Shown: positions 1 through 64,000 of the stretch, in pieces
Position numbering within the stretch: the stretch's first letter is position 1
Layout: every line of letters starts with the position of its first letter
DNA from: Nitrospirota bacterium
GTDB lineage: Bacteria; UBA2233
Assembly: GCA_011620345.1 (NCBI GenBank)
Contig: WOZJ01000057.1
Location: 124,001 to 188,000, forward strand
DNA: 64,000 nucleotides
Direction of reading: 5' to 3'
The notes under the pieces: generated by a model
Databases searched by the model: none
Told to the model about the DNA's origin: nothing
Seen by the model: only the letters and a program-made list of their open reading frames with translations
Made by a program: the position numbers and the translations under genes

Positions 1-162
1 TGCGAGATTTATGCCTACCAAAAAGATGCGCAGGAAGATCTATCTATAGCGCTCTCGAGAATAATTCACCATGGCAGCGCCCTGCTCCTCAAAGGCTCTA
101 GGGCCAACAGGCTGGAAGACTTGTTGGAGTGTATCGAGAACAACCAACTCTCTAAGGAATAA
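1..162 (+). CDS. murF: MurF C-terminal end (partial)
   Basis: Only the last 53 codons are present, reading in frame from base 1 to a TAA at 160-162. The segment HHGSALLLKGSR followed by a Leu/Glu-rich helix matches the end of UDP-N-acetylmuramoyl-tripeptide:D-alanyl-D-alanine ligase (the LxKGSR motif of the C-terminal Mur ligase domain). MurF adds D-Ala-D-Ala to the UDP-MurNAc peptide in the cytoplasm. It sits directly upstream of mraY, its usual neighbour in dcw clusters. The fragment is short, so the name rests on this motif plus context. Confidence 0.8.
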   Translation, partial: CEIYAYQKDAQEDLSIALSRIIHHGSALLLKGSRANRLEDLLECIENNQLSKE

Positions 163-167
163 CGCAC

Positions 168-1247
168 GTGCTTTTTCACCTGTCGATCCTGCTATCGGAT
201 ACGATAAGCTTTTTTAATGTTTTTCGCTATATTTCTTTTCGGTCGATCTATGCGCTTCTTACTGCCTTTGCTCTAGGACTTGCACTTATGCCGCCCTTTA
301 TCCGATACATGCGAAGGCGCCATTTAAGCCAGGCCCTGCGAGAAGATGGCCCAAAGCAACACCTCGTGAGCAAGGCCGGAACGCCGACAATGGGAGGGGG
401 CGTGATCCTTACGAGCGCCGTCGTTTCAACCCTACTTTGGGCAAACCTCCAAAGTCAGTTTGTTTGGGGCGGGATCGGGACGTTGTTGGTACTCGGAGGG
501 CTTGGGCTTGCTGATGACATATGGAAGGTCAAGGCAAGGAGCTCCAAAGGCGTACCCGGAAAAGCCAAGCTCCTGATCCAAGGGCTCTGGGGGGCTGGCG
601 TCGGGGTTTGGCTTGCGCAGATGCCGGAGGTCGGCACGCTTCTGCAGCTTCCTTTTTTTAAGCACGTTCAGCCTCTTTTAGGGGCATCGTTCTTTCTGTT
701 TGCCTCCTTGGTTGTCATGGCAAGCTCCAACGCCGTGAACCTTACGGACGGGTTGGACGGGCTTGTGAGCGTTCCGCTCGTTTTTGCCTTCCTGACGTAT
801 CTGGGGTTGGTCTACTGTGCGGGCAACAAGCTCCTTGCAGCCTACCTAAACGTGACCCACGTACCAGGTTCCGGGGAGGTGTGCATTCTGATCGGCGCGC
901 TCATGGGGGCAATCGTGGCCTTCCTTTGGTACAACACCTATCCGGCCCAAGTGTTCATGGGAGACGTGGGGTCGCTATCGCTAGGAGGAGCCCTTGGTTA
1001 CGTGGCGCTCATCGCCAAGCAAGAAGTCCTACTCATCTTGGTCGGCGGGCTTTTTGTCGTGGAGGCGCTCTCCGTAATCTTTCAGGTGGCTTCGTTCAAG
1101 CTTAGAGGAAAACGTATCTTTCGGATGGCTCCACTACATCACCACTTTGAGCTTCTTGGCTGGCCGGAACCTAGGGTGATCGTCCGGTTCTGGATTATTT
1201 CAGGCATCTTTGCGTTGCTTGCAATCAGCACCCTTAAGCTCCGTTAG
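168..1247 (+). CDS. mraY: Phospho-N-acetylmuramoyl-pentapeptide transferase MraY
   Basis: MraY is the integral membrane enzyme that moves phospho-MurNAc-pentapeptide from UDP onto undecaprenyl phosphate to make lipid I. The 359-residue protein has the family length and about ten hydrophobic segments. Visible family motifs are the Asp pair in LADDIWK (about residues 116-117), NLTDGLDGL (191-199), MGDVGSL near residue 265 and the histidine cluster APLHHHFE near the C-terminus. Translation starts at a GTG five bases after the murF stop. It lies in the usual murF-mraY-murD order and is probably cotranscribed. Confidence 0.97.
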   Translation: MLFHLSILLSDTISFFNVFRYISFRSIYALLTAFALGLALMPPFIRYMRRRHLSQALREDGPKQHLVSKAGTPTMGGGVILTSAVVSTLLWANLQSQFVWGGIGTLLVLGGLGLADDIWKVKARSSKGVPGKAKLLIQGLWGAGVGVWLAQMPEVGTLLQLPFFKHVQPLLGASFFLFASLVVMASSNAVNLTDGLDGLVSVPLVFAFLTYLGLVYCAGNKLLAAYLNVTHVPGSGEVCILIGALMGAIVAFLWYNTYPAQVFMGDVGSLSLGGALGYVALIAKQEVLLILVGGLFVVEALSVIFQVASFKLRGKRIFRMAPLHHHFELLGWPEPRVIVRFWIISGIFALLAISTLKLR

Positions 1248-1252
1248 CCCAC

Positions 1253-2626
1253 GTGTACCGCCTACGCTCCTGTCAGCCTGTGGGTATCCTTGGTGCCGGA
1301 AAGACTGCAAGGCGTCTTGCGCGCTCTCTTACGAATGAAGGGCTGGCCGTTTGGGTGTACGAGGAGCACCCAAAGAATGTGCATAGAAGGGCGCTGGAGT
1401 ACCTTGCCAAGCTTGGCGTCAAGATGTTTGGGCCTTCCAGCGAGGAAAAGTTCCTCGAGGGGCTTAGCGTTCTCGTCCCTTCTCCCGGCTTTTCGTTCGT
1501 GCATCCTGTGTTTGTGCTTGCCCTTAAGCGCGGGATCCCTTGGGTTGGAGAGCTTGACTTGATCTCTTTGCTTGCAGGCACCCCGCCAAAATTGCTTGCC
1601 GTGAGCGGAACAAACGGTAAAACAAGTGTGTGCTCCTGGGTACAGAATCTTTTGTCCCAGCTTGGACAGCGGGTATTTCGTGCAGGAAATGAAGGCCCGC
1701 CGTTTGGCCGCTTTTTGGGAAGGGCTGGATCGTTCCAGGTCGGGGTATTGGAGACGAGCAGCTTCCAGCTTGCGCAATCTAAGGTCTTTCGACCGAGCGT
1801 GGTCCTTTTGACAGAGATCCGGCCGGACCACCTTTCCTGGCATGGGTCTTTTGAAGCCTACCAGGCCGCCAAGCTCTCCGTCCTCGAGCGGCTTGGGGCC
1901 AAAGATACTGCGATCGTACTCAACCCGGATCCAGTCACCGAAAAGGCCCTGCAAGGGGGCCGGTCGAAGGTTTGGAGTGTAGGCAAGAGAATGTCGTTCG
2001 CGTATGGGGGACTTGTATGGGATAAGGAGTGGTTCTACGTGGAGGCCCCCGGCCTTTCCTTGAGGATCCCACTTCCCAATTCTGAAGATGTGGCGTTCAT
2101 CCCGCCTGAAAACCTCCTTTTGGCCGGGCTCGCCGCGTTCGAGCTTTCCGGAGACAAGACGGCGTTTTCTATGCTGGAAGGGCTAAGGCCGTTGACGTAC
2201 CGCATTTCTTTTGAACGTACGCTCAAAGGGGCGTCCATATTCAACGATTCTAAGGCCACGAACGTGGCGAGCGTAGAGCTTGCGCTTAAGCTGCTGCCTA
2301 CTCCGATCGTATGGATAGGCGGAGGCCTTTCTAAGGGGCTTGATTTAAGCCCCTTGAAGAGCCTCGTTAGGGAAAAAGTGCGGCTCGCGCTGTTCTTCGG
2401 ACACGCAAGAGATGCCTTTGCCGATGCACTTGGAGACCTGGTGCCCTCTGAGCGGTTTAAGACGCTGGAAATGCTTATGCTTAGGCTTGCAGACGTTGTG
2501 ATGCCCGAAGACCGGGTATTGTTCTCCCCGGGGTGCGCGAGCTTCGATGCCTTCAAGAGTTTTCGTCATAGGGGGTTTACGTTTTCTAAGCTTCTTGCCT
2601 CCTTAAGCCCTACCGAGGTCATCTGA
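1253..2626 (+). CDS. murD: UDP-N-acetylmuramoyl-L-alanine--D-glutamate ligase MurD
   Basis: Cytoplasmic ATP-dependent Mur ligase that adds D-Glu to UDP-MurNAc-L-Ala. The 457-residue protein shows an N-terminal Rossmann-like domain starting GILGAGKTA, the ATP loop SGTNGKTS, the ETSSFQL stretch typical of MurD, the segment RPDHLSWHGS followed by AAKLSVL that carries the carbamylated lysine, and FNDSKATN in the C-terminal domain. It starts with GTG five bases after mraY. In many dcw clusters ftsW follows murD; here a 118-base gap with a promoter and then mraZ follow. Confidence 0.96.
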   Translation: MYRLRSCQPVGILGAGKTARRLARSLTNEGLAVWVYEEHPKNVHRRALEYLAKLGVKMFGPSSEEKFLEGLSVLVPSPGFSFVHPVFVLALKRGIPWVGELDLISLLAGTPPKLLAVSGTNGKTSVCSWVQNLLSQLGQRVFRAGNEGPPFGRFLGRAGSFQVGVLETSSFQLAQSKVFRPSVVLLTEIRPDHLSWHGSFEAYQAAKLSVLERLGAKDTAIVLNPDPVTEKALQGGRSKVWSVGKRMSFAYGGLVWDKEWFYVEAPGLSLRIPLPNSEDVAFIPPENLLLAGLAAFELSGDKTAFSMLEGLRPLTYRISFERTLKGASIFNDSKATNVASVELALKLLPTPIVWIGGGLSKGLDLSPLKSLVREKVRLALFFGHARDAFADALGDLVPSERFKTLEMLMLRLADVVMPEDRVLFSPGCASFDAFKSFRHRGFTFSKLLASLSPTEVI

Positions 2627-2671
2627 AGGGCTTTTGTGGCATCCCGGCCCATCTTTACTCTTTCATAGGTA

Positions 2672-2698
2672 TTGCAATTTTTAAATTGAGAGTATAAT
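2672..2698 (+). promoter_or_regulatory. Promoter upstream of mraZ
   Basis: A perfect TATAAT at 2693-2698 is preceded by TTGCAA at 2672-2677 with a short 15-base spacer. The predicted transcription start, about 2705, falls just before the MraZ boxes. This would let the mraZ-murG-murC part of the cluster be transcribed separately from mraY-murD. Confidence 0.65.
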
Positions 2699-2706
2699 CA
2701 CTGTCA

Positions 2707-2731
2707 GTGGGAGGAAGTGGGGAACCGTGGG
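2707..2731 (+). promoter_or_regulatory. MraZ operator: three GTGGG boxes at a 10-base period
   Basis: GTGGG occurs at 2707-2711, 2717-2721 and 2727-2731, an exact 10-base repeat. MraZ from other bacteria binds direct TGGG-type repeats with this period in front of its own gene and represses the dcw cluster. Here the boxes begin where transcription should start, and the last one overlaps the Shine-Dalgarno sequence GGGAGG (2729-2734). Binding could therefore block both transcription and translation of mraZ. Confidence 0.85.
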
Positions 2732-2744
2732 AGGTTAAGCCTCG

Positions 2745-3233
2745 ATGTTCATCGGTCAGTGGACTTACAAGATCGACGAAAAGGGAAGACTTCCCTTTCC
2801 CCCGAGGTTCCGTGCTAGCCTTAAAGAAGGGGTTGTGCTCTTGCCCGGGCCGGAGGCTTCTCTTACGGGATACCCCCTTGAGGTGTTTCTCCGGATGGCT
2901 TCAAGGATGACAGAAACCGATGGCTCCTCGAGGGAGGTCCGCTTGCTAAAGCGGGCGCTTATCGGCCAGGCGGTTCAGCTCGATTTAGACGGCCAGGGAA
3001 GGGTCCTCCTGCCTCAGGAATTCCGTGCGTATGCCGAGCTTTCCGAAAGTGCAGTGATTATAGGGCTATTCCGTTCTTTCGAGATATGGAGCCCGGCGAG
3101 GTGGGAGAGCGAGCGTCTCATGGCCCAAGAGCAGCTCCATAACCTTCTAGAGAAAGGGCCGATCTATGAAGGGGCCCTTTCCAAAGGACTTGCGGACAAG
3201 AGGAAAAGCCAGGAATGGGTTCAAGAGGTATAG
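2745..3233 (+). CDS. mraZ: Transcriptional regulator MraZ
   Basis: MraZ is a DNA-binding protein made of two AbrB/SpoVT-like halves, each with a DxxGR motif. Both are clear: IDEKGRLPFPPRFR near residue 12 and LDGQGRVLLPQEFR near residue 84, followed by the FEIWSPARW segment typical of the family. At 162 residues it is slightly longer than most MraZ proteins (about 145-150). It starts with ATG ten bases after GGGAGG. MraZ is normally the first gene of the dcw cluster; here it lies between murD and murG, where ftsW often sits. Its 3' end overlaps murG by 19 bases. Confidence 0.95.
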   Translation: MFIGQWTYKIDEKGRLPFPPRFRASLKEGVVLLPGPEASLTGYPLEVFLRMASRMTETDGSSREVRLLKRALIGQAVQLDLDGQGRVLLPQEFRAYAELSESAVIIGLFRSFEIWSPARWESERLMAQEQLHNLLEKGPIYEGALSKGLADKRKSQEWVQEV

Positions 3234-4411
3234 ATAGAGCAACCCTTGCGATTGCCGCGGGGGGGACGGGAGGCCACCTGTTCCCAGGCCTTAGCGTGGC
3301 CAGGGCCTGGCTTTTAAGGCACCCCGCCGGGTCTGTCGTTTTTTTTGGCACCAAAAAAGACGCGTGTTATGTAGAGGGACAAGACCCTCGGTTGCGGTTC
3401 GTTGCCGTGAGTATGCAAGGGGTTGCAGGGCGCGGGATTCGGGGCATAGCCGGGCTTTTTGTCAAGGGCGTTCCATCCATCCTGGCTATGATTCGAGAGT
3501 TCTTGAAAGAGCGGCCTTGCGCGGCCGTTTGTTTTGGCGGGTTTGTGTCGTTCCCCGTCGGGGCCGCCGCTTGGGTCTTGCGTATCCCCTTATTCCTTCA
3601 CGAGGCCAACGCAATTCCAGGGATGGCGAACCGCCTCCTGCGCCATTGGGCCAAAAAAATGTTCGTAGCCCATGCGGGTATGCTTACAAGCTTGGGGACA
3701 CGCGCGCAGCTCGTGGGGATTCCCGTACGGGACGGGATAGAGGACACTAAAGATTTCCAGAAGGCCAGCCTAAACTCTAGGCCCGTGCGCATCCTAGTGA
3801 TCGGCGGATCGCAGGGGGCCTACAGCATGAACCGGATTGTCCTTGAAAGCCTGGAGCAGCTTTTTCTTAGGCTGGATGCGGAGGTAATCCTTCAATGGGG
3901 TAAATGGCCGATGGGTGAGGTGGAGTCATACCTCGAACGCTTCAAGGATCGCCTATTGGTCTTGCCCTTTATCGAGGATATGGCGCTGACGTACCGTTGG
4001 GCGGACATTATCGTTTCACGTTCCGGGGCCTCGACCTTGGCCGAGCTTGCCTTTGTCGAAAAGCCGGCAATTCTCGTCCCGTTCCCTTTTGCCACGCACA
4101 ACCACCAGCTCCTCAACGCCCAGGCGGCGGAGCGTGCAGGAGCGGCAAGGGTTTTGGAAGAAAAAAACCTGAATGTCGACAACCTTGTTGAAGCGCTTGT
4201 TGCCCTTGCCCAAGACCCGGCATGTCGGGAGCGTATGGGCCTGGCGTGGAAAGGTTTGGCCCATCCCAAGGCCGCAGACCGAATGATCGAGACAATTGAG
4301 GCTTACATGAAAGGAGTTCATCTGAATGTACCGGCAAAACCTTACGCTGTATTTTCTAGGGATAGGCGGAATCGGGATGAGCGGAATTGCCGAGCTTCTT
4401 TGGAACCTTAA
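3215..4411 (+). CDS. murG: UDP-GlcNAc:lipid I glycosyltransferase MurG
   Basis: Peripheral membrane GT28 enzyme that converts lipid I to lipid II. Family features are the glycine-rich loop AAGGTGGHLFPG near the N-terminus, the GFVSFPVG loop, HEANAIPGMANRLL, GGSQGAYSMN starting the second domain, and SRSGASTLAEL in the UDP-GlcNAc site. The recognisable protein ends near base 4320. The frame stays open to 4411, adding about 28 residues that overlap the murC coding sequence by 86 bases. That tail is rich in Arg and has no family counterpart, so either the overlap is real or the native stop was lost. Confidence 0.95.
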   Translation: MGSRGIDRATLAIAAGGTGGHLFPGLSVARAWLLRHPAGSVVFFGTKKDACYVEGQDPRLRFVAVSMQGVAGRGIRGIAGLFVKGVPSILAMIREFLKERPCAAVCFGGFVSFPVGAAAWVLRIPLFLHEANAIPGMANRLLRHWAKKMFVAHAGMLTSLGTRAQLVGIPVRDGIEDTKDFQKASLNSRPVRILVIGGSQGAYSMNRIVLESLEQLFLRLDAEVILQWGKWPMGEVESYLERFKDRLLVLPFIEDMALTYRWADIIVSRSGASTLAELAFVEKPAILVPFPFATHNHQLLNAQAAERAGAARVLEEKNLNVDNLVEALVALAQDPACRERMGLAWKGLAHPKAADRMIETIEAYMKGVHLNVPAKPYAVFSRDRRNRDERNCRASLEP

Positions 4412-5726
4412 CTACCGGGTTGTGGGTTCGGACATCGCCGATTCCGACACGCTTTTGCACCTAAGGAGCCTTGGAATACCCGTCTTCTTGGGGCACGATG
4501 CCTCAAGGTTACCTGTGATTGCACCTGACGTTGTCGTGGTTTCTTCGGCTATCGCTCAAGACAACCCAGAGATTCTTGAAGCAAAAAGGCTAGGGATTCC
4601 CGTGATCCCAAGAGCTGTCATGCTTGCCGAACTGATGCGGCTGAAGTATGGCATTGCAGTATCCGGGGCCCATGGCAAGACGACGACGACCTCGATGGTC
4701 GCCCACGTTTTGCTCGAGGCGGGAATGGATCCAACCGTCGTTCTCGGTGGGCGCTTGAAGGAAACCCGCAGGAACGCATCGCTGGGAAAAGGGTCTTTCA
4801 TCGTGGTAGAGGCTGACGAATCTGACAGTTCCTTCTTATGGTTGGCTCCTAGCATTGCAGTCGTGACGAACCTTGACAACGAGCATTTGAACAGCTACAG
4901 GGACAGCTTTCATGTCCTCCAAGAAGCCTTTCGGGTGTTTTTAGAGAAAGTCCCGTTTTACGGGCTTTGCGTCTACTGCGCCGACGACCCGAACGTCCTG
5001 GCCGTTGCCGAGCGGCTCGACAGAAGAAAGGTAGGATACGGGCTTTCGCAGGCATCTCAAGTTCGTGCGTGGGGGGTTGAGTCACGGCCTTTTGGGTGCT
5101 TCGCCCAACTTGAGGCGTTTGGTGAAAGTTTGGGCGAGCTTGTCCTTAAGGTTCCAGGTGTCCATAACTTAAAAAATGCCCTTGCTGCCGTGGCGGTAGG
5201 GCTTGAGCTAAACATTCCTTACCCTACGATTGCCCGCGCTCTCGCTTCGTTTGAGGGGATCGAACGGAGGTTTGAGGTCAGGCTCAGCAAGCCTGGGCTT
5301 ACTGTCATCGAGGACTATGCCCACCATCCAACGGAAATCTTGGCAACGCTCCAGGCGTTCAGGGCCGAATTCCCGGAGGTTCGGAGGCGTGTCGTTTTTC
5401 AGCCTCACCGCTTTAGCAGGGTTTATCGCCTCCAGGAACAATTTACCGACTGTTTTGCCCCTGACACCGACGAGCTCATCCTTTTGCCGACCTACGGAGC
5501 GGGTGAACCGTATGACTCCGAGGGCGACGGCCACAGGCTTTTTGAGCGTATCTCGGCCGGAGGAAAGACCCCCTGCCGGTTCGCCTCCACGTTTGATGAA
5601 GCCATCGGCCTTCTGCTCGAAGGCATCACCGAGCCTCAGGCGATCATCTTCTTGGGTGCGGGAGACATTCACAAGCTTGCGGCTGGGTTTACCGATGCCC
5701 TTTCTTGCGCATCGTTCGTGGGGTGA
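4326..5726 (+). CDS. murC: UDP-N-acetylmuramate--L-alanine ligase MurC
   Basis: Cytoplasmic Mur ligase that adds L-Ala to UDP-MurNAc. The 466-residue protein shows LGIGGIGMSGIAE at the N-terminus, the ATP loop SGAHGKTTTTSM, EADESDSSFL, NLDNEHLN and the C-terminal FQPHRFSR segment. The ATG at 4326 must be the start because the glycine loop begins only eight residues later, and an AAAGGAG Shine-Dalgarno precedes it. It overlaps the murG frame and is followed six bases later by murB. Confidence 0.97.
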   Translation: MYRQNLTLYFLGIGGIGMSGIAELLWNLNYRVVGSDIADSDTLLHLRSLGIPVFLGHDASRLPVIAPDVVVVSSAIAQDNPEILEAKRLGIPVIPRAVMLAELMRLKYGIAVSGAHGKTTTTSMVAHVLLEAGMDPTVVLGGRLKETRRNASLGKGSFIVVEADESDSSFLWLAPSIAVVTNLDNEHLNSYRDSFHVLQEAFRVFLEKVPFYGLCVYCADDPNVLAVAERLDRRKVGYGLSQASQVRAWGVESRPFGCFAQLEAFGESLGELVLKVPGVHNLKNALAAVAVGLELNIPYPTIARALASFEGIERRFEVRLSKPGLTVIEDYAHHPTEILATLQAFRAEFPEVRRRVVFQPHRFSRVYRLQEQFTDCFAPDTDELILLPTYGAGEPYDSEGDGHRLFERISAGGKTPCRFASTFDEAIGLLLEGITEPQAIIFLGAGDIHKLAAGFTDALSCASFVG

Positions 5727-5732
5727 AATATT

Positions 5733-6629
5733 GTGGACGGCCTTCGCTTGTTGCCCCCAAAGCCGCTTGGCGAATGTACGAGCCTAAGAGTAGGCGGGAC
5801 GCCGGAATACCTTGCCGAGGTGTTCCATGAAGACGGCTTGGGGGAGCTTGCCTTGCTCAATAGGTCCTACCGGGTCCTTGGACGTGGCAGCAACCTTCTT
5901 GTGGACGACGGGAAGCTTCCTTTTGGGGTAGTTCGTCTTGCTGGAGCGTTGACCAAGGTTTGGCCGGTTGTGGGCGGCGAAGGAGATGCCGTTTTCTTGG
6001 AGGCGTTTTCCGGCGCGTCCTTGAGGGCAGTCGCGAAGATGGCGCTCGATATAGGAGGAGGAGGGCTTGAGTTCGGCATTACAATTCCAGGAAGCCTTGG
6101 CGGGGCGCTTAGGATGAATGCTGGGGCCCATGGCCAGGAAATTGGCCCGTTGGTCGAGTCGCTCACCGTTTTTGACCCAAAAAAAGGGGTTTTTCGAGAG
6201 CTAAGAAAACCGGAGTTTTCTTTCGGCTACCGGTCGCTTTCCGTGGGGGGTTCTAGCGATGAATCGCCATTTTTGATCAAGGCCCTGCTTCTTTTAACCA
6301 GGCGTGACCCAAAAGACATCCGTACGACGATGGACGCGTTCCTTTCGAGGCGAAAAGCGACCCAACCTTCTGGGGTGTATTCGTGTGGCTGCGTGTTCAA
6401 AAATCCGCCCCCACCTATTCCCCCCGCGGGGAGGCTCCTTGATTTATCCGGCCTCAAGGGGGCTTGCATAGGGGGGGCGATGGTATCAAAGGCTCACGCA
6501 AATTTTTTCGTCAATGTAGGCAATGCCAGCGCATCGGACTTCTTTCGTTTGATCAATATGGCCAGGACCCGGGTGCTAAAAGACCACGGGATTGAGCTTT
6601 CGCTTGAGGTAGAGGTATGGAAGGGTTAG
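5733..6629 (+). CDS. murB: UDP-N-acetylenolpyruvoylglucosamine reductase MurB
   Basis: FAD-dependent reductase making UDP-MurNAc. The FAD-binding segment reads VLGRGSNLLV (about 48-57), followed by IPGSLGGALRMNAGAHG (about 118-134) and GYRSL (165-169). The general-acid serine of the family (S-x-G-S-x-F-K-N-P) is replaced by cysteine: the motif here is SCGCVFKNP with Cys220 at that place. A cysteine occurs there in some other MurB lineages, so the enzyme is probably active. GTG start at 5733; overlaps ddl by 13 bases. Confidence 0.94.
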   Translation: MDGLRLLPPKPLGECTSLRVGGTPEYLAEVFHEDGLGELALLNRSYRVLGRGSNLLVDDGKLPFGVVRLAGALTKVWPVVGGEGDAVFLEAFSGASLRAVAKMALDIGGGGLEFGITIPGSLGGALRMNAGAHGQEIGPLVESLTVFDPKKGVFRELRKPEFSFGYRSLSVGGSSDESPFLIKALLLLTRRDPKDIRTTMDAFLSRRKATQPSGVYSCGCVFKNPPPPIPPAGRLLDLSGLKGACIGGAMVSKAHANFFVNVGNASASDFFRLINMARTRVLKDHGIELSLEVEVWKG

Positions 6630-7576
6630 ACGGTATCCGGGTGGTTGTCCTCATGGGGGGCAAATCCAAAGAAAGGGAGGTCTCGATCAGTACGGGCCAA
6701 GCGGTGATCGAGGCCTGCCGATCGCTCGGGGCCAAAGAATTGGTGACGTTCGACCCGGCAGCTGACCCGTTAGAGCGGCTCATCTGCCTAAGGCCCTTTG
6801 TCGCCTTCAACGCGCTGCACGGCAGGTTCGGGGAGGACGGTTGCATGCAAGGGTTTTTGGAGGTCCTTAACGTTCCCTACACAGGCCCTGGGGTGCTTGC
6901 TTGCGCATTGTCCATGAACAAGTGGCTTACGAAGAAAGTTCTTTTGGCCAACGGCCTTCCGGTTCCTCGTGCAGTCTACCTTGCGGCAGGCCAAGGGGAA
7001 GATTTGAGGGGAGTTCTTCAGGTGGCCGAGCTCGGGTTTCCTTTGGTCGTCAAACCAAACGAGGAAGGTTCTAGCTTGGGGATCACACTTGCAAGGGCCG
7101 AGCCCGAGCTTCAAGGTGGGCTCGATATGGCCAGAGCCTTTGATGGGGGCGTTCTCATCGAGGAGTACATCGAGGGGGCGGAAGTTCAGGTGGCCGTTCT
7201 CGAGGGGAAGGTCTTAGGGAGCATCGAGATTCTGCCCGAAGGAGGGTTTTACGATTACCGTGCAAAGTACACTCCCGGCGCATCAAGGCACGTCATTCCT
7301 CCAAAGATAGAGCCTTCTATACTCCAAGAGGTCGAGCGTGTCGCGCTCGAAACTCACAAGGCGCTTTGCCTTGAGCCTTTGAGCCGCGTCGATATTCGCG
7401 TCCACCCGAAGAATGGCCCGTTTATTCTTGAGGCAAACGCCTTGCCTGGGATGACGCCGACAAGCCTCGTCCCGGAAATTGCTCGGTATGCTGGCATTCC
7501 CTTTGTACAGCTTGTTTGGTCGTTGATTCGAAACGCCTTAAAGCGCTCGAATGTCGGGCAATTTTCTTATTCCTAA
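6617..7576 (+). CDS. ddl: D-alanine--D-alanine ligase
   Basis: ATP-grasp ligase that joins two D-alanines for the MurF reaction. The 319-residue protein begins with VLMGGKSKEREVSISTG and continues with ALHGRFGEDG, the ATP-grasp lysine segment LVVKPNEEGSSLGIT, EEYIEGAEVQVAVL, YDYRAKYTPG and the metal-binding end FILEANALPGMTPTSL. All are expected of Ddl. It overlaps murB and ends eight bases before ftsA. In many clusters ftsQ lies between ddl and ftsA; none is here. Confidence 0.96.
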   Translation: MEGLDGIRVVVLMGGKSKEREVSISTGQAVIEACRSLGAKELVTFDPAADPLERLICLRPFVAFNALHGRFGEDGCMQGFLEVLNVPYTGPGVLACALSMNKWLTKKVLLANGLPVPRAVYLAAGQGEDLRGVLQVAELGFPLVVKPNEEGSSLGITLARAEPELQGGLDMARAFDGGVLIEEYIEGAEVQVAVLEGKVLGSIEILPEGGFYDYRAKYTPGASRHVIPPKIEPSILQEVERVALETHKALCLEPLSRVDIRVHPKNGPFILEANALPGMTPTSLVPEIARYAGIPFVQLVWSLIRNALKRSNVGQFSYS

Positions 7577-7584
7577 AGGGAGCG

Positions 7585-8832
7585 ATGCACCGTAAGCCGA
7601 GGAGTATCGTTGGGATCGATATCGGGACGACCAAGGTCGTTACGCTTATCGCCGAGGAAAGGGGTGAAACATTAGAGCTATGCGGTGTTGGCCATGTTCC
7701 TTCTCAAGGGCTTAAGAAGGGAATGGTTGTAGACATCGAGAAAGCGAGCCATGCCTTAAGGCAATCGATCTCCCGGGCCGAAGAAATGGCAGGCGTTCGG
7801 GTGGAAGGGGCATGGGCGAGCGTCGGAGGAAGCCATATCCGCGTTCAGCCGTACAAAACGGCGCTTTCGCTGGGAGGCAGGGCTGTGCTCAGAGAGGATA
7901 TCTCGCAGGTCGTTGACGTTGCTCAGGAGATTCTATTGGACGAGGGCAGGGAAGTGCTTCACGTTCTTCCTAAGGGGTTCTGGATCGACGGTCATGGGGG
8001 GATCTTGAACCCCCTAGGGATGATTGGCATGCAGCTTGAGCTTGATGCAACCGTTGTTACGGCCCAAATGGGACCGCTTCGAAACATCCAGAGACTCCTG
8101 GAGAGCGCTGGGGTTGAACCCCTTGGCTTGGTGCTCCAACCCTTAGCGAGCGCAGAGGCGGTGCTGACGCAAGAAGAGAAAGATCTTGGAGTCGTATTGG
8201 TGGATATCGGCGGGGGGACTTCGGATGTGATGGTTTACGCCGATGGTGCCCCTCGTTACGTTGGGGTCGTTGGCTTGGGGGGGGCGCACATTACGCGCGA
8301 CATAGCAGCGGCGTTCAAAATCGGCCTGCAAGAAGCCGAGCGACTCAAAAGGGAGTATGGGTGTACCAGCGAACGGTTCCTTAAGGAAGCCGAGAACCAG
8401 GAAGAAATAGAGCTCGTTCTCGCTTACGACAAAGATAGGCGGCCCGTCAGAATCGAAAAGCTATGTCTCGTCGTTGAGGCTAGGGTTCATGAAATTCTGG
8501 AGCTTGTACAAAGGGAGATCGGCAAAGGAGGAGTCGATCAAGGCCAATACTCAGAGCTCGTCCTTTGTGGCGGGTCGAGCGTTCTAAGGGGGTTTAAAGA
8601 GGCCGCTTCTGAAGTGTTTGGCCTGCCTTCACGGATCGGAATCCCGGCCTACCGCCTAAAAGGCCCTTTTGAGCTCGTGGCGAAACCTGGGTTTGCCACC
8701 GGAGTCGGCCTTTTAGCCTATGCCAGGCTGAACGGCGACCAAGCTCCCGAAGCCAAAGCGCCGCTAGGCTGGATAGCCAGGGTAAAACAACTCCTAAAAG
8801 AGGTGAGGAAGCTATGGGGAAGAACGGACTAG
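7585..8832 (+). CDS. ftsA: Cell division protein FtsA
   Basis: Actin-like ATPase that ties FtsZ filaments to the inner membrane. The phosphate-1 loop [10 protein letters not shown] is at the N-terminus, the SHS2-type 1C domain follows, then [15 protein letters not shown] (phosphate 2) and [10 protein letters not shown]. The last 22 residues form an amphipathic Trp- and Lys-rich helix ([15 protein letters not shown]), the expected membrane anchor. I start at ATG 7585, preceded by AAAGGGAG right after the ddl stop, although the frame is open further upstream. It overlaps ftsZ by 19 bases. Confidence 0.95.
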
Positions 8833-9941
8833 GGACGTTGGACGTCAAAGCCCGCATCAAAGTTATCGGAGTCGGCGGTGGCGGCGGAAACGCCGTGAAC
8901 AATATGCTTGATTCTGGCGTTGAGGGGGTTGAGTTTATCGTCTCCAATACGGACTATCAAGTGCTCCTCCAGAGTAAGGCGAGCGTGACGATCCAGCTGG
9001 GGACGTCCGTTACGAAAGGACTTGGGGCCGGGGCCAACCCGGAAGTAGGTCGTCAGGCTGCGCTCGAGTCCAAAGGGGAGATTGAGCGCGCCCTCATGGG
9101 TGCCGATATGGTGTTTGTTACGGCTGGAATGGGCGGGGGAACGGGAACTGGAGGAGCGCCGATTGTTGCGGCCATCGCAAAGAACCTTGGCATTCTAACC
9201 GTCGGGGTTGTAACGAAACCCTTCTTGTTCGAAGGTAAACGCAGAATGCGCCTTGCAGAGCAAGGAATCAGGGAGCTCAAAGAGTGCGTGGATACGCTCA
9301 TAACAATTCCGAACCAAAAGCTTTTGACGATCGCGTCGAAGGAAACGCGCCTTCTGGACGCCTTTAAGAGGGCCGATGATGTCCTTAAGGAAGCCGTCAA
9401 GGGGATTTCTGATTTGATCGTCCAGCCTGGGCTGATCAACCTAGACTTTGCAGACGTCCGAACGGTCATGTCCGAAACGGGCCTGGCTATTATGGGCGTG
9501 GGTATAGCCGAAGGAGATGGCCGGGCTATTAATGCCGCACGGATGGCCGTATCGAGCAACTTACTCGAGGACGGCAGGATTGGCGGGGCACGCGGAATTT
9601 TAATCAACATCACAGGCGGCGCGTCGCTTACGATGTATGAAATCAACGAAGCGGCAACGCTCATCCAAGAGGAGGCCCACGAAGATGCCAACATCATCTT
9701 TGGGGCCGTGATCGACGAAAGCATGGGAGAGCAGGTTCGGATCACCGTGATCGCTACAGGCTTCGGGGAAAAGGATGAGAAAGTTTATCCTTTCGTCTCT
9801 GAGCCCGTTCGAATTAAGCGCGAACCGGAGCCCGCTTCGGAGGTGCGCCAGCCTTCCCGAATCTTCAACCTCGAGAAAGATGACGGTGAAGAGCTTGAAG
9901 ACCTCGATATTCCGACATTCCTAAGGCGCCAGCTGGAGTAA
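8814..9941 (+). CDS. ftsZ: Cell division protein FtsZ
   Basis: Tubulin-like GTPase that forms the division ring. The 375-residue protein has [16 protein letters not shown] near the N-terminus, the tubulin signature GGGTGTG at about 107-113, the synergy-loop segment [11 protein letters not shown], a short variable linker rich in Glu and Pro, and a C-terminal peptide DIPTFLRRQ that matches the FtsA-binding tail. It is the last gene of the cluster; the next gene is convergent and only 13 bases away, with no visible terminator hairpin. Confidence 0.98.
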
Positions 9942-9954
9942 GCCCTTCGGTGGC

Positions 9955-10836
9955 CTACTGGAGGAGCTCGGCCAACGGGAAATCCTTGAGCTTCAAAACT
10001 GTCGTGGAGCCGCGAATGGGAAGCTGGAACAGGCTAGAATCGAAGCCAGGAGGAACCCTAAATGAGCTGATCCAAAGATGCATACGAACGTGCCGGTTAG
10101 CCATGTAGAGTTTTGCGCTTCTAGCGATGGAGAACGAACCTACGTTGAAGTGCTCTTTGTAGCGTGCAAAGACGAGCACATCTCCCTTGGTGTTCCGGAT
10201 TTCCCCTTCTTCGCACGGTTCTTGTCCGCAGTTTCCAACGAACCATTCCACCCTTCTCGATTTCCAAGCCATGCGGACGCCTGAGCGCGTTGCGGAAATT
10301 TCCGGCAGGCCTTGCGGAGCCAATCCTGCCCATCCGATAAGCAGCCTTGAAAAAGTGAGCCATGTTAAGCCTTCAAGGGTTGTGCCCTGAAGCGAAAGAT
10401 CCGATGCCGGCCCAACATAGGCCCTGTCTTTGGATGGGTCGAAAAAGAGAACGTTTGCATTTCTGATAAGAAGACTTGCAAGCGTAAGCCCAAACGGATC
10501 TAGAAAATCCATCCGAAACATACCGGGAGGCTGAGAAAAGAGCTCGACGTGGAAGCGCTCTTTTTTCTTAGTGAATCCTTTCGCCACTTCGATTTCGAAC
10601 GACCCCCTTGCCTGCCAAGGGAACTCTTGTTGCTGCCTGGCGAAGAACTTTTGAAGCATCCTGTCTAAGTTTTGCTTCGCCGGCTTATGTAGCGCGCATC
10701 CCCCTGCGCAGAGCGCAAGGACCAGTCCGAAGATGAGCCAGTACCTTAAAGTGAGGACTGATTGAGGATGCTCCGGATCTTTTCCTCGATAGCCTCCGGG
10801 GATTCCGGCTTGTTTTCGAGCGCCTTCTTGTAACAT
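9955..10836 (-). CDS. LolB/LolA-like outer-membrane lipoprotein (DUF4292-type)
   Basis: A lipoprotein with one hydrophobic segment (YWLIFGLVLALCAGGC) whose Cys47 would be lipidated, followed by about 245 residues. The body is rich in beta-strand-like segments such as RGSFEIEVAKG and FRMDFLDPFGLTLASLL, reminiscent of the half-barrel of LolA, LolB and DUF4292 proteins that handle lipoproteins. The name is by resemblance, not by a decisive motif. The ATG at 10836 gives an unusually long N-region and a 91-base overlap with the TPR gene; no better start codon is seen in between. Likely last gene of a three-gene operon. Confidence 0.55.
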   Translation of the reverse strand: MLQEGARKQAGIPGGYRGKDPEHPQSVLTLRYWLIFGLVLALCAGGCALHKPAKQNLDRMLQKFFARQQQEFPWQARGSFEIEVAKGFTKKKERFHVELFSQPPGMFRMDFLDPFGLTLASLLIRNANVLFFDPSKDRAYVGPASDLSLQGTTLEGLTWLTFSRLLIGWAGLAPQGLPEISATRSGVRMAWKSRRVEWFVGNCGQEPCEEGEIRNTKGDVLVFARYKEHFNVGSFSIARSAKLYMANRHVRMHLWISSFRVPPGFDSSLFQLPIRGSTTVLKLKDFPLAELLQ

Positions 10837-12497
10837 TGAAGCGCCTTGTCGGGGTTGTTGTGGACGAGATAAGCATCGCCCATGTGTTCTAAAATTACCG
10901 GATCGTTTGGCTCAAGTTTTAAGGCACGCTCGAGCTGGGCGATGGCTTCCTCGATTCGGCCCAGCTTAAAATACGCCCAGCCAAGACTGTCCGCGATAAA
11001 GGCAGCATCCGGCTTGAGGGCGAGCGCTCGTGTCAACAACGAAAGCGCCTCGTCTAACCGGATACCGCGTTCTGCAAACGAGTAACCTAAGAAGTTGAGC
11101 GCATCGGGATCGTTCGGGTTTGTCTGGAGATACCCTCGAACGAGGGCCTCGGCTTTTCCAAGTTGGCCGTGTTTATCGTAGTAGAATGCAAGCGAGAGCA
11201 GATAGCTCTTGTTTTTGGGATCTAGGTCGTTGGCATGTTGAAGCGCTGCGATAGCCCTGTCATATTGCTTGACGTTGGCATGGATTTCGCCCAGAAGAGC
11301 CCAAAGGTTTGGGTTGTCTTTTTGCGTTTTGAGCGCTCCCTCGAGCGCATTGATTGCCTGCTGGAACAGGCCTTTCTGGGAATAGAGGTATGCCTTGAGC
11401 GTTAGGGCTTCGATGTAGACGGCCGAGTCTTCTGGGATCTTCTGGAGTTCTTCGATCGCCTCGCTTGCATTGCCCGCTTGAGCGAGCGTGTTTGCCAGCA
11501 GGTACCTAGCCTCGTCGTTCTTGGGCTCGTCTTCAAGGTAGCCCTTTAGCTCCTCGGTTGCCTTTTCGTAGTCTTGCAGTTCGTAATACGCAAGCCCAAT
11601 GCGAACGCGGAGTTCGGATGCCCCCTTAAAGCGCGTCTGCATCCTCTTGTAATGCTCGAGCGCCTCTTTGTATCGTCCCGTCGTAATAAGAAGCTGTCCG
11701 ACCTTATCTTGAACGGCAAAGTCGTCCTCATGGCCGGGGAGAAGCTTGTAGAAGCATGCCAGGGCCCGGGCCGGTTGGCCGGTCTCTTCGTACAGCAACC
11801 CTAAATCGAGAAGCACCCCACGGTTATCTGGTTCGATTGCGTAGGCCTTCTCAAGAGCTTCAATGGCTTTGGTAAGGTCATGTGCCCTGATGTAGAGCCT
11901 TCCTAGTAGGACAAGCATGGGAGTGTTGGCGGGGTGTTTATCAAGGTAAACCTTGAGATAGCGGATGCCTGTTGCAGACTGGTTTCTTTCTAGGCAGAGG
12001 CCCCCTAGGGCCAAAAGTACTTTTTTATCATCCGGATCCTTGTCCGCGATGCCCTTTAGTAGGCTGAACGCGCTGTCGAAGTCACCGTGGGCCATGTAAG
12101 TGCCCGCCAACTTTTTGGCGATATCCAACCTATCTGGGTTCTGCTTGTAGGCCTTTTCCATGAGGGATAGGGCCTGCCGCCTTCTTCCAAAGCGCCCCTC
12201 GATCTCAGCAAGCATGACATAGAGGTCGGGTTCTTTGGGATAGAGGCGGAGTGCTTCGATCGTCCACGCACGGGCTTCGGTAAGCTTTTCCTCGGCAAGC
12301 AAGTGCTGAACAAAAAGGCAGCGGGCCAAAAGGTCGGCCTTTTGGTCTTCCGGCCTGACAAGCAAAATTTCCGGGTGCTGTTCGAGGGCGACTATCGGCT
12401 GGTCGGACAAAACCCCGCCGTTCGGCAGGTAGGCTTGACACCCTGCCATTGTACCCGCAACAAGAAGTCCCATCCAGTGTTTGTTTAGAAAACGCAT
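10746..12497 (-). CDS. TPR-repeat lipoprotein
   Basis: A 583-residue protein made almost wholly of tetratricopeptide repeats, at least 12 by eye; typical units are EAIEELQKIPEDSAVY, AIAALQHANDLDPKN and EEAIAQLERALKLEPNDP. The N-terminus is a lipoprotein signal ending TMAGC (Cys19). It resembles the large TPR lipoproteins found with outer-membrane biogenesis or polysaccharide export genes. A scaffold role beside the LolB-like lipoprotein downstream is an inference from context. It starts about ten bases after the DciA-like gene. Confidence 0.85.
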   Translation of the reverse strand: MRFLNKHWMGLLVAGTMAGCQAYLPNGGVLSDQPIVALEQHPEILLVRPEDQKADLLARCLFVQHLLAEEKLTEARAWTIEALRLYPKEPDLYVMLAEIEGRFGRRRQALSLMEKAYKQNPDRLDIAKKLAGTYMAHGDFDSAFSLLKGIADKDPDDKKVLLALGGLCLERNQSATGIRYLKVYLDKHPANTPMLVLLGRLYIRAHDLTKAIEALEKAYAIEPDNRGVLLDLGLLYEETGQPARALACFYKLLPGHEDDFAVQDKVGQLLITTGRYKEALEHYKRMQTRFKGASELRVRIGLAYYELQDYEKATEELKGYLEDEPKNDEARYLLANTLAQAGNASEAIEELQKIPEDSAVYIEALTLKAYLYSQKGLFQQAINALEGALKTQKDNPNLWALLGEIHANVKQYDRAIAALQHANDLDPKNKSYLLSLAFYYDKHGQLGKAEALVRGYLQTNPNDPDALNFLGYSFAERGIRLDEALSLLTRALALKPDAAFIADSLGWAYFKLGRIEEAIAQLERALKLEPNDPVILEHMGDAYLVHNNPDKALQCYKKALENKPESPEAIEEKIRSILNQSSL

Positions 12498-12507
12498 CGC
12501 GAACCCG

Positions 12508-13047
12508 TTAGCTCTTTTGGCCCGAATTCTGGGCGACCGCGAGAGCTAGCCGATAAAGGGCCCCGTGAAGGCCTTCGGGCATTGCCTCGAACGAAGCGGG
12601 TTCGATCCAACCCTCAAGATCTGAGGGGCTGCACCGAACTTGAGTTGGTTCCTGGCGAGGACGGCTATCCTCGTCGCCTTCAAACAAGTGCGGTGCGTAA
12701 AAAAACCGAAGAGCGGAAATTTTTGGCCATTCTGGATAACGTTCGCGAATGTTTTTTAAAAAAATTCTGCTATAGTGCTGGGCCTCGGAACCCCAGGCGG
12801 GATGAGAGCATGCCACCCAAAGTACCCCATGGGCCAGCGTGCCAGGGAAGATGTGCTTAGAAAACCGAGGCCCCACGATCCATGGCCAATCCTTCCCTAG
12901 CTGGAGGAGGTTTCCTAGGCGCTTCAACCCGGGCGCCTTCAGCCCCCGTTGGAGGAGATGGCCAAGGGCTTGCGGTGAACCTTTTGGGCGGTTATGGTGC
13001 CGGGAAGATGATGTTGTCGTTGTTTTTCCTTTCTTACGTGGAGGCAT
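12508..13047 (-). CDS. DciA-like protein (DUF721)
   Basis: The core at about residues 40-115 fits the DUF721/DciA pattern: WPWIVGPRFSKHIFPGTL, GVLWVACSHPAWGSEAQ, then a helix and ISALRFFY. DciA acts in loading the replicative helicase DnaB in bacteria that lack DnaC or DnaI. The N-terminal 20 residues are basic and rich in Thr and Ser, and the C-terminal 65 residues are not recognisable. First gene of a minus-strand operon with the two lipoproteins; there are 65 bases between it and treT upstream. Confidence 0.7.
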   Translation of the reverse strand: MPPRKKGKTTTTSSSRHHNRPKGSPQALGHLLQRGLKAPGLKRLGNLLQLGKDWPWIVGPRFSKHIFPGTLAHGVLWVACSHPAWGSEAQHYSRIFLKNIRERYPEWPKISALRFFYAPHLFEGDEDSRPRQEPTQVRCSPSDLEGWIEPASFEAMPEGLHGALYRLALAVAQNSGQKS

Positions 13048-13112
13048 GGTTACGTACCTTATTTTTTAGCCCTTGAGCCGCCTCTGTCAAGTCAATCCGG
13101 CCACGCATTCTT

Positions 13113-14336
13113 TTATATAAGACGCCTGAGGTGAAACTCAGCCTCGAACGCCCCGTATAAGTCCAGGTGCTGTTCGGCGTAACGACTAAGCAGAAATTTG
13201 GAACGAACCGTTCCTTTGGCTGCACTGCCTATGCGCTTTCTTAGCTCCGGGTCTTCAAGGAGCCGGACAAGACGCTCTGCAGCCTCGGCAACAGAGTTGA
13301 CAAGAAAACCGTTTTCCCCATCCTGGATTTGATGGCGGATTCCCCCGACATTACCCCCGATGACGGGCGTTCCCTTCCACATGGCTTCGGTGACGGTTAG
13401 CCCAAAGCCCTCCCTGATTGATTTTTGAAAGATAACGGCCGCCTTGCGCTGAAGGGCGTTGACAAGCGCGGCATCCTGACAAGACAGGATCAGAATCCGC
13501 TCCTCTTGGTGTGACAAGAGTGACTGGTAAACGTCCGGCCCTTCAGGGTCGTCCGCGGCGATATTCCCCAAAAGGACGAGCGTTGCGTTTATCCTCTTTC
13601 TGGCCATTTTGAACGCCTCGATGACGCCGATTGGGTCCTTCCAGCGGTCGAATCGTGATACCTGCGCAACGATGGGCAAGTCCGTGGGGATTTGATAGTG
13701 TGCGAGGCGTTCACCTATTTCATCTTCCGAGAGCGGCTTGTTGGTCGTCGAGAAGGGATTGATCGCGGGCATGAAGAACAGCTGGGGGACGCGAAGCTCC
13801 CTCGCATACTCTGGAATGTGGAAGATGGCAGCATCGTACCGCTCGACGGCCTGGGACATCGCTTGCCACAGCAAAGGGTGGGGCTTGCTCAGGTCAATAT
13901 GGCAGCGCCATATCCAGGGGCAATGCTTTTTGTAAAACTCGATCAGCAAAAGGGGTTGAGGGTCGTGCACTACGATCATATCCTCGTTGTCAGGATGCAT
14001 CATGAACGTATTTTTATGAATGGTATCCCGGTAGATCTGGAGTTTCCTGTCGGTTAAGTTAATATCGCCGCCCTGGAGGGCATTATGAATTTTTTTGGTT
14101 ACGCTAAAAAAGTCTGGCGAGCCATGAATTGTCCGCCAGTCCGCCTTGAGCCCGAGGGTTCCAAGAAGGACCATGAGAGAAGACAAAAGTTCGGCTACTC
14201 CTCCTCCATAGAACGTGGAATTGATATGGAGCACCCGGAAATCCTTAAGGCTCATTGCCTTTCGCTGGATACGCTCTACCGCCTCGTTCCCGATCAAAGG
14301 CGCGTAATCTTCGATCGTTGCAACCTTCTTATCCAT
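13113..14336 (-). CDS. treT: Trehalose synthase TreT (GT4 glycosyltransferase)
   Basis: TreT makes trehalose from NDP-glucose and glucose. The 407-residue protein has the family's N-terminal pattern (INSTFYGGGVAELLSSL, DWRTIHGSPDFF), the VVHDPQPLLLI and WRCHIDLSKPHP segments specific to TreT, and a GT-B C-terminal half with QVSRFDRWKDPIGVIEAF, SIREGFGLTVTEAMWKGTPVIGG and GGIRHQI. GGAGAAG precedes its ATG. It follows the radical SAM gene by 11 bases, probably in one operon starting at recD2. Trehalose would serve as a compatible solute or store. Confidence 0.9.
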   Translation of the reverse strand: MDKKVATIEDYAPLIGNEAVERIQRKAMSLKDFRVLHINSTFYGGGVAELLSSLMVLLGTLGLKADWRTIHGSPDFFSVTKKIHNALQGGDINLTDRKLQIYRDTIHKNTFMMHPDNEDMIVVHDPQPLLLIEFYKKHCPWIWRCHIDLSKPHPLLWQAMSQAVERYDAAIFHIPEYARELRVPQLFFMPAINPFSTTNKPLSEDEIGERLAHYQIPTDLPIVAQVSRFDRWKDPIGVIEAFKMARKRINATLVLLGNIAADDPEGPDVYQSLLSHQEERILILSCQDAALVNALQRKAAVIFQKSIREGFGLTVTEAMWKGTPVIGGNVGGIRHQIQDGENGFLVNSVAEAAERLVRLLEDPELRKRIGSAAKGTVRSKFLLSRYAEQHLDLYGAFEAEFHLRRLI

Positions 14337-14347
14337 TGGGTCTTCTC

Positions 14348-15640
14348 CTATACTGTCCAGTTTGGATGGCTCGGCAATACCTCGTCCAAGAAGAAGGATT
14401 CAGCCCAGCCTTCAAGCTCCCTTGGGAGGTAAAATGTAGGAGACAAGAGGCTTTGCCCTGGATCGATCATGCCCTCCTTCGCCGCGATGGCAGAAAGCTC
14501 TAGCCCGGGGTATAACCGGATGCCGAGTGTGACCACAACACTCGAGGGGTTCAGCCCATCAAGGAAGTGAACGCTCTCCAGGACGGTATCTTTCGTTTCT
14601 CCGGGGGCACCGATGAGCAAAAAGCAGACCGTTTCGAGCCCAAGGGCCTTGGCATCCAGTACGCTTCTTTCGATGTGCTCACGCTCAAACCCCTTCTTGA
14701 GTGCCATTAAGGAAAGGTTTGAGCCTGATTCGTTGCCTATCGAAACCCGTACGCAACCGGCGTCGTGCATTTTCGAAAGCAAACGGGGGTCATGGAACCT
14801 AGGGTTGTAGGTACACTCCCAGCTAAGCTCGAGGCGTGTCTCAAGAAAAGCGTCCACGAGGGTTTCCGTATACGAGGCTGGATGGTTGAACAACGAATCG
14901 ACGAACGTGAGCTGTGCGATGCCAAAATTGTCAGAAAGCGACCTGATTTCCAGGGCTACGTCCTCTGGGCCGCGGAATTTCATCGTCTTGCCCTCCAACC
15001 AAGGGTTCGTGCAATAGATGCACTCCATCGGACATCCCCGTCTTGTTTGGATGTTTAAAGGAAATTGCCTGGTGTCTGCGCCGAGGTAGGGCAAGGGAGA
15101 AAAAAGGCTCCTATCTGCCCATACGCCCTCAAACGAAGCCAAGGCCACGTTGGGTATCCACTCCACCATGTCCGCTGTCCTACGTGCAAGGCCTGGGAAA
15201 GAAAAAGTTTTCGAGTCCGCCTCGAGCGCTTCGAGCAGCATGACGAATGCGCGTTCCCCTTCGCCCTGAATGCCATAATCGGCCCGTAGATAGTCCAGGG
15301 CTTCCCTGGGAAAGATGCTGTAGCCTGCACCCCCTACGGCGATAGGGCCGTAAAAGCGCTTCCGAATGGTATGAATCAGGTTTTTTGCTGTTTCTAAATA
15401 AAAAATTGGGGCGCGCATGCATTGGTTGTCTATATTCCGGACCGATAGTCCGACGACGTCCGGTTGGAACGATTCAAGCGTGGAAAAAATTGCCGTTTCT
15501 GGGTAATTTTCGGAAAACAGGTCTATGCCTTCAACCGTGTGCCCTGCTTTCTTTGCAGCAGTGGCGATATGTGCAAGCCCTAGCGGATAGGCAGGGTCCG
15601 AACCCCGCAGGGCGTTTGGGTTGAGAAGGAGAACGTTCAC
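14348..15640 (-). CDS. B12-binding-domain radical SAM protein
   Basis: Residues 1-140 form a cobalamin-binding-like Rossmann domain (NPNALRGSDPAYPLGLAHIA, DVVGLSVRN, VGGAGYSIFP). The radical SAM domain follows with the 4Fe-4S motif CPMECIYC (CxxxCxxC) in QTRRGCPMECIYCTNPW, then IGNESGSN and LLIGAPGETKD. This is the layout of the large B12-radical SAM family, whose members do methylations and ring rearrangements; the substrate cannot be read from the sequence. Translation begins two bases after the recD2 stop, so the two are coupled. Confidence 0.88.
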   Translation of the reverse strand: MNVLLLNPNALRGSDPAYPLGLAHIATAAKKAGHTVEGIDLFSENYPETAIFSTLESFQPDVVGLSVRNIDNQCMRAPIFYLETAKNLIHTIRKRFYGPIAVGGAGYSIFPREALDYLRADYGIQGEGERAFVMLLEALEADSKTFSFPGLARRTADMVEWIPNVALASFEGVWADRSLFSPLPYLGADTRQFPLNIQTRRGCPMECIYCTNPWLEGKTMKFRGPEDVALEIRSLSDNFGIAQLTFVDSLFNHPASYTETLVDAFLETRLELSWECTYNPRFHDPRLLSKMHDAGCVRVSIGNESGSNLSLMALKKGFEREHIERSVLDAKALGLETVCFLLIGAPGETKDTVLESVHFLDGLNPSSVVVTLGIRLYPGLELSAIAAKEGMIDPGQSLLSPTFYLPRELEGWAESFFLDEVLPSHPNWTV

Positions 15641-15641
15641 C

Positions 15642-17909
15642 TTAAAAAAACTGTCCCTTGGTTTGTTGCTCCACGTGTTCTTGAGGCGACCTTAGGAAGT
15701 CGGCGAGTCCTGTCGTCCGCTCGTCCCTTGCCGAGCGAACGCCGATTCCAACCGCCTTCTTCGTCCCGATCCAGACGGCAAGCCGCTTGGCGCGGGTAAG
15801 CGCGGTATAGAGCATGTTGCGTTGCAGCATGATGAAATGGTCCGTTACAATCGGCATGAGCACGACGCCAAACTCGCTTCCTTGCGCCTTGTGTACGCTG
15901 ATAGCGTAGGCGAGGCCCATTTCTTCGAGCCCATCGCCTTTAATTTCGAGCGAACGCCCGTAAAACCTTGCGATAAATGCGCGGTTTTCGGGAAATACGC
16001 GAACAATCTGGCCGATGTCCCCGTTGAAAATCTCGTGCTGGTAATTGTTCTTGAGCTGGAGAATACGGTCGCCCGCGTAGAATCGTTGAGCCCCAACCTG
16101 CAAAAAGGGAGGCTTGATCTTTCCTACGGCCAACCTTGCATGCTGGAAAGCCTCGTTGAGCGCGATTGTCCCGAGAGGCCCCCGATGGACCGGTGTAATC
16201 ACCTGGATGGCGCTCGGTTCGAGATCCGGGAAAGCCTTCGGGATGGTTGAGACGCCGAGCTCGACGATGGTCTGGACGATTCTAGGGGCGGCTTCTTCGT
16301 TGACTAGGTAGAAATCGCCTCCGTTCCGTCCGTTTATGAGTATTTCTCGAAGCTCTGCGGGTGTTAGTGTCCGAACTGGGGGGATTTTCCCTTGCCTGAT
16401 GGCGTGGGCTCCGAGGATGATCGTGCTTAAGCTAGCCTGGCGAAAGATGCGTGTGAGCTCAAAATACGGAATCGTTCCCGATTGAATGAGGTCTTTGAAC
16501 ACCTGGCCGGGGCCAACGGGGGGGAGCTGGTCTTTGTCGCCCACCAAAAGGAGTCGGGTCTTTTTTGGTAGTGCATCGAGGAGCGCATCGAACAAGAAAG
16601 CATCGACCATGGAAGTTTCATCCACGATGAGCGTATCGAAATCAAGCGGATTTTCGTGGTTTCTTTGAAAGCGCCCTAAAAATGGCTGAAATTCCAGCAA
16701 CTTATGGAGCGTGCAGGCATCAAAGCCCGTAACTTCTTGCAATCGCTTCGCCGCCCTCCCTGTAGGCGCGGCGAGGGCAAAGCGTTCCCTTCGGGCTTCA
16801 AAGGCCTTGGCAAGTATGGAGATAAGCGTCGTTTTGCCTGTCCCGGGACCTCCCGTCAAGATTGCCAAAGGACCCCGCAAAAGGTTTCGTGCAATCGTGT
16901 ATTGCTCTTCGCTTAGCGCAACAGAGACGCTCTTCTGGGCCTTTTCGAGCGGCTTTTCGTATTGCTTTAATAAATCGTCTGGCTCTGCAAGGGTACGGAG
17001 CCGTCCTCGAAATGCCCTTGCAAGGGACACCTCGCAGCGGTGGGCCTTTTTGAGGTAGAGCATGCCGGTCAAGGACTCCCTGACAACCTCGCCTTTTTCA
17101 ATAAGTTCCCCAAGGCTTGTCTTGAGCTCTTCAATGCCGAGCTCCAAGCGTTTTTGTCCTTCACTAAGGAGGGTAGCATGCTCCATGCACATCGACCCAG
17201 CCTCGAGCGCTTCGTTGAGAATCCACTTGAGGCCTGCCCTGGCTCGTATCGGGTCTTCCCTCGGAATGCCAACGCTGCAAGCAATCTCGTCGGCCGTCTT
17301 GAACCCAATCCCGCTAATCCGGTCGGCAAGCGCATACGGGTCTTCTTGGAGGCGCGCAAGCGACATTTCTCCAAAAACCCGGTAGATTCGCATTCCTAGG
17401 GCGTGCGATAGCCTGCGTTCAGAGAGGAATAACAAGAGCTCTTTAAGGCCCTTAGAGTTTTTTGTTGAGGTTATAAGGCGATTTATCAGGCTTTCCCCGA
17501 TTCCTTTTACACCAAGAAGGGCTTTTGGTTCGTTTTCCACCACCCAAAGCGCCTTTTCGCCGAATACATCAACAATCCTTTTGGCTAAAGCTGGTCCTAT
17601 CCCCTTGAACATCCGGCTCGAAAGGTAGCCTACGATGCCTTCTTGGGTTGTCGGGGCTTCGTAGTGGTAAGCCAAGACTTCAAATTGAGGGCCGTACCGA
17701 GAGTGCTCTGTCCATCTCCCTTCCAACGTGACCTGCTGGTTTGGAGAAAGGCCAGAAAGCGGGCCTACCACGACAAAGGATTCCTTAGTGAGGCTTGCTA
17801 CGCCATCGCCATTATGAAGCTCGAACAGGGCGACCGCAAACCCGTTGGCGGTGTTTTCAAAAATCTTTTTTCGAATGCACCCTGCGTAGGATCTGGCTTT
17901 ACGCTCCAC
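15642..17909 (-). CDS. recD2: RecD2-type 5'-3' DNA helicase
   Basis: A 755-residue superfamily 1B helicase. The N-terminal OB-like region and helix-hairpin-helix segments (RMFKGIGPALAKRIV, GVKGIGESLINRL, RISGIGFKTADEIA) mark RecD2, the RecBCD-independent form. The motor domain has Walker A (LTGGPGTGKTT), motif Ia and Ib regions (APTGRAAKRLQE), DETSMVD as Walker B, GDKDQLPPVGPGQVF, and a C-terminal UvrD-like part ending YAISVHKAQGSEF and LYTALTRAKRL. RecD2 acts in repair and replication-fork processing. GTG start; no strong Shine-Dalgarno. Confidence 0.95.
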   Translation of the reverse strand: MERKARSYAGCIRKKIFENTANGFAVALFELHNGDGVASLTKESFVVVGPLSGLSPNQQVTLEGRWTEHSRYGPQFEVLAYHYEAPTTQEGIVGYLSSRMFKGIGPALAKRIVDVFGEKALWVVENEPKALLGVKGIGESLINRLITSTKNSKGLKELLLFLSERRLSHALGMRIYRVFGEMSLARLQEDPYALADRISGIGFKTADEIACSVGIPREDPIRARAGLKWILNEALEAGSMCMEHATLLSEGQKRLELGIEELKTSLGELIEKGEVVRESLTGMLYLKKAHRCEVSLARAFRGRLRTLAEPDDLLKQYEKPLEKAQKSVSVALSEEQYTIARNLLRGPLAILTGGPGTGKTTLISILAKAFEARRERFALAAPTGRAAKRLQEVTGFDACTLHKLLEFQPFLGRFQRNHENPLDFDTLIVDETSMVDAFLFDALLDALPKKTRLLLVGDKDQLPPVGPGQVFKDLIQSGTIPYFELTRIFRQASLSTIILGAHAIRQGKIPPVRTLTPAELREILINGRNGGDFYLVNEEAAPRIVQTIVELGVSTIPKAFPDLEPSAIQVITPVHRGPLGTIALNEAFQHARLAVGKIKPPFLQVGAQRFYAGDRILQLKNNYQHEIFNGDIGQIVRVFPENRAFIARFYGRSLEIKGDGLEEMGLAYAISVHKAQGSEFGVVLMPIVTDHFIMLQRNMLYTALTRAKRLAVWIGTKKAVGIGVRSARDERTTGLADFLRSPQEHVEQQTKGQFF

Positions 17910-18099
17910 GTTCAGAAAACGCCATGTTTTTAATGCTTATTTTACACCTTTTGTGCCGTTTGGCCTAAATGCGGTTCATTGTAGAATAGTAGGGAATACG
18001 AAGGACGTTACGGCGGGGGAAGTTCGAGCCAGCCGCTATCCCAGGAAGAGGGCTTTAGGGGCAAGCGCGACCCCTAAGCTAACCTTGGCTTTGAAATGC

Positions 18100-18128
18100 T
18101 TGATTTTTCAAACATATGAGCGTATACT
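18100..18128 (+). promoter_or_regulatory. Promoter of speD-speE
   Basis: TTGATT at 18100-18105 and TATACT at 18123-18128 are separated by 17 bases, a good match to the vegetative sigma-factor consensus. The same -10 hexamer TATACT recurs before several other genes in this window. Confidence 0.6.
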
Positions 18129-18250
18129 TCTCTTTCAACGTATGAGGATAAAACCCGTGGGGGATTTATGGATGTAGACTCTAGAATTCTGTACAACATG
18201 GAGTCTGTCTTTTACCCCCTTTAGCCTGCGCGGTTGATTTATGAACCTCG

Positions 18251-18294
18251 CTTAGGCTTGGGGGGCACGGAAAAACCCTTAAGCCTAAGGAGGG
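18251..18294 (+). promoter_or_regulatory. Hairpin next to the speD ribosome-binding site
   Basis: CTTAGGCTT (18251-18259) is the exact reverse complement of AAGCCTAAG (18281-18289). G bases after the first arm can also pair with CCC in the loop. The Shine-Dalgarno GGAGGG (18289-18294) starts at the last base of the stem, ten bases before the ATG. Such a placement could modulate speD translation; this is inferred. Confidence 0.5.
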
Positions 18295-18304
18295 AAGCCA
18301 TAGG

Positions 18305-18685
18305 ATGCGCAATCTTGGTATTCATGTCTTGCTCGAATTGAACGAATGTCAGCCTGACCTATTAACAGATGTTGCGGGTGTTCGCGAAAAGCTCCTTGAG
18401 GCCGTACACAAGGGGGGAGCTACGGTTGTAGGCGATTATTTTCAACAGTTCGACCCCTACGGCGTGAGCGGAATGATCGTTATCGCCGAGTCGCACGTTT
18501 CGATCCATACCTGGCCCGAGTATGGGTACGCCGCGGTCGACGTGTTTACATGCGGAAACCCCCAAATCCCGTACAATATCTCCGAGCTCGTGATCCGGGC
18601 GTTTGACTCCCAAAGGCCGGTGATGTGCGAGTTTAAACGGGGGATTCTCTCTGGCCAACGGAACACAACCGCGCTTGTAGCCTGA
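18305..18685 (+). CDS. speD: S-adenosylmethionine decarboxylase proenzyme (small class 1B)
   Basis: Provides decarboxylated AdoMet, the aminopropyl donor. At 126 residues it is the short prokaryotic form that self-cleaves to create a pyruvoyl group. The cleavage site Glu62-Ser63 lies in AESHVSIHTWPE, with the processing His68 and the catalytic Cys83 (FTCGNP) at the same positions as in the Thermotoga maritima enzyme. Four bases after it, through a TGATCATG junction, starts speE. Confidence 0.97.
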   Translation: MRNLGIHVLLELNECQPDLLTDVAGVREKLLEAVHKGGATVVGDYFQQFDPYGVSGMIVIAESHVSIHTWPEYGYAAVDVFTCGNPQIPYNISELVIRAFDSQRPVMCEFKRGILSGQRNTTALVA

Positions 18686-18687
18686 TC

Positions 18688-19563
18688 ATGTGCGTGCGGC
18701 CGACTGTCCTTAGGGTTCATGACTTTACGATTCGGGGGATGGATTATTCCCTAAACGTCGAAGAAATCTATTGTACGAGAAAAACTCCCTATCAGCAGCT
18801 CCTTATAGGCAAAACGGAAACCTTTGGGGATGCGCTGTTCTTGGACTGGCAGATTCAATCGAGCGAAACAGACGAGCATGTCTACCACGAAGCCCTTGTC
18901 CATCCTGCGATGGCTGTCTTTTTGTCCGCAGGGCTTCCGAAGCGTGTCCTTATTTTGGGCGGAGGGGAAGGGGCGACGCTTCGGGAGGTCTTAAGGTATC
19001 CATGCGTAGAAAAGGCCGTCATGGTGGATATCGATCGGGATGTGGTCGAAGCTTGCAGGGCCCACCTTCCAAGCTTCTCGGCCGGAGCCTTTGAAGATGC
19101 AAGGGCAGAGGTCGTCTTTCAAGGGGCGCGAGAGTACCTTATGGCGTCCAATGAGCTTTTTGACGTGATTGTGTACGATTTGACCGATCCAGTACCAGGA
19201 GGGCCGGCGGAGGGGATCTTCACCGTTGATTTCCTCGTCGGCCTTGCCTCGCGCCTCTCCACGAAAGGCGTCGCCTGCTTCCAGATGGGTTCGGCAGGGA
19301 TGCATTTTAACTCCGGCTTTCGGTACGGCTTAAAACTTCTGAAGGAAAGGCTTGCAACCGTCATTCCTTACCACACCTACATGGCATCCTTTGGGCTGGA
19401 TTGGGGATTTGCCCTTGCTACGAACTCCCATCTTCCGGCAGATTTTGACCGCCTGGTTCGCGACCATATTCCCTCCGGCATCACGAATGCAATGGACCCA
19501 GAAAGCTTATCGGCTTGCTTCTTTCTGCCCCCTGTACTCAAGAAATCTCTGGGTGTAAGCTAA
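18688..19563 (+). CDS. speE: Polyamine aminopropyltransferase (SpeE family)
   Basis: Transfers aminopropyl groups to an amine. The 291-residue protein has the AdoMet-like site LILGGGEGATLREVLR, VMVDIDRDVVEACR and DLTDPVPGGPAEGIFT. The GGGEGAT and DLTDP forms resemble thermospermine synthases and the Thermus-type agmatine/triamine aminopropyltransferases more than the E. coli spermidine synthase (GGGDGG). The amine acceptor is therefore uncertain: it could be agmatine, putrescine or spermidine. Forms an operon with speD. Confidence 0.9.
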   Translation: MCVRPTVLRVHDFTIRGMDYSLNVEEIYCTRKTPYQQLLIGKTETFGDALFLDWQIQSSETDEHVYHEALVHPAMAVFLSAGLPKRVLILGGGEGATLREVLRYPCVEKAVMVDIDRDVVEACRAHLPSFSAGAFEDARAEVVFQGAREYLMASNELFDVIVYDLTDPVPGGPAEGIFTVDFLVGLASRLSTKGVACFQMGSAGMHFNSGFRYGLKLLKERLATVIPYHTYMASFGLDWGFALATNSHLPADFDRLVRDHIPSGITNAMDPESLSACFFLPPVLKKSLGVS

Positions 19564-19620
19564 AAAAGGACATTTTTCACCCTTCCGGGGAATTTCATGC
19601 AACATGTGCAGGAGAAGAGC

Positions 19621-22600
19621 ATGGCACAGGCCGATAGCCCTCAATGGGCGATGATGGACGGCAACGAGGCATGCGCCTTCGTTGCTTATAAAATCAACGA
19701 AGTGATCGCAATATACCCGATTACGCCGTCATCCCCCATGGCGGAGCTTGCCGACGAATGGTCGGCAAAGGGCAAGAAGAACGTGTTCGGGAGCGTTCCT
19801 TCCGTGGTTGAGATGCAAAGCGAGGCGGGCGCGGCAGCCGCCGTCCACGGAGCACTCCAGGCAGGGGCCCTCGCCACTACGTTTACGTCATCCCAGGGCC
19901 TTTTGTTAATGATCCCTTCCATGTTCAAGATAGCGGGCGAGCTTACGCCTGTCGTGTTCCATATAGCGGCACGGACGGTCGCGACGCATGCGCTTTCCAT
20001 CTTTGGCGACCACAGCGACGTAATGGCCGTAAGAAGCACGGGGTTTGCAATGCTGTCTTCCTCCTCTGTTCAGGAGGCCATGGACTTGGCGTTGATCTCC
20101 CAGGCGGCATCGCTCGAATCGAGGATTCCCTTTTTGCACTTCTTCGACGGGTTCCGCACTTCTCACGAGGTCAACAAGGTGCAGGTGCTGACGGATGAGC
20201 AAATTCTTGCCATGCTCGACTCCGAGCGAATCTTTGCACACAGGAAACGCGCGCTCTCTCCCGACAGGCCCTTTATCCGGGGTACGTCGCAAAACCCCGA
20301 TACGTTTTTCCAGGAGCGTGAGGCCATCAACCCCCTTTATGCAAAATGCCCTGGGGTTGTCGAAGACTGCATGGAGCGGTTCTTCCGCCTGACAGGCAGG
20401 AGGTACCGGCTATTTGAATATACTGGAGCGCCCGATGCCGATCGCGTGATTGTGGTCATGGGTTCCGGGGCAGAGACTGTCGAAGAAACCGTCTCGGCGC
20501 TCAACCGGCAGGGTGAGCGGGTTGGCGTGATTCGAGCGCGCCTGTTCCGTCCGTTCTCAAGGTCCGCGTTTCTTTCTTCCCTTCCAAAAACTGTTTGCAG
20601 AGTTGCGGTGCTGGACCGCACAAAAGAGCCTGGCGCCGAGGGCGAGCCCTTGTACATGGACGTGCAAACGGCCATCGCGAACGCGATGCAAGGTACAAAC
20701 CCACCGTTCGAGCGCGCCCCGGAACTTGTCGGCGGACGCTATGGGTTATCCTCCAAAGAATTTACGCCATCCATGGTGAAGGCCGTCTTTGATGAGCTGA
20801 AGACGCAAGCCCCTAGGTGTTCGTTTAGCGTCGGGATCGAAGACGACGTGTCAGGGCTTAGCCTTCCGTTCGACCCAGAGTTTCGACTCAAGCAAGAAGG
20901 GCAATACGGCGCCATGTTCTACGGCCTTGGCTCGGACGGTACCGTAGGAGCGAGCAAAAACACAATTAAGATCATCGGCGAGGATACGCCCAACTTTGCC
21001 CAGGGCTACTTTGTGTACGATTCCAAGAAGGCTGGGTCGGTGACCGTATCCCACCTCAGGTTCGGCCCAAAGCCGATAAGGGCACCCTACTTGATTGACA
21101 GGGCCGATTTTATCAGCGTGAGCCAGCCTGTCTTCCTCGATCGTTTCGACATGCTCGATTACGCCAAAGAGGGGGGGGTCTTCTTGCTCAACAGCCCCTT
21201 TGGCCCTGAAGAGGCGTGGGAGCAACTGCCCTTCGAATACCAAGAGCAGATCCTTAAGAGGCGTCTGAAGTTTTACGTCATCAACGCCTATGAGATAGCC
21301 AAAGAAGTGGGCATGGGTCGAAGGATCAACACGATTATGCAGGCCTGCTTCTTCGCGCTTTCTGGAATCCTTCCTAAAGAGGATGCTATTGCCGCGATGA
21401 AGGGTGCGATTGCAAAAACGTACGGGCGTAAAGGGGAGATGGTTGTTCAGAAAAACTACGCCATGATCGACATGACGCTCGAGCATCTTTTCGAAGTGGA
21501 CACCACCTCAAGGCGCATGAGCTCCTCGGCACGCTCTATGCCACCCGTCGTGTCCCCTAAAGCGCCAGATTTCGTCACGGGGGTCGTTGCTCCGATGGTA
21601 GCAGGTCAGGGAGATTCGTTGCCCGTGAGCGCCTTTCCTTTGGATGGAACCTTCCCGACCGGTACGGCCAAGTGGGAAAAGCGAAACCTTGCGCTTAGCA
21701 TTCCGGCCTGGGAGATGGATTTGTGCATCCAGTGCGGAAAATGCGCCTTGGTTTGTCCCCACGCAGCGATTCGGATCAAGGCCTACGAAGAACGTTTTGC
21801 CGAAAACGCCCCGCGGACGTTCAAGAAAATGCCATACAAGGGCAGAGAATTTTCGGGCTTCTCTTACACCATCCAAGTTGCGGCGGAAGATTGCACGGGC
21901 TGCACGCTGTGCGTTGAGATTTGCCCCGCTCGTGATAAACAAAATCCGGACAGGAAGGCGCTGAACATGGTGCCGCAGATGCCCATCCGGGATGCAGAGC
22001 GCGACAACTTCGATTTCTTCCTAGAACTGCCGGAGGTCGACCGACGGCTGGTGAAAGTGGACACCGTCAAAGGCTCCCAGTTCCTTGAGCCCCTTTTCGA
22101 ATTTTCCGGTGCCTGCGAAGGGTGCGGAGAAACACCCTACCTCAAGCTCTTAACCCAGCTGTTCGGTGACAGGCTGCTTATCGGGAATGCAACGGGGTGC
22201 TCCTCGATATACGGAGGAAACCTCCCTACAACGCCCTATACGATGAACAAAGAGGGCAGGGGTCCAGCCTGGTCTAACTCGTTGTTCGAGGATGCAGCCG
22301 AGTTTGCGCTCGGATTTCGCTTGACGATCGACAACCAGGTTGCGTTTGCTGCGGACCTTTTAAAGCAGCTTGCCGCAGACGTTGGCCAGGAGCTAGCAGA
22401 GGATATCCTAAACGCTGACCAAGCGAGCGAGCCAGGGGTATACGAACAACGGCAACGGCTTGAGGCTCTAAAGGAGCGCCTAAAGGCTATGGGGCCGAGC
22501 CAAAAGGTCGCCCAACTCTTGTCGTTGGCCGATTTGCTTGTCAGGAAGTCGGTCTGGGGTGTCGGCGGCGATGGATGGGCCTACGACATCGGTTACGGCG

Positions 22601-23241
22601 GCGTAGACCACGTGCTTGCCTCAGGGCGGAACATTAACCTGCTCGTAATGGATACCGGGGTGTACTCCAACACAGGCGGGCAGATGTCCAAGGCCACGCC
22701 TTTGGGGGCGGTAGCCAGGTTTGCCGCGTCGGGAAAAGCCCAACCACGAAAAGACTTGGCGCTCATGGCGATCACCTACGGGAGCGTTTACGTGGCGCAG
22801 ATTGCCATGGGGGCAAACGATACCCAAACTGTCAAGGCTTTTATCGAGGCGGAGCGCTACGACGGCCCTTCTATCATTATTGCTTACTCCCACTGTATTG
22901 CGCACAACATTGACATGGCCAAGGGGTTCGAACACCAAAAGCTTGCCGAACAGGTTGGGTTTTGGCCACTTTTTAGGTATAACCCAAAGCTTGCCGAGGA
23001 AGGGAAAAATCCTTTGATCCTCGATTCGAAACCCCCGAAGCTCTCTTTCGCCGAGTTCGCGAAGCAAGAAGGGCGGTTTCGGATGCTTGAACGAATCGAC
23101 CCGGACAGGGCGAAGCTGCTGCTCCAAAGGGCGGAGGCGGAGATCCAGCGGAGCTTTGCTTTTTATCAACACTTGGCAAGCTTTAACCCTGCTCAGAATG
23201 GTAACGGCAAGCAGGAAACAGTCAAAGCAACTTTAAGCTAG
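19621..23241 (+). CDS. nifJ: Pyruvate:ferredoxin (flavodoxin) oxidoreductase, single-chain
   Basis: Oxidises pyruvate and CoA to acetyl-CoA and CO2, reducing ferredoxin; a key enzyme of anaerobes. About 1206 residues, the full length of the fused homodimer type. Domains in order: pyruvate-binding domain I (YPITPSSPMAELADEW), domains II-III, a two-[4Fe-4S] ferredoxin domain with CIQCGKCALVCP and CTGCTLCVEICP, and the TPP domain with CEGCGETPY, NATGCSSIYGG, GGDGWAYDIGYGG and DTGVYSNTGGQ. I choose ATG 19621, preceded by GGAGAAG, over an in-frame ATG 24 bases upstream. Followed 18 bases later by purH. Confidence 0.97.
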   Translation: MAQADSPQWAMMDGNEACAFVAYKINEVIAIYPITPSSPMAELADEWSAKGKKNVFGSVPSVVEMQSEAGAAAAVHGALQAGALATTFTSSQGLLLMIPSMFKIAGELTPVVFHIAARTVATHALSIFGDHSDVMAVRSTGFAMLSSSSVQEAMDLALISQAASLESRIPFLHFFDGFRTSHEVNKVQVLTDEQILAMLDSERIFAHRKRALSPDRPFIRGTSQNPDTFFQEREAINPLYAKCPGVVEDCMERFFRLTGRRYRLFEYTGAPDADRVIVVMGSGAETVEETVSALNRQGERVGVIRARLFRPFSRSAFLSSLPKTVCRVAVLDRTKEPGAEGEPLYMDVQTAIANAMQGTNPPFERAPELVGGRYGLSSKEFTPSMVKAVFDELKTQAPRCSFSVGIEDDVSGLSLPFDPEFRLKQEGQYGAMFYGLGSDGTVGASKNTIKIIGEDTPNFAQGYFVYDSKKAGSVTVSHLRFGPKPIRAPYLIDRADFISVSQPVFLDRFDMLDYAKEGGVFLLNSPFGPEEAWEQLPFEYQEQILKRRLKFYVINAYEIAKEVGMGRRINTIMQACFFALSGILPKEDAIAAMKGAIAKTYGRKGEMVVQKNYAMIDMTLEHLFEVDTTSRRMSSSARSMPPVVSPKAPDFVTGVVAPMVAGQGDSLPVSAFPLDGTFPTGTAKWEKRNLALSIPAWEMDLCIQCGKCALVCPHAAIRIKAYEERFAENAPRTFKKMPYKGREFSGFSYTIQVAAEDCTGCTLCVEICPARDKQNPDRKALNMVPQMPIRDAERDNFDFFLELPEVDRRLVKVDTVKGSQFLEPLFEFSGACEGCGETPYLKLLTQLFGDRLLIGNATGCSSIYGGNLPTTPYTMNKEGRGPAWSNSLFEDAAEFALGFRLTIDNQVAFAADLLKQLAADVGQELAEDILNADQASEPGVYEQRQRLEALKERLKAMGPSQKVAQLLSLADLLVRKSVWGVGGDGWAYDIGYGGVDHVLASGRNINLLVMDTGVYSNTGGQMSKATPLGAVARFAASGKAQPRKDLALMAITYGSVYVAQIAMGANDTQTVKAFIEAERYDGPSIIIAYSHCIAHNIDMAKGFEHQKLAEQVGFWPLFRYNPKLAEEGKNPLILDSKPPKLSFAEFAKQEGRFRMLERIDPDRAKLLLQRAEAEIQRSFAFYQHLASFNPAQNGNGKQETVKATLS

Positions 23242-23259
23242 GATTAAGCTAGGACGGTC

Positions 23260-24795
23260 ATGAAAAGAAAAATACAAAGAGCGCTCCTTAGCCTTGCCAG
23301 GCCGCAGGCGTTCTTAGGGCCTACGCTGGAGCTCGCCAAGTACGGCGTCGAGCTCTGGGCGAGCTCGGGTACGGCAAAGTTCTTGCGCTCCAACGGGCTT
23401 GAAGTACGGGACTTGGTAGACCTTACGGGGTTTTCGGAACTTTTAGGAGGGCGAGTAAAGACGCTCCACCCGAACGTGTTTGCCGGAATCTTGGCCAACC
23501 CGGAGAACCCCGGACACACAAGCGACCTTGAGCGCATTGGGGGCGTGTCGTTCGACTTGATCGTTGTCGACCTCTATCCTTTCGACGAAGGGGTAAAAAA
23601 AGGCCTGGAAGAAGCAGGCTTAAGAGAGTTGATCGACGTTGGAGGGGTTGCGCTCATCAGGGCGGCCGCAAAAAATGCTCCGTTTGTCAGCGTGGCTGTC
23701 GACATGCATGGGTTTTCCTTAGTTTTGAAGGACCTTAAGGAAGATCATGGGCATGTTCGTCCAGAAACGTCCCTTTCCTTGGCGGTTCGTGCGTTCGGCC
23801 ATACGAGCGCGTACGATGCGCTGATCGCCAAGACACTTTTCGAGCAAGCCGGAAACGAAGCGTTTCCGGAGCTCCTTTTGTCGGTGTTTGAGCGGACAAA
23901 GGAGCTGCGTTACGGGGAAAATCCGCACCAAAGGGCCTATTGGTATCGCCCTAGGTTATCGCAAACGCTCGAATTGACCGCGCTCCAAGGGAAAGAGCTC
24001 TCCTACAATAACCTTCAGGATGCCGAGGCGGCTTACCTGCTCGTGAGGGAATTCGACCGCCCCGCAGTTTCTGTTATCAAGCATTCGAACCCGTGCGGTG
24101 TCGCAGCGGCAAATACAATCGAGGAAGCCTTCGAGAAAGCGCTTGACTGCGACACGAAGTCGGCCTTCGGCGGGGTTGTCGCTTGCAATCGGCCCATTGA
24201 TGAGAAAGTAGCAGAGCGTATGCGGCCGATCTTTCTCGAGGTTGTCCTTGCCCCGGCATACTCCGAGGGGGCGATGGAAATCCTTCAGGCAAAGAAAAAC
24301 ACGAGGTTTTGTACTCTTAGTTTCGACAAACCGCTTCCGGAGTTAACCTCGAGGGAGACGCTCTTCGGGCTGCTCTTGCAAGATCGAGATCTCCAGGTAC
24401 CCTCAAAGGGGACGCTGGAAGTGGCAAGTCATAGAAAGCCAACGCCGGAACAGCTTGAAGATATGAAATTTGCGATCGATGTGGCAAAGCACGTGCGCTC
24501 GAATGCGATCGTGTTCGCGAAGAACCTTTCTAGCGTGGGGATAGGGGCCGGCCAGATGAGTCGTGTAGATTCCGTCCGGCTGGCAGCGCTCAAGGCAGAG
24601 GGTAGGGCAAATGGGGCTGTAATGGGCTCGGATGCCTTTTTCCCGTTCCCGGATGGCGTGGAATACGCCCACGAGGCAGGTATCGAAGCCTTTATCGCAC
24701 CGAAGGGTTCCGTGAGGGACAAAGAGGTGCTGGAAGCGGCGGATCGTCTAGGGATGGTGTGCGTGTTCGTTTCTTCCCGTCATTTTCGGCATTGA
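23260..24795 (+). CDS. purH: Bifunctional AICAR transformylase / IMP cyclohydrolase PurH
   Basis: Performs the last two steps of IMP synthesis. The 511-residue protein has the cyclohydrolase part with RVKTLHPNVFAGIL and DLYPF, and the transformylase part with ELRYGENPHQRAYWY, YNNLQDAEAA, KHSNPCGVA (catalytic Lys-His) and SDAFFPFPDG. The N-terminal loop that normally reads SVSDK in the cyclohydrolase domain is SLARP here, so the usual phosphate-contacting residues are missing. First gene of purH-purD-purE; the TGATCATG junction to purD is the same as between speD and speE. Confidence 0.95.
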   Translation: MKRKIQRALLSLARPQAFLGPTLELAKYGVELWASSGTAKFLRSNGLEVRDLVDLTGFSELLGGRVKTLHPNVFAGILANPENPGHTSDLERIGGVSFDLIVVDLYPFDEGVKKGLEEAGLRELIDVGGVALIRAAAKNAPFVSVAVDMHGFSLVLKDLKEDHGHVRPETSLSLAVRAFGHTSAYDALIAKTLFEQAGNEAFPELLLSVFERTKELRYGENPHQRAYWYRPRLSQTLELTALQGKELSYNNLQDAEAAYLLVREFDRPAVSVIKHSNPCGVAAANTIEEAFEKALDCDTKSAFGGVVACNRPIDEKVAERMRPIFLEVVLAPAYSEGAMEILQAKKNTRFCTLSFDKPLPELTSRETLFGLLLQDRDLQVPSKGTLEVASHRKPTPEQLEDMKFAIDVAKHVRSNAIVFAKNLSSVGIGAGQMSRVDSVRLAALKAEGRANGAVMGSDAFFPFPDGVEYAHEAGIEAFIAPKGSVRDKEVLEAADRLGMVCVFVSSRHFRH

Positions 24796-24797
24796 TC

Positions 24798-26072
24798 ATG
24801 CATATTTTGGTTGTTGGACAAGGGGCCAGGGAACATGCCCTTGCCTTTAGGGCTTCGAAGAGCCCGCTTGTTTCGCGCGTTTTCGTAGCTCCGGGGAGCC
24901 CGGGGATGACAGACGTAGCGATCCCTACGGGCATCACCGCGACGGACTTAAGCGGGCTTGTCGAGTTTGCCAAAATCAAGCGCATCGGACTTACCGTTAT
25001 CGGGCCAGAGCTTCCTCTGGCCATTGGGCTGACAGATGGAATGCAGGCGGCAGGCTTCAGGGTCTGCGGGCCAACTCAAGAAGCTGCACGCCTTGAGACC
25101 TCCAAAGTTTTTGCCAAGCAGCTCCTTAAGGAGCTCGGCGTCCCTACGGCCGATTTTCAAGTTTTCTCCTCGCTTCCAGAGGCCAAGACATTCGTGGCAA
25201 AGGCCGAGTATCCGCTGGTCATCAAGGCGGACGGGCTTGCTGCAGGCAAAGGCGTTTTTGTCTGCAAGGACCGAAAAGAGGCTGGTCTGGCGCTTGAATC
25301 CGTATTCGTCGAGAGGGTCTTTGGCGACGCTGGAGACAGGGTTGTCATCGAGGCGTTCCTCGAGGGCGAGGAGGCCTCGGCTTTTGCCTTGACAGACGGG
25401 GAAAATGCCCTGCTTTTACCGATGGCCAGGGATTACAAGCGTCTTTTGGACGGCGACTTGGGTCCAAACACGGGCGGGATGGGCGCCTACGCCCCCCACG
25501 GCCTCTCAGAGCCAGCCTTTTTGAAAACCATTAAAGAGGAGATCGTAGAGCCCGTCCTCGAGGGCTTAAGGATCAAAGGTTGCCCCTTTCGAGGGGTGCT
25601 CTACGTAGGGTTGATGATCACGAAGGAAGGACCGCAGGTGCTGGAGTTCAACGTGCGCTTCGGGGATCCTGAAACCCAGGCCTTGATGGTTGGCCTCGAA
25701 GGGGACATAGTGCCATTGCTCGCAGGCTGTGCCGAGCCTGGCGGTTTAAAGGGGTTGCGCCCTCCGTCCCTTGGCGTCAAGGCCGTCTGCGTGGTACTCG
25801 CGAGCAAAGGGTATCCCGAAAAGCCGAAAGTCGGAGAACCGATCTTTGGCCTCGGGGACGCCCAATTATGCGAAGGGGTTAGGATATTCCACGCCGCGAC
25901 CTCGCTTCTTGAAAATGGCTGGGTGACGGCCGGCGGAAGGGTACTCAGTGTTGTAGGCTTTGGAGAAGAGCTGTCCATGGCTCGCTTAAGGGCTTACGAC
26001 GCGGTAGGCAGGATTTCTTTCGAAGGAATGCACTACAGGGGGGATATCGCAAAAGAATGGCAAGCGTTGTAA
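24798..26072 (+). CDS. purD: Phosphoribosylamine--glycine ligase PurD
   Basis: ATP-grasp enzyme making glycinamide ribonucleotide. About 424 residues: N-terminal VVGQGAREHALAF, GPELPLAIGLTD, the ATP-grasp lysine segment IKADGLAAGKGVF, GPNTGGMGAYAPHG and metal-site EFNVRFGDPETQ. The chosen ATG at 24798 puts the VVGQGAREHA motif at the very N-terminus as in other PurD proteins; an upstream in-frame ATG exists but overlaps purH. Overlaps purE by 16 bases. Confidence 0.96.
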   Translation: MHILVVGQGAREHALAFRASKSPLVSRVFVAPGSPGMTDVAIPTGITATDLSGLVEFAKIKRIGLTVIGPELPLAIGLTDGMQAAGFRVCGPTQEAARLETSKVFAKQLLKELGVPTADFQVFSSLPEAKTFVAKAEYPLVIKADGLAAGKGVFVCKDRKEAGLALESVFVERVFGDAGDRVVIEAFLEGEEASAFALTDGENALLLPMARDYKRLLDGDLGPNTGGMGAYAPHGLSEPAFLKTIKEEIVEPVLEGLRIKGCPFRGVLYVGLMITKEGPQVLEFNVRFGDPETQALMVGLEGDIVPLLAGCAEPGGLKGLRPPSLGVKAVCVVLASKGYPEKPKVGEPIFGLGDAQLCEGVRIFHAATSLLENGWVTAGGRVLSVVGFGEELSMARLRAYDAVGRISFEGMHYRGDIAKEWQAL

Positions 26073-26551
26073 TCATTCTTGGCTCCAAGAGCGATGCCGC
26101 AACCATCCAGCCGTGCCTTGAGATCCTGGCCCGTGCAGGGGTTCCGGCCCGCGTTCGTATCGCTTCAGCGCACAGGTCGCCCAAATTCCTAGACGAGATC
26201 ATTCAGAAGGCGAACGAGGACCCGGAAGTGGCGGTTATCCTTGCCGCGGCGGGCCAAGCCGCCCACCTTCCCGGAGTGGTTGCGTCAAAGACGCTCAAGC
26301 CGGTTCTCGGGGTTGCTATTGCGGGCCCCCCTCTTCAAGGGGTAGATGCCATGCTCTCGATCGTTTCCATGCCAAAGGGCGTTCCATGCCCCCTTGTGGG
26401 CTTGGACAAGTCGGGGGCGGTCAACGGTGCGCTTTTTGCCTTAAGAGTGCTAGCCGTTCATGACACAAAAGCTATGGCCTTCTTGGAAGGCTACCAAAAG
26501 GAACTCGAAGAGGCCGTCCGGAGGGATGACGCCCAAGAGGGCCATCTTTAG
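26057..26551 (+). CDS. purE: N5-carboxyaminoimidazole ribonucleotide mutase PurE
   Basis: Small 164-residue enzyme of purine synthesis that shifts the carboxyl group to form CAIR. The pattern IILGSKSDAATI, IASAHRSPKF, AAAGQAAHLPGVVASKTLKPVLGV and SIVSMPKGVP follows class I PurE. The usual Trp after GSxSD is Ala, and AGxGGAAHLPG reads AAGQAAHLPG. No purK is next to it. The gene converges with the ccm operon, overlapping ccmD by 4 bases. Confidence 0.92.
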   Translation: MASVVIILGSKSDAATIQPCLEILARAGVPARVRIASAHRSPKFLDEIIQKANEDPEVAVILAAAGQAAHLPGVVASKTLKPVLGVAIAGPPLQGVDAMLSIVSMPKGVPCPLVGLDKSGAVNGALFALRVLAVHDTKAMAFLEGYQKELEEAVRRDDAQEGHL

Positions 26552-26706
26552 GCTTTCTTGGGAGGGCTTTCGGATGCCTTTGTATCCCAAAAGTCCACGA
26601 GGATTCTGATATTTCGCAAAAGTTCGGCGTTTTTGCTCGAGAGCCTAAGGACATACCCGAAAAGGCCTGCCCAGAGGACTAGATAGGCGGCGGTTAAGTA
26701 TTCCAC
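26548..26706 (-). CDS. ccmD: CcmD-like small membrane protein
   Basis: A 52-residue protein with one hydrophobic helix (YLTAAYLVLWAGLFGYVLRL) and a charged tail, the form of CcmD, which steadies the CcmABC heme-export complex. I start at GTG 26706, preceded by GGAGG within the end of ccmC; this puts V-E-Y just before the helix. The position directly after ccmC supports the call, since sequence conservation in CcmD is low. Confidence 0.7.
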   Translation of the reverse strand: MEYLTAAYLVLWAGLFGYVLRLSSKNAELLRNIRILVDFWDTKASESPPKKA

Positions 26707-26707
26707 G

Positions 26708-27421
26708 CTAACAAACCTCCATTTGCATGCGCACTTTTTTAAGGAGCGTTTTTGCACGGGCAAGGGCGAATCGCTCTACCAAAAGGACGGCAAAGAAGAA
26801 TAGGAACGTTACGAGGCTGATCCATAGCGTTTCGGCCATAGGCTGATCTAGGCCTGCACCCTTCCGGCCAGACAGAACGCTAGGATGGATGCTTCGCCAC
26901 CATTTGACGGACATCCTTACGATGGGGACGTCAAGGAAGGCTATAATCCCGAGCACGGCAGCAGCCCTCTTCCCCTGCTCACTTTCGAGCGAGAGGTGTC
27001 GAAGAAGCAGGTATCCGACGTACAGAACCCAGAGGATCAGTGTCGTAGTGAGGCGATTGTCCCACGTCCAGTAGGCGCCCCATGCAGGCTTTGCCCAGAT
27101 CGGCCCCGTTATCAGCACCAGAGAGCAGCATGCGACGCCCACTTCGGCCAGGCTGGAAGCAAGGTCGTCAAACACGTCCTTACGAACGGCAAGAAAGGCG
27201 ATGCTCGCGACGAAAACGCCGAAGAATGCTGTGAATGCGCCGATTGCGCACGGCAGGTGTATGTAGAAGATTTTCTGCACGACCCCTTGATAAGAGTCGA
27301 TAGGCGTGAACCAAAAGATGCGGATAAAGCCTCCAAGCACGCCCAGGCATGCCGCAGTTACGGCGAGCGTGTTCAACCGCGATGCGTAGTACCGTTCGAG
27401 CATCTTGTCGAGCATTGGCAT
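26708..27421 (-). CDS. ccmC: Heme exporter protein CcmC
   Basis: Membrane protein that presents heme to CcmE. The 237-residue sequence has about six hydrophobic segments and the tryptophan-rich heme-handling loop WGAYWTWDNRLT, flanked by conserved histidines such as FYIHLPCA and SIHPSVL. It lies two bases after ccmB and one base before ccmD in the operon. Confidence 0.95.
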   Translation of the reverse strand: MPMLDKMLERYYASRLNTLAVTAACLGVLGGFIRIFWFTPIDSYQGVVQKIFYIHLPCAIGAFTAFFGVFVASIAFLAVRKDVFDDLASSLAEVGVACCSLVLITGPIWAKPAWGAYWTWDNRLTTTLILWVLYVGYLLLRHLSLESEQGKRAAAVLGIIAFLDVPIVRMSVKWWRSIHPSVLSGRKGAGLDQPMAETLWISLVTFLFFFAVLLVERFALARAKTLLKKVRMQMEVC

Positions 27422-27423
27422 GG

Positions 27424-28101
27424 CTATTCTTCCAAAACATGTTCAATAAGCAACAGACCCATCCCAAAGTAAAGCAAGTCAAACCCAACAAGGAGACTTC
27501 CCCAGCCGGATCCCATCTCGAACCGGCCGTTGAGCCCTTGGCGCATGAGCGAGGAGGAGGCGAGCAGCGGAGGAATCATCAGCGGATAGAGCAACACTGC
27601 CAAGAGTACATGCCTTGCCCTGACATTCCAGGACAAGAGCGTCATGAGGGTGCCGAGCGCGCTAAACCCAAAAAGGAATAGCATCTCGACCCATACTACC
27701 CAAAGAAGCTGAAGCCATGTAAGCGAAAGCCCCAAAAACGCGATAAAAACGGGTAGGGATACGATCCCGACCATAAACAGGAACGCAAGCGTAGAAAAGG
27801 TCTTTCCTAGGTAGAGGGAGCTAAGCCCTACCGGGGACACGACGATTCCGTACAAGCCATCGTCCCTACGCTCCCGCTCGATCGCCTTTTCGAGCGCCAG
27901 GATGCCGCTTAACGCCAAAAGCGTCAGGTAGAGGGCGGGGAAGAGCTGGCGGGATTGATCGGGCAATGGCGAAAGCGAGAACACGAACAAGAGCAACAAT
28001 ACGAGGCAGAAAAGCCCCAAAGGGATAAAAATCTCCTTAGAGCGGGCCTCAATCATAAAATCCCTTTGGACGAGCGCCCAGGTTGCCGTGAGGGTACTCA
28101 T
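27424..28101 (-). CDS. ccmB: Heme exporter protein CcmB
   Basis: Permease partner of CcmA. The 225-residue protein has about six transmembrane segments and the CcmB-type N-terminal stretch ALVQRDFMIEARSKEIFIPLGLF, later EKAIERERRDDGLYGI and LYPLMIPPLLAS. It overlaps ccmA by four bases (ATGA type), showing translational coupling. Confidence 0.93.
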   Translation of the reverse strand: MSTLTATWALVQRDFMIEARSKEIFIPLGLFCLVLLLLFVFSLSPLPDQSRQLFPALYLTLLALSGILALEKAIERERRDDGLYGIVVSPVGLSSLYLGKTFSTLAFLFMVGIVSLPVFIAFLGLSLTWLQLLWVVWVEMLFLFGFSALGTLMTLLSWNVRARHVLLAVLLYPLMIPPLLASSSLMRQGLNGRFEMGSGWGSLLVGFDLLYFGMGLLLIEHVLEE

Positions 28102-28802
28102 GCGAGCGCTTCCATGACAACGTTCATTAAGGCGGGGTTGTCTGCCTCCGACTCGGCCACGATCCGTCCGCCCTTGATCAGCAAGACGGTGGTGGCAAGC
28201 TCCTTTGCAAACGCAAGGTCATGGCTCGTGAACAGGACGGTGGTAGGCTGGACAAAAAGGTCACGAGCGAAACCAAGGGCTTCCTCGTCGAGCCCGTTGA
28301 ATGGCTCGTCGAGGATAAGCAGCCTTGGCTCGTGTAGACGAACCCTCACAAGGGCTAGCCGCTGGCGTTGGCCAGTGGAGAGCGTGAATACAGGGCTACG
28401 GCGGGCATGCTCAAGGCCTGCCCAGGAAAAAAGCCCTTCGATACGCTCGTCCAGCGATTGCTTGTCCATGCCGTACAGCTTTCCAAAGAAGTGCAAATTT
28501 TCTTCGAGGGTTAACTCTTCGGCAAAAAACCCCCGGCTTAAAAGCAGCCCCAAGTGCCGCAAAGAAGCCCTTGGGGCCTGATCGATCGGATGTCCGAAGA
28601 GCCGGACATGCCCGCTGTTTGGCCTTTGGATGCCGCAAAGAAGCTTAAGCAAGGTGGTTTTCCCTGCCCCGTTGGGCCCGTAGAGTAACACCCGCTCATT
28701 TTGTCCGAGTCTCAGGTGAACACTTCGAAGAACCCAGCGTTCAGATAGCACTTTCGAAACACCAACAGCTTCTAGCAGCGGTGGGGAGGTATCTTGAGCC
28801 AT
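28098..28802 (-). CDS. ccmA: Cytochrome c biogenesis ATP-binding protein CcmA
   Basis: ABC ATPase that drives release of heme-loaded CcmE. The 234-residue protein has Walker A GPNGAGKTTLL, signature FTLSTGQRQRLALVRV, Walker B LLILDEPFNGLD and the switch histidine in LFTSHD. LSTGQ is a mild variation of LSGGQ common in CcmA. It follows the 236-residue unknown gene by 24 bases. Confidence 0.93.
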   Translation of the reverse strand: MAQDTSPPLLEAVGVSKVLSERWVLRSVHLRLGQNERVLLYGPNGAGKTTLLKLLCGIQRPNSGHVRLFGHPIDQAPRASLRHLGLLLSRGFFAEELTLEENLHFFGKLYGMDKQSLDERIEGLFSWAGLEHARRSPVFTLSTGQRQRLALVRVRLHEPRLLILDEPFNGLDEEALGFARDLFVQPTTVLFTSHDLAFAKELATTVLLIKGGRIVAESEADNPALMNVVMEALA

Positions 28803-28826
28803 AGCTCGTAGGCTTTTGCTTAAGAC

Positions 28827-29537
28827 TTAAGAAGAAAGAGTCATGCCGCGGCGCCTGGATCGCGCCCTAAAGGCAAACAGCAAAAGAAGCCCTATGCCGA
28901 TCCCGCCCGCGATGATCAAGCCTGGGTGGATCGATTTTCCCCCTTGCGCGTGGAATACCACGACGAGAGACGGAGCGCCGGGAAGGCCGGCATGGCCGAC
29001 GTAGTGCTCAAACGTTTGGGGAGCCTTGTCGGCGGGCAGCACCTCGTCTTCGAGTTTGCTTGCCCCTTCGACGGTGACTGCAAACACCCCTCCCTTTGGA
29101 ACAAAAATCTCAACGGGATGAGGCGAAGCAACCCTTCCTGGTTCGAAGCGAAAAGGCTTTGAACCCATCGTAACCGTGTAAGCGAGGCTGAACTGATTCT
29201 GGCCTAGTCTTACCCCCCCAGTGTAGACGACGTTCTCCTTCTTAAGCTTTGCGCCAGCATCAAGGCCATGCAGCAACTTTACTCCGTTTGCGCCGGAAGG
29301 AAGAGGAAACTTTAGCGCATTGCTCCCTTCGAGCTTGTCCAAGGCCAGCTTGGATGCAAGCACGTATACCTCCATAACATCGATAGATTGGTCGTCTTTA
29401 GGAAGAAGGACAAGGCTCCTCCGAGCAGAAGCGACGAACGACGGGAAAGCGACCGCCGGTTCCTCGGCCATGAGCGTTCCAGAGAAGATCCACGCGGTAG
29501 CCAAAAATCCGCAAGCAAGGCTAAATACAGACTTCAT
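28827..29537 (-). CDS. Unknown exported membrane-anchored protein in the ccm operon
   Basis: I do not recognise this 236-residue protein. It has an N-terminal signal peptide (ending near LMAEEP), about 170 residues of probable beta-rich periplasmic domain (LKFPLPSGANGVKLLHG, SLAYTVTMGSKPFRFEPG), and a C-terminal transmembrane helix GLIIAGGIGIGLLLLFAF followed by a basic cytoplasmic tail. No cysteines occur in the predicted periplasmic part, so it is not a thiol reductant. Its place between ccmF and ccmA, overlapping the 42-residue gene by four bases, suggests a part in cytochrome c assembly, perhaps taking over from the missing CcmH/CcmI. Confidence 0.75.
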   Translation of the reverse strand: MKSVFSLACGFLATAWIFSGTLMAEEPAVAFPSFVASARRSLVLLPKDDQSIDVMEVYVLASKLALDKLEGSNALKFPLPSGANGVKLLHGLDAGAKLKKENVVYTGGVRLGQNQFSLAYTVTMGSKPFRFEPGRVASPHPVEIFVPKGGVFAVTVEGASKLEDEVLPADKAPQTFEHYVGHAGLPGAPSLVVVFHAQGGKSIHPGLIIAGGIGIGLLLLFAFRARSRRRGMTLSS

Positions 29538-29662
29538 GGGTTTTTTGTATCCTTTCGTTTGGGTTTGAGAGCGTGCCCAGAATCCTGCCCCTCCAAGAAG
29601 GGCAGGATCAAGTAGGACAAAACCACCCCAACCAGGATCATTTCTACAAGTGCAATCGTCAT
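29534..29662 (-). CDS. 42-residue membrane protein in the ccm operon
   Basis: A tiny protein with one transmembrane helix (ALVEMILVGVVLSYLILPFL) followed by a basic tail. It starts six bases after the ccmF stop and its stop overlaps the start of the next gene in the ATGA manner. The helix ending in PFL resembles the N-terminal helix of CcmI (CycH) proteins, so it could be a reduced CcmI; this is only resemblance. Confidence 0.6.
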   Translation of the reverse strand: MTIALVEMILVGVVLSYLILPFLEGQDSGHALKPKRKDTKNP

Positions 29663-29667
29663 CGTCT

Positions 29668-31629
29668 CTAGCTCGCTATATCTACAAAGTTTTTTTGTCC
29701 GGCGAATTCTGGAGATTTGTCTGCCAAAGGAATGAGCGTAAGGACCCCTCCAAGACACATGAGCGTTCCTCCAAGCCAAAGGAATCCAATCAGCGGGTTG
29801 TCGTGAACCTCAAACACACCTTGTTGATGCTGGAAATCATAGCCCGCAAGGACGGCATAAACGTCTCCGCTGGGCCTTGACCGGATGGCTACTCGCGTTA
29901 CAGGCTGCTCTTGATTTTTTAGGAATGTCTTGCTAGGCACGAGCGAGGAGACGAAGGTTCCGTTTTTGTACAGGTGAAGAAGAGAGGAGATTGTAATCCA
30001 AGGACCATCTTGCTTAAAAGCCAGCCCATCGAACACCAGCTGATTGTCCCCGACCGAGGTCGATTCCCCCTTCTTCAGGCTTACTTCTTGCTTGGTGTGG
30101 CCATACTGCCCAAACACACCAAAAAGAGAGATCACCAAGCCAGTGTGGACAAGGATCGCTCCAACACGCCGTATTCTTAGGTCTCCAAGAAAGGCGCTAA
30201 CCAGCGCGTGTTTCAGGATGCCTACAGCCGCGAACCCCAAAAAGGCCATCCCTACCAACTCATTGAGATGTCGAAGCCCAAATATCCCCCATGCGAGCCC
30301 ACCAACGACAAGGCCCCCGATGATGGGCCCAAGCAGCGAAGAAAGGGTACGTTTGAGTGTCTCGGGAGATGGTGGCAGGAAAAGGCCGGCCCCTAGCGTG
30401 AACAGCAATGCCCAGGCGAGAGGAGCGTTGATCTTGTTGAAGAAAGCCGCCCCTAAACTGAGCTTTTGCCCGATGAATGCTTCCGAAACTAGCGGGAATA
30501 TCGTTCCCCAAAACGTCGTGAACGTCATGGCGACGAGAATCACGCAGGTGAAAACCAGCGCGGAAGGACGCGAGAGCAAAGGAAGGCTCTCTAGGTTTTT
30601 CTCGCCCTTGAGGAGCCCGCGCCGCAAGAAGATCAGGCCGAATCCGTAGACCAAAAGCGCAAACAGAAACGCCGTGAAGCTGATTGTAAAGGTCTTATTT
30701 TGGACGAAGGCGTGAACCGAGCTGATGATACCGCTCCGCGTGAGGAAGGTTCCAAAGATGGTCAGCCCAAAAGAAAAAACGACGAGGGCAAGGTTCCATT
30801 TCTTCAGCAGCCCCGTGCGGGCCTGCAGCAGCAACGTATGCAATAGAGCTGAAAGCGTAAGCCAAGGCAGCAATCCCGCGTTCTCGACAGGGTCCCATGC
30901 CCAGAAGCCGCCCCACCCTAACGTTTCGTATGCCCAGTTGCCCCCCAAAAGGTTTCCGATTCCCAAAAGCCCCCATGACCCAAGGCAGAACGTTCGAATC
31001 GCCCGAAAGGCGCTCGGGTTGTCGAATTTGGCGAGCAGCATCCCCACAACGAGCGCGTAGGGAACCGTCGCGCTGATGTAGCCAAGATACAAGGTAGGCG
31101 GGTGGATGGCCATGATCGGATGCTGGAGTTGTGCATTGAGGCCTAGTCCTTCGGCAGGCGTGAAAGGGAGTAGCGTAAATGGGTTCGTAACGAAAACGAC
31201 GAGTGCCAAAAAGAAAACGAGCACGCCCAGGATGGCGTGGTATGAGTACAGGCTAACGTTTAAGGGTAGCCCGAACGTCTTTCTGAAGGTCAAGAGCGAA
31301 ACGACCCCCATCAAAGCGACCATCCAGGCCCAAAGAAGCAGCGAGCCGGCCTGGCCTGCCCAGAATGCGGTCATCGTGTATAAAAAGGGAAGATCTTTCG
31401 AGACGTGGCTTGCTACGTACTCAACCCTTAGGTCTTTGGTTGCCAAAAGTTCTATCAGACATAGAGAGGCAACGGAAAGGAGCCCAAACGACGCAACAAT
31501 CGTTCTTGTCGCACTCTTGGCCAAACGGGCCTTTTCTTTTGGATTCTTGGCGGCCGTAAAGGCTGAAACAGACCCGTAAAGAGCGACAAGAAGGGCAAGA
31601 AGAAGGGCGAAACTTCCAAGGCTTGCCAT
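29668..31629 (-). CDS. ccmF: Cytochrome c heme lyase subunit CcmF
   Basis: Large membrane protein that takes heme from CcmE and attaches it to apocytochromes. About 653 residues with some 14 hydrophobic segments, the WWD-type heme loop WGGFWAWDPVENAGLLPW, the preceding GNLLGGNWAYETLG and IMAIHPPTLYLGY with conserved histidine, and a C-terminal periplasmic domain. I start at ATG 31629, two bases after ccmE; the frame is open upstream but would run into ccmE. No ccmG or ccmH gene is seen in the operon. Confidence 0.95.
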   Translation of the reverse strand: MASLGSFALLLALLVALYGSVSAFTAAKNPKEKARLAKSATRTIVASFGLLSVASLCLIELLATKDLRVEYVASHVSKDLPFLYTMTAFWAGQAGSLLLWAWMVALMGVVSLLTFRKTFGLPLNVSLYSYHAILGVLVFFLALVVFVTNPFTLLPFTPAEGLGLNAQLQHPIMAIHPPTLYLGYISATVPYALVVGMLLAKFDNPSAFRAIRTFCLGSWGLLGIGNLLGGNWAYETLGWGGFWAWDPVENAGLLPWLTLSALLHTLLLQARTGLLKKWNLALVVFSFGLTIFGTFLTRSGIISSVHAFVQNKTFTISFTAFLFALLVYGFGLIFLRRGLLKGEKNLESLPLLSRPSALVFTCVILVAMTFTTFWGTIFPLVSEAFIGQKLSLGAAFFNKINAPLAWALLFTLGAGLFLPPSPETLKRTLSSLLGPIIGGLVVGGLAWGIFGLRHLNELVGMAFLGFAAVGILKHALVSAFLGDLRIRRVGAILVHTGLVISLFGVFGQYGHTKQEVSLKKGESTSVGDNQLVFDGLAFKQDGPWITISSLLHLYKNGTFVSSLVPSKTFLKNQEQPVTRVAIRSRPSGDVYAVLAGYDFQHQQGVFEVHDNPLIGFLWLGGTLMCLGGVLTLIPLADKSPEFAGQKNFVDIAS

Positions 31630-31631
31630 GC

Positions 31632-32045
31632 CTACCTCGTTTTGTTTTGCGAAGGGTTGGTCTCCGACTTGGCGCTGTAGCGCGAAGGACAACTCGTCAG
31701 GAGTGTTTTGGCCTCAAATGTTCCGTTCGCCAGGGTGCCCTGGACGATGACCTGCCCCCCCTCGCGCAGCATGTCGGGTACAGCCCCCCGGTAAGCCACC
31801 GGGATCTCTCCTGTTTCGTCCGTTAGCACGAAAAAGGCCCCAAGGCCGCTCGGTTGTTTGGCGATCGAGCCTTGTTTCACCTTTCCGATCACCCTGACCT
31901 CGGGTTTGGACTCTAAGAATTTTGGAATATCTCGGACAGGAACAGAATAAGTGCTGGCCTCCCTGACAGCCCCATACACAAGGTAGGAGAAGCCCACCAA
32001 GAGGATTCCGAGCGCCACGACAAGCTTGGATTTTGGTACACGCAT
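31632..32045 (-). CDS. ccmE: Heme chaperone CcmE, CXXXY type
   Basis: Periplasmic, membrane-anchored heme carrier. The 137-residue protein has an N-terminal helix (KLVVALGILLVGFSYLVYGA), then an OB-fold domain with VRVIGKV, VLTDETGEIPVAY and EGGQVIVQGTL. In most bacteria heme binds covalently to His in HxxxY; here that place is Cys119-Pro-Ser-Arg-Tyr123, the CXXXY variant known from Desulfovibrio and archaea, whose Ccm systems lack CcmG and CcmH. I start at ATG 32045, nine bases after GGAGG. First gene of the operon. Confidence 0.92.
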   Translation of the reverse strand: MRVPKSKLVVALGILLVGFSYLVYGAVREASTYSVPVRDIPKFLESKPEVRVIGKVKQGSIAKQPSGLGAFFVLTDETGEIPVAYRGAVPDMLREGGQVIVQGTLANGTFEAKTLLTSCPSRYSAKSETNPSQNKTR

Positions 32046-32082
32046 AAAAAGAACCTCCAAGGATATGAGCCTATTTTTTCCC

Positions 32083-32091
32083 AGTATACCA
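32083..32091 (-). promoter_or_regulatory. Extended -10 element upstream of ccmE
   Basis: On the minus strand TGGTATACT is a -10 hexamer with the TG extension, placed about 20 bases upstream of the ccmE Shine-Dalgarno. No clear -35 is seen. The same nine bases lie before two of the small heme-like peptide genes (60058-60066 and 61712-61720). Confidence 0.5.
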
Positions 32092-32114
32092 GGTACGCGG
32101 GTAGAATAAAGAGG

Positions 32115-32738
32115 ATGAGGGAAGTGTCAGGCAAAAAAAGCTCTCGGATCGAGTCCGTTTCGGGTGCCATCAAAGGCGGTGCGCTCGTAGTGTATCCGAC
32201 GGAGACGTTCTACGCGTTGGGAGCGAGCCTATTTCATTCGCGTGCGCTTTCGAGAGTGTTCTCCGTAAAGGGCAGAGACCCCTCAAAGCCTTTGCCTTTC
32301 ATCGCCTCCAGCATCTCTCAAGCGCTTGGGATGCTTGAGGACGAATCGGAGACCATCCTTAGGCTGGCGGTTAGTTTTTGGCCGGGGCCTTTGACGATCG
32401 TAGGAAGGGCTTCGAGCATTGTCCCTGTTTCTGCCTGTGCCCTCGACAAGACGATCGCCATACGCGTCAGTGCCCATCCCGCCGCCCGTGCGTTGGCCAG
32501 GTTTTCTGGCTCTCCCGTGACGGCAACATCGGCAAACTTCAGCGGAGGTCCGCCCGCCAGGTCGCTTGCTGACATGCCAAGTAGGCTGCTTAACCTTGTC
32601 GATTGCGTCTTAGACGGCGGTTTACTGCCAGGAGGGCTGCCCTCTACTATTGTACGTATGGAAGGGTCCAGTTTGCATGTCCTTAGGGAAGGTGCCGTTC
32701 CGTCAGTCGCGTTGTCCCGCGTTGTCCCGCTCTTTTGA
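32115..32738 (+). CDS. tsaC: Threonylcarbamoyl-AMP synthase (Sua5/YrdC/TsaC)
   Basis: Makes threonylcarbamoyl-AMP for the t6A modification of tRNAs. The 207-residue protein is the short YrdC-only form: GALVVYPTETFYALGA, KGRDPSKPLPF, FWPGPLTIVGRA, IAIRVSAHPAARAL, TATSANFSGGPP and LPSTIVRMEG. Divergent from ccmE with a 69-base gap. The next gene starts 16 bases downstream. Confidence 0.93.
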   Translation: MREVSGKKSSRIESVSGAIKGGALVVYPTETFYALGASLFHSRALSRVFSVKGRDPSKPLPFIASSISQALGMLEDESETILRLAVSFWPGPLTIVGRASSIVPVSACALDKTIAIRVSAHPAARALARFSGSPVTATSANFSGGPPARSLADMPSRLLNLVDCVLDGGLLPGGLPSTIVRMEGSSLHVLREGAVPSVALSRVVPLF

Positions 32739-32754
32739 TCAATGGAGAAAGGGC

Positions 32755-33762
32755 GTGCAACCAGAGGACGGCGATAGATTTCTTAGGACGGTACGGCACC
32801 TTTGCACTGGCCCCGTCTCGGCCCTTGGAGGAGAAAGCCTGTCTGTTCGCCAAGGTAAAGGAAGAGTGTTGATCTCCCGCTTAGGAGGCAGGTATGCATG
32901 TCTTGAGACAGAAGGCCTAATGCTCGTGGATCTCGAGGGCAACGTGCTTTCGGGCATGGGCGATCCGCCCTTCGAGATGGAGTTGCACCTTGGAGTCTAC
33001 AAAGCGGTTGATGCCGCAAGCTCAGTGTTTTTTTCTCAACCGACGCTTACGCTTGCGCTGCTGGAAGACGGCCTCTCACCGCATCCTGTAGGCGAACAGG
33101 CCTCTTTATGGCTCGGTTTGCTCCCTTCGTTAAGACCTGATGGATTGCTGGATGACTATGTTACGGATATTTTGCATGTTTTAAGCTATTCCAATCTATG
33201 CCTGCTCCCCAAGAAGGGCGTGGTCACGCTTGGAAGAACGCCCGGAGAGGCGCTTTGGCTTTGCAGCTTGATCGAAGAGTCCTCTATGGCGACGCTCGAG
33301 CTGATCCGCCTAGATTCGGGTTTGCATCAAAGCTTAAAAGAGGCGAAAATTGAAGAAGCTTTTTTTATTTCTCCGTTTCCTTGGCCTTTATTCGGAAAGG
33401 CGCACCGCAAATTCATCTCGGACAAAATCGCCTTGCATCAAGACGATCTTGTAGGTTCCCTCGAGGGCCTGCCTCCTTTCGAGACGGTCTTTTGTCTGGC
33501 CGAAGTAGCCGATGCTCCCAAAAGGAGGCTTGAGGTAAGATTCACCCATGACGGCGTGCGCCTTCTTGGGGTCGAAAAAAGGCTTGAGAATGCAGTGAGA
33601 ATCGAAGGCGGGTTCCCCGTGTTCGAGGCGTTGTTTTCGGGAAAGACTACCCTGGCAAGCGCCGTGCTTCATGGTAGGTTGCAAAGGTCCGGCCTTTCCT
33701 TACGCCAACTTCGTCCTTTTTTGAGGCCGCTTGAAGGCTTTTTGCGCGCAGTGCTGCCATGA
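32755..33762 (+). CDS. Degenerate class II aldolase-like protein with SCP2-like C-terminus
   Basis: The first 190 residues follow the class II aldolase/adducin pattern: GPVSALGGESLSVRQG, ISRLGG, LVDLEGNVLSGMGDPPFEMELHLGVYKAV. The two zinc-binding histidines normally in VxHxHP are gone (SVFFSQPTLTLAL), so aldolase activity is unlikely. The last 100 residues (VRFTHDGVRLLG, EALFSGKTTLASAVLHGRLQ) resemble an SCP2 lipid-binding domain. The middle is unassigned. I use GTG 32755 with GGAG seven bases upstream. Its ATGA overlap with the ABC exporter gene ties it to export. Confidence 0.6.
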   Translation: MQPEDGDRFLRTVRHLCTGPVSALGGESLSVRQGKGRVLISRLGGRYACLETEGLMLVDLEGNVLSGMGDPPFEMELHLGVYKAVDAASSVFFSQPTLTLALLEDGLSPHPVGEQASLWLGLLPSLRPDGLLDDYVTDILHVLSYSNLCLLPKKGVVTLGRTPGEALWLCSLIEESSMATLELIRLDSGLHQSLKEAKIEEAFFISPFPWPLFGKAHRKFISDKIALHQDDLVGSLEGLPPFETVFCLAEVADAPKRRLEVRFTHDGVRLLGVEKRLENAVRIEGGFPVFEALFSGKTTLASAVLHGRLQRSGLSLRQLRPFLRPLEGFLRAVLP

Positions 33763-35504
33763 ACGGCCGTCTAGGAGAAAACGGCGGCCTTTTGTGGCCG
33801 TTGTTCCGAGCGCATTGGAGACCATACCTCGTAGGATTTATCGCCCTCTTCATCGTGGACGTACTCGATCTTTTGCCCACGCTACTCATTAAGCAGGCCA
33901 TCGACCGGCTGTCATTAAAGGGGCCTGTTTCGGCGATCGCTGCGCTGGCGCTTGGCTATAGCCTGATCGTATTCATCCAAGGCTGGTTTCGCTACCTATG
34001 GCGCATCTTCTTGATCGGTACGTCCTTCCACATTGACAAGGAGTTGCGCCACACCCTCATTCAAAAGGTATTTCGCATGCGACCGGATGTCGCAGCAGGC
34101 TTAAGCCCAGGCGAACTGATGGGCCATGCCACCCAGGACGTCGATGCAGTTCGGATGGCGATGGGCTCCGGCCTGCTCGTCGGTTTGGACGCCGTTCTCT
34201 ACCTGTTGTTGCTGCCGCCCTTGCTCATTTGGCTGGATGCAGGCCTTGCGCTTGCCGTTGCTGCTCCGATGGCCTTCGTTCCATTTTTTGTGTTTTGGTT
34301 TGGTAAAAACGTGCATTCCCGATTCTCAGAAGTTCAAGAAGAGTTTGGCGTCGTGACGGAGGTGACGCGGGAAACGTTGGGGGCGATCCTGCAGGTGAAG
34401 CTTGCCCCGGACCCTTTGGTCTTTGTCCGCCGATTCCAGGCTGCCAACATGCGGTTCTTAGAGAAAAACCTTAGGCTCGTCCAACTCCAGGCGCTGATCG
34501 AGCCATTCCTTGAAGGCGTAGGAGCGTTTGCACTCGTCTTGCTCATGGTAGTGGGCGGGCTTGGAGTTATTCGGGGGGATGTAAGCCTTGGGACGTTCGT
34601 GGCCTTTCAGCGCTACATCTCGATGATGGTCTGGCCGATGGTGGCAATAGGCTGGTCGAGTGCCGTCATCCAACGAGGCAGGGGATCGGCCGCAAGACTA
34701 CTTAGGGTCCTTAAGCAGCAATCCGAACCGGATGCAATGTTCGAGCCCAAACTGCAGCTTCCCCCCTTTTACGAGCTTCGTGCCGAAGGGATCTCTTTTG
34801 GCTATGGGGCCGAGGCTTTGCTCGAAGGGGTAAGCCTTGCCATAGGTTCAAACGACCGGCTGGCAATCGTGGGCAGGATTGGTTCGGGCAAGTCTAGCCT
34901 CATCAATCTCCTCGCTGGAGTGCTCGAGCCGAAATCCGGCGTTGTCCTTCTAAACGGAGCGAACATTCGATCTGTAAACTATATGACGCGCTCCAGGCTT
35001 TTAGGGGTCGTCGATGCGGAGGCCGTTCTTTTCTCGATGACGCTTCAAGAAAACATCACACTGGGGCTAGTTGGGTCAGTCATGCCCGATAAGGCAGAAA
35101 TGCTTGAAGCGTTGAGGGTGGCCGGTTTTGAGGACGACGACCTGCAAAAGCTTCCAGATGGGCTTGAAACGCTGCTTGGGGAGCGTGGTATGACGCTCTC
35201 CGGCGGACAACGCCAACGAATCGCCCTAGCCAGGGCCATTTTGCGAAAGCCAGGTCTTTTAATCCTAGACGATGCCCTTTCCCAGCTCGACTATGAGACC
35301 GAAGCAAAGATTCTGAACAATTTGGCCGAGAAGAACATGGCCATTGTCCTCGCCACGAACAGGCTCCATACCCTAAGGTTTTTCAAGCGCGTTTACCTCC
35401 TGAGGGCAGGACGCATCTTCCCGGCCGTGCCCGAGGCCTTAGACCGTGAGCTGGCCTGGGGTGGATTGGGAGGAAGTGCGCAAGGGGATGCTCACGATGG
35501 CTAG
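33759..35504 (+). CDS. ABC exporter half-transporter, degenerate-site subunit
   Basis: A 581-residue protein with a six-helix membrane domain (about 1-320) and a nucleotide-binding domain. Walker A is VGRIGSGKSS, the signature is LSGGQRQ, but Walker B reads LLILDDALSQLD with Asp in place of the catalytic Glu, and the switch region reads LATNRL without His. These changes mark the degenerate site of a heterodimeric exporter such as TM287/288. Its partner follows with a 17-base overlap. The substrate is unknown; the hydrophobic small proteins downstream are possible clients. Confidence 0.88.
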   Translation: MNGRLGENGGLLWPLFRAHWRPYLVGFIALFIVDVLDLLPTLLIKQAIDRLSLKGPVSAIAALALGYSLIVFIQGWFRYLWRIFLIGTSFHIDKELRHTLIQKVFRMRPDVAAGLSPGELMGHATQDVDAVRMAMGSGLLVGLDAVLYLLLLPPLLIWLDAGLALAVAAPMAFVPFFVFWFGKNVHSRFSEVQEEFGVVTEVTRETLGAILQVKLAPDPLVFVRRFQAANMRFLEKNLRLVQLQALIEPFLEGVGAFALVLLMVVGGLGVIRGDVSLGTFVAFQRYISMMVWPMVAIGWSSAVIQRGRGSAARLLRVLKQQSEPDAMFEPKLQLPPFYELRAEGISFGYGAEALLEGVSLAIGSNDRLAIVGRIGSGKSSLINLLAGVLEPKSGVVLLNGANIRSVNYMTRSRLLGVVDAEAVLFSMTLQENITLGLVGSVMPDKAEMLEALRVAGFEDDDLQKLPDGLETLLGERGMTLSGGQRQRIALARAILRKPGLLILDDALSQLDYETEAKILNNLAEKNMAIVLATNRLHTLRFFKRVYLLRAGRIFPAVPEALDRELAWGGLGGSAQGDAHDG

Positions 35505-37272
35505 CGTCCGCCTTCGGCCGCTAGGGGGCAACCCACGCTTGATCTCCTTTTTTTGGCCATACATTCAACCCTACAGGAGGATGTTTTTTCTGGCTTTTGG
35601 TCTCAGCCTTTGGAGCGGCGCGATGTATGCCTTTTCCCCGTGGTTGGTAGGCATCGGTGTGGACAGGGGAATCCTTGCAGGCAAGCCCCACGTGATCATC
35701 CTGTTGGCCGTGCTTATTGGGAGCCTTGAGATACTTCGATGCTTTTTGGGCTACGCCGGGGAAAGTCTGCTTCAAAAGGCGGGGCAAAAGGTGCTTGCCA
35801 ATCTTAGAGGACAGCTCTTCTCGCGCTCTCTTTGGCTTCCTTCTGCCTACTACATAAAAGAGCCTACGGGCAAGGTCGTGACACGCATCACCAACGATGT
35901 CCAGGCGATGTCCGAGCTTTTCTCGACAGGCTTAGCCAAGGTGTTCGTCGACTTGGTCCTGCTCCTGGCCAGCTTGGGTGGGCTTCTTTGGCTGGATGCG
36001 CGTCTGTTCGGACTAACTGCCTTAAGCCTCCCGCTTATGGTAGTGACGTTTCGGTTTTTCTCGAAAAGACTTATGGATGTCCAGCGGAGAGTGAAAGTTT
36101 GCCTATCCAAGATTAACGCCTTCATTTCAGAAAACTTTTCGAACCTTCCTACGGTTCGGGCGTTGTTTGCCCACGCAGCGCAGATTCAGGGCTTCGAGAG
36201 GCTAAACGAAGCATACTGCGAGGCACAGATGGGGCAGGTTCACATGAACGGCCTGTTCCAGCCTGCAATGCGCACGATTAACGCGCTCAGCGTTTCGGCA
36301 TTGCTTTGGGCCGGGGGGTTCTTTGTGCTCAAGGGCAAGATGGAACCAGGCGTGCTTGTGGCCTCGCTTATGTACATTCAGCAGATGTACCGACCGCTTC
36401 GAGACATGACCGAAAAATACTCGGTCCTGCTTTCCGCTTTCGCCTCCTTGGAGAGGATCGTCTCTTTTGGAAGTTTAGAAAAAGAGCCCATGAGCCCGTT
36501 CCCACGGGCGAAATGCAATGAAGGCCCTCTTTTGCTCAACTACGGGGTCGAATTTAGAAACGTTTCTCTTTCCTACGACGGAAAGAGAAACGCGCTGGAT
36601 AGCGTAAGCCTCTGCATAAAAAAAGGAGAGCGTATCGCTTTGGTGGGCGAGACAGGGGCAGGAAAATCGAGCATGACCAGCCTCATGCTTCGATTCTTCG
36701 AGCCGACAGATGGCTCTATCCTTTGGGACGGAAAAGACCTGCACACCATTCCGCTTGTAGGCTATCGGAAGACGATTGCTTGGGTGCCGCAATCGATAGG
36801 CCTATTTACCGGGACACTTTTGGAGAACCTCACACTTTTTGATGAGCTCCTTGCTCCCAAGGCGCTGGCCCTCTTAGACCAGGCCGGGCTTTTGGCCTAC
36901 TTTGAAGCAAAGCCTTCAGGCCTTCGTTTTCGTATTCAAGAAGGAGGGGCCAACCTCTCGCTCGGAGAAAAGCAGCTCATCGGAATCGTCCGATCTCTCG
37001 TGAAAGACCCGGAACTGCTCGTTTTGGATGAGGCCACCTCTGCGCTCGATCCTTTTACCGAGGGCTTGATTCAACGTGCAGTGGAAAGGCTTCTCCACGA
37101 CAAGACGGCCCTGATTGTGGCACATCGACTCTATACCGTACAAACAGCTTCCAAGATCGTCGTACTCAAGCAGGGCAGAGTAGCCCAGTTGGGAACCCAC
37201 GCCTCACTCCTCCAGGCTGGAGGCTATTACGCAAGCCTCTTCCAAGCAGGCCCGCTCGGTTTTCTTCCGTAA
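35488..37272 (+). CDS. ABC exporter half-transporter, catalytic subunit
   Basis: About 594 residues: six membrane helices then a nucleotide-binding domain with Walker A VGETGAGKSS, Walker B LLVLDEATSALD with catalytic Glu, and switch His in LIVAHRL. Its signature is LSLGEKQ instead of LSGGQ, which is what a heterodimer needs to pair with the degenerate site of the other half. I prefer ATG 35488 (or 35497), close to AAGGGG, over an upstream GTG. The two subunits with one good and one poor ATP site form a single transporter. Confidence 0.9.
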   Translation: MLTMASVRLRPLGGNPRLISFFWPYIQPYRRMFFLAFGLSLWSGAMYAFSPWLVGIGVDRGILAGKPHVIILLAVLIGSLEILRCFLGYAGESLLQKAGQKVLANLRGQLFSRSLWLPSAYYIKEPTGKVVTRITNDVQAMSELFSTGLAKVFVDLVLLLASLGGLLWLDARLFGLTALSLPLMVVTFRFFSKRLMDVQRRVKVCLSKINAFISENFSNLPTVRALFAHAAQIQGFERLNEAYCEAQMGQVHMNGLFQPAMRTINALSVSALLWAGGFFVLKGKMEPGVLVASLMYIQQMYRPLRDMTEKYSVLLSAFASLERIVSFGSLEKEPMSPFPRAKCNEGPLLLNYGVEFRNVSLSYDGKRNALDSVSLCIKKGERIALVGETGAGKSSMTSLMLRFFEPTDGSILWDGKDLHTIPLVGYRKTIAWVPQSIGLFTGTLLENLTLFDELLAPKALALLDQAGLLAYFEAKPSGLRFRIQEGGANLSLGEKQLIGIVRSLVKDPELLVLDEATSALDPFTEGLIQRAVERLLHDKTALIVAHRLYTVQTASKIVVLKQGRVAQLGTHASLLQAGGYYASLFQAGPLGFLP

Positions 37273-37349
37273 GAGGGTCGCTTTTTTTTGGACTAACTGA
37301 GAAAGCCTACCGTGGAAAGCCTGGAAAATAAGCCCAAATGAAACCTTGA

Positions 37350-37379
37350 TTGACACTTGGCTCCATGCTGTGCAAGAAT
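37350..37379 (+). promoter_or_regulatory. Promoter before the hydrophobic small-protein genes
   Basis: A consensus TTGACA at 37350-37355 is followed after 18 bases by AAGAAT (37374-37379), a weaker -10. A very similar arrangement, TTGACA plus 17 bases plus CAAGAT within the same TGTGCAAGA context, lies at 38363-38391 in front of the GcvH-like gene. Confidence 0.5.
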
Positions 37380-37411
37380 TCGGGTATATCAAAGAGGGTG
37401 GGTGGTTGAGG

Positions 37412-37567
37412 ATGAATGTTTTGTCTGGGTTCAGCAACCCTACCAGCATAACCGAATGGGCGATGCTCCCTTTGGCCTGGCTAGGATCGCTTACGGTACG
37501 CAGCGCGCTTCTTTGGGATCTGCTTACAGACGTGCTTTTCGTCAACACCGCTCAACCCCCAGTTTAG
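37412..37567 (+). CDS. Small hydrophobic protein (51 aa)
   Basis: A possible small gene with the hydrophobic stretch AMLPLAWLGSLTVRSALLW and a near absence of charged residues; no Lys or Cys. It lies right after a TTGACA promoter and before two larger proteins of similar composition. AAAGAGGG lies 13 bases before the ATG, or seven before an in-frame TTG at 37406, so the start is uncertain. Function unknown. Confidence 0.4.
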   Translation: MNVLSGFSNPTSITEWAMLPLAWLGSLTVRSALLWDLLTDVLFVNTAQPPV

Positions 37568-37627
37568 CAGTTTCGTGGCAATGAAATGTCTTGACTTATC
37601 AACTATCCTTAGGGAGGAGGGGAAGCT

Positions 37628-37915
37628 ATGGAGACCATCAACGCCTTTGCCCAAACATCTGGAACGCTTGTTCAGGCCCCAATCGACATTCTGAACGCCT
37701 CGATCGCTACGGTGCCCCAGCTTTTGCTTACCCCATTCCGTTTGATTACGGAGGGGCTCACGGGCATTACGGGCGCTTCAAGCGCCCTGTTTGAGGGGTT
37801 CTGGGGTTCTTTGAATGCACTCATCATCCCCATTGATGGGTTTTTGAACAGCAGTGCTGCAACGGTGGCTCTTCCGGCAAACATCACGCCATTCGTAGGG
37901 CCGTTTTTGGGTTAA
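37628..37915 (+). CDS. Lysine-free hydrophobic small protein (95 aa)
   Basis: Unrecognised. It is composed mainly of Leu, Ile, Ala, Gly, Ser, Thr, Phe and Pro, with no Lys or Cys and only six charged residues. A strong GGGAGGAGGGG Shine-Dalgarno precedes the ATG. It contains LLLTPFRLI and two hydrophobic runs but no ordinary signal peptide. The next protein shares the LLTPFxLI element, so the two are probably distant paralogues. Lying downstream of a heterodimeric ABC exporter, it may be exported or may coat a hydrophobic surface; neither is shown. Confidence 0.65.
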   Translation: METINAFAQTSGTLVQAPIDILNASIATVPQLLLTPFRLITEGLTGITGASSALFEGFWGSLNALIIPIDGFLNSSAATVALPANITPFVGPFLG

Positions 37916-37945
37916 GCGAAAACAACCAACAAGGAGGAACCTTAA

Positions 37946-38230
37946 ATGGAAGGAATAACCGCCTTTAGTCAAGACTTGGGGGGCGTTCCCCTGGGGGCAT
38001 TGGCCGATTCCATCAGCGGAATTGGCGATGTAGCCGGCGCCATCTTTGCCCTGCCTCTGACCTCGGCCAACCTGGTTCTTGAAATTGGCGCTCTCCCTTT
38101 CCAGGCGATGCAGGCCATGTTTGAGGCGATGACCGGCTCGGGTGCCGCGCTCTGGGAATCTGCCACCATCCTACTGACGCCCTTTGACCTAATCGGCGCT
38201 TCAATAGCTAACGTTACGACGGTTATCTAG
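37946..38230 (+). CDS. Lysine- and arginine-free hydrophobic small protein (94 aa)
   Basis: Unrecognised companion of the preceding gene, 30 bases downstream with AAGGAGGAA before its ATG. It has no Lys, Arg or Cys and eight acidic residues, so it is strongly acidic and otherwise hydrophobic (LTSANLVLEIGALPFQAMQAMF, ILLTPFDLIGASIANV, in parts). The ILLTPFDLI element matches LLLTPFRLI of the previous protein. Both genes end before a strong terminator region. Confidence 0.65.
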   Translation: MEGITAFSQDLGGVPLGALADSISGIGDVAGAIFALPLTSANLVLEIGALPFQAMQAMFEAMTGSGAALWESATILLTPFDLIGASIANVTTVI

Positions 38231-38262
38231 CCAAGTTCTTGCCCCTCGCCGTTTTGTCCTAA

Positions 38263-38299
38263 TCCGTTAGGCTGGACAGGAATTGTCCAGCCTAACGGA
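38263..38299 (+). terminator. 16-bp perfect inverted repeat after the small-protein genes
   Basis: The arms 38263-38278 and 38284-38299 are fully complementary around a GGAAT loop (core GTTAGGCTGGACA). No T-run follows directly, but a second hairpin with a T-run follows at once. Confidence 0.6.
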
Positions 38300-38344
38300 G
38301 CTACCTGCTCGCTGCAGGCAGAGCGGGGGTAGCTTTGGTTTTTT
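38299..38344 (+). terminator. Hairpin with T-run
   Basis: AGCTACC at 38299-38305 pairs with GGTAGCT at 38328-38334, with further CGCT/AGCG pairing inside, and a run of six T follows at 38339-38344. It looks like an intrinsic terminator for the small-protein operon. Confidence 0.6.
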
Positions 38345-38362
38345 GGAACCATCTCAAAAGGC

Positions 38363-38391
38363 TTGACATTGCTCAATGGCGTGTGCAAGAT
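38363..38391 (+). promoter_or_regulatory. Promoter of the GcvH-like gene
   Basis: TTGACA (38363-38368), a 17-base spacer and CAAGAT (38386-38391). The -10 is weak but sits in the same TGTGCAAGA context as the promoter at 37350-37379. Confidence 0.4.
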
Positions 38392-38460
38392 GTTGCTTGC
38401 TCTCTATGGTTGTTTCACAAGCTGCAACTGTTGCAAGAATGCGGGCAAGGGGGGTCCGGG

Positions 38461-38868
38461 ATGGCAGGATCGGGTATGAAGGGGGTTCGTTTTTCTGAAG
38501 AGCATATCTGGGTCGGGCTGAAAGACGGCAGGTTTATCGTTGGAGTAACAGACTGGCTCCAAAGGCAATTGGGGGAGGTTACCTACGTCGATTTGCCCGA
38601 AGTAGGGGAAATTCTCGAGCGCGGCGAACCCTTTGGAGAAATCGAATCGGCACGCACCATCAAGGAATTGGTAGCGCCCATTTCCGGAGAAGTCCTTCAG
38701 GTCAACGCCGACATTGAAAGTGAGCCCATGATTGTAAACGAAGACTCTATGGATGAAGGCTGGCTCTTGCAGGTTAGACCTGATGCGCCCGAAGAGTTTG
38801 ATGAGCTCATGGACGAGGAAGAGTATGAACAATTCCTGGAAAGCCAAGAAGAGCAGGACGTATTCTAA
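38461..38868 (+). CDS. GcvH-like lipoyl-domain protein lacking the usual lipoyl lysine
   Basis: About 135 residues with the glycine cleavage H fold: FSEEHIWVGL, GVTDWLQRQLGEVTYVDLPEVGE, PFGEIESARTIKELVAPISGEV (in two parts) and WLLQV. In GcvH the lipoylated lysine lies in ESVKA; here the place is Arg65 (ESARTIKEL), and the nearest Lys is Lys68. The C-terminus is a very acidic tail (DELMDEEEYEQFLESQEEQD). No glycine cleavage genes are nearby. It may be a lipoate carrier with a shifted lysine or a scaffold that has lost lipoylation. ATG 38461 chosen for its G-rich Shine-Dalgarno. Confidence 0.75.
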   Translation: MAGSGMKGVRFSEEHIWVGLKDGRFIVGVTDWLQRQLGEVTYVDLPEVGEILERGEPFGEIESARTIKELVAPISGEVLQVNADIESEPMIVNEDSMDEGWLLQVRPDAPEEFDELMDEEEYEQFLESQEEQDVF

Positions 38869-38928
38869 TCTCGCTCGAGCCGTGAGCTTGAGCCTGCCTT
38901 TTAAGATAAGCGACTAGCGACTAAGCGA

Positions 38929-38962
38929 CGCGGCCTTAGGGGTGGTAGCCCCTAAGGCCGCG
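38929..38962. terminator. Bidirectional hairpin between convergent genes
   Basis: CGCGGCCTTAGGGG (38929-38942) and its exact complement CCCCTAAGGCCGCG (38949-38962) enclose the loop TGGTAG. It lies between the GcvH-like gene (+) and the lipoprotein gene (-), and so can serve both. Confidence 0.7.
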
Positions 38963-38978
38963 TTTCATCGAGCTCTTA

Positions 38979-39002
38979 ATCTTAGGCGTTATCTTAGGCG
39001 TT
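38979..39002. repeat. Perfect 12-base tandem repeat
   Basis: ATCTTAGGCGTT occurs twice in a row (38979-38990 and 38991-39002). The second copy runs over the stop codon of the minus-strand lipoprotein gene. A loose AGCGACT repeat lies at about 38908-38930. Confidence 0.6.
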
Positions 39003-39567
39003 AAAACGCCCCTTCTTCGATGGGCGGTGCCAGCGTATCCACGATAGGGCTCTCTCCAAGGATCGCGACGAGCAAAGGCCGCAATCCTTGAACGACCGCA
39101 GGGAGGCCTCCTGGATATTTTAGCGTGCCGTAAACCAAATCGATCGTCGACTGGATCGGGTCTTGTGGGTCGCCCACCATTGCGTTGAGCATCGGATATA
39201 GAGGGTAGATCAACGGGTCTATGTTGCGGGCGGCAAGCGCTTCCCTTCCTGCCGGTGAGTTGGCGATACCTACCACTAGGGCGGAAAGCCGGATTACGGT
39301 ATCGCGTACGTCCTCTGCCGTAATCTGCGAAAGCGCCGGGTTCGTTCGAAGCTGGTTGGCAAGCTGTACGGTCTGCTGAGTCATGAGCGGGAGAAGATCC
39401 GGTGGTACGTTGTAGTGCCGAACATCCAAGGCGTGAAGAAACTCCTGGGGCGTGACGTGGCGAATGTTCGTATCCAGGTTTCCTTGTTGATCAGCACAGC
39501 CTAAAAACCCAAGGGAAAAAAACAAGCAACCGCCTCCTAACACGCGCCAAAGCTTGCCCATGGTCAT
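39001..39567 (-). CDS. Unknown lipoprotein (about 186 aa)
   Basis: Signal peptide ends with GFLGC, so the protein is probably lipidated at the Cys near residue 24. The mature part is mostly helical and uncharged in the second half (PLIYPLYPMLNAMVGDP, GGLPAVVQGLRPLLVAILG). I do not recognise a family. An ATG two codons in (39561) is an equally good start. It has its own consensus promoter and is convergent with the GcvH-like gene. Confidence 0.7.
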   Translation of the reverse strand: MTMGKLWRVLGGGCLFFSLGFLGCADQQGNLDTNIRHVTPQEFLHALDVRHYNVPPDLLPLMTQQTVQLANQLRTNPALSQITAEDVRDTVIRLSALVVGIANSPAGREALAARNIDPLIYPLYPMLNAMVGDPQDPIQSTIDLVYGTLKYPGGLPAVVQGLRPLLVAILGESPIVDTLAPPIEEGAF

Positions 39568-39617
39568 ACCTCTCGATGTTCGTTAACAGCATTCATAATT
39601 TTCGATGGACCAACAAC

Positions 39618-39647
39618 TTTATAAAATATTCTTCTATTCTATGTCAA
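39618..39647 (-). promoter_or_regulatory. Promoter of the unknown lipoprotein gene
   Basis: Read on the minus strand: TTGACA (39647-39642), 18 bases, TATAAA (39623-39618). The start codon lies about 50 bases further. Confidence 0.6.
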
Positions 39648-39695
39648 TAGGAGTAGGCTTTGCTTGACCTTGGAGGATGCCTTGCCACGCCTTCG

Positions 39696-39725
39696 TTGAC
39701 ACCTTTGGGGGGATGCTGATATAAT
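39696..39725 (+). promoter_or_regulatory. Consensus promoter of the 39760-42135 operon
   Basis: TTGACA at 39696-39701 and TATAAT at 39720-39725 are both perfect, with an 18-base spacer. The first gene starts 35 bases downstream. Confidence 0.75.
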
Positions 39726-39759
39726 GAAGTCAGCGGGGACGTAAAGAAAAGGGGGAGCC

Positions 39760-40263
39760 ATGGAGGCAGTCCAAGCGTTAAGCGTGGCGGATTTTATCTT
39801 GAACTCTCTCGAAAAAAATCCGGTTTGCCTTTCGAAATCCCTTCATGAAAGCTCGGTGATTCTAGCGTTCTTTAGGACGACATGTCCGGCGTGTCAGCTG
39901 CTTTTCCCCTACCTCGAACGCATTCACGATTACTACCCCATCCAGCGGATTTATGGCATTTCTCAAGATGCAGAGGCAACAACGAGGGAGTTTGCCGCGC
40001 GCTATGCCGTTGAATTTCCCGTCCTTTTAGATGAAAGTTGTTATGTCAGCGAAGAATTCGGCATCGATGTCGTTCCTACGATTCTATGGGTTGAGGCCGA
40101 CATGTCTGTAGGCTTCTTCTCTAGCGGTTTTTCAAAGAAGGACCTAAACCTCCTTGGGTCAAGAATCGTCAAGCGTTACCGCCAGGAGCCAATCCAGATC
40201 GCCGCCCCGGATGACGGTGCTCCGCTTATCAAACTAGGCTCTTCGAGCAAAAGGCCCTCGTGA
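39760..40263 (+). CDS. Cytoplasmic thioredoxin-fold protein with CPAC motif
   Basis: 167 residues. The fold is that of TlpA/peroxiredoxin-like thioredoxins: LAFFRTTCPACQLLFPYLERI with the redox pair CPAC, IYGISQDAEATTREFAARY, FPVLLDES and the cis-proline segment DVVPTILWVE. No signal peptide or membrane helix is present, so it acts in the cytoplasm and is unlikely to be the missing CcmG. GGGGGAG precedes its ATG. It starts an operon with queG, plsY and a ferredoxin. Confidence 0.8.
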   Translation: MEAVQALSVADFILNSLEKNPVCLSKSLHESSVILAFFRTTCPACQLLFPYLERIHDYYPIQRIYGISQDAEATTREFAARYAVEFPVLLDESCYVSEEFGIDVVPTILWVEADMSVGFFSSGFSKKDLNLLGSRIVKRYRQEPIQIAAPDDGAPLIKLGSSSKRPS

Positions 40264-40266
40264 CGC

Positions 40267-41229
40267 TTGGGCGCGGTGCTTTCTGAACTTGGCCAGTCTG
40301 TGGGCTTGGATGCGACGGCGATCGGCAGGCTTAAAAATCCTACACATCGAGATGCGTATTACGAGTGGCTTCAAAATGGCATGCATGCTTCGATGGGCTA
40401 CCTTAAGAGGACGGCCAAGGTTCGTATGTACCCTGAAGAAGCGTTCCCCTGGGCAAGGAGTCTTGTCGTGGCGCTGCTGTCCTACAAAACACCCGAGAGC
40501 CCTTCATGGAAAACAGGAAGCATCCCCGAGAACTTCAACTCCCTTCCTCGCCTTTCTTGCTATGCGCTCGGCGAAGACTACCATCGCTTGCTGAAAGAAA
40601 GGCTTCTTTTGCTCCATGGCCTACTCGAGAGGCTGGCCAGAAAGGGCATAAAAAAGCGGATTTTTGTGGACACTGGGCCGCTATTGGAAAGGGAATATAC
40701 GGCAATGGCTGGACTTGGATGGGTCGGAAAGAATACCTGCCTGATCCATCCCAGGCTTGGGTCGTACGTCTTCTTGGGCACGATGCTCCTAGATACAGAG
40801 CTGCCCGATTCCCAAGAATTCGCCGAAATCATTGAAGACCGGTGCGGAGCTTGCACGAGGTGCCTCGATGCCTGCCCTACGGGAGCCATTCAAAAGCCTT
40901 ACCTGCTGGATGCTAACCGGTGCATATCCTACCTCACGGTGGAACACAAGGAGGCCTTTCAAGGTTCGGAGGCAAGCTTATTGGGGCCTTGGCTTTGTGG
41001 TTGCGACGTTTGTCAAGCCGTGTGCCCTTGGAACGTCCGGGCGAGCCTTGCTGTGAGCCCTGAAGTATACCCGGACCCATGCCTTTGCAGGGTCGATCTT
41101 CAACGCCTGGAGGAGCTTGACTTGCATGCCTACACAATGCTTACCCGGGGCAAGGCATTCGATAGGGTAGGCTGGGCGCAATTCCAAAGGAACCTACGGG
41201 CGGTTTCAAGCAACCTTAAGGCTCAATAG
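40267..41229 (+). CDS. queG: Epoxyqueuosine reductase QueG
   Basis: Cobalamin- and iron-sulfur-dependent enzyme of the last step of queuosine formation in tRNA. About 320 residues with MGYLKRTAKVR, FVDTGPLLEREYTAMAGLGWVGKN and two [4Fe-4S] sites, CGACTRCLDACPTGAI and CGCDVCQAVCPWN. The start is a TTG three bases after the preceding stop; a GTG at 40276 is an alternative. Confidence 0.94.
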   Translation: MGAVLSELGQSVGLDATAIGRLKNPTHRDAYYEWLQNGMHASMGYLKRTAKVRMYPEEAFPWARSLVVALLSYKTPESPSWKTGSIPENFNSLPRLSCYALGEDYHRLLKERLLLLHGLLERLARKGIKKRIFVDTGPLLEREYTAMAGLGWVGKNTCLIHPRLGSYVFLGTMLLDTELPDSQEFAEIIEDRCGACTRCLDACPTGAIQKPYLLDANRCISYLTVEHKEAFQGSEASLLGPWLCGCDVCQAVCPWNVRASLAVSPEVYPDPCLCRVDLQRLEELDLHAYTMLTRGKAFDRVGWAQFQRNLRAVSSNLKAQ

Positions 41230-41237
41230 GCATCGAA

Positions 41238-41849
41238 ATGGGACATCCATCAAAAATTCTTGTAATGGGTAGCGTAGCCTATCTCTTGGGCACAATTCCG
41301 TTCGGGATCTTGATATCGAGGGCGTTTGGTTCTGATGATCCCCGACAAAAAGGTTCTGGCAATATCGGGGCTACGAACGTAGCCAGGGTGGCCGGGGTGA
41401 AGGCGGGAATCCTCACGCTCGCCCTAGATGCCGGAAAGGCATCCTTAGCCGTCTCGCTTCCTCTAGCCTTTGGGCTTGGGCGGGGGCTTGCGCTTGCTTG
41501 CGCGCTCCTTGTCGTCCTCGGCCATATGTTTCCTGTATGGACAGGGCTTCGGGGAGGCAAGGGCATTGCCAGCATCCTAGGGGCGACACTCGTCCTCTCA
41601 CCTGCTGTGGCGGCTGCTGGGCTCGTCGCGTTTGTGTTGGTTGTCTGGCTTACGCGGTACGTTTCGTTGGGGTCGCTCTTGGCGCTCCTTTCGGGGTTTG
41701 CAGCCTCTTGGCTTATGGCACCATCGGATTCTGGCCTCAAGGTAATCCTTTTCGCTTTCTTCCTGCTGGGAGCCATAAAACACGCGCCAAACATTAGGAG
41801 GCTTGCCAATGGGTGCGAGCCCAAGTTTCGGACAGGTTCGAGGGCCTAG
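41238..41849 (+). CDS. plsY: Acyl-phosphate:glycerol-3-phosphate acyltransferase PlsY
   Basis: Membrane enzyme for the first acylation in phospholipid synthesis. The 203-residue protein has about five hydrophobic helices and the family motifs YLLGTIPFGILISR, KGSGNIGATNVAR, GHMFPVWTGLRGGKGIA and IKHAPNIRRL. Eight bases after queG; the ferredoxin gene starts one base after its stop. Confidence 0.95.
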   Translation: MGHPSKILVMGSVAYLLGTIPFGILISRAFGSDDPRQKGSGNIGATNVARVAGVKAGILTLALDAGKASLAVSLPLAFGLGRGLALACALLVVLGHMFPVWTGLRGGKGIASILGATLVLSPAVAAAGLVAFVLVVWLTRYVSLGSLLALLSGFAASWLMAPSDSGLKVILFAFFLLGAIKHAPNIRRLANGCEPKFRTGSRA

Positions 41850-41850
41850 A

Positions 41851-42135
41851 ATGCCCAGGGTATTCTTTGAGGGGCTAGAGCGTTGCATCGAGGTGGAGTC
41901 CGGCACGACACTCTTAGAGGCGGCAGAACGGGCGGGAGTTGCCCTCCATCCCGATTGCCGCTTCGGCTGGTGTGGCTCGGATCCGGTAGTTCTTGTCGAA
42001 GGGGAGGGGCATGTAAGCCCCCAAGACGAGGACGAGGCAGAAAACATCGCGTTCAACCACTTTCCAGAAAGCGTAAGGATGGCCTGCGTGACAAAAGTTT
42101 ATGGCGATGTTCGAGTCCGCCTTTTTAACCTCTAG
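41851..42135 (+). CDS. Small [2Fe-2S] ferredoxin-like protein with a Cys-to-Asp change
   Basis: 94 residues with a plant-type ferredoxin fold. The usual ligand pattern C-x4-C-x2-C is C36-RFGW-C41-GS-D44, so the third ligand is Asp; the distal Cys79 is present in RMACVTKVYGDVRV. The CGxDPV form occurs in a small ferredoxin subgroup. The cluster might use Asp as ligand or be absent. Start ATG 41851, with GAGGG upstream inside plsY. Convergent with the crotonase gene three bases away. Confidence 0.8.
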   Translation: MPRVFFEGLERCIEVESGTTLLEAAERAGVALHPDCRFGWCGSDPVVLVEGEGHVSPQDEDEAENIAFNHFPESVRMACVTKVYGDVRVRLFNL

Positions 42136-42138
42136 TCC

Positions 42139-42930
42139 CTATTTGCCCTTGAAGTCAGGCTTGCGCTTTTCCAAAAACGCCATAGGCCCCTCGATCGCAT
42201 CCTCCGAAGCAAACACCCGAAAGCCGTACTCGAGTTCCTTGTCAAACGCCTCCCGCAATTCTAACCCCAAGCACTCGTAAACAGACCGCTTGATCATCTG
42301 GACGGCGAACGGGCCGTTCGCCTTAATTCGCTCGAGGTAGTCCTCGGCCTCATCCATAAGGTTTTCATGCGTGACCACCTTGTTCACGAGCCCCATACGG
42401 CACGCCTCCTCTGCGCGGATCTTCCGGCCTGTAAGCAGGATGTCGAGTGCATGGCAAAGGGGGATTTGCCTAGGCAGCCTGACGGTCGAGCCGGCCAGTG
42501 GGAACAGCCCCCAGCGGGGCTCTTGAAGCGCGAACACGGCCCGCTCGGAAGCAATGCGGATATCCGTGGCGAGCAACATCTCAAGCCCGCCCGCGATGCA
42601 ATAACCGTTGACCGCCGCGACGATCGGCTTGCTGAGCGTCCTGCCCCGTAAGAGCGCGTTGGGCATTGTTTCTGTAAGCTCCTTTGGAAGGGCGCTCTCT
42701 TTACGAACTGCCGAAGTGGCGAGGGGGATGAGCTCGCCAAGGTCCGCTCCCGAACAAAAGCTGTCTCCCACCCCTGTAACGAGTGCTACGCGAACAGCCT
42801 CGTCCGCCTCGATGTCGTCCCAAGCTTGAGCAAGTTCCGTTAGCATTCCCGGGGTGAGCGCATTCTTGGCACTGGGACGGTTAAAAACGACCCTTGCGAC
42901 CCCGTTCAGCTTGCTGTAGAGAATGTTCAC
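42139..42930 (-). CDS. Enoyl-CoA hydratase/isomerase family protein
   Basis: 263-residue crotonase-fold protein. The oxyanion-hole and CoA segments are SFCSGADLGEL and AAVNGYCIAGGLEMLLATDIRIA. Both catalytic glutamates appear to be present, in GGLEML and EPRWGLFP. It is followed upstream in the same strand by a MaoC-like protein three bases away, so the pair probably acts on acyl-CoA, for example in hydration of an enoyl-CoA. The exact substrate is not readable. Confidence 0.9.
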   Translation of the reverse strand: MNILYSKLNGVARVVFNRPSAKNALTPGMLTELAQAWDDIEADEAVRVALVTGVGDSFCSGADLGELIPLATSAVRKESALPKELTETMPNALLRGRTLSKPIVAAVNGYCIAGGLEMLLATDIRIASERAVFALQEPRWGLFPLAGSTVRLPRQIPLCHALDILLTGRKIRAEEACRMGLVNKVVTHENLMDEAEDYLERIKANGPFAVQMIKRSVYECLGLELREAFDKELEYGFRVFASEDAIEGPMAFLEKRKPDFKGK

Positions 42931-42933
42931 GGA

Positions 42934-43350
42934 TTATCCTCGGATGATGAGCGTTGCCTTCGAGATGACGACCGGATCGTTCGTATGTTTGTCTCTAGCC
43001 TCTGTCTCAAGAACGATGAGCTTCATTGGCCCTGTTTTTCCCTCTTTTTCGGAGACATCCGCGATGCGCGAGGTGCAAACGAGCGTATCGCCGGCCTTGA
43101 TCGGCTTGAAGTAAACATACTCCTGCTCTCCGTGCAGTAGCCTCAAGAAATCAATGTTCAACTCGGAAAGCAGGTCGATCGGGAATCCGAATGTGGTCGG
43201 AAACGTCGGAGGAGCGTAAAGGGTTCCGCCGGAATCATCGGAGAATAGTGGGTTAGCGTCTTGCAAGGCTTTAGCAAAAGCCTTTATGCGGTCTGCTTCG
43301 ATGGTCACTTCGTAAGGTTTGCCGGCCCTTCCGATGATGCTTGCATCCAT
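42934..43350 (-). CDS. MaoC-type hot-dog fold dehydratase-like protein
   Basis: 138 residues matching the N-terminal MaoC dehydratase (FAS1-like) domain: VTIEADRIKAFAKALQDANPLFSD, YAPPTFPTTFGFP, LLHGEQEYVYFKPIKAGDTLVC and VISKATLIIRG. The catalytic D/H residues typical of R-specific hydratases are not obvious. Start at ATG 43350 preceded by GGAAGG; the frame runs further upstream without support. In an operon with the crotonase. Confidence 0.8.
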   Translation of the reverse strand: MDASIIGRAGKPYEVTIEADRIKAFAKALQDANPLFSDDSGGTLYAPPTFPTTFGFPIDLLSELNIDFLRLLHGEQEYVYFKPIKAGDTLVCTSRIADVSEKEGKTGPMKLIVLETEARDKHTNDPVVISKATLIIRG

Positions 43351-43565
43351 TGTGTTTCCTTCCTCTTCTACTTGGTTTTTCCCATAAAAAAGCCCATTTT
43401 GCCCAAACATACCATAGAATATGGTTGCTTTGAAAGGGCATCTTTCAAAGCCATCCTCCGTTGCTTTCTGATCAAACACTTGATGGAATGGTATTTTGTT
43501 GTGTAGGATGGATGGCGAGGAGTTTTTCTATCCAGGGTCAGGTAGATGCAAAAGGAGGTTGTCCG

Positions 43566-44429
43566 ATGAAGTGGTTCCGAGTGTGTACGGCGGGTATCCT
43601 TGTGGTTGGAATGGCAGGATGCGGATTTATAGAGCGAAAAGGCGTAGACACGGCCACGCCGCTGCTTTCTCGCACAGTAGACAACATGATGCGCCTAAAA
43701 AGCGCTAGGTTGGCAGAAAGTGGGCTACCTTCTCAAATTCTGCTCATTTCGGCGCTCGTGGAGTTCACCCCAAACAATCCACGCCTCTTAACGATTGCCT
43801 CCCAGGCGTACGCCTCCTACGGACTCATGAAGGAAGATGCGGATCCAAATTACGCCTCCGAAATCTATCAGATCGGTAAAGAGTACGGGTTCCGGGCGCT
43901 CAAGCAAAACGGCAAGTTTGAAAAAGGCCTAAAGGAAGGCAAAAAACCCCACGAAATGGTCTCGTATTTTGGCAAGAACGACGTGCCGACGCTGTTTTGG
44001 GCGGCCATGAACTGGGGGCAGTACATCAACATGCACAAGAGCGACCCCAAAGCGTTGGTAGAAATCCCAGGCGTGATCGCATTCATGGGGCGATGTATCG
44101 AGCTAGATGAAACCTACTACTACGGCGGCCCGCACCTGTTCTTTGCCGCTTACTACGCTGGACTTCCGCCAATCATGGGAGGAGGAGCGAAGAAATCGAT
44201 CGCAAGCTTCAAAAAATCCATTCAGGTTTCGAAGGGCAAGTTCCTGTTGCCTTACGTGTTCTACGCGCGATACTATACGACGCTCGTCAAGCGCGAAGAC
44301 TTGTTCGAAAAGACGCTGCAAAAGGTTCTCGACACGCCTTCGAACGTCTTACCGGAGGCCTACCTTGCCAACGAGATCTCGAAGAGCAAGGCAAGGTTCT
44401 ACCTCGAGCACAAAGAGTTGTATTTCTAA
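43566..44429 (+). CDS. tatT: TRAP transporter T-component lipoprotein (TatT)
   Basis: 287 residues with a lipoprotein signal ending VGMAGC (Cys19) and a helical, TPR-like body: DTATPLLSRTVDNMMRLKSARLAESGLPSQ (in parts), RLLTIASQAYASYG, FFAAYYAGLPPIMGGGAKKSI and VFYARYYTTLVKREDLF. This fits TatT, the trimeric lipoprotein that works with the binding protein of certain TRAP systems such as that of Treponema pallidum, where hydrophobic ligands are suspected. AAAGGAGG precedes the ATG. First of four TRAP genes. Confidence 0.85.
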   Translation: MKWFRVCTAGILVVGMAGCGFIERKGVDTATPLLSRTVDNMMRLKSARLAESGLPSQILLISALVEFTPNNPRLLTIASQAYASYGLMKEDADPNYASEIYQIGKEYGFRALKQNGKFEKGLKEGKKPHEMVSYFGKNDVPTLFWAAMNWGQYINMHKSDPKALVEIPGVIAFMGRCIELDETYYYGGPHLFFAAYYAGLPPIMGGGAKKSIASFKKSIQVSKGKFLLPYVFYARYYTTLVKREDLFEKTLQKVLDTPSNVLPEAYLANEISKSKARFYLEHKELYF

Positions 44430-44440
44430 GGGAGCACCGG

Positions 44441-44977
44441 ATGCGCTGGATAGAGAAGCTAAACGGCATCGTTGCGCAGTTCGAGACGTTCATTTTAATC
44501 TTGCTGCTAAGCGTCATGGTGCTTCTAGGGTTTTTTCAGGTAATCCTGAGGGATTTCTTCTCTTACGGGTTTACCTGGACAGATGAGCTTTTAAGAAACC
44601 TCGTCCTTTGGAGCGCGCTCATGGGAGGCTCGCTCGCAACAAAGGCGGGAAGGCACATCAACATCGACATTATTACCCGGACCCTCCACGGCAGGAGTCG
44701 GGCCATGGCGGAGGTTCTGGTAGATTCGGCCTCGACTGTCGTGTGTCTCTTCTTGCTCAAGGCTTCGCTCGATTTTGTCCGGATGGAACGGGAATTCCCC
44801 CAGGCCTCGATGTTCTTCGGCATGCCTGTTTGGGCGTTCGAGGTGATCTTTCCCGTCTTCTTTCTGCTTTCTGCGGCGCGCTTCCTCGTTCATGCGATGG
44901 ATGGCCTTTCAGCGGTGGTTACAGGAAGAGAGCTCAAGGGAGGGGTTGTGGCCCACGATTTTAAGGTGGGAGGTTAG
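44441..44977 (+). CDS. dctQ: TRAP transporter small membrane subunit (DctQ)
   Basis: 178 residues with four hydrophobic helices. Family features include VILRDFFSYGFTWTDELLRNLVLWSALMGG (seen in pieces) and KAGRHINIDII. It lies between TatT (11 bases) and DctM (3 bases). Confidence 0.92.
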   Translation: MRWIEKLNGIVAQFETFILILLLSVMVLLGFFQVILRDFFSYGFTWTDELLRNLVLWSALMGGSLATKAGRHINIDIITRTLHGRSRAMAEVLVDSASTVVCLFLLKASLDFVRMEREFPQASMFFGMPVWAFEVIFPVFFLLSAARFLVHAMDGLSAVVTGRELKGGVVAHDFKVGG

Positions 44978-44980
44978 GCC

Positions 44981-46297
44981 ATGATTGAGGCCGTTGTCGG
45001 AATCGGAGCTCTCGTCCTCATCCTTATGGGGCTTCCTTTGTTCGTTGGGTTTGGACTGTTGTCCATCCTGTGCTACCACTACATCGCCCAGATCGAAATC
45101 GCCAGCATGATTGCGGAGTTTTACCGATTTGTTGGCGCCCCTGGGGTCATGGCTATCCCGTTGTTTACGTTTTCCGGCTACCTCCTTGCCGAATCGGGGG
45201 CGCCCAAAAGACTCGTCGAGGTCTCCCAGGCGTTCTTTGGATGGATGCCGGCCGGGCTTGCGATGGTCTGCCTCATTTCTTGCTCTATCTTTACCGCGCT
45301 CACGGGTGCCTCCGGCGTGACGATCATCGCGATCGGCGGGCTTTTGTTCCCGGCGCTCATTGAGGCCGGCTACAAAGAAGAGTTCAATTTGGGGCTTCTC
45401 GTCTCGAACGGCTCGCTTGGGCTTTTGTTGCCGCCATCTTTGCCCGTGATCATCTACGCGCTTGTGGCAAAGGTTGACGTGGAGCAGTTGTTTGTCGCGG
45501 GGATTCTGCCCTGCCTCCTGTTAATCGCCCTTTTGTTTGCCTATGTATGGTTTCGTTCTGCAAAATGGAATATTCTTTCCCAGCCGTTTCACTTGAAGCA
45601 TTGCTACGAATCGCTTTGGCGGGCCCGCTATGAAGTTCCACTGCCCTTCATCGTGATCGGCGGCATCTACTCGGGCTTGTTCACGGCTGCCGAGGCGGCC
45701 GCCATCACGGCCTTCTACGTCCTTGTCGTGGAGGTTTTGATTTTACGGGATATTCCCCTCCGGAAGCTGTTTAGCATCATGCAGGATGCGATGATGATGG
45801 TCGGAGCGATCATCGCCATCCTTGGGTTGGCGCTGGCCTTAACGAATTTCATTATTGACCAGCAGATTCCGATGAAGCTGTTCGATTACTTAAAAACGGT
45901 GCTTCCCAACCGCTACGCGTTCTTGATCGCGCTCAACGTGTTTTTGCTGATCGTGGGCTCCTTGATGGACGTCTTCTCCGCTATTGTCGTCACAGTGCCG
46001 CTGATCGTCCCGATCGCTCAGCAGTTCGGCGTGGATCCGATCCATTTGGGGGTCATCTTTTTGGCAAACCTTGAAATCGGCTTCATTACCCCTCCCGTGG
46101 GGATCAACCTTTTTATATCAAGCTTTCGGTTCAACCGGCCTATTACGGAGCTCTACCGTGCGAGCCTGCCGTTTCTGCTCGTTTTGATTGTTGGGCTCCT
46201 TATCATTACTTACTGGGAGAGCTTGAGCTTGTTTCTCCCGGAAATTTCGGGCATGCGGGCCCATGACCTTCCCGCCTATTTGCGAGGCGTGAGGTAG
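44981..46297 (+). CDS. dctM: TRAP transporter large membrane subunit (DctM)
   Basis: 438 residues with about a dozen hydrophobic segments; uses a Na+ or H+ gradient to import the substrate. Seen motifs: GVMAIPLFTFSGYLLAESG, SIFTALTGASGVTIIAIG, SNGSLGLLLPPSLPVIIYA, GLFTAAEAAAITAFY, LMDVFSAIVVTVPLIVPIA and EIGFITPPVGINLFI. Complete and in the standard order. Confidence 0.96.
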   Translation: MIEAVVGIGALVLILMGLPLFVGFGLLSILCYHYIAQIEIASMIAEFYRFVGAPGVMAIPLFTFSGYLLAESGAPKRLVEVSQAFFGWMPAGLAMVCLISCSIFTALTGASGVTIIAIGGLLFPALIEAGYKEEFNLGLLVSNGSLGLLLPPSLPVIIYALVAKVDVEQLFVAGILPCLLLIALLFAYVWFRSAKWNILSQPFHLKHCYESLWRARYEVPLPFIVIGGIYSGLFTAAEAAAITAFYVLVVEVLILRDIPLRKLFSIMQDAMMMVGAIIAILGLALALTNFIIDQQIPMKLFDYLKTVLPNRYAFLIALNVFLLIVGSLMDVFSAIVVTVPLIVPIAQQFGVDPIHLGVIFLANLEIGFITPPVGINLFISSFRFNRPITELYRASLPFLLVLIVGLLIITYWESLSLFLPEISGMRAHDLPAYLRGVR

Positions 46298-46342
46298 GCC
46301 ATGCGACGTATAGGAACTAACCGTTCAAAAAAGGAGGGTGCG

Positions 46343-47359
46343 ATGAGACAGGTTTACAAAACTCTTGCCGTTTTGCTCACGTTTTTTGTCGGGTGTTTGG
46401 CGCTTTTTTCCCCAGGCCCAGCGCTAGCTCAAGAAGAAACCTACGAGATCAAGGTGGCCACGCTGGCCCCTGAGGGGACGGACTGGATCGACGTGGCCAA
46501 CATGATCAAGCGCTACATGGAAGAAAAGAGTAGTGGAAGAGTAAAGGTATTGATCTATGCGGGCGGTGTCATGGGAGACGACCCGGACGTAATCCGGAAG
46601 ATGAGGTTGGGGCAGGTTCAGCTTGCCGGGTTCTCTGGGCACGGCACGCATCTGTGTGCGCCCGAAATGGCCTTAATGGAATTGCCCTACATAGTCGATA
46701 CCGAGGCCAAAGTAGATGCGCTTTACAAGCAAATGAACCAGGAATTTAAAGGGTTTTTTGCCAAGCACGGGTTTCGGCTGCTCTATCTCGTTCGTGAGGG
46801 CTACAACCAGCTCTACACTCAGATTCCGATCCGTACGCTGGAAGACATGAAGAAGATCAAGCCCCATATGTGGACAGGAAAGGTCGAGGAACTAACCTTC
46901 AATGCCCTCGGCTCCAGGCCTCAGGCCATCGGTGCCGTAGAGAGCGTGCCCGCTATGCGCGCCGGCATCATCAACGCGCATTTTTCGCCCGCGCTTTGGG
47001 AGCTTGGCACGCAGCTTTTTACCATCGATAAGTATATTAACTTTCCCACCATGCGCTACCATCCAGCCTCGCTCGTCGTCGCCGAAAAGGCCTGGCAGCG
47101 CTATCCCAAATGGGTGCAGGACTTAGGCGTTGAGGCCTGCGAAAAGTACGGGCCCATCCTCTATCAAAAAGCGAAAGAGGGCGAGGTGAAATCGATCAAG
47201 GCGTTTGAAGAGTACGGGATGAAGCTCGTCAAGCTTAGCCCTGAAGAAGAACGGCCTTTTCGTGAGGCAACGAGGCCCATATGGGATAAGCTTGCTGGTG
47301 ACGCCTACCCTAAAGATGCCCTCGGTAAGGCACTCGCTATTCTGAAAACGGTGAAATAG
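46343..47359 (+). CDS. dctP: TRAP transporter solute-binding protein (DctP)
   Basis: 338 residues with a signal peptide ending ALAQEE. Typical segments are IKVATLAPEGTDWIDV, VKVLIYAGGVMGDDPDVIRKMRLGQ (in parts), MALMELPYIVDTEAKVDAL and VPAMRAGIINAHF. Around the place where acid-binding DctP proteins have a carboxylate-clamping Arg, the text is KIKPHMWTG without Arg, which with the TatT partner hints at a non-acidic ligand; this is inference. ATG 46343 follows AAGGAGGG. Confidence 0.92.
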   Translation: MRQVYKTLAVLLTFFVGCLALFSPGPALAQEETYEIKVATLAPEGTDWIDVANMIKRYMEEKSSGRVKVLIYAGGVMGDDPDVIRKMRLGQVQLAGFSGHGTHLCAPEMALMELPYIVDTEAKVDALYKQMNQEFKGFFAKHGFRLLYLVREGYNQLYTQIPIRTLEDMKKIKPHMWTGKVEELTFNALGSRPQAIGAVESVPAMRAGIINAHFSPALWELGTQLFTIDKYINFPTMRYHPASLVVAEKAWQRYPKWVQDLGVEACEKYGPILYQKAKEGEVKSIKAFEEYGMKLVKLSPEEERPFREATRPIWDKLAGDAYPKDALGKALAILKTVK

Positions 47360-47377
47360 GTTAAACTGAAAAAGAGC

Positions 47378-47452
47378 GCGCCCGTAGCTCAGGTGGATAG
47401 AGCACCGGATTCCGGTTCCGGGTGTCGGGGGTTCGAATCCTCTCGGGCGCGC
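47378..47452 (+). tRNA. tRNA-Arg (anticodon CCG)
   Basis: Complete cloverleaf: acceptor GCGCCCG pairs with CGGGCGC, D arm GCTC-GAGC, anticodon stem CCGGA/TCCGG with loop TTCCGGT (CCG), T loop TTCGAAT, discriminator G and an encoded CCA. A weak hairpin with a T-run follows at 47465-47487. Confidence 0.97.
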
Positions 47453-47464
47453 CAACTTGCCATT

Positions 47465-47487
47465 AAGAAGGGTTTTCTCTTCTTTTT
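47465..47487 (+). terminator. Likely terminator after tRNA-Arg
   Basis: AAGAAG (47465-47470) and CTTCTT (47479-47484) form a short stem followed by a T-run. It would end the tRNA or the TRAP operon transcript. Confidence 0.45.
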
Positions 47488-47916
47488 GCCCCCGCAAGGC
47501 CAAAACCTCGAGACGGTAGCCGCTAATGCATAACCGTGGGATGTGCAACGCGCCCTAGAGCCCTTTCATCCGCCAAAGAACGGCTACGCTGTGCGATATG
47601 CTGTCCTGTTGTCCATCTTAAGCGAACACCAAGGGCCTATTGAGCATGGAAGAGGCTTGAGCGCGCCGTACCCTCCCATACGTCGTAGAAGCCTAGGTTT
47701 TTAATCAATGTCTTTTCTCCTGCCGGCCGGGAATCGGGCCCTAAGCTGACTTCGTCGCACCCTTCGCCCGCATGGAGAGGTTGGTAGGGCTTTTCCATGC
47801 AACGCCCGCCCGCGCTGAAGCTTTATCGCCTAGCGTGCGAAAGACTTTTTTGGGGGCTCTAGGGAGCAAATAGGCTTCATTAGATGGACATCTTGGCGGG
47901 ACGAAAAGATAAATGC
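47488..47916. other. 430-base region between two tRNA genes, no gene recognised
   Basis: No coding sequence with a start and ribosome-binding site is convincing on either strand. Base composition is like the neighbours. A possible structured RNA was considered because of scattered complementary GC-rich patches, but no known RNA signature could be completed. Confidence 0.4.
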
Positions 47917-48003
47917 TGGTGCCGGAGGCCGGGATCGAACCGGCATGGAGTTACCCCCGCGGGTTTTTGAGACCCGTGCGTCTGCCTATTCCGCCACTCC
48001 GGC
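47917..48003 (-). tRNA. tRNA-Leu (anticodon CAA)
   Basis: Minus strand: acceptor GCCGGAG pairs with CTCCGGC, anticodon stem CGGGT/ACCCG with loop CTCAAAA (CAA), a long variable arm as required for class II tRNAs, T stem GCCGG/CCGGC with TTCGATC loop, discriminator A and encoded CCA. Confidence 0.97.
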
Positions 48004-48070
48004 TAGCATGGTCTATGGGGTAGTTAGGATACCATAACTTCTTAAGGCTTTGCTAATCCGCTATTGCACC

Positions 48071-49927
48071 TCATGCCCCATTAGGATTCGCAACGTGGAA
48101 GAGGGCTGTCTTTAAGGTTCCTCCAAAGGCATGGCATTGGTTGCAGAGTGCGGGGGCGTTGTGCTCCTTCTTGTCCACATGGCAGGCTAGGCACGTGTCC
48201 CTCGAGGACAGCTTCCAGTTATGGGGCTTGTGGCAATCGGTGCAAGCGGCGCTGGGATGGCCGCCAGCGGCATGGAGCCCTCCTAGGCCAGTATGACAAC
48301 CTTTGCAGTCGTTCTGCGGTTGGCGAGCTCCTGCGAGCTGATGGCAAGTCCCGCAATCGCCGGACATCATGGGCGCGCGCTTATTCAGCTTGTGGCATTC
48401 TGCACAGTCGATCGGCGGCCGGTAGCCAGCAGCATGGCATTGGTTGCAGAGAATTTCTTTGTGACGACCTTCCAAGGGAATTGGGTGCCAGGACATGTCA
48501 CTCTTGGGAAAGGTACCGGCCAAGGGGGTAAAAGGCCCACGTTCAGGCATGGTATGGCAAGCGGTGCATTCATTGGTTACAACCTTTCCTTCTGAGGAGA
48601 CGTGCTTGCCGTCGTGGCAACGGAAGCATCCAGGCCAGTTCCTGTGGCCAATGTTCATGGCGTAGGTTTTCCAGTTGACGTTCATGGCTGGAAAGACAGA
48701 GCGGTCGTAAATCCCGGAAATGGCCCGGACGGAAGCATTTAGATCCGCCTTGCGGTATTGGAAGACGGTTGGATAGTTTTCTTTGTAAAACCCCTCGATC
48801 GCTCGAGCCATGCGAGTGTGTGCATCGCTGCGGTCCTTGTAGGAAGCTACGAGCGTGTCCACCGCAAGCTTTTTCATCCACGGAAGGTCTTTGGGGATGA
48901 TGCCGCCGACCAGTGCCTCGTCTACAGCCTGGTCAGGGGCCAAGAAAATGTGCGTTGGGCGGTTGTGGCAATCCATGCAATCCATGGTGTGGCGTGGAAC
49001 GGCCTCTAACTGCTCTTTGGAGAGTTTCGTGTTTTTATCGGTGTATGTCGTGATTCTCCCTGTTCTGTTGTCCTTTACGCGGACCCAAGGGATTTTCTGA
49101 AAGTGACGGTCTTCTGCGGCAAAGGTAACCTGGTTCTCGATAACCATGTGCCAATGAACCCCAGAGTTTATCCCGAGGTTTGGGCTTCCTCCGCCCGTTT
49201 TCACGAGCAGGCTGACCTGTTCGGCCGTATTCTTCTCGTCGTAGCGAAAATGTGGGATTTGGAGCATCCGTGCCCCGTAGAACTTTTGCGGCCAGTGGCA
49301 TTCTTCGCATGTTTCGCGTGCCGGGCGCAGGTTGGCAACGGGAACGGGAATTGGTCGCTCGTAGCTGTTGGTTAATACGGCCCATACTTGTCGCATTCCC
49401 GAAAGCTTCGAGCGAACGTACCAGGAAGCGCCAGCTCCCACATGGCAATCCACGCAGCGAACACGGGCGTGGGGCGAATAAAGGTATGCGGTGTGTTCGG
49501 GTTCCATGACAGTATGGCATACCTTGCCGCAAAAGGTAACGGACTCCGTAAAAAGGAAGGCGTTGTAGCCTGCAAAGGCTAAAAGAAGGAAGAGGATAGA
49601 GCTTGCGGCCAACGCAAGTGCGAATTTTCTCCTATGGCTAGGGTCATTCAAATCGAGCCTGGGGAATGGGGGCGCTTCTGTGATTCCAAGCCTACGCCTT
49701 CGGAGGCTTTCAAGGGCCATGCCAAACAGGAAAAGGGCTAGGCCAAGCGTAAGGATGCCTGGGAACACCATGTACGTAAAGATGCCTATGTACGGGCTGG
49801 AAGGCGCTAACCCTATCCCCCACAGGGCGCTTCCTAGGATGAACAAGGCGCTGATAGCGATAATGAAAGCGCCAAAGTAGCTCACGGTGTTCTTATACAA
49901 CCCTACGCTACTGGAGCGTTCCCCCAC
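48071..49927 (-). CDS. Membrane-anchored 13-heme cytochrome c (NapC/NrfH-like N-terminus)
   Basis: 618 residues. Three hydrophobic helices lie in the first 125 residues. The periplasmic part has 12 CXXCH sites (CVDCH, CEECH, CMDCH, CFRCH, CTACH, CNQCH twice, CAECH, CGTCH, CKGCH, CTDCH, CLACH) and one CX3CH (Cys133-GKV-Cys137-His138) as the first. The first part (heme, then HARVRCVDCHVGAG) resembles NapC/NrfH quinol oxidases; the last 170 residues hold nine closely spaced hemes. It may pass electrons from quinol to periplasmic or outer-membrane carriers. The partner is not known. Confidence 0.9.
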   Translation of the reverse strand: MGERSSSVGLYKNTVSYFGAFIIAISALFILGSALWGIGLAPSSPYIGIFTYMVFPGILTLGLALFLFGMALESLRRRRLGITEAPPFPRLDLNDPSHRRKFALALAASSILFLLLAFAGYNAFLFTESVTFCGKVCHTVMEPEHTAYLYSPHARVRCVDCHVGAGASWYVRSKLSGMRQVWAVLTNSYERPIPVPVANLRPARETCEECHWPQKFYGARMLQIPHFRYDEKNTAEQVSLLVKTGGGSPNLGINSGVHWHMVIENQVTFAAEDRHFQKIPWVRVKDNRTGRITTYTDKNTKLSKEQLEAVPRHTMDCMDCHNRPTHIFLAPDQAVDEALVGGIIPKDLPWMKKLAVDTLVASYKDRSDAHTRMARAIEGFYKENYPTVFQYRKADLNASVRAISGIYDRSVFPAMNVNWKTYAMNIGHRNWPGCFRCHDGKHVSSEGKVVTNECTACHTMPERGPFTPLAGTFPKSDMSWHPIPLEGRHKEILCNQCHAAGYRPPIDCAECHKLNKRAPMMSGDCGTCHQLAGARQPQNDCKGCHTGLGGLHAAGGHPSAACTDCHKPHNWKLSSRDTCLACHVDKKEHNAPALCNQCHAFGGTLKTALFHVANPNGA

Positions 49928-50254
49928 TACTTCTCCCTTTAAGGGCTTTCAATGGTTTAACGTATACTGAACGGCTATTCTATTTTTTATTTCTGGATCC
50001 AAGCGGTACAGAAGGCCTAACATGCCGACCGCCTGGTGCATGGCATGCCCTTCTTTGTTTGTTTCTGGACAAATTCTTGCGCTGGTTCCATACCATAGCG
50101 CACGAATTGCCCAAAAGTCAAAGGTGTAATCTTTAATAGACTAAATAAAATACGGCAAAAAAATCCCTTGAAAAACCCCCGATGGCATCGGGGGTTTTTC
50201 AAGGGGCAGGTTCACCTTAAGGGCGATATTCCTGGAGGAAGGAGGGATACGAGG
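49928..50254. other. Intergenic region with terminator
   Basis: Besides the hairpin at 50157-50205 the 327 bases hold no recognisable gene. On the minus strand it should contain the promoter of the 13-heme cytochrome, but no clear -35/-10 pair was found. Confidence 0.4.
50157..50205 (-). terminator. Strong intrinsic terminator of the triheme cytochrome operon
   Basis: Arms 50165-50184 and 50186-50205 are perfectly complementary over 20 bases with one central base, and on the minus strand a run of seven T follows (50163-50157). This is a textbook intrinsic terminator except for the missing loop. Confidence 0.85.
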
Positions 50255-50680
50255 CTAAGGCCTTGCAGCTGCCGCCTGTGAGATCCCCTTGACAGTCATC
50301 GTCCCATCCGGCTGGACGCTGTGGCAATCCTGGCAGCGGCCGCCGTAGAACATGACAAAGTGGTTGTTTTCTCCCAAAAGGTGTCCTTGATGGAGAACTT
50401 TATAGAACTCTGGTGCGGCCGACCCGTTGTGACAAGCTTGCATGCATTGGGTAGGGGTGTTGCCCATGTTGGAGTCTACCTGGGGGTGCCTACCTTCTCT
50501 TTGCATTAAAACCATCATTGCGGGCAAGGAAAAGAGCGATGTGACCCCTTGTGGGGTATGGCAAGTCAGGCAGACAACGTCCTGATCGGCGGCCTTGGCT
50601 TTTGAAAGGCCGAAGCCAGGTACCGCTACCATGCCTATTAGGCCAAGCCCAAGAAAGGAAAGCGCCGTTTTCTTTTTCAT
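50255..50680 (-). CDS. Small triheme cytochrome c with a CX3CH site
   Basis: 141 residues; signal peptide ends AKAADQ. Heme sites: C37-LT-C40-H, C79-MQA-C83-H (CX3CH) and C116-QD-C119-H. The histidines His65, His97, His100 and His107 are possible sixth ligands. Periplasmic electron carrier by inference. It follows the 66-residue hydrophobic protein by 47 bases and ends before the strong terminator. Confidence 0.85.
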   Translation of the reverse strand: MKKKTALSFLGLGLIGMVAVPGFGLSKAKAADQDVVCLTCHTPQGVTSLFSLPAMMVLMQREGRHPQVDSNMGNTPTQCMQACHNGSAAPEFYKVLHQGHLLGENNHFVMFYGGRCQDCHSVQPDGTMTVKGISQAAAARP

Positions 50681-50727
50681 TGTGTATTCCCCTCCTTTTT
50701 TATTTTATTTGTCGCAAGTTTGTAGCG

Positions 50728-50928
50728 TTAATGGATCAAGCTCGTGACTCCGGGCATGATGTCGAGGAAGATCGGCCCAAGGATTGGAATCTGAGCAATT
50801 GAGTTCACTATGGGGAAAATGACTCCCATGAGCGTTGCGGCGAGGTCGGCCGGAATCGTGATGGGTAGGTTGACAATTGGTTGAATTAGCGGGCCGACAA
50901 CCGGCTTGATCGAGGCAGCCGTGTTCAT
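50728..50928 (-). CDS. Hydrophobic small protein (66 aa) upstream of the triheme cytochrome
   Basis: Almost uncharged: one Lys and two Asp among 66 residues, rich in Ile, Pro, Val and Leu (PVVGPLIQPIVNLPITIP, GVIFPIVNSIAQIPILGPIF). GGGAGGG precedes the ATG, so translation is likely. It has no usual signal peptide. Composition recalls the proteins at 37628-38230. The pairing with a cytochrome suggests an assembly or membrane-docking role; not recognised otherwise. Confidence 0.65.
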   Translation of the reverse strand: MNTAASIKPVVGPLIQPIVNLPITIPADLAATLMGVIFPIVNSIAQIPILGPIFLDIMPGVTSLIH

Positions 50929-51129
50929 GGAAAACCCTCCCTTTTTTGTTTAACTAGAACATTGGCGCAAAAGCAGAACATATGCATACATTCAGGAGGA
51001 ATTTTAGTCTCGTAACTGATGCCTTGTCAAGCCCTCCATACCATATGGTCCGTTTGACCATTTTGTGCATAATGTGCTAGGTTACAACCCAATATTGAGA
51101 TTGAAAACTGGGCATCATTGAGGAGAACG

Positions 51130-53178
51130 ATGAAATTCATATTAAAGTGTAGTTGGGGTAGGATGAGCAGAATGTTGATGCCTTTAGGAAGAATCGGGCT
51201 CCTCGCTTTTTTTTGTTTAGGTCTTTCCGGGCCAACGGCATACGCGCTTACCAACGAAGATTGCCTGATGTGCCATGCCAACATGGAGCCAAGACTCGAT
51301 GCATCCGTATTTTCTCAAAGTGCCCATGGCGGGCTGAACTGCCAAGACTGCCACGAGAACATCCAAGACGTTCCCCATCAAACGCAGCTCAAATTGGTTC
51401 GCTGCGGGAATTGTCATACGCAGGAATTCGCGGAATATCAGCTGGGGGTCCATGGCAAAGCTTTGGCCAATGGAACGAAAGACGTCCCTTCCTGCGCTTC
51501 TTGCCATGGAACTCATGATATTTTCCCTAAAAGTGATGTTCGCTCCAAAGTAAACCCCCTGAACCTCCCCGGGGTTTGTTCGGGATGCCATGCCAGCCAA
51601 GAGATCACTCGCCGCCATCCTCTGCCATCTCCGGAATTTATCGAAAGTTACCAGAAGAGCGTCCATGGGCAAGGTGTGTTGAAGAGTGGCCTGGTGGTCG
51701 CGGCCGTATGCTCGGACTGTCACGGTGGCCATAGAATCCTGCCCGCCTCGGACCCCGCGTCCTTGGTCAATCCAAAAAACATCCCTAAGACCTGTTCTAA
51801 GTGCCATGCAGGGATTTTTAGGGATTTTACCAGGAGTGCTCACGGAGAGGCCTGGAGGGCTGGCAAGAGTTACGGGCCTGTGTGTACCACTTGCCATACG
51901 GCGCACAGTATTTCCTCACCCCGTACGGCGGCGTTTCATGGGGGGATTGCCGAAGAGTGCGGAGGGTGCCATGTCGACAGGACCCCTAGCTATAGAGATA
52001 CCTTCCATGGTCAAGCCACTTCGCTCGGTCTTATTCGGGCGGCAACCTGCCCGGACTGTCATACCGCGCATTTGAACCTTCCAAAAGAAAACCCTCACTC
52101 CAGCATCAACCCCAAAAATCTCCCCGGGACTTGCGGCAGGTGCCATGGACAGGTGTCCAAAGGGTTTATTCAATACGACCCCCATCCTGATCCAAAGGAC
52201 AAATCAAAGAACGCTGTCGTTTTCTACACGTACACGTTCATGAATTGGCTGCTTTTGGGGGTGTTTGCCTTTTTTGGCCTTCATTCCGCACTTTGGATCC
52301 AGCGGAGCCTCGTTGCTTCGGTGCGTGGGGAGTTCCCTAGGCTTGACAAAGAGGGGCCATGGGTCCGGCGCTTTAGCCAGACCAACCGGATGACCCACCT
52401 AGTCATCGTGATCAGCTTCTTGCTCCTTGCAGCTACGGGACTGCCCCTGAAGTTCCACTACACACCCTGGGCAAAGGTTGTAGAGGCCATATTTGGCGGG
52501 ATCGAGGTGACTCGCTATCTCCACAAGCTTTTTGCCGTCGTGACGTTTGGATATGCGATTACGCATGTCAGCTATCTTGTCTACCGCATTTACAAAAAAG
52601 GCGAGCTAAACCTTCTGTACGGCCCTTTCAGCCTGACTCCGCGCCCCAAGGATGCGCTTGACCTTCTTGCAAACCTTCGCTGGTTCCTCTACATGGGGCC
52701 GAGGCCCAAGCTCGGACGCTGGACCTACTGGGAGAAGTTCGATTACTTCGCCGTGTTTTGGGGAATTCCGATCATCGGAGGATCCGGACTCATGCTTTGG
52801 TTCCCGGGTTTTTTCACAAAATTCCTCCCCGGCTGGGTTCTGAATGTGGCCATGATCGTCCACTCCGAAGAAGCGCTTATGGCTATCGGGTTTATCTTCC
52901 TGTTCCACTTCTTCCACACCCACTTAAGGCCGGAAAGTTTTCCTTTAGACACCGTCATCTTTACTGGAAGCATGCCCTTGGAGCGGCTCAAGGAAGAAAG
53001 GCCGGAGGAGTACGAGCTTTTGGTCAAGAAAGGCGAGCTTGAACGCCTGATTGTCCCGGCTCCATCGAATAGTTTGCTGCGTGCCTCTCGGATCTTTGGC
53101 TTTGTGGCGCTTACCGTGGGGCTTTGCCTGATTTGGGCGATCCTGATCACGGCGGTACTCCATATGTTGGCTTTATAA
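51130..53178 (+). CDS. 11-heme cytochrome c fused to a b-type membrane domain (CbcL-like)
   Basis: About 682 residues. A signal peptide is followed by 11 CXXCH sites (CLMCH, CQDCH, CGNCH, CASCH, CSGCH, CSDCH, CSKCH, CTTCH, CGGCH, CPDCH, CGRCH) up to residue 345, then a membrane part of about 330 residues with conserved histidines (YLHKLFAVVTFGYAITHV, HSEEALMAIGFIFLFHFFHTH) and the signature FPLDTVIFTG. This c-b fusion is the plan of Geobacter CbcL, a quinol oxidase feeding extracellular acceptors. ATG 51130 follows AGGAGAA. Confidence 0.88.
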   Translation: MKFILKCSWGRMSRMLMPLGRIGLLAFFCLGLSGPTAYALTNEDCLMCHANMEPRLDASVFSQSAHGGLNCQDCHENIQDVPHQTQLKLVRCGNCHTQEFAEYQLGVHGKALANGTKDVPSCASCHGTHDIFPKSDVRSKVNPLNLPGVCSGCHASQEITRRHPLPSPEFIESYQKSVHGQGVLKSGLVVAAVCSDCHGGHRILPASDPASLVNPKNIPKTCSKCHAGIFRDFTRSAHGEAWRAGKSYGPVCTTCHTAHSISSPRTAAFHGGIAEECGGCHVDRTPSYRDTFHGQATSLGLIRAATCPDCHTAHLNLPKENPHSSINPKNLPGTCGRCHGQVSKGFIQYDPHPDPKDKSKNAVVFYTYTFMNWLLLGVFAFFGLHSALWIQRSLVASVRGEFPRLDKEGPWVRRFSQTNRMTHLVIVISFLLLAATGLPLKFHYTPWAKVVEAIFGGIEVTRYLHKLFAVVTFGYAITHVSYLVYRIYKKGELNLLYGPFSLTPRPKDALDLLANLRWFLYMGPRPKLGRWTYWEKFDYFAVFWGIPIIGGSGLMLWFPGFFTKFLPGWVLNVAMIVHSEEALMAIGFIFLFHFFHTHLRPESFPLDTVIFTGSMPLERLKEERPEEYELLVKKGELERLIVPAPSNSLLRASRIFGFVALTVGLCLIWAILITAVLHMLAL

Positions 53179-53507
53179 GCATGGACTCTGGAGGCCTCAG
53201 CCCTAGGGCTGAGGCCTCCAGAGTGTCGCCTTGAGCGGGGGCCTTTCTAGGGTTCGTATTGAACGCTCCTGCCACCCTTGTTTGTCATCCTATTCGTTGC
53301 CGTAGGGTAAGTGCGTTTGCTTGCCTAAGCAATCCAATATCCTTGTTGTTTGTGTGTTTGGGCTAATTGTTCAGTAACGCCCGGAGCAGGGCCCGTTTTC
53401 AGCGTATACTTGCCATGCATTCATTTATCTTGGGAATGGGCAGAAACAAGCAATACGGGTATACTTGTGTAGGTCAAGAGTTTATTCCGTGGTTTACATA
53501 AAAAAAC
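53179..53507. other. Intergenic region with a 40-base palindrome
   Basis: Holds the palindrome at 53185-53224 and two TATACT hexamers (near 53403 and 53461) that may be -10 elements for the protease gene. No gene recognised. Confidence 0.45.
53185..53224. terminator. 40-base perfect palindrome after the CbcL-like gene
   Basis: The two 20-base halves (left half begins ACTCTGGAGGCCTC) are exact complements with no spacer. It lies seven bases after the stop codon. No T-run follows, so it may end transcription with help or protect the 3' end of the mRNA. Confidence 0.65.
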
Positions 53508-54491
53508 ATGAATGTTCTTTTTGAGTCTTTCTTGCACGCGATCGTGGATGCCGTCCTTGTAGGGGTCGGGCTTCGGGTATGGGGGATTGCCAAGGCAGAG
53601 CCCAGACAACGCTTCATGTCCCTTATTTTAATCCTTCCCGTCTCGACGCCAATTCTTTTTTATGGGTGGAGTACGGAGGGGAGCTTGCCTGGTTTTTATC
53701 GTGGAGCCCTCTTTAATGGTGAGAGATGGCTCCACGTAGAGCTATTAGGCATTCCTTTCTTTCGATGGGGGTTTTTCGTGTTAATGGGGGCTTGTGCGGC
53801 CGCCTTCTTGTTCCAAGAGCTTTTGCCTATCTACTGGCACTTCAGACAATCGAAACGCATGCGAAGGTTGCTTAAGGACCATTGGGAGAAAATAATCCCC
53901 CTGGAAACGCTAGGCATCCCCCCTATAAAAGAGCTCGAGGGGTTGCGCATTCAAGTGTTGCCGGACCATTGGGGTGGCATTAGCTCTCTCTACGGAGGTT
54001 CGCCCAGAATTCTGATAGGGGAAGGGCTGCTTGAAGAGCTTGACCGAGAGGAGCTTCGTGCGGTTGTGGCGCACGAAATCGCCCATCTTGGCATAGGGCG
54101 CAGGCCTTTTATGCTCCTAATGTATGTGTTTCGAGCGATTGCTTTCTTAAACCCAGTCGCGCTTGGTGCGTTTCGGTTCATCGCTAACGAAGAAGAGTGC
54201 GTGTGCGATGACAGGGCGGTGTGGCTGACTTCTGTCAGCCCACTAGCCTTGGCAAGCGCCCTTAAAAAACTCTACCAGCCCGATCAAGAGCCCGAGCTTG
54301 CGGACTGTAGTAAACAGGAGGTGCCAGGACTGTTCCGGAACCTATCTGCCGTGGGGCTAAGAGAGCAGCTTGACAAACGCATCGAAAGGCTTCGTTCCAG
54401 AACCTACTCCTCGGACGACACTGAGTATTGGTCAGAGCTGTTTATCGTGACGCTTGGGTGCCTGGCGTTTTCTTTTGCCGTTGTGGGCTAA
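53508..54491 (+). CDS. Membrane zinc metalloprotease (M56/M48-like)
   Basis: 327 residues. Several membrane helices surround a zinc site H189-E-I-A-H193 in LRAVVAHEIAHLG, with a third-ligand region NEEECVCDDRA (about 227-237) as in BlaR1/M56 peptidases. A last helix is at the C-terminus. There is no penicillin-binding sensor domain and no BlaI-type repressor next to it. It may cleave a membrane or exported protein of the neighbouring cytochrome operons, but that is only suggested by position. Confidence 0.82.
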   Translation: MNVLFESFLHAIVDAVLVGVGLRVWGIAKAEPRQRFMSLILILPVSTPILFYGWSTEGSLPGFYRGALFNGERWLHVELLGIPFFRWGFFVLMGACAAAFLFQELLPIYWHFRQSKRMRRLLKDHWEKIIPLETLGIPPIKELEGLRIQVLPDHWGGISSLYGGSPRILIGEGLLEELDREELRAVVAHEIAHLGIGRRPFMLLMYVFRAIAFLNPVALGAFRFIANEEECVCDDRAVWLTSVSPLALASALKKLYQPDQEPELADCSKQEVPGLFRNLSAVGLREQLDKRIERLRSRTYSSDDTEYWSELFIVTLGCLAFSFAVVG

Positions 54492-54494
54492 AAA

Positions 54495-55019
54495 ATGGGT
54501 CGATTGAAGGGTCTCCTTTGTTTTTGTATGTTCGGCGTCTTGTTTGCTGGAGCACTGTGGATCCTGAACGCTGTCCCTCTTTTGCTCAAGCAGGAAGGTT
54601 TCAGGTCCTTAAAAAACATTGGGGAAACGCAAGCCTACCTAGGCACAAGGCTTTCACTTCCCCGTTATTTTTCTCCCGGGCTTGTTTGGCCACCGTGTGC
54701 AATCCTAGCCCAACGAAAGCCGTTTCCCGCCTACGTTGTCCAATTTCAAAAAAGGGGGAGGGACGGGGTTTCGTTGGTCCTTTCGATGTCACCCGCTAGA
54801 CACCCGCTATCCGGGGTCCACATCGAGCCCGCCATGGGCTTGCGTCGCATGCGTGTCAAGCTTACAGACCAAAGCGCGGAGTTGATGATAGGTCGCCTTC
54901 GCTCTGGGGAGCGTTGTTGCCTGCTTTCTTGGGTGCAGGCTGCCAAGAGATGGACGTTAAGCGGGGTGTTGCCCCCTTCCGAGATCCTGAAGATGGCCGA
55001 GAGTATGGACTTGCCTTAA
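54495..55019 (+). CDS. Unknown single-helix exported protein (174 aa)
   Basis: Not recognised. It starts three bases after the protease gene. One N-terminal hydrophobic helix (LLCFCMFGVLFAGALWIL) could be a signal anchor; the rest reads as a mixed alpha-beta periplasmic domain (YFSPGLVWPPCAILAQRK, LVLSMSPARHPLSG). It may be the substrate or inhibitor of the protease; nothing in the sequence proves it. Confidence 0.65.
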   Translation: MGRLKGLLCFCMFGVLFAGALWILNAVPLLLKQEGFRSLKNIGETQAYLGTRLSLPRYFSPGLVWPPCAILAQRKPFPAYVVQFQKRGRDGVSLVLSMSPARHPLSGVHIEPAMGLRRMRVKLTDQSAELMIGRLRSGERCCLLSWVQAAKRWTLSGVLPPSEILKMAESMDLP

Positions 55020-55030
55020 AAAATACCTCA

Positions 55031-55060
55031 TTGCATTGAATTCAAAATACCCTGTATACT
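55031..55060 (+). promoter_or_regulatory. Promoter of the split c/b cytochrome operon
   Basis: TTGCAT (55031-55036), an 18-base spacer and TATACT (55055-55060). The transcript would begin close to an AAGGAGGT at 55064-55071, leaving a short leader. Confidence 0.5.
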
Positions 55061-55094
55061 CTCAAGGAGGTACAAACTGGAAAAGGGCGATACT

Positions 55095-56525
55095 GTGAGG
55101 CTAACGCAGGGGTTTGTAGGGTTAATTTTTGTTGGTCTAGGTCTGGCTCCTACAATGGCTTTGGCTGAGACGACGACCCAGCAAGAGCTCGGTCAATGCA
55201 TGTCTTGCCATGCCAAGCCAGGGCTCGTGAAACGCTTGGGAAAGAATGAGAAAGTCTCGCTAACCCTCGACCTTCAAGCCTACCGGGCCTCGGCCCACAG
55301 CTCGCTCGTTTGTCAGGATTGCCACACGCGGTATTCCACGAAGGCTCATCCGGTAGGTTCGTATACGAGCCGGGAGGAGCTCGCCAGGGAGCACTCCGGG
55401 GCATGCACGAGTTGTCATTCGCTCGATCAGCTAAGCGCGTTGCCCGTCCATGAAGATGTCCTGAAGCCAGGGCATCCGGTTGCATGCTCGAGTTGTCATG
55501 GGGCTCACGAGATCCAGCGGGTCGTGGGCGGCGGGGCTATGGTGAAGGAGCGTGCCTACTGCCTTTCGTGTCACGAGCAGCACATTGAGATGACCTTCGA
55601 AAATGGGGAGACCAAGGATATTTATGTCGAGCTTCGTTCGCTCCTTGCCTCTCCGCATGCGAGCCTTGCATGCTCGGACTGTCACGTGGGGTTTTCAAGA
55701 GATCACCACCCGGATCGCTCGTTTCAGGACGGGAGGTATTACACGCTTGTTTTATCCGAGAGCTGTAAGCGTTGCCATTTCGACAAGTATACCCGGACTC
55801 TAGACAGCATGCATTACCGAGTCCTCATGAAGGGAAATGCGAATGCGCCGGTATGTACCGACTGTCACGGCTCGCACGGTATCTTGCCTGTCGGCAAGGA
55901 CCATTCCATAAGCGCGAAGCGCTGCATGCGATGTCATGAGACCATTTATACGACCTATACAAAGAGTGTGCATGGAAAGGCCTTGTTAGGTGAACACAAC
56001 ATGGATGTGCCCGTATGTGCCGACTGCCACAAGGCACACGAGATTCAAGACCCAAGGACGCTAACCTTTCGTGACCGGATCCCGGAGATGTGCGGGAACT
56101 GCCATGCCAACAAAGAGCTCATGTCTCGCTATGGGCTTTCCCCAGCAGTAGTGAAAACATACCTCCAGGATTTTCACGGAGTTACGCTTTCGCTTTACAA
56201 AATGCAAAGGGAACTAGAGGGTACAAGCTCGGCCAATCCTATTGCTGTATGTTCAGACTGCCACGGGATCCATGACATCCAGAAGCTCTCGGAACAAGAA
56301 ACGGGCCTTGTACGCCAAAACCTGCTCAAGCGCTGCCAGGCATGCCATCCTGGGGCCACCCAGCGGTTTCCCGATGCTTGGCTCTACCACTATGAGCCAA
56401 GCCTTGAAAAGGCCCCCTTGGTCTACGCAGTAAACCTTTTTTACAAAATTTTCATCCCGTTCATGGTCGTGGGATTGCTGTTGCAGGTTTTCTTACATGC
56501 CTGGCGCTACATCGTGAACCGTTAA
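55095..56525 (+). CDS. 13-heme cytochrome c with C-terminal membrane helix
   Basis: 476 residues from GTG 55095: signal peptide ending MALAET, then 13 CXXCH sites (first CMSCH, last CQACH) and a C-terminal helix FIPFMVVGLLLQVFLHAW. Heme spacing is like that of the c part of the fused protein at 51130-53178, and a cytochrome b gene follows five bases later, so the two form a split version of it. A strong AAGGAGGT lies six bases before an in-frame CTG at 55077, which might be the true start. Confidence 0.87.
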   Translation: MRLTQGFVGLIFVGLGLAPTMALAETTTQQELGQCMSCHAKPGLVKRLGKNEKVSLTLDLQAYRASAHSSLVCQDCHTRYSTKAHPVGSYTSREELAREHSGACTSCHSLDQLSALPVHEDVLKPGHPVACSSCHGAHEIQRVVGGGAMVKERAYCLSCHEQHIEMTFENGETKDIYVELRSLLASPHASLACSDCHVGFSRDHHPDRSFQDGRYYTLVLSESCKRCHFDKYTRTLDSMHYRVLMKGNANAPVCTDCHGSHGILPVGKDHSISAKRCMRCHETIYTTYTKSVHGKALLGEHNMDVPVCADCHKAHEIQDPRTLTFRDRIPEMCGNCHANKELMSRYGLSPAVVKTYLQDFHGVTLSLYKMQRELEGTSSANPIAVCSDCHGIHDIQKLSEQETGLVRQNLLKRCQACHPGATQRFPDAWLYHYEPSLEKAPLVYAVNLFYKIFIPFMVVGLLLQVFLHAWRYIVNR

Positions 56526-56539
56526 AAAGGGTGGGAACC

Positions 56540-57295
56540 GTGACCGAACGAAAAATGGCCTTTGTGCAACGCTTGTCTTGGGTGCGAATCATCGAGCACT
56601 GGGTGAATGCTTCCGTGTTCATCCTTCTTGTCGTTACAGGGCTTTCCCAAAAGTTCTATACGTTCGAGCTGTCCCAGCGCTTGATCCTGTTTTTTGGCGG
56701 CATTGATTCGACGCGCTTGATTCATCGTGCCTGCGGGGTGCTGTTTGCCGCCGTTTTGGTTCTCCACATGACCGTCGCGGTTGTAGGGGTCGTGCTGAAG
56801 CGTTGGCAGCCGACGATGCTCATCAACAAAAAAGACTTCTTTGACGCCATAGACAACCTAAGGTACTACTTTGGGCTTTCCGATCACCCGGCAGCTTGCG
56901 ACCGTTATGATTACAAGCAGAAGTTCGAATACTGGGGAGTGGTCATGGGAGGTATTGTCATGGTGGCTACGGGGTTTGTCCTTTGGTTTCCGACGGTGGC
57001 GACGTATCTGCTACCCGGAGAGCTAGTGGCCGTATCGAAGGCCATCCACACGAACGAGGCTATGCTTGCCTTCCTGATCATCTCCATCTGGCATATCTAC
57101 AACGCCGTCTTTTCCCCGGAGGTGTTTCCTTTAGATACGGTGATCTTTACGGGGAAGATTTCGAGGGAGCGCATGATGCACGAGCACCCTCTAGAGCTTG
57201 CAAGGCTCGAGGGAAAAAGCTTAGAAGAGCTCCTTCAAGAAAAAGAGGGCTTTTCTCATGCATCCAGCCCTTTAAAGCCCCCTCCGAACGACTAA
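56540..57295 (+). CDS. Cytochrome b membrane subunit
   Basis: About 251 residues with four membrane helices and histidines for two b hemes: RIIEHWVNASVFILL, LIHRACGVLFAAVLVLHM, IHTNEAMLAFLIISIWHIY. Near the end stands FPLDTVIFTG, also found in the fused protein at 51130-53178, which shows common origin. It should take electrons from the quinone pool for the 13-heme partner. GTG 56540 chosen; an in-frame GTG nine bases upstream is possible. Confidence 0.87.
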   Translation: MTERKMAFVQRLSWVRIIEHWVNASVFILLVVTGLSQKFYTFELSQRLILFFGGIDSTRLIHRACGVLFAAVLVLHMTVAVVGVVLKRWQPTMLINKKDFFDAIDNLRYYFGLSDHPAACDRYDYKQKFEYWGVVMGGIVMVATGFVLWFPTVATYLLPGELVAVSKAIHTNEAMLAFLIISIWHIYNAVFSPEVFPLDTVIFTGKISRERMMHEHPLELARLEGKSLEELLQEKEGFSHASSPLKPPPND

Positions 57296-57311
57296 CCCAA
57301 ACAGGCCACGC

Positions 57312-59099
57312 GTGCACCTCCCCCAATTAACTCGCCGCATCCTCCTGCTCGTTATCGCAAGCCTTCTGCCGCTCGTTCTGGGCTATGCCCTGATCCTTGC
57401 CGCTTCGGTCCGGTATGGCAATCAAGGTGCGCTACGATTTACGCAGACCAGGGCAAGGATTCTTTCCGAATCGGTTAAGCTCCATTTGGAGAAAAACCTC
57501 GTTTGGCTCTCGGACATCGCGCTCGGTCTTTCTTTTGGCGAGCCCGCCAAGGAGACCCTTAGACAGTCAAACCCCTACTCGTTGCTCCGTCATGGGTTGA
57601 TCGTCACCGATCTAGAGGGGAACGTCAGGGCCTCATGGCCGGAAACAAGCATTCGCAAGCTTGCCCCGGAAGTGCTGGCTAGGTTGAAGGAGGAAGGTTC
57701 CCCGAGCAGACCTTTCGTATCCGGCCTCGTGGCCAAAGAGCCCTCGGGCCGAACCACAGGCTTTATGCTCGCGCCGGTACGCGAGAGCGCCGGCAAGATT
57801 AAGGGTTGGGTGGGAGGAGAGTTGGACTTCCAAGACCCTGTTTTCGTTCGGCTTCTTGAAGCAGGCAGAGAGCCTTCAGACAACTTCGTCGCAATTTTAG
57901 ACGATGCCGGTCGGGCTTTTGCGTTTATAGGAGACTCTAGGGCCTTTCTCGTTAAAGGGCATGCTGGACTGATTAACCAGGCCCGCTACGATGAGAGCCC
58001 TCGGACTGTTCGCTGCAAAGGGTGTCACAAGAAAGGCGCTCGTGGGGGCGTGTTGGCCGTTGCTTCCGTTACGCTCGCCCCTTGGTGCGTCGCGATCTTA
58101 ACCGTACCGAATGGTCCATCGGGTTCTCCGCTTGGCCTGTGGAAGGCCTTTGGGCTTTTGGGATTGGGATTGTCGCTGGGTGGACTTATTCTTGGCGTGG
58201 GGATGTCCCGCTCGATTCTTCAGCCTATACGCTCACTGATCGAAGGGGCAAAAAGGATCGGGGACGGTGATCTCTCCATCCCCGTCCCCATCCAAGGAAG
58301 CGACGAGATTACGGTTTTGGCGGAAGGATTGGAGCAAACCCGGCTTAGGCTCCTCGAGTCGTTTCTAACGATCCAACGGGTTAATGAAGAGCTCGAGGCC
58401 AAGGTTCAAGAGAGGACCATGCAGGTGCAGTCGCTCTTAAGGAAGGTCATCGGCTCCCAAGAGGAGGAGCGGAAGCGAATTGCACGCGAGTTACACGACG
58501 TAGTCTTGCAGGACATCGCCGCATTTTTGATGAAGCTAGACGTGCTCGCGTTGAGCGAGCGCAAGGATCAAGGACGAATCGAGAAGATGCGCGGGCTTTT
58601 GACCAAAGCGATGGAGGATATTCGTGCCATCATTCAGGGCTTGCGTCCGAGTATTCTTGATGATTTGGGGTTGGATGAGGCCCTAAGGTGGGTTGTGGAC
58701 CGAAGGTTTCAGGATCAGGAATGCGAGGTCTCGATTGAGGTCAAGGGCTATTCTAAGGGGCAGTTGGACTCAAACATAGAAACTGTTACGTTCCGGATTG
58801 CCCAAGAGGCCCTCACCAATGTCCTTAAGCATGCAAGAGCGAGCCGCGCTGTCCTCCGGCTGAGTTGTTCGAGTCGTAGGCTTACCCTTTTCGTTCATGA
58901 TAACGGGGTAGGGTTCGCGGCCGCCGAGTACAAGAAAGAGGTCCGTACGACGGTCGGGTCGGGCATTGGGCTCCAGGGTATGGCAGAAAGGGCCTCGCTT
59001 GTCGGGGGGAGGCTCAAGATCCGGTCATCTCCGGGTAGAGGGTCCCATGTGCGGCTATTCATCCCTTTAGGGAGGTCAGTAGATGAAACAGCCGATTAG
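57312..59099 (+). CDS. Sensor histidine kinase with a heme c motif in its sensor domain
   Basis: 595 residues. One membrane helix near the N-terminus, a periplasmic sensor of about 230 residues (Cache-like; LIVTDLEGNVRAS), a second helix (LWKAFGLLGLGLSLGGLILG), a HAMP domain, a coiled coil, and a NarX/DesK-type kinase with EEERKRIARELHD (phospho-His), AQEALTNVLKHA, HDNGVGF and GIGLQGMAERA. The sensor contains Cys235-Lys-Gly-Cys238-His239 (bases 58014-58028), a CXXCH site for covalent heme. GTG start 17 bases after the cytochrome b gene. Confidence 0.92.
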   Translation: MHLPQLTRRILLLVIASLLPLVLGYALILAASVRYGNQGALRFTQTRARILSESVKLHLEKNLVWLSDIALGLSFGEPAKETLRQSNPYSLLRHGLIVTDLEGNVRASWPETSIRKLAPEVLARLKEEGSPSRPFVSGLVAKEPSGRTTGFMLAPVRESAGKIKGWVGGELDFQDPVFVRLLEAGREPSDNFVAILDDAGRAFAFIGDSRAFLVKGHAGLINQARYDESPRTVRCKGCHKKGARGGVLAVASVTLAPWCVAILTVPNGPSGSPLGLWKAFGLLGLGLSLGGLILGVGMSRSILQPIRSLIEGAKRIGDGDLSIPVPIQGSDEITVLAEGLEQTRLRLLESFLTIQRVNEELEAKVQERTMQVQSLLRKVIGSQEEERKRIARELHDVVLQDIAAFLMKLDVLALSERKDQGRIEKMRGLLTKAMEDIRAIIQGLRPSILDDLGLDEALRWVVDRRFQDQECEVSIEVKGYSKGQLDSNIETVTFRIAQEALTNVLKHARASRAVLRLSCSSRRLTLFVHDNGVGFAAAEYKKEVRTTVGSGIGLQGMAERASLVGGRLKIRSSPGRGSHVRLFIPLGRSVDETAD

Positions 59100-59742
59100 G
59101 GTTTTAATCGTGGACGATCATGCACTCTTACGTGAGGGCATTGCGGCCATCCTTCAGACGGCCGAGGACATCCGAGTTGTGGGCGAGGCGGCTGACGGGC
59201 TTGAAGCGATTAAAAAGGTTGAAGTGTTGCACCCCTCGATCGTTCTTATGGACATAGCCATGCCCGGGCTTGGCGGGCTCGAGGCGACGCTAGAGATTAA
59301 AAAACTGTTCCCGGGGGTTCGGGTGCTCGTGCTTACCCAGTACGACGACAAAGAGTACGTTGACAGGTTTCTCAAGGCAGGCGCTTCTGGTTTTATCCTT
59401 AAGCGTGCGCTGGGTAGGGAGCTCATCGATGCGGTTCGGTCCGTCGATAAGGATGAGGTTTATCTCCATCCAGCAATCGTCAAGGACGTAGTCGAAGGAT
59501 ATTTAACGAAGGACAAGCCCGCTGCTTCTCCCTATGACAGGCTTACAGATAGGGAGAAACAAGTCCTCAAATTGCTTGCAGAGGGGCATACTCACAAAGA
59601 AGCGGCGAGCCTGCTGGGAATTGGCGTGAAAACCGTTATTACCCACCAGGCTCACCTCCAAGAAAAGCTTGGGCTCTCTAGCCGTTCCGAACTGATCCGG
59701 TTCGCCATCCAGCAAAAAATCATCCGAATCGACACTCCGTAA
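59083..59742 (+). CDS. NarL/FixJ-type response regulator
   Basis: 219 residues: receiver domain with Asp11-Asp12, phospho-acceptor Asp57 in IVLMDIAMPG and the Lys in GFILKRA, then a LuxR-type helix-turn-helix (LTDREKQVLKLLAEGHTHKEAASLLGI, in parts, and KTVITHQAHLQEKL). It overlaps the kinase gene by 17 bases and is certainly its partner. Targets are probably the cytochrome genes or the small secreted proteins next to it. Confidence 0.95.
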   Translation: MKQPIRVLIVDDHALLREGIAAILQTAEDIRVVGEAADGLEAIKKVEVLHPSIVLMDIAMPGLGGLEATLEIKKLFPGVRVLVLTQYDDKEYVDRFLKAGASGFILKRALGRELIDAVRSVDKDEVYLHPAIVKDVVEGYLTKDKPAASPYDRLTDREKQVLKLLAEGHTHKEAASLLGIGVKTVITHQAHLQEKLGLSSRSELIRFAIQQKIIRIDTP

Positions 59743-59795
59743 TTAGCCTTCCGGGCACGAGCCCAAAGCCCTCACGTCTCTCGATCGCTCCTTCC

Positions 59796-59984
59796 TTACT
59801 GAACCTTCGGCGCTGTGGGAGCTCCGCTCTTGGGCGGACACTTGGCAATTTTGTCATCACCATGGCATTTCATCCCGCACCCGGGCTTGGCATTCCCACA
59901 CATGTTGGGCTTTGCCAGAAGGGGAGCGCTAAGAATGCAGAGCGCCACGAATGCCGAGGATAAACAAAGGGCTGCGCGCTTCAT
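59796..59984 (-). CDS. Small secreted four-cysteine protein with CX3CH (copy 1)
   Basis: 62 residues. Signal peptide to about Ala24 (APLLA), then a 38-residue mature part with Cys29, Cys36-GMK-Cys40-His41 and Cys49. The CX3CH could bind heme c; alternatively the four cysteines and His could bind another metal. The last 22 residues, starting HGDDKIAKCP, are identical to the copy at 61450-61638. AAGGAGG precedes the ATG. The gene is convergent with the response regulator. Confidence 0.8.
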   Translation of the reverse strand: MKRAALCLSSAFVALCILSAPLLAKPNMCGNAKPGCGMKCHGDDKIAKCPPKSGAPTAPKVQ

Positions 59985-60057
59985 GCAATACCTCCTTTTT
60001 TGGTTGTGTTGTTGACCTCCAAGAATAACTTCCACCGCCATTTCTCTTTTTTCAAGG

Positions 60058-60066
60058 AGTATACCA
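60058..60066 (-). promoter_or_regulatory. Extended -10 of small-protein copy 1
   Basis: TGGTATACT on the minus strand, with TTCACT 17 bases upstream as a possible -35. The same nine bases occur before ccmE and before copy 3. Confidence 0.5.
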
Positions 60067-60188
60067 AGAATAGTCACAAAAGTGAAGGGCCTTTTATGCC
60101 ATTAGGAAAGAAACCATGAAACTATACCATAAGGATCTAATGAGGATATATTGTACATTCCATGCGAACAAATCATATTATTGCAGGG

Positions 60189-60217
60189 TTGCATTCTCGT
60201 TATTTTTGCTTTAAAAT
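60189..60217 (+). promoter_or_regulatory. Promoter of the four-gene small-protein operon
   Basis: TTGCAT (60189-60194), 17 bases, TAAAAT (60212-60217). Starts of four small genes follow from 60258. Confidence 0.55.
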
Positions 60218-60257
60218 TCCATTGAGTTCAACATTCAACCCCAAAAGGAGGGAGCCT

Positions 60258-60491
60258 ATGAAAAAGCTCGCGTTTCTTACGGCTGCGGGGTATTTCGCCC
60301 TTGCATTTCTCTTTGCACCCGGTGTGTGGGCAAGGTCCAGCATGTGTGGGCAGGCAAAGCCCGGGTGTGGGGGGAGTTGCCACGGCGACGACAAGGTGCA
60401 GAAGTGCCCCAAAAAGAAATCTGGTGCTCTACAGCAATTCTTCGGCCTGGATGGCTTGGAGTCTGGCTTGAGTAAGAGCTTGCTTCAATAA
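60258..60491 (+). CDS. Small secreted four-cysteine protein with CX3CH (copy 2)
   Basis: 77 residues. Signal peptide to about Ala25, then Cys30, Cys37-GGS-Cys41-His42 and Cys50 in the same spacing as the other two family members (AKPGC, CHGDDK, KCP). It carries an extra C-terminal tail ending LESGLSKSLLQ. AAAAGGAGGGAG precedes the ATG. First gene of a four-gene plus-strand operon. Confidence 0.8.
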   Translation: MKKLAFLTAAGYFALAFLFAPGVWARSSMCGQAKPGCGGSCHGDDKVQKCPKKKSGALQQFFGLDGLESGLSKSLLQ

Positions 60492-60514
60492 CCCAACAAA
60501 AGAAGGAGGTTGCG

Positions 60515-60706
60515 ATGAAACGCCTTCAGATTGGAATCCTAAGCATTGCCGTACTCTGCGGCTTCGGGATGTTTTTGGGCTCGCAGGCCTTTGCTTCAGG
60601 CGGGCTGACGGTTACCGGGTGTCCTTGCCATGGGGCCATGAAAACTCAGGTTCAGCAGCCGAGCATGGATGGCCTGCTCAAGGCTCTCCTTGGAAACGCC
60701 AAGTAG
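60515..60706 (+). CDS. Small secreted protein with a CXCH motif
   Basis: 63 residues. Signal peptide to about Ala27 (AFA), then only 36 residues with Cys36-Pro-Cys38-His39. A CXCH spacing is shorter than any standard heme c site. The C-terminus GLLKALLGNAK is nearly the same as that of the next protein. AAGGAGG precedes the ATG, 23 bases after copy 2. Confidence 0.75.
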   Translation: MKRLQIGILSIAVLCGFGMFLGSQAFASGGLTVTGCPCHGAMKTQVQQPSMDGLLKALLGNAK

Positions 60707-60737
60707 CGGGAAATAAACCATAAAGGGAGGAGACGGC

Positions 60738-61019
60738 ATGTCGAGCAAAAAGGCTATTGCAATAGGAGTAATGGCGGGCCTGATGGGGAGTGCGGCGTTA
60801 GCTAGCAACGCGTTTGCCATTGCGCAGACCGGGCTTCTGGGTACGCTCTCCGGTCCACTCATGCAACCTTTGGTTGCCTGGGGTTGTGCACACACTTGCC
60901 ACGAGAGCGAGGTTTTCCCGGATGTCGTTGCCCATAACGCTGGCCTTTTGAAGGCCCCGGTCAGCGGCCAGGCCTCTCAAGAAGCTCTCCTAAAAGCGCT
61001 TCTTGGGCAAGCACAATAA
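60738..61019 (+). CDS. Small secreted protein with CX3CH
   Basis: 93 residues. Signal peptide to about Ala27, a hydrophobic segment (TGLLGTLSGPLMQPLVAW), Cys50-AHT-Cys54-His55 and a C-terminal ALLKALLGQAQ tail matching the previous protein. His66 could be a sixth heme ligand. GGGAGGAG precedes the ATG. Confidence 0.75.
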   Translation: MSSKKAIAIGVMAGLMGSAALASNAFAIAQTGLLGTLSGPLMQPLVAWGCAHTCHESEVFPDVVAHNAGLLKAPVSGQASQEALLKALLGQAQ

Positions 61020-61044
61020 ATACAAACCAAGAAGGGGTAGGAGC

Positions 61045-61329
61045 ATGAAAAAGCTTGGACGTTTATCCATTGCCGGTATTTTAGGAGTAGGGCTAATGGC
61101 CACTCCTTTGTGGGCTTCGGGAACGGTAAGGCCGTTGCAGTCCGTAGGTAACATCTGCGGGCTCTACATGTGTCATCCGATGATTGAATCCGTAACCTCA
61201 TTGGGAGGAAACGTTTTGGGTTCTATGGGACTTTTCTCCATGCTCGAAAACTGGGAAACAGTCGGCATGGGCTCGCCCTACTACAAGGCAGACGTCCAGC
61301 GAACGTTGCGCTATAGCCCAGAGCGTTAG
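61045..61329 (+). CDS. Small secreted protein with CX4CH
   Basis: 94 residues. Signal peptide to about Ala24 (LWA), then Cys38-GLYM-Cys43-His44. CX4CH heme sites are known in tetraheme cytochrome c3. No other His follows, but several Met could be the second ligand. GGGGTAGGAG precedes the ATG, 25 bases after the previous gene. Last gene of the small-protein operon; a terminator follows. Confidence 0.75.
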   Translation: MKKLGRLSIAGILGVGLMATPLWASGTVRPLQSVGNICGLYMCHPMIESVTSLGGNVLGSMGLFSMLENWETVGMGSPYYKADVQRTLRYSPER

Positions 61330-61363
61330 CCCTGTTTGAGCAAGGCGTTGTTTGCTCTAAGCC

Positions 61364-61402
61364 AATCAAGCCCTGGCCTTTAAAGGCCAGGGCTTGATTT
61401 TT
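61364..61402 (+). terminator. Palindromic terminator of the small-protein operon
   Basis: A 36-base perfect palindrome (61364-61399, right half AAAGGCCAGGGCTTGATT) runs into a T-run (61398-61402). A smaller GAGCAA/TTGCTC hairpin precedes it at about 61338-61356. Confidence 0.85.
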
Positions 61403-61449
61403 AAGGGGTAAAGCTCCGACAGGATAAATTACTTACCCTGTCGTCCTTA

Positions 61450-61638
61450 CTACTGAACCTTCGGCGCTGTGGGAGCTCCACTCTTGGGCGGGCACTTGGC
61501 AATTTTGTCATCACCGTGGCATTTCCCGGCGCATCCAGGCTTGGCTTGCGGACACATGGCAGGGCGGGCCATCAAGGGGGCGGTGAAAATCCCTAGCGCA
61601 ACGAGCGCCGCGGACACCCCAAAAACTGTGCGCTTCAT
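61450..61638 (-). CDS. Small secreted four-cysteine protein with CX3CH (copy 3)
   Basis: 62 residues. Signal peptide to about Ala24, then Cys29, Cys36-AGK-Cys40-His41 and Cys49; the last 22 residues equal those of copy 1 (59796-59984). AAAGGAGGAG precedes the ATG. It points toward the plus-strand operon and is separated from it by the palindromic terminator. Confidence 0.8.
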   Translation of the reverse strand: MKRTVFGVSAALVALGIFTAPLMARPAMCPQAKPGCAGKCHGDDKIAKCPPKSGAPTAPKVQ

Positions 61639-62014
61639 AAAGCTCCTCCTTTTCGTTTGTGTTGCCGGCTTTCATTGAAGCCTTGCATGCTAAGCGCAAC
61701 ATGCGCTCCAAAGTATACCAAAAAAATTGAGAACATATACTCCATCAACGGCGCCCTTGCGTGTCTCGGGCTATGCATCCATCAGGAAGCCGTACTGCAC
61801 CTGTCGGCAGGAGTCTTGGTATCGAGCATGCCAGGTATAGGCTTTGATCGTAGAGTCAGCCCTTAATGGATGGTATCGAAAGCGTTCATGGTGTGCTTTT
61901 ACTCAGAAACTATGGCCACCGGATGATCGTTTGCTGGGATTTTTTGGACGCTTCCCCTTCCCGTAGCCTTGGGATTGGACTATAGTAAAAGAAACAACTT
62001 GAGTGAGGCGTTTT
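61639..62014. other. Intergenic region before guaB
   Basis: No gene recognised. It holds the copy 3 promoter (61712-61720) and a TATAGT at 61981-61986 that may be the guaB -10, with no good -35. Confidence 0.45.
61712..61720 (-). promoter_or_regulatory. Extended -10 of small-protein copy 3
   Basis: TGGTATACT on the minus strand, about 75 bases upstream of the start codon; no clear -35. Confidence 0.45.
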
Positions 62015-63496
62015 GTGGAGGGAAACGAGAGGTATCCTGTAGCGCTTACCTTTGATGATATCTTGCTTCTGCCGGGAGAATCGGACTTTGTTCCTGCAGA
62101 AGCCGACGTGCGCACAAGGGTTTCCAGGGCTATTCCGCTCCATATCCCCGTCCTTTCGGCCGCGATGGATACCGTGACCGAGGCGGCAACGGCTATTGCG
62201 ATGGCCAAGGAGGGTGGGCTTGGCATTATCCACAGGAACATGCCGATCGATAGGCAGGCCAAGGAGGTGGAGCGGGTCAAAAAGTCCGAATCGTGGATGA
62301 TCGTCGACCCGGTTACGCTCAAGCCTGAAGCAACACTCTTAGAGGCGATCGAGATCATGGACCGCCACAAGATCTCGGGTGTACCAGTGACCCGCTCCGG
62401 GAAGTTAGTGGGGATTCTTACCCATAGAGACCTACGCTTTGTGCGCGACCTGGACCGTCCAGTCGATACAGCAATGACCAAGGATGTGGTTAGCGCCAAC
62501 GAGGCTACCACGCTAGAGCAGGCGATGGATATTCTACAGGCGCACAAAGTGGAAAAACTTCCCGTTGTAGACCCTCAGGGCAATTTAAAGGGCTTGATTA
62601 CGGCCAAGGACATTCAAAAGGCGAAAGAGGCACCGTTTGCGCTAAAAGATGCATTCGGAAGGTTACGGGTGGGGGCGGCCGTAGGCGTGGGAGATATTGC
62701 CATCGAGAGGGCCCAGGCCGTGATTAAGGCAGGTTGCGACATGGTTGCGATCGATACGGCGCATGGCCACTCCAAGGCCGTTCGCGATACCCTCATGCAA
62801 ATCAAGCGCTCTTTCCCGAAAGTTCCAGTTCTTGCGGGTAACGTAGCGACGTCCGAAGGGGCGAGGTTTTTGATCGAGGCTGGCGCGGATGCGATCAAGG
62901 TGGGCGTAGGCCCTGGTTCGATTTGCACAACCCGTGTCATTGCGGGCGTTGGCGTCCCGCAGTTGAGCGCAGTGCTCGCGTGCGCGAAGGTAACGCGGGA
63001 TGCAGGGGTGCCGCTGATCGCGGACGGAGGGATCAAATACTCTGGCGATGTGATCAAGGCGTTGGCCGCGGGTGCAGACGCCGTAATGATTGGCAATTTG
63101 TTCGCCGGTACGGACGAAAGCCCCGGAGATTTAGTTCTTTATCGGGGAAGGGCCTACAAAGTCTACAGGGGAATGGGCTCGATCGAGGCCATGAAAGAAG
63201 GCTCGGCGGACAGGTATTTCCAGGCTTCAGGGCCATCCGATCAGGCCAAGTTTGTCCCAGAGGGGATTGAAGGGCGCGTTCCGCTTAGAGGGCCCCTCAA
63301 GTTTGTCCTTCAGCAGCTTGTGGGAGGGCTTAAATCTGGAATGGGCTACGTGGGGGCAAGGACGCTCGACGAGCTAAGGCGCAAAGCAAAAATGGTTCGT
63401 ATTTCTCCCCAAGGGCTAAGGGAGAGCCACGTCCACGACGTGGTCGTCACGCGCGAGGCCCCGAACTACCCTCTTTCCGAATCAATGCTTGATTAG
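62015..63496 (+). CDS. guaB: Inosine-5'-monophosphate dehydrogenase
   Basis: Converts IMP to XMP. About 493 residues: [11 protein letters not shown] near the N-terminus, two CBS domains (about 90-205), [17 protein letters not shown], the catalytic loop [18 protein letters not shown] with the active Cys, [10 protein letters not shown] and the flap region [11 protein letters not shown] start at GTG 62015 with GAGG nine bases upstream; another GTG lies 12 bases earlier. Followed three bases later by guaA. Confidence 0.96.
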
Positions 63497-63499
63497 CCG

Positions 63500-64000
63500 A
63501 TGGAAAAAATTCTTATTGTAGACTTCGGGTCTCAGTATACCCAGTTGATCGCGCGTGCCGTTCGGGAAGTCGGAGTATTTTCCGAGATCATCCCCGTCTT
63601 GGCGCTTCAAGAATCAACTGTGGAGGCGCTCAAGAATCAAGGGGTCATCGGGGTGGTCCTCTCGGGAGGACCCTCGAGCGTGTACGAGAATAAGAACGAA
63701 GCGCTTGGCCGCCAGGTCACGCGCTTGGTCGGGGAAGTCCCCATCCTTGGCATCTGCTTTGGCTACCAGCTGCTCGTGAGTTTACTCGGTGGCGAGGTCA
63801 AACAGGGCTTGGTTCGTGAGTATGGACCTGCAAACGTGAAGGTGGATGCCCCGAAAGGGCCATTTCGCACCTTTTTGCCCGGAGAAACCCTGCGAGTTTG
63901 GATGAGCCACGGAGACGTCATCGCTTCATTGCCCGATGGCTTCCAGCCCTTCGCCCACTCGGAGTTTGTCCCGTTTGCCGCTTCGGGAAACCCCATGCTC
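63500..64000 (+). CDS. guaA: GMP synthase, N-terminal part (runs off the window)
   Basis: The first 167 residues, covering most of the glutamine amidotransferase domain: ILIVDFGSQYTQLIARAVRE, VVLSGGPSSVYE, the nucleophile Cys in LGICFGYQ and WMSHGDV. The remaining glutaminase part and the synthetase domain lie beyond the window. Operon with guaB. Confidence 0.95.
   Translation, partial: MEKILIVDFGSQYTQLIARAVREVGVFSEIIPVLALQESTVEALKNQGVIGVVLSGGPSSVYENKNEALGRQVTRLVGEVPILGICFGYQLLVSLLGGEVKQGLVREYGPANVKVDAPKGPFRTFLPGETLRVWMSHGDVIASLPDGFQPFAHSEFVPFAASGNPML

Follow-up and report, generated by a model that had tools for sequence, protein, structure and literature searches.

Six small genes (A–F; Table 1) in the window, the whole 64,000-nucleotide stretch of Nitrospirota DNA analyzed here, encode what are best described as orphan, lineage-specific exported micro-proteins. 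Each protein contains one C-x(n)-CH site, with n = 3, 3, 1, 3, 4 and 3 in A to F, respectively, and n = 2 in none. The six represent two or three lineages rather than six independent cases: A/B/F, C/D (perhaps linked to A/B/F) and E. Attachment of heme c to at least the CX3CH and CX4CH members (A, B, D and F; E) is our tentative reading of these sequences, and falls somewhat short of probable.

Table 1. Features of the A–F locus and of cytochrome-related genes in the window
Feature	Position	Strand	Characteristics
CcmF/NrfE-type heme lyase gene	29668-31692		E = 1e-97, yet under the curated cut-off
ImcH-like NapC/NirT multiheme protein	48071-49927	-	12 CXXCH and an atypical CX3CH (CGKVCH) beside the last (third) of three membrane helices (by eye)
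Triheme protein	50255-50680	-	141 aa, exported; two CXXCH and one CX3CH (CMQACH)
CbcL-like fusion	51118-53178	+	Domain with 11 CXXCH and cytochrome b561 domain
Multiheme cytochrome	55095..56525	+	13 CXXCH; member of a conserved four-gene module
Cytochrome b561-type membrane subunit	56531..57295	+	Same module as the 13-heme cytochrome
Sensor histidine kinase	57312..59099	+	One periplasmic CKGCH, HAMP, HisKA_3, HATPase_c; conserved partner of 55095-57295
NarL-type response regulator	59083..59742	+	Last gene of the 13-heme cytochrome/cytochrome b/kinase/regulator module
Gene A	59796..59984	-	62 aa; CGMKCH; signal peptide, C-x6-C-x3-C-H-x7-C and KSGAPTAPKVQ tail; 73% identity to F
Gene B	60258..60491	+	77 aa; CGGSCH; A/F-type core and C-terminal helix GLDGLESGLSKSLLQ; heads the B-C-D-E run
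Gene C	60515..60706	+	63 aa; GCPCHG (CXCH); C-terminal GLLKALLGNAK in common with D
Gene D	60738..61019	+	93 aa; GCAHTCH (CX3CH); C-terminal ALLKALLGQAQ in common with C
Gene E	61045..61329	+	94 aa; CGLYMCH (CX4CH)
Intrinsic terminator 3' of E	61364..61408	+	Strong palindrome AGCCCTGGCCTTTAAAGGCCAGGGCT followed by a T-rich stretch; reverse-orientation self-match
Gene F	61450..61638	-	62 aa; CAGKCH; paralogue of A

The six-gene set

As an earlier note had described, all six genes are of 62-94 codons and have a signal peptide, a strong Shine-Dalgarno sequence and a single non-CXXCH site. The N-termini combine a basic n-region with a hydrophobic stretch and are thus signal-peptide-like by a hydropathy heuristic, and a GGAGG-like Shine-Dalgarno sequence is located upstream of each gene. 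B, C, D and E follow one another in the same orientation on the plus strand, separated by 23-31 bp.

A CxnCH site (n = 1-4) arises in only 0.1-3% of shuffles of each mature A–F protein. In 320 kb of the source genome, seven of the 21 small ORFs with a signal peptide and a Shine-Dalgarno sequence contain CxnCH, and these seven are A–F and one paralogue on contig C34 (the C34 paralogue). Among 37 such small ORFs in loci of other organisms (922 kb), four contain CxnCH, all of which are ordinary CXXCH cytochromes. The enrichment over shuffles and the census of small ORFs indicate that the six-gene set is real and local. Elsewhere in the window, two adjoining small hydrophobic proteins, alike in style and without clear signal peptides, are encoded at 37628-37915 and 37946-38230 on the plus strand.

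Searches of Pfam, NCBIfam, PHROGs and PDB gave no match of A–F at meaningful E-values, including no match to a cytochrome family. The score of gene C against MerE (NCBIfam NF010310) is 12.6 with a cut-off of 80 (E = 0.1), which is not significant, and that of gene F against the BRANT His-rich protein (NCBIfam NF047414) is 18.5 with a cut-off of 44, over residues 8-32, which are mostly signal peptide. Two AlphaFold2 models consist of helices only at low confidence (pLDDT 52-53) and are unusable for metal or heme geometry.

Relationships, conservation and distribution

The three family members previously reported to have CX3CH are A, B and F, in which two more invariant cysteines outside the CX3CH had been overlooked. 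In an alignment of the mature parts of A, B, F, the C34 paralogue and its orthologue in a congener (G001), four cysteines are invariant in the arrangement C-x6-C-x3-CH-x7-C, and the invariant elements are C, AKPGC, CH, D and KCP. The C34 paralogue adjoins a TolC-like gene in the source genome and G001 alike, and a sigma-70-like promoter is conserved upstream of this orthologue pair. As judged from dN/dS values of ~0.35 with retention of every Cys and His, A and F, as well as the C34 orthologue pair, are under purifying selection. Despite this ratio, dN exceeds that of the adjacent gene severalfold, indicating fast evolution.

Homology of C and D is firm: their C-terminal segments QPSMDGLLKALLGNAK and QASQEALLKALLGQAQ match better than any of 2000 shuffles. 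Outside the Cys motif, similarity between D and the C34 paralogue is equaled by 19 of 2000 shuffles; as the shuffles preserve composition only and several pairs were compared, this link is suggestive. Neither outer cysteine (C1, C4) is found in C or D, which retain G-C-x(n)-C-H, suggesting that C1 and C4 would form a pair of their own and that the inner CxnCH would be the functional core. E has no detectable sequence similarity to A, B, C, D or F, and the residues common to the A/B/F group, C, D and E are the inner C, C and H alone. The presence of the same kind of site in the sequence-unrelated E is the strongest hint that these proteins may have a common chemistry. Conservation of the Cys–His site among homologues had been set as a test beforehand, and the site is kept in all homologues found.

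A profile built from B, C, D, the C34 paralogue and its orthologue retrieves no sequences from the two genomes other than the members already known. A weak match on contig C15 of the source genome was rejected as spurious, being located inside the reading frame of a 234-aa protein. Outside the genus, no family member was found in about 800 genomes altogether (386, spread mostly over different genera; 395 belonging to the same phylum as a Nitrospirota genome; and 15 chosen via the response regulator), a set in which the window's phylum is represented by two genomes only and the lineage is barely sampled. None of the weaker genome matches inspected has the four-cysteine pattern, and viral contigs and plasmids searched contain no family member. 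The first base of a G001 contig (C18) corresponds to ~45.1 kb of the window, with neighbouring DNA 95% identical, and the G001 assembly contains almost nothing of the window from 45.1 to 64 kb; guaB is also missing. This contig end precludes a congener comparison of the A–F locus.

Neighbouring cytochromes and heme maturation

The source genome encodes heme maturation machinery, represented by the CcmF/NrfE-type gene, and many CXXCH proteins. At 9-12 kb from A–F, CX3CH is present in two proteins with an evident heme context, the ImcH-like protein and the triheme protein, and mono-heme micro-cytochromes are therefore possible. The atypical CX3CH is a published family trait of ImcH homologues (PMC6295460). 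ImcH homologues are reported to have 5-9 such motifs, fewer than the 12 CXXCH of the ImcH-like protein of the window.

The triheme protein has no NCBIfam match, and D shows weak similarity to it (48/2000 shuffles). Directly upstream of the triheme gene, a 66-aa hydrophobic protein is encoded at 50728-50928 on the minus strand; its GPLIQPIV resembles GPLMQPLV of D (3/2000 shuffles against the N-terminal part of D and 15/2000 against the whole mature D). The CbcL-like fusion can be compared with CbcL proper, which combines nine c hemes with a di-heme b domain (PMC9129911). The window includes three different quinol-cytochrome modules (48071-49927, 51118-53178 and 55095-57295).

Possible roles of the Cys–His proteins

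Several observations bear on heme attachment. CX3CH of A, B, D and F and CX4CH of E are sites of kinds that occur in natural heme proteins, whereas CXCH of C is not a known heme site. In proteins of at least 120 residues without CXXCH, His follows CxnC in 2/85 (n = 1), 10/210 (n = 3) and 15/100 (n = 4) cases, related proteins possibly being counted repeatedly; with such background rates of 2%, 5% and 15%, His in every lineage is not a background habit. Purifying selection with every Cys and His retained, the CcmF/NrfE-type gene and the disregard of System I for the context of CxxCH (PMC6962350) also count for heme. Against heme, all six proteins deviate from CXXCH, whereas of 45 CxnCH sites located, in the genome sample, within ORFs that carry CXXCH and span 100 aa or more, 43 are CXXCH. 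A–F have no conserved second axial ligand, and the literature offered nothing direct on CXCH heme sites or small natural monoheme peptides. To our knowledge, no natural heme c is bound at CXCH. The earlier proposal of mono-heme micro-cytochromes or metal-binding peptides is therefore upheld in part: the inner Cys–His site is conserved and CX3CH is present in heme contexts nearby, but CXCH of C speaks against heme in that protein.

It is also a credible possibility, itself well short of probable, that A–F are metal-binding or thiol peptides whose spacing keeps them out of the heme register, in which Cys2His (Cys4His in A/B/F) would bind a soft or transition metal or act as a periplasmic redox-active disulfide. 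No lineage has n = 2, the values being 1, 3 or 4 throughout, and nothing about a heme protein would call for such avoidance. System I acts on exported CxxCH largely regardless of context (PMC6962350), and this promiscuity of Ccm means that, in a cytochrome-rich cell, a metal or thiol protein would be selected for any spacing but two. Retention of four cysteines in A/B/F and the C34 paralogue is consistent with this explanation, but the loss of the outer cysteines in C and D means that a four-cysteine site is not general. Also in its favor, the CPCH of gene C is weakly Rieske-box-like and weakly MerE-like, the latter at the non-significant level given above. Against it, His immediately following the second Cys, as seen across all lineages, is uncommon among non-heme proteins; moreover, no metal transporter is recognized beside the A–F locus, and the TolC-like neighbour of the C34 paralogue is a weak hint at most.

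Two other explanations are considerably less probable. One is that A–F are secreted disulfide-bonded or membrane-active peptides with antimicrobial or signaling roles; activity would reside in the amphipathic C-terminal helix (GLLKALLG), and the cysteines would have a structural function. The C-terminal sequences of C and D do resemble amphipathic membrane peptides, and small size and fast evolution fit such a role; however, the helix is missing from A and F, genes for immunity or processing are not recognized, and the His of CH is left without explanation, which makes this reading improbable. Slightly less probable still, and very improbable in itself, is that A–F are ligands or decoys of the adjoining heme-c sensor kinase, binding the same signal and controlled by the kinase–regulator pair. 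In its favor, A lies ~50 bp past the response regulator stop, on the opposite strand. The kinase–regulator pair, however, accompanies the 13-heme cytochrome and its cytochrome b partner elsewhere: the four-gene module recurs in numerous Nitrospirota genomes and, partially, in those of Deltaproteobacteria and others (loci L025-L074), with no small non-CXXCH genes beside it. The kinase thus most simply regulates its own cytochrome module. In addition, a promoter comparison of A–F revealed no common motif beyond the -10-like TTGGTATACT in A and F, and the stretch read around the C34 paralogue contains no such kinase. Control of A–F by this kinase, as proposed previously, is therefore unsupported.

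According to the heme reading, A–F would be exported by Sec, after which the cytochrome c maturation system would attach one heme at CX3CH of A, B, D and F and at CX4CH of E. The mature proteins, predicted to be of ~35-70 residues and built around the single inner C-x(n)-C-H, would be microperoxidase-like products functioning as small electron or heme carriers beside the quinol-oxidising multiheme cytochromes encoded next door. The outer cysteine pair of A/B/F and the C34 paralogue would probably form a disulfide around the inner site, and the short amphipathic C-terminal helix in B, C, D and the C34 paralogue may serve for docking or self-association.

Small c-type cytochromes of the monoheme OmcF and triheme c7 PpcA types are likewise small and exported, have a C..CH site and are encoded near inner-membrane quinol-cytochrome modules. 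In these cytochromes the motif is CXXCH, the folded body comprises 70-100 residues and the second axial ligand is defined, whereas A–F, compared via family and PDB searches only, show none of these features. ImcH/CymA-type NapC/NirT proteins, of which an ImcH-like member is encoded in the window, have CX3CH as in A, B, D and F, but there it serves one of many hemes in a membrane-anchored protein, whereas in A, B, D and F it is the sole site of a tiny soluble protein. Small Cys-rich metal-binding proteins (MerE-like and metallothionein-like) resemble A–F as short exported proteins with paired cysteines and His, but A–F have no significant family match. Microperoxidases, either synthetic or obtained by cleavage of cytochrome c, are heme peptides with a single C..CH on a short chain, as in A–F. 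All microperoxidases that we know of are fragments or synthetic and have CXXCH; A–F would differ in being gene-encoded. That A–F are natural microperoxidases, i.e., a local family of gene-encoded mono-heme micro-cytochromes of 35-70 residues with exclusively non-standard sites (CX3CH, CX4CH and even CXCH) beside EET-type quinol-cytochrome modules, is conceivable but on the doubtful side.

If heme is attached, A–F would be the smallest natural c-type cytochromes known to us, and System I would handle CX3CH, CX4CH and perhaps CXCH on near-bare peptides, which would be useful for bioelectronic peptides. If no heme is attached, A–F would be natural exported Cys–His peptides that evade heme loading by spacing, and would provide a direct test of recognition by the maturation machinery.
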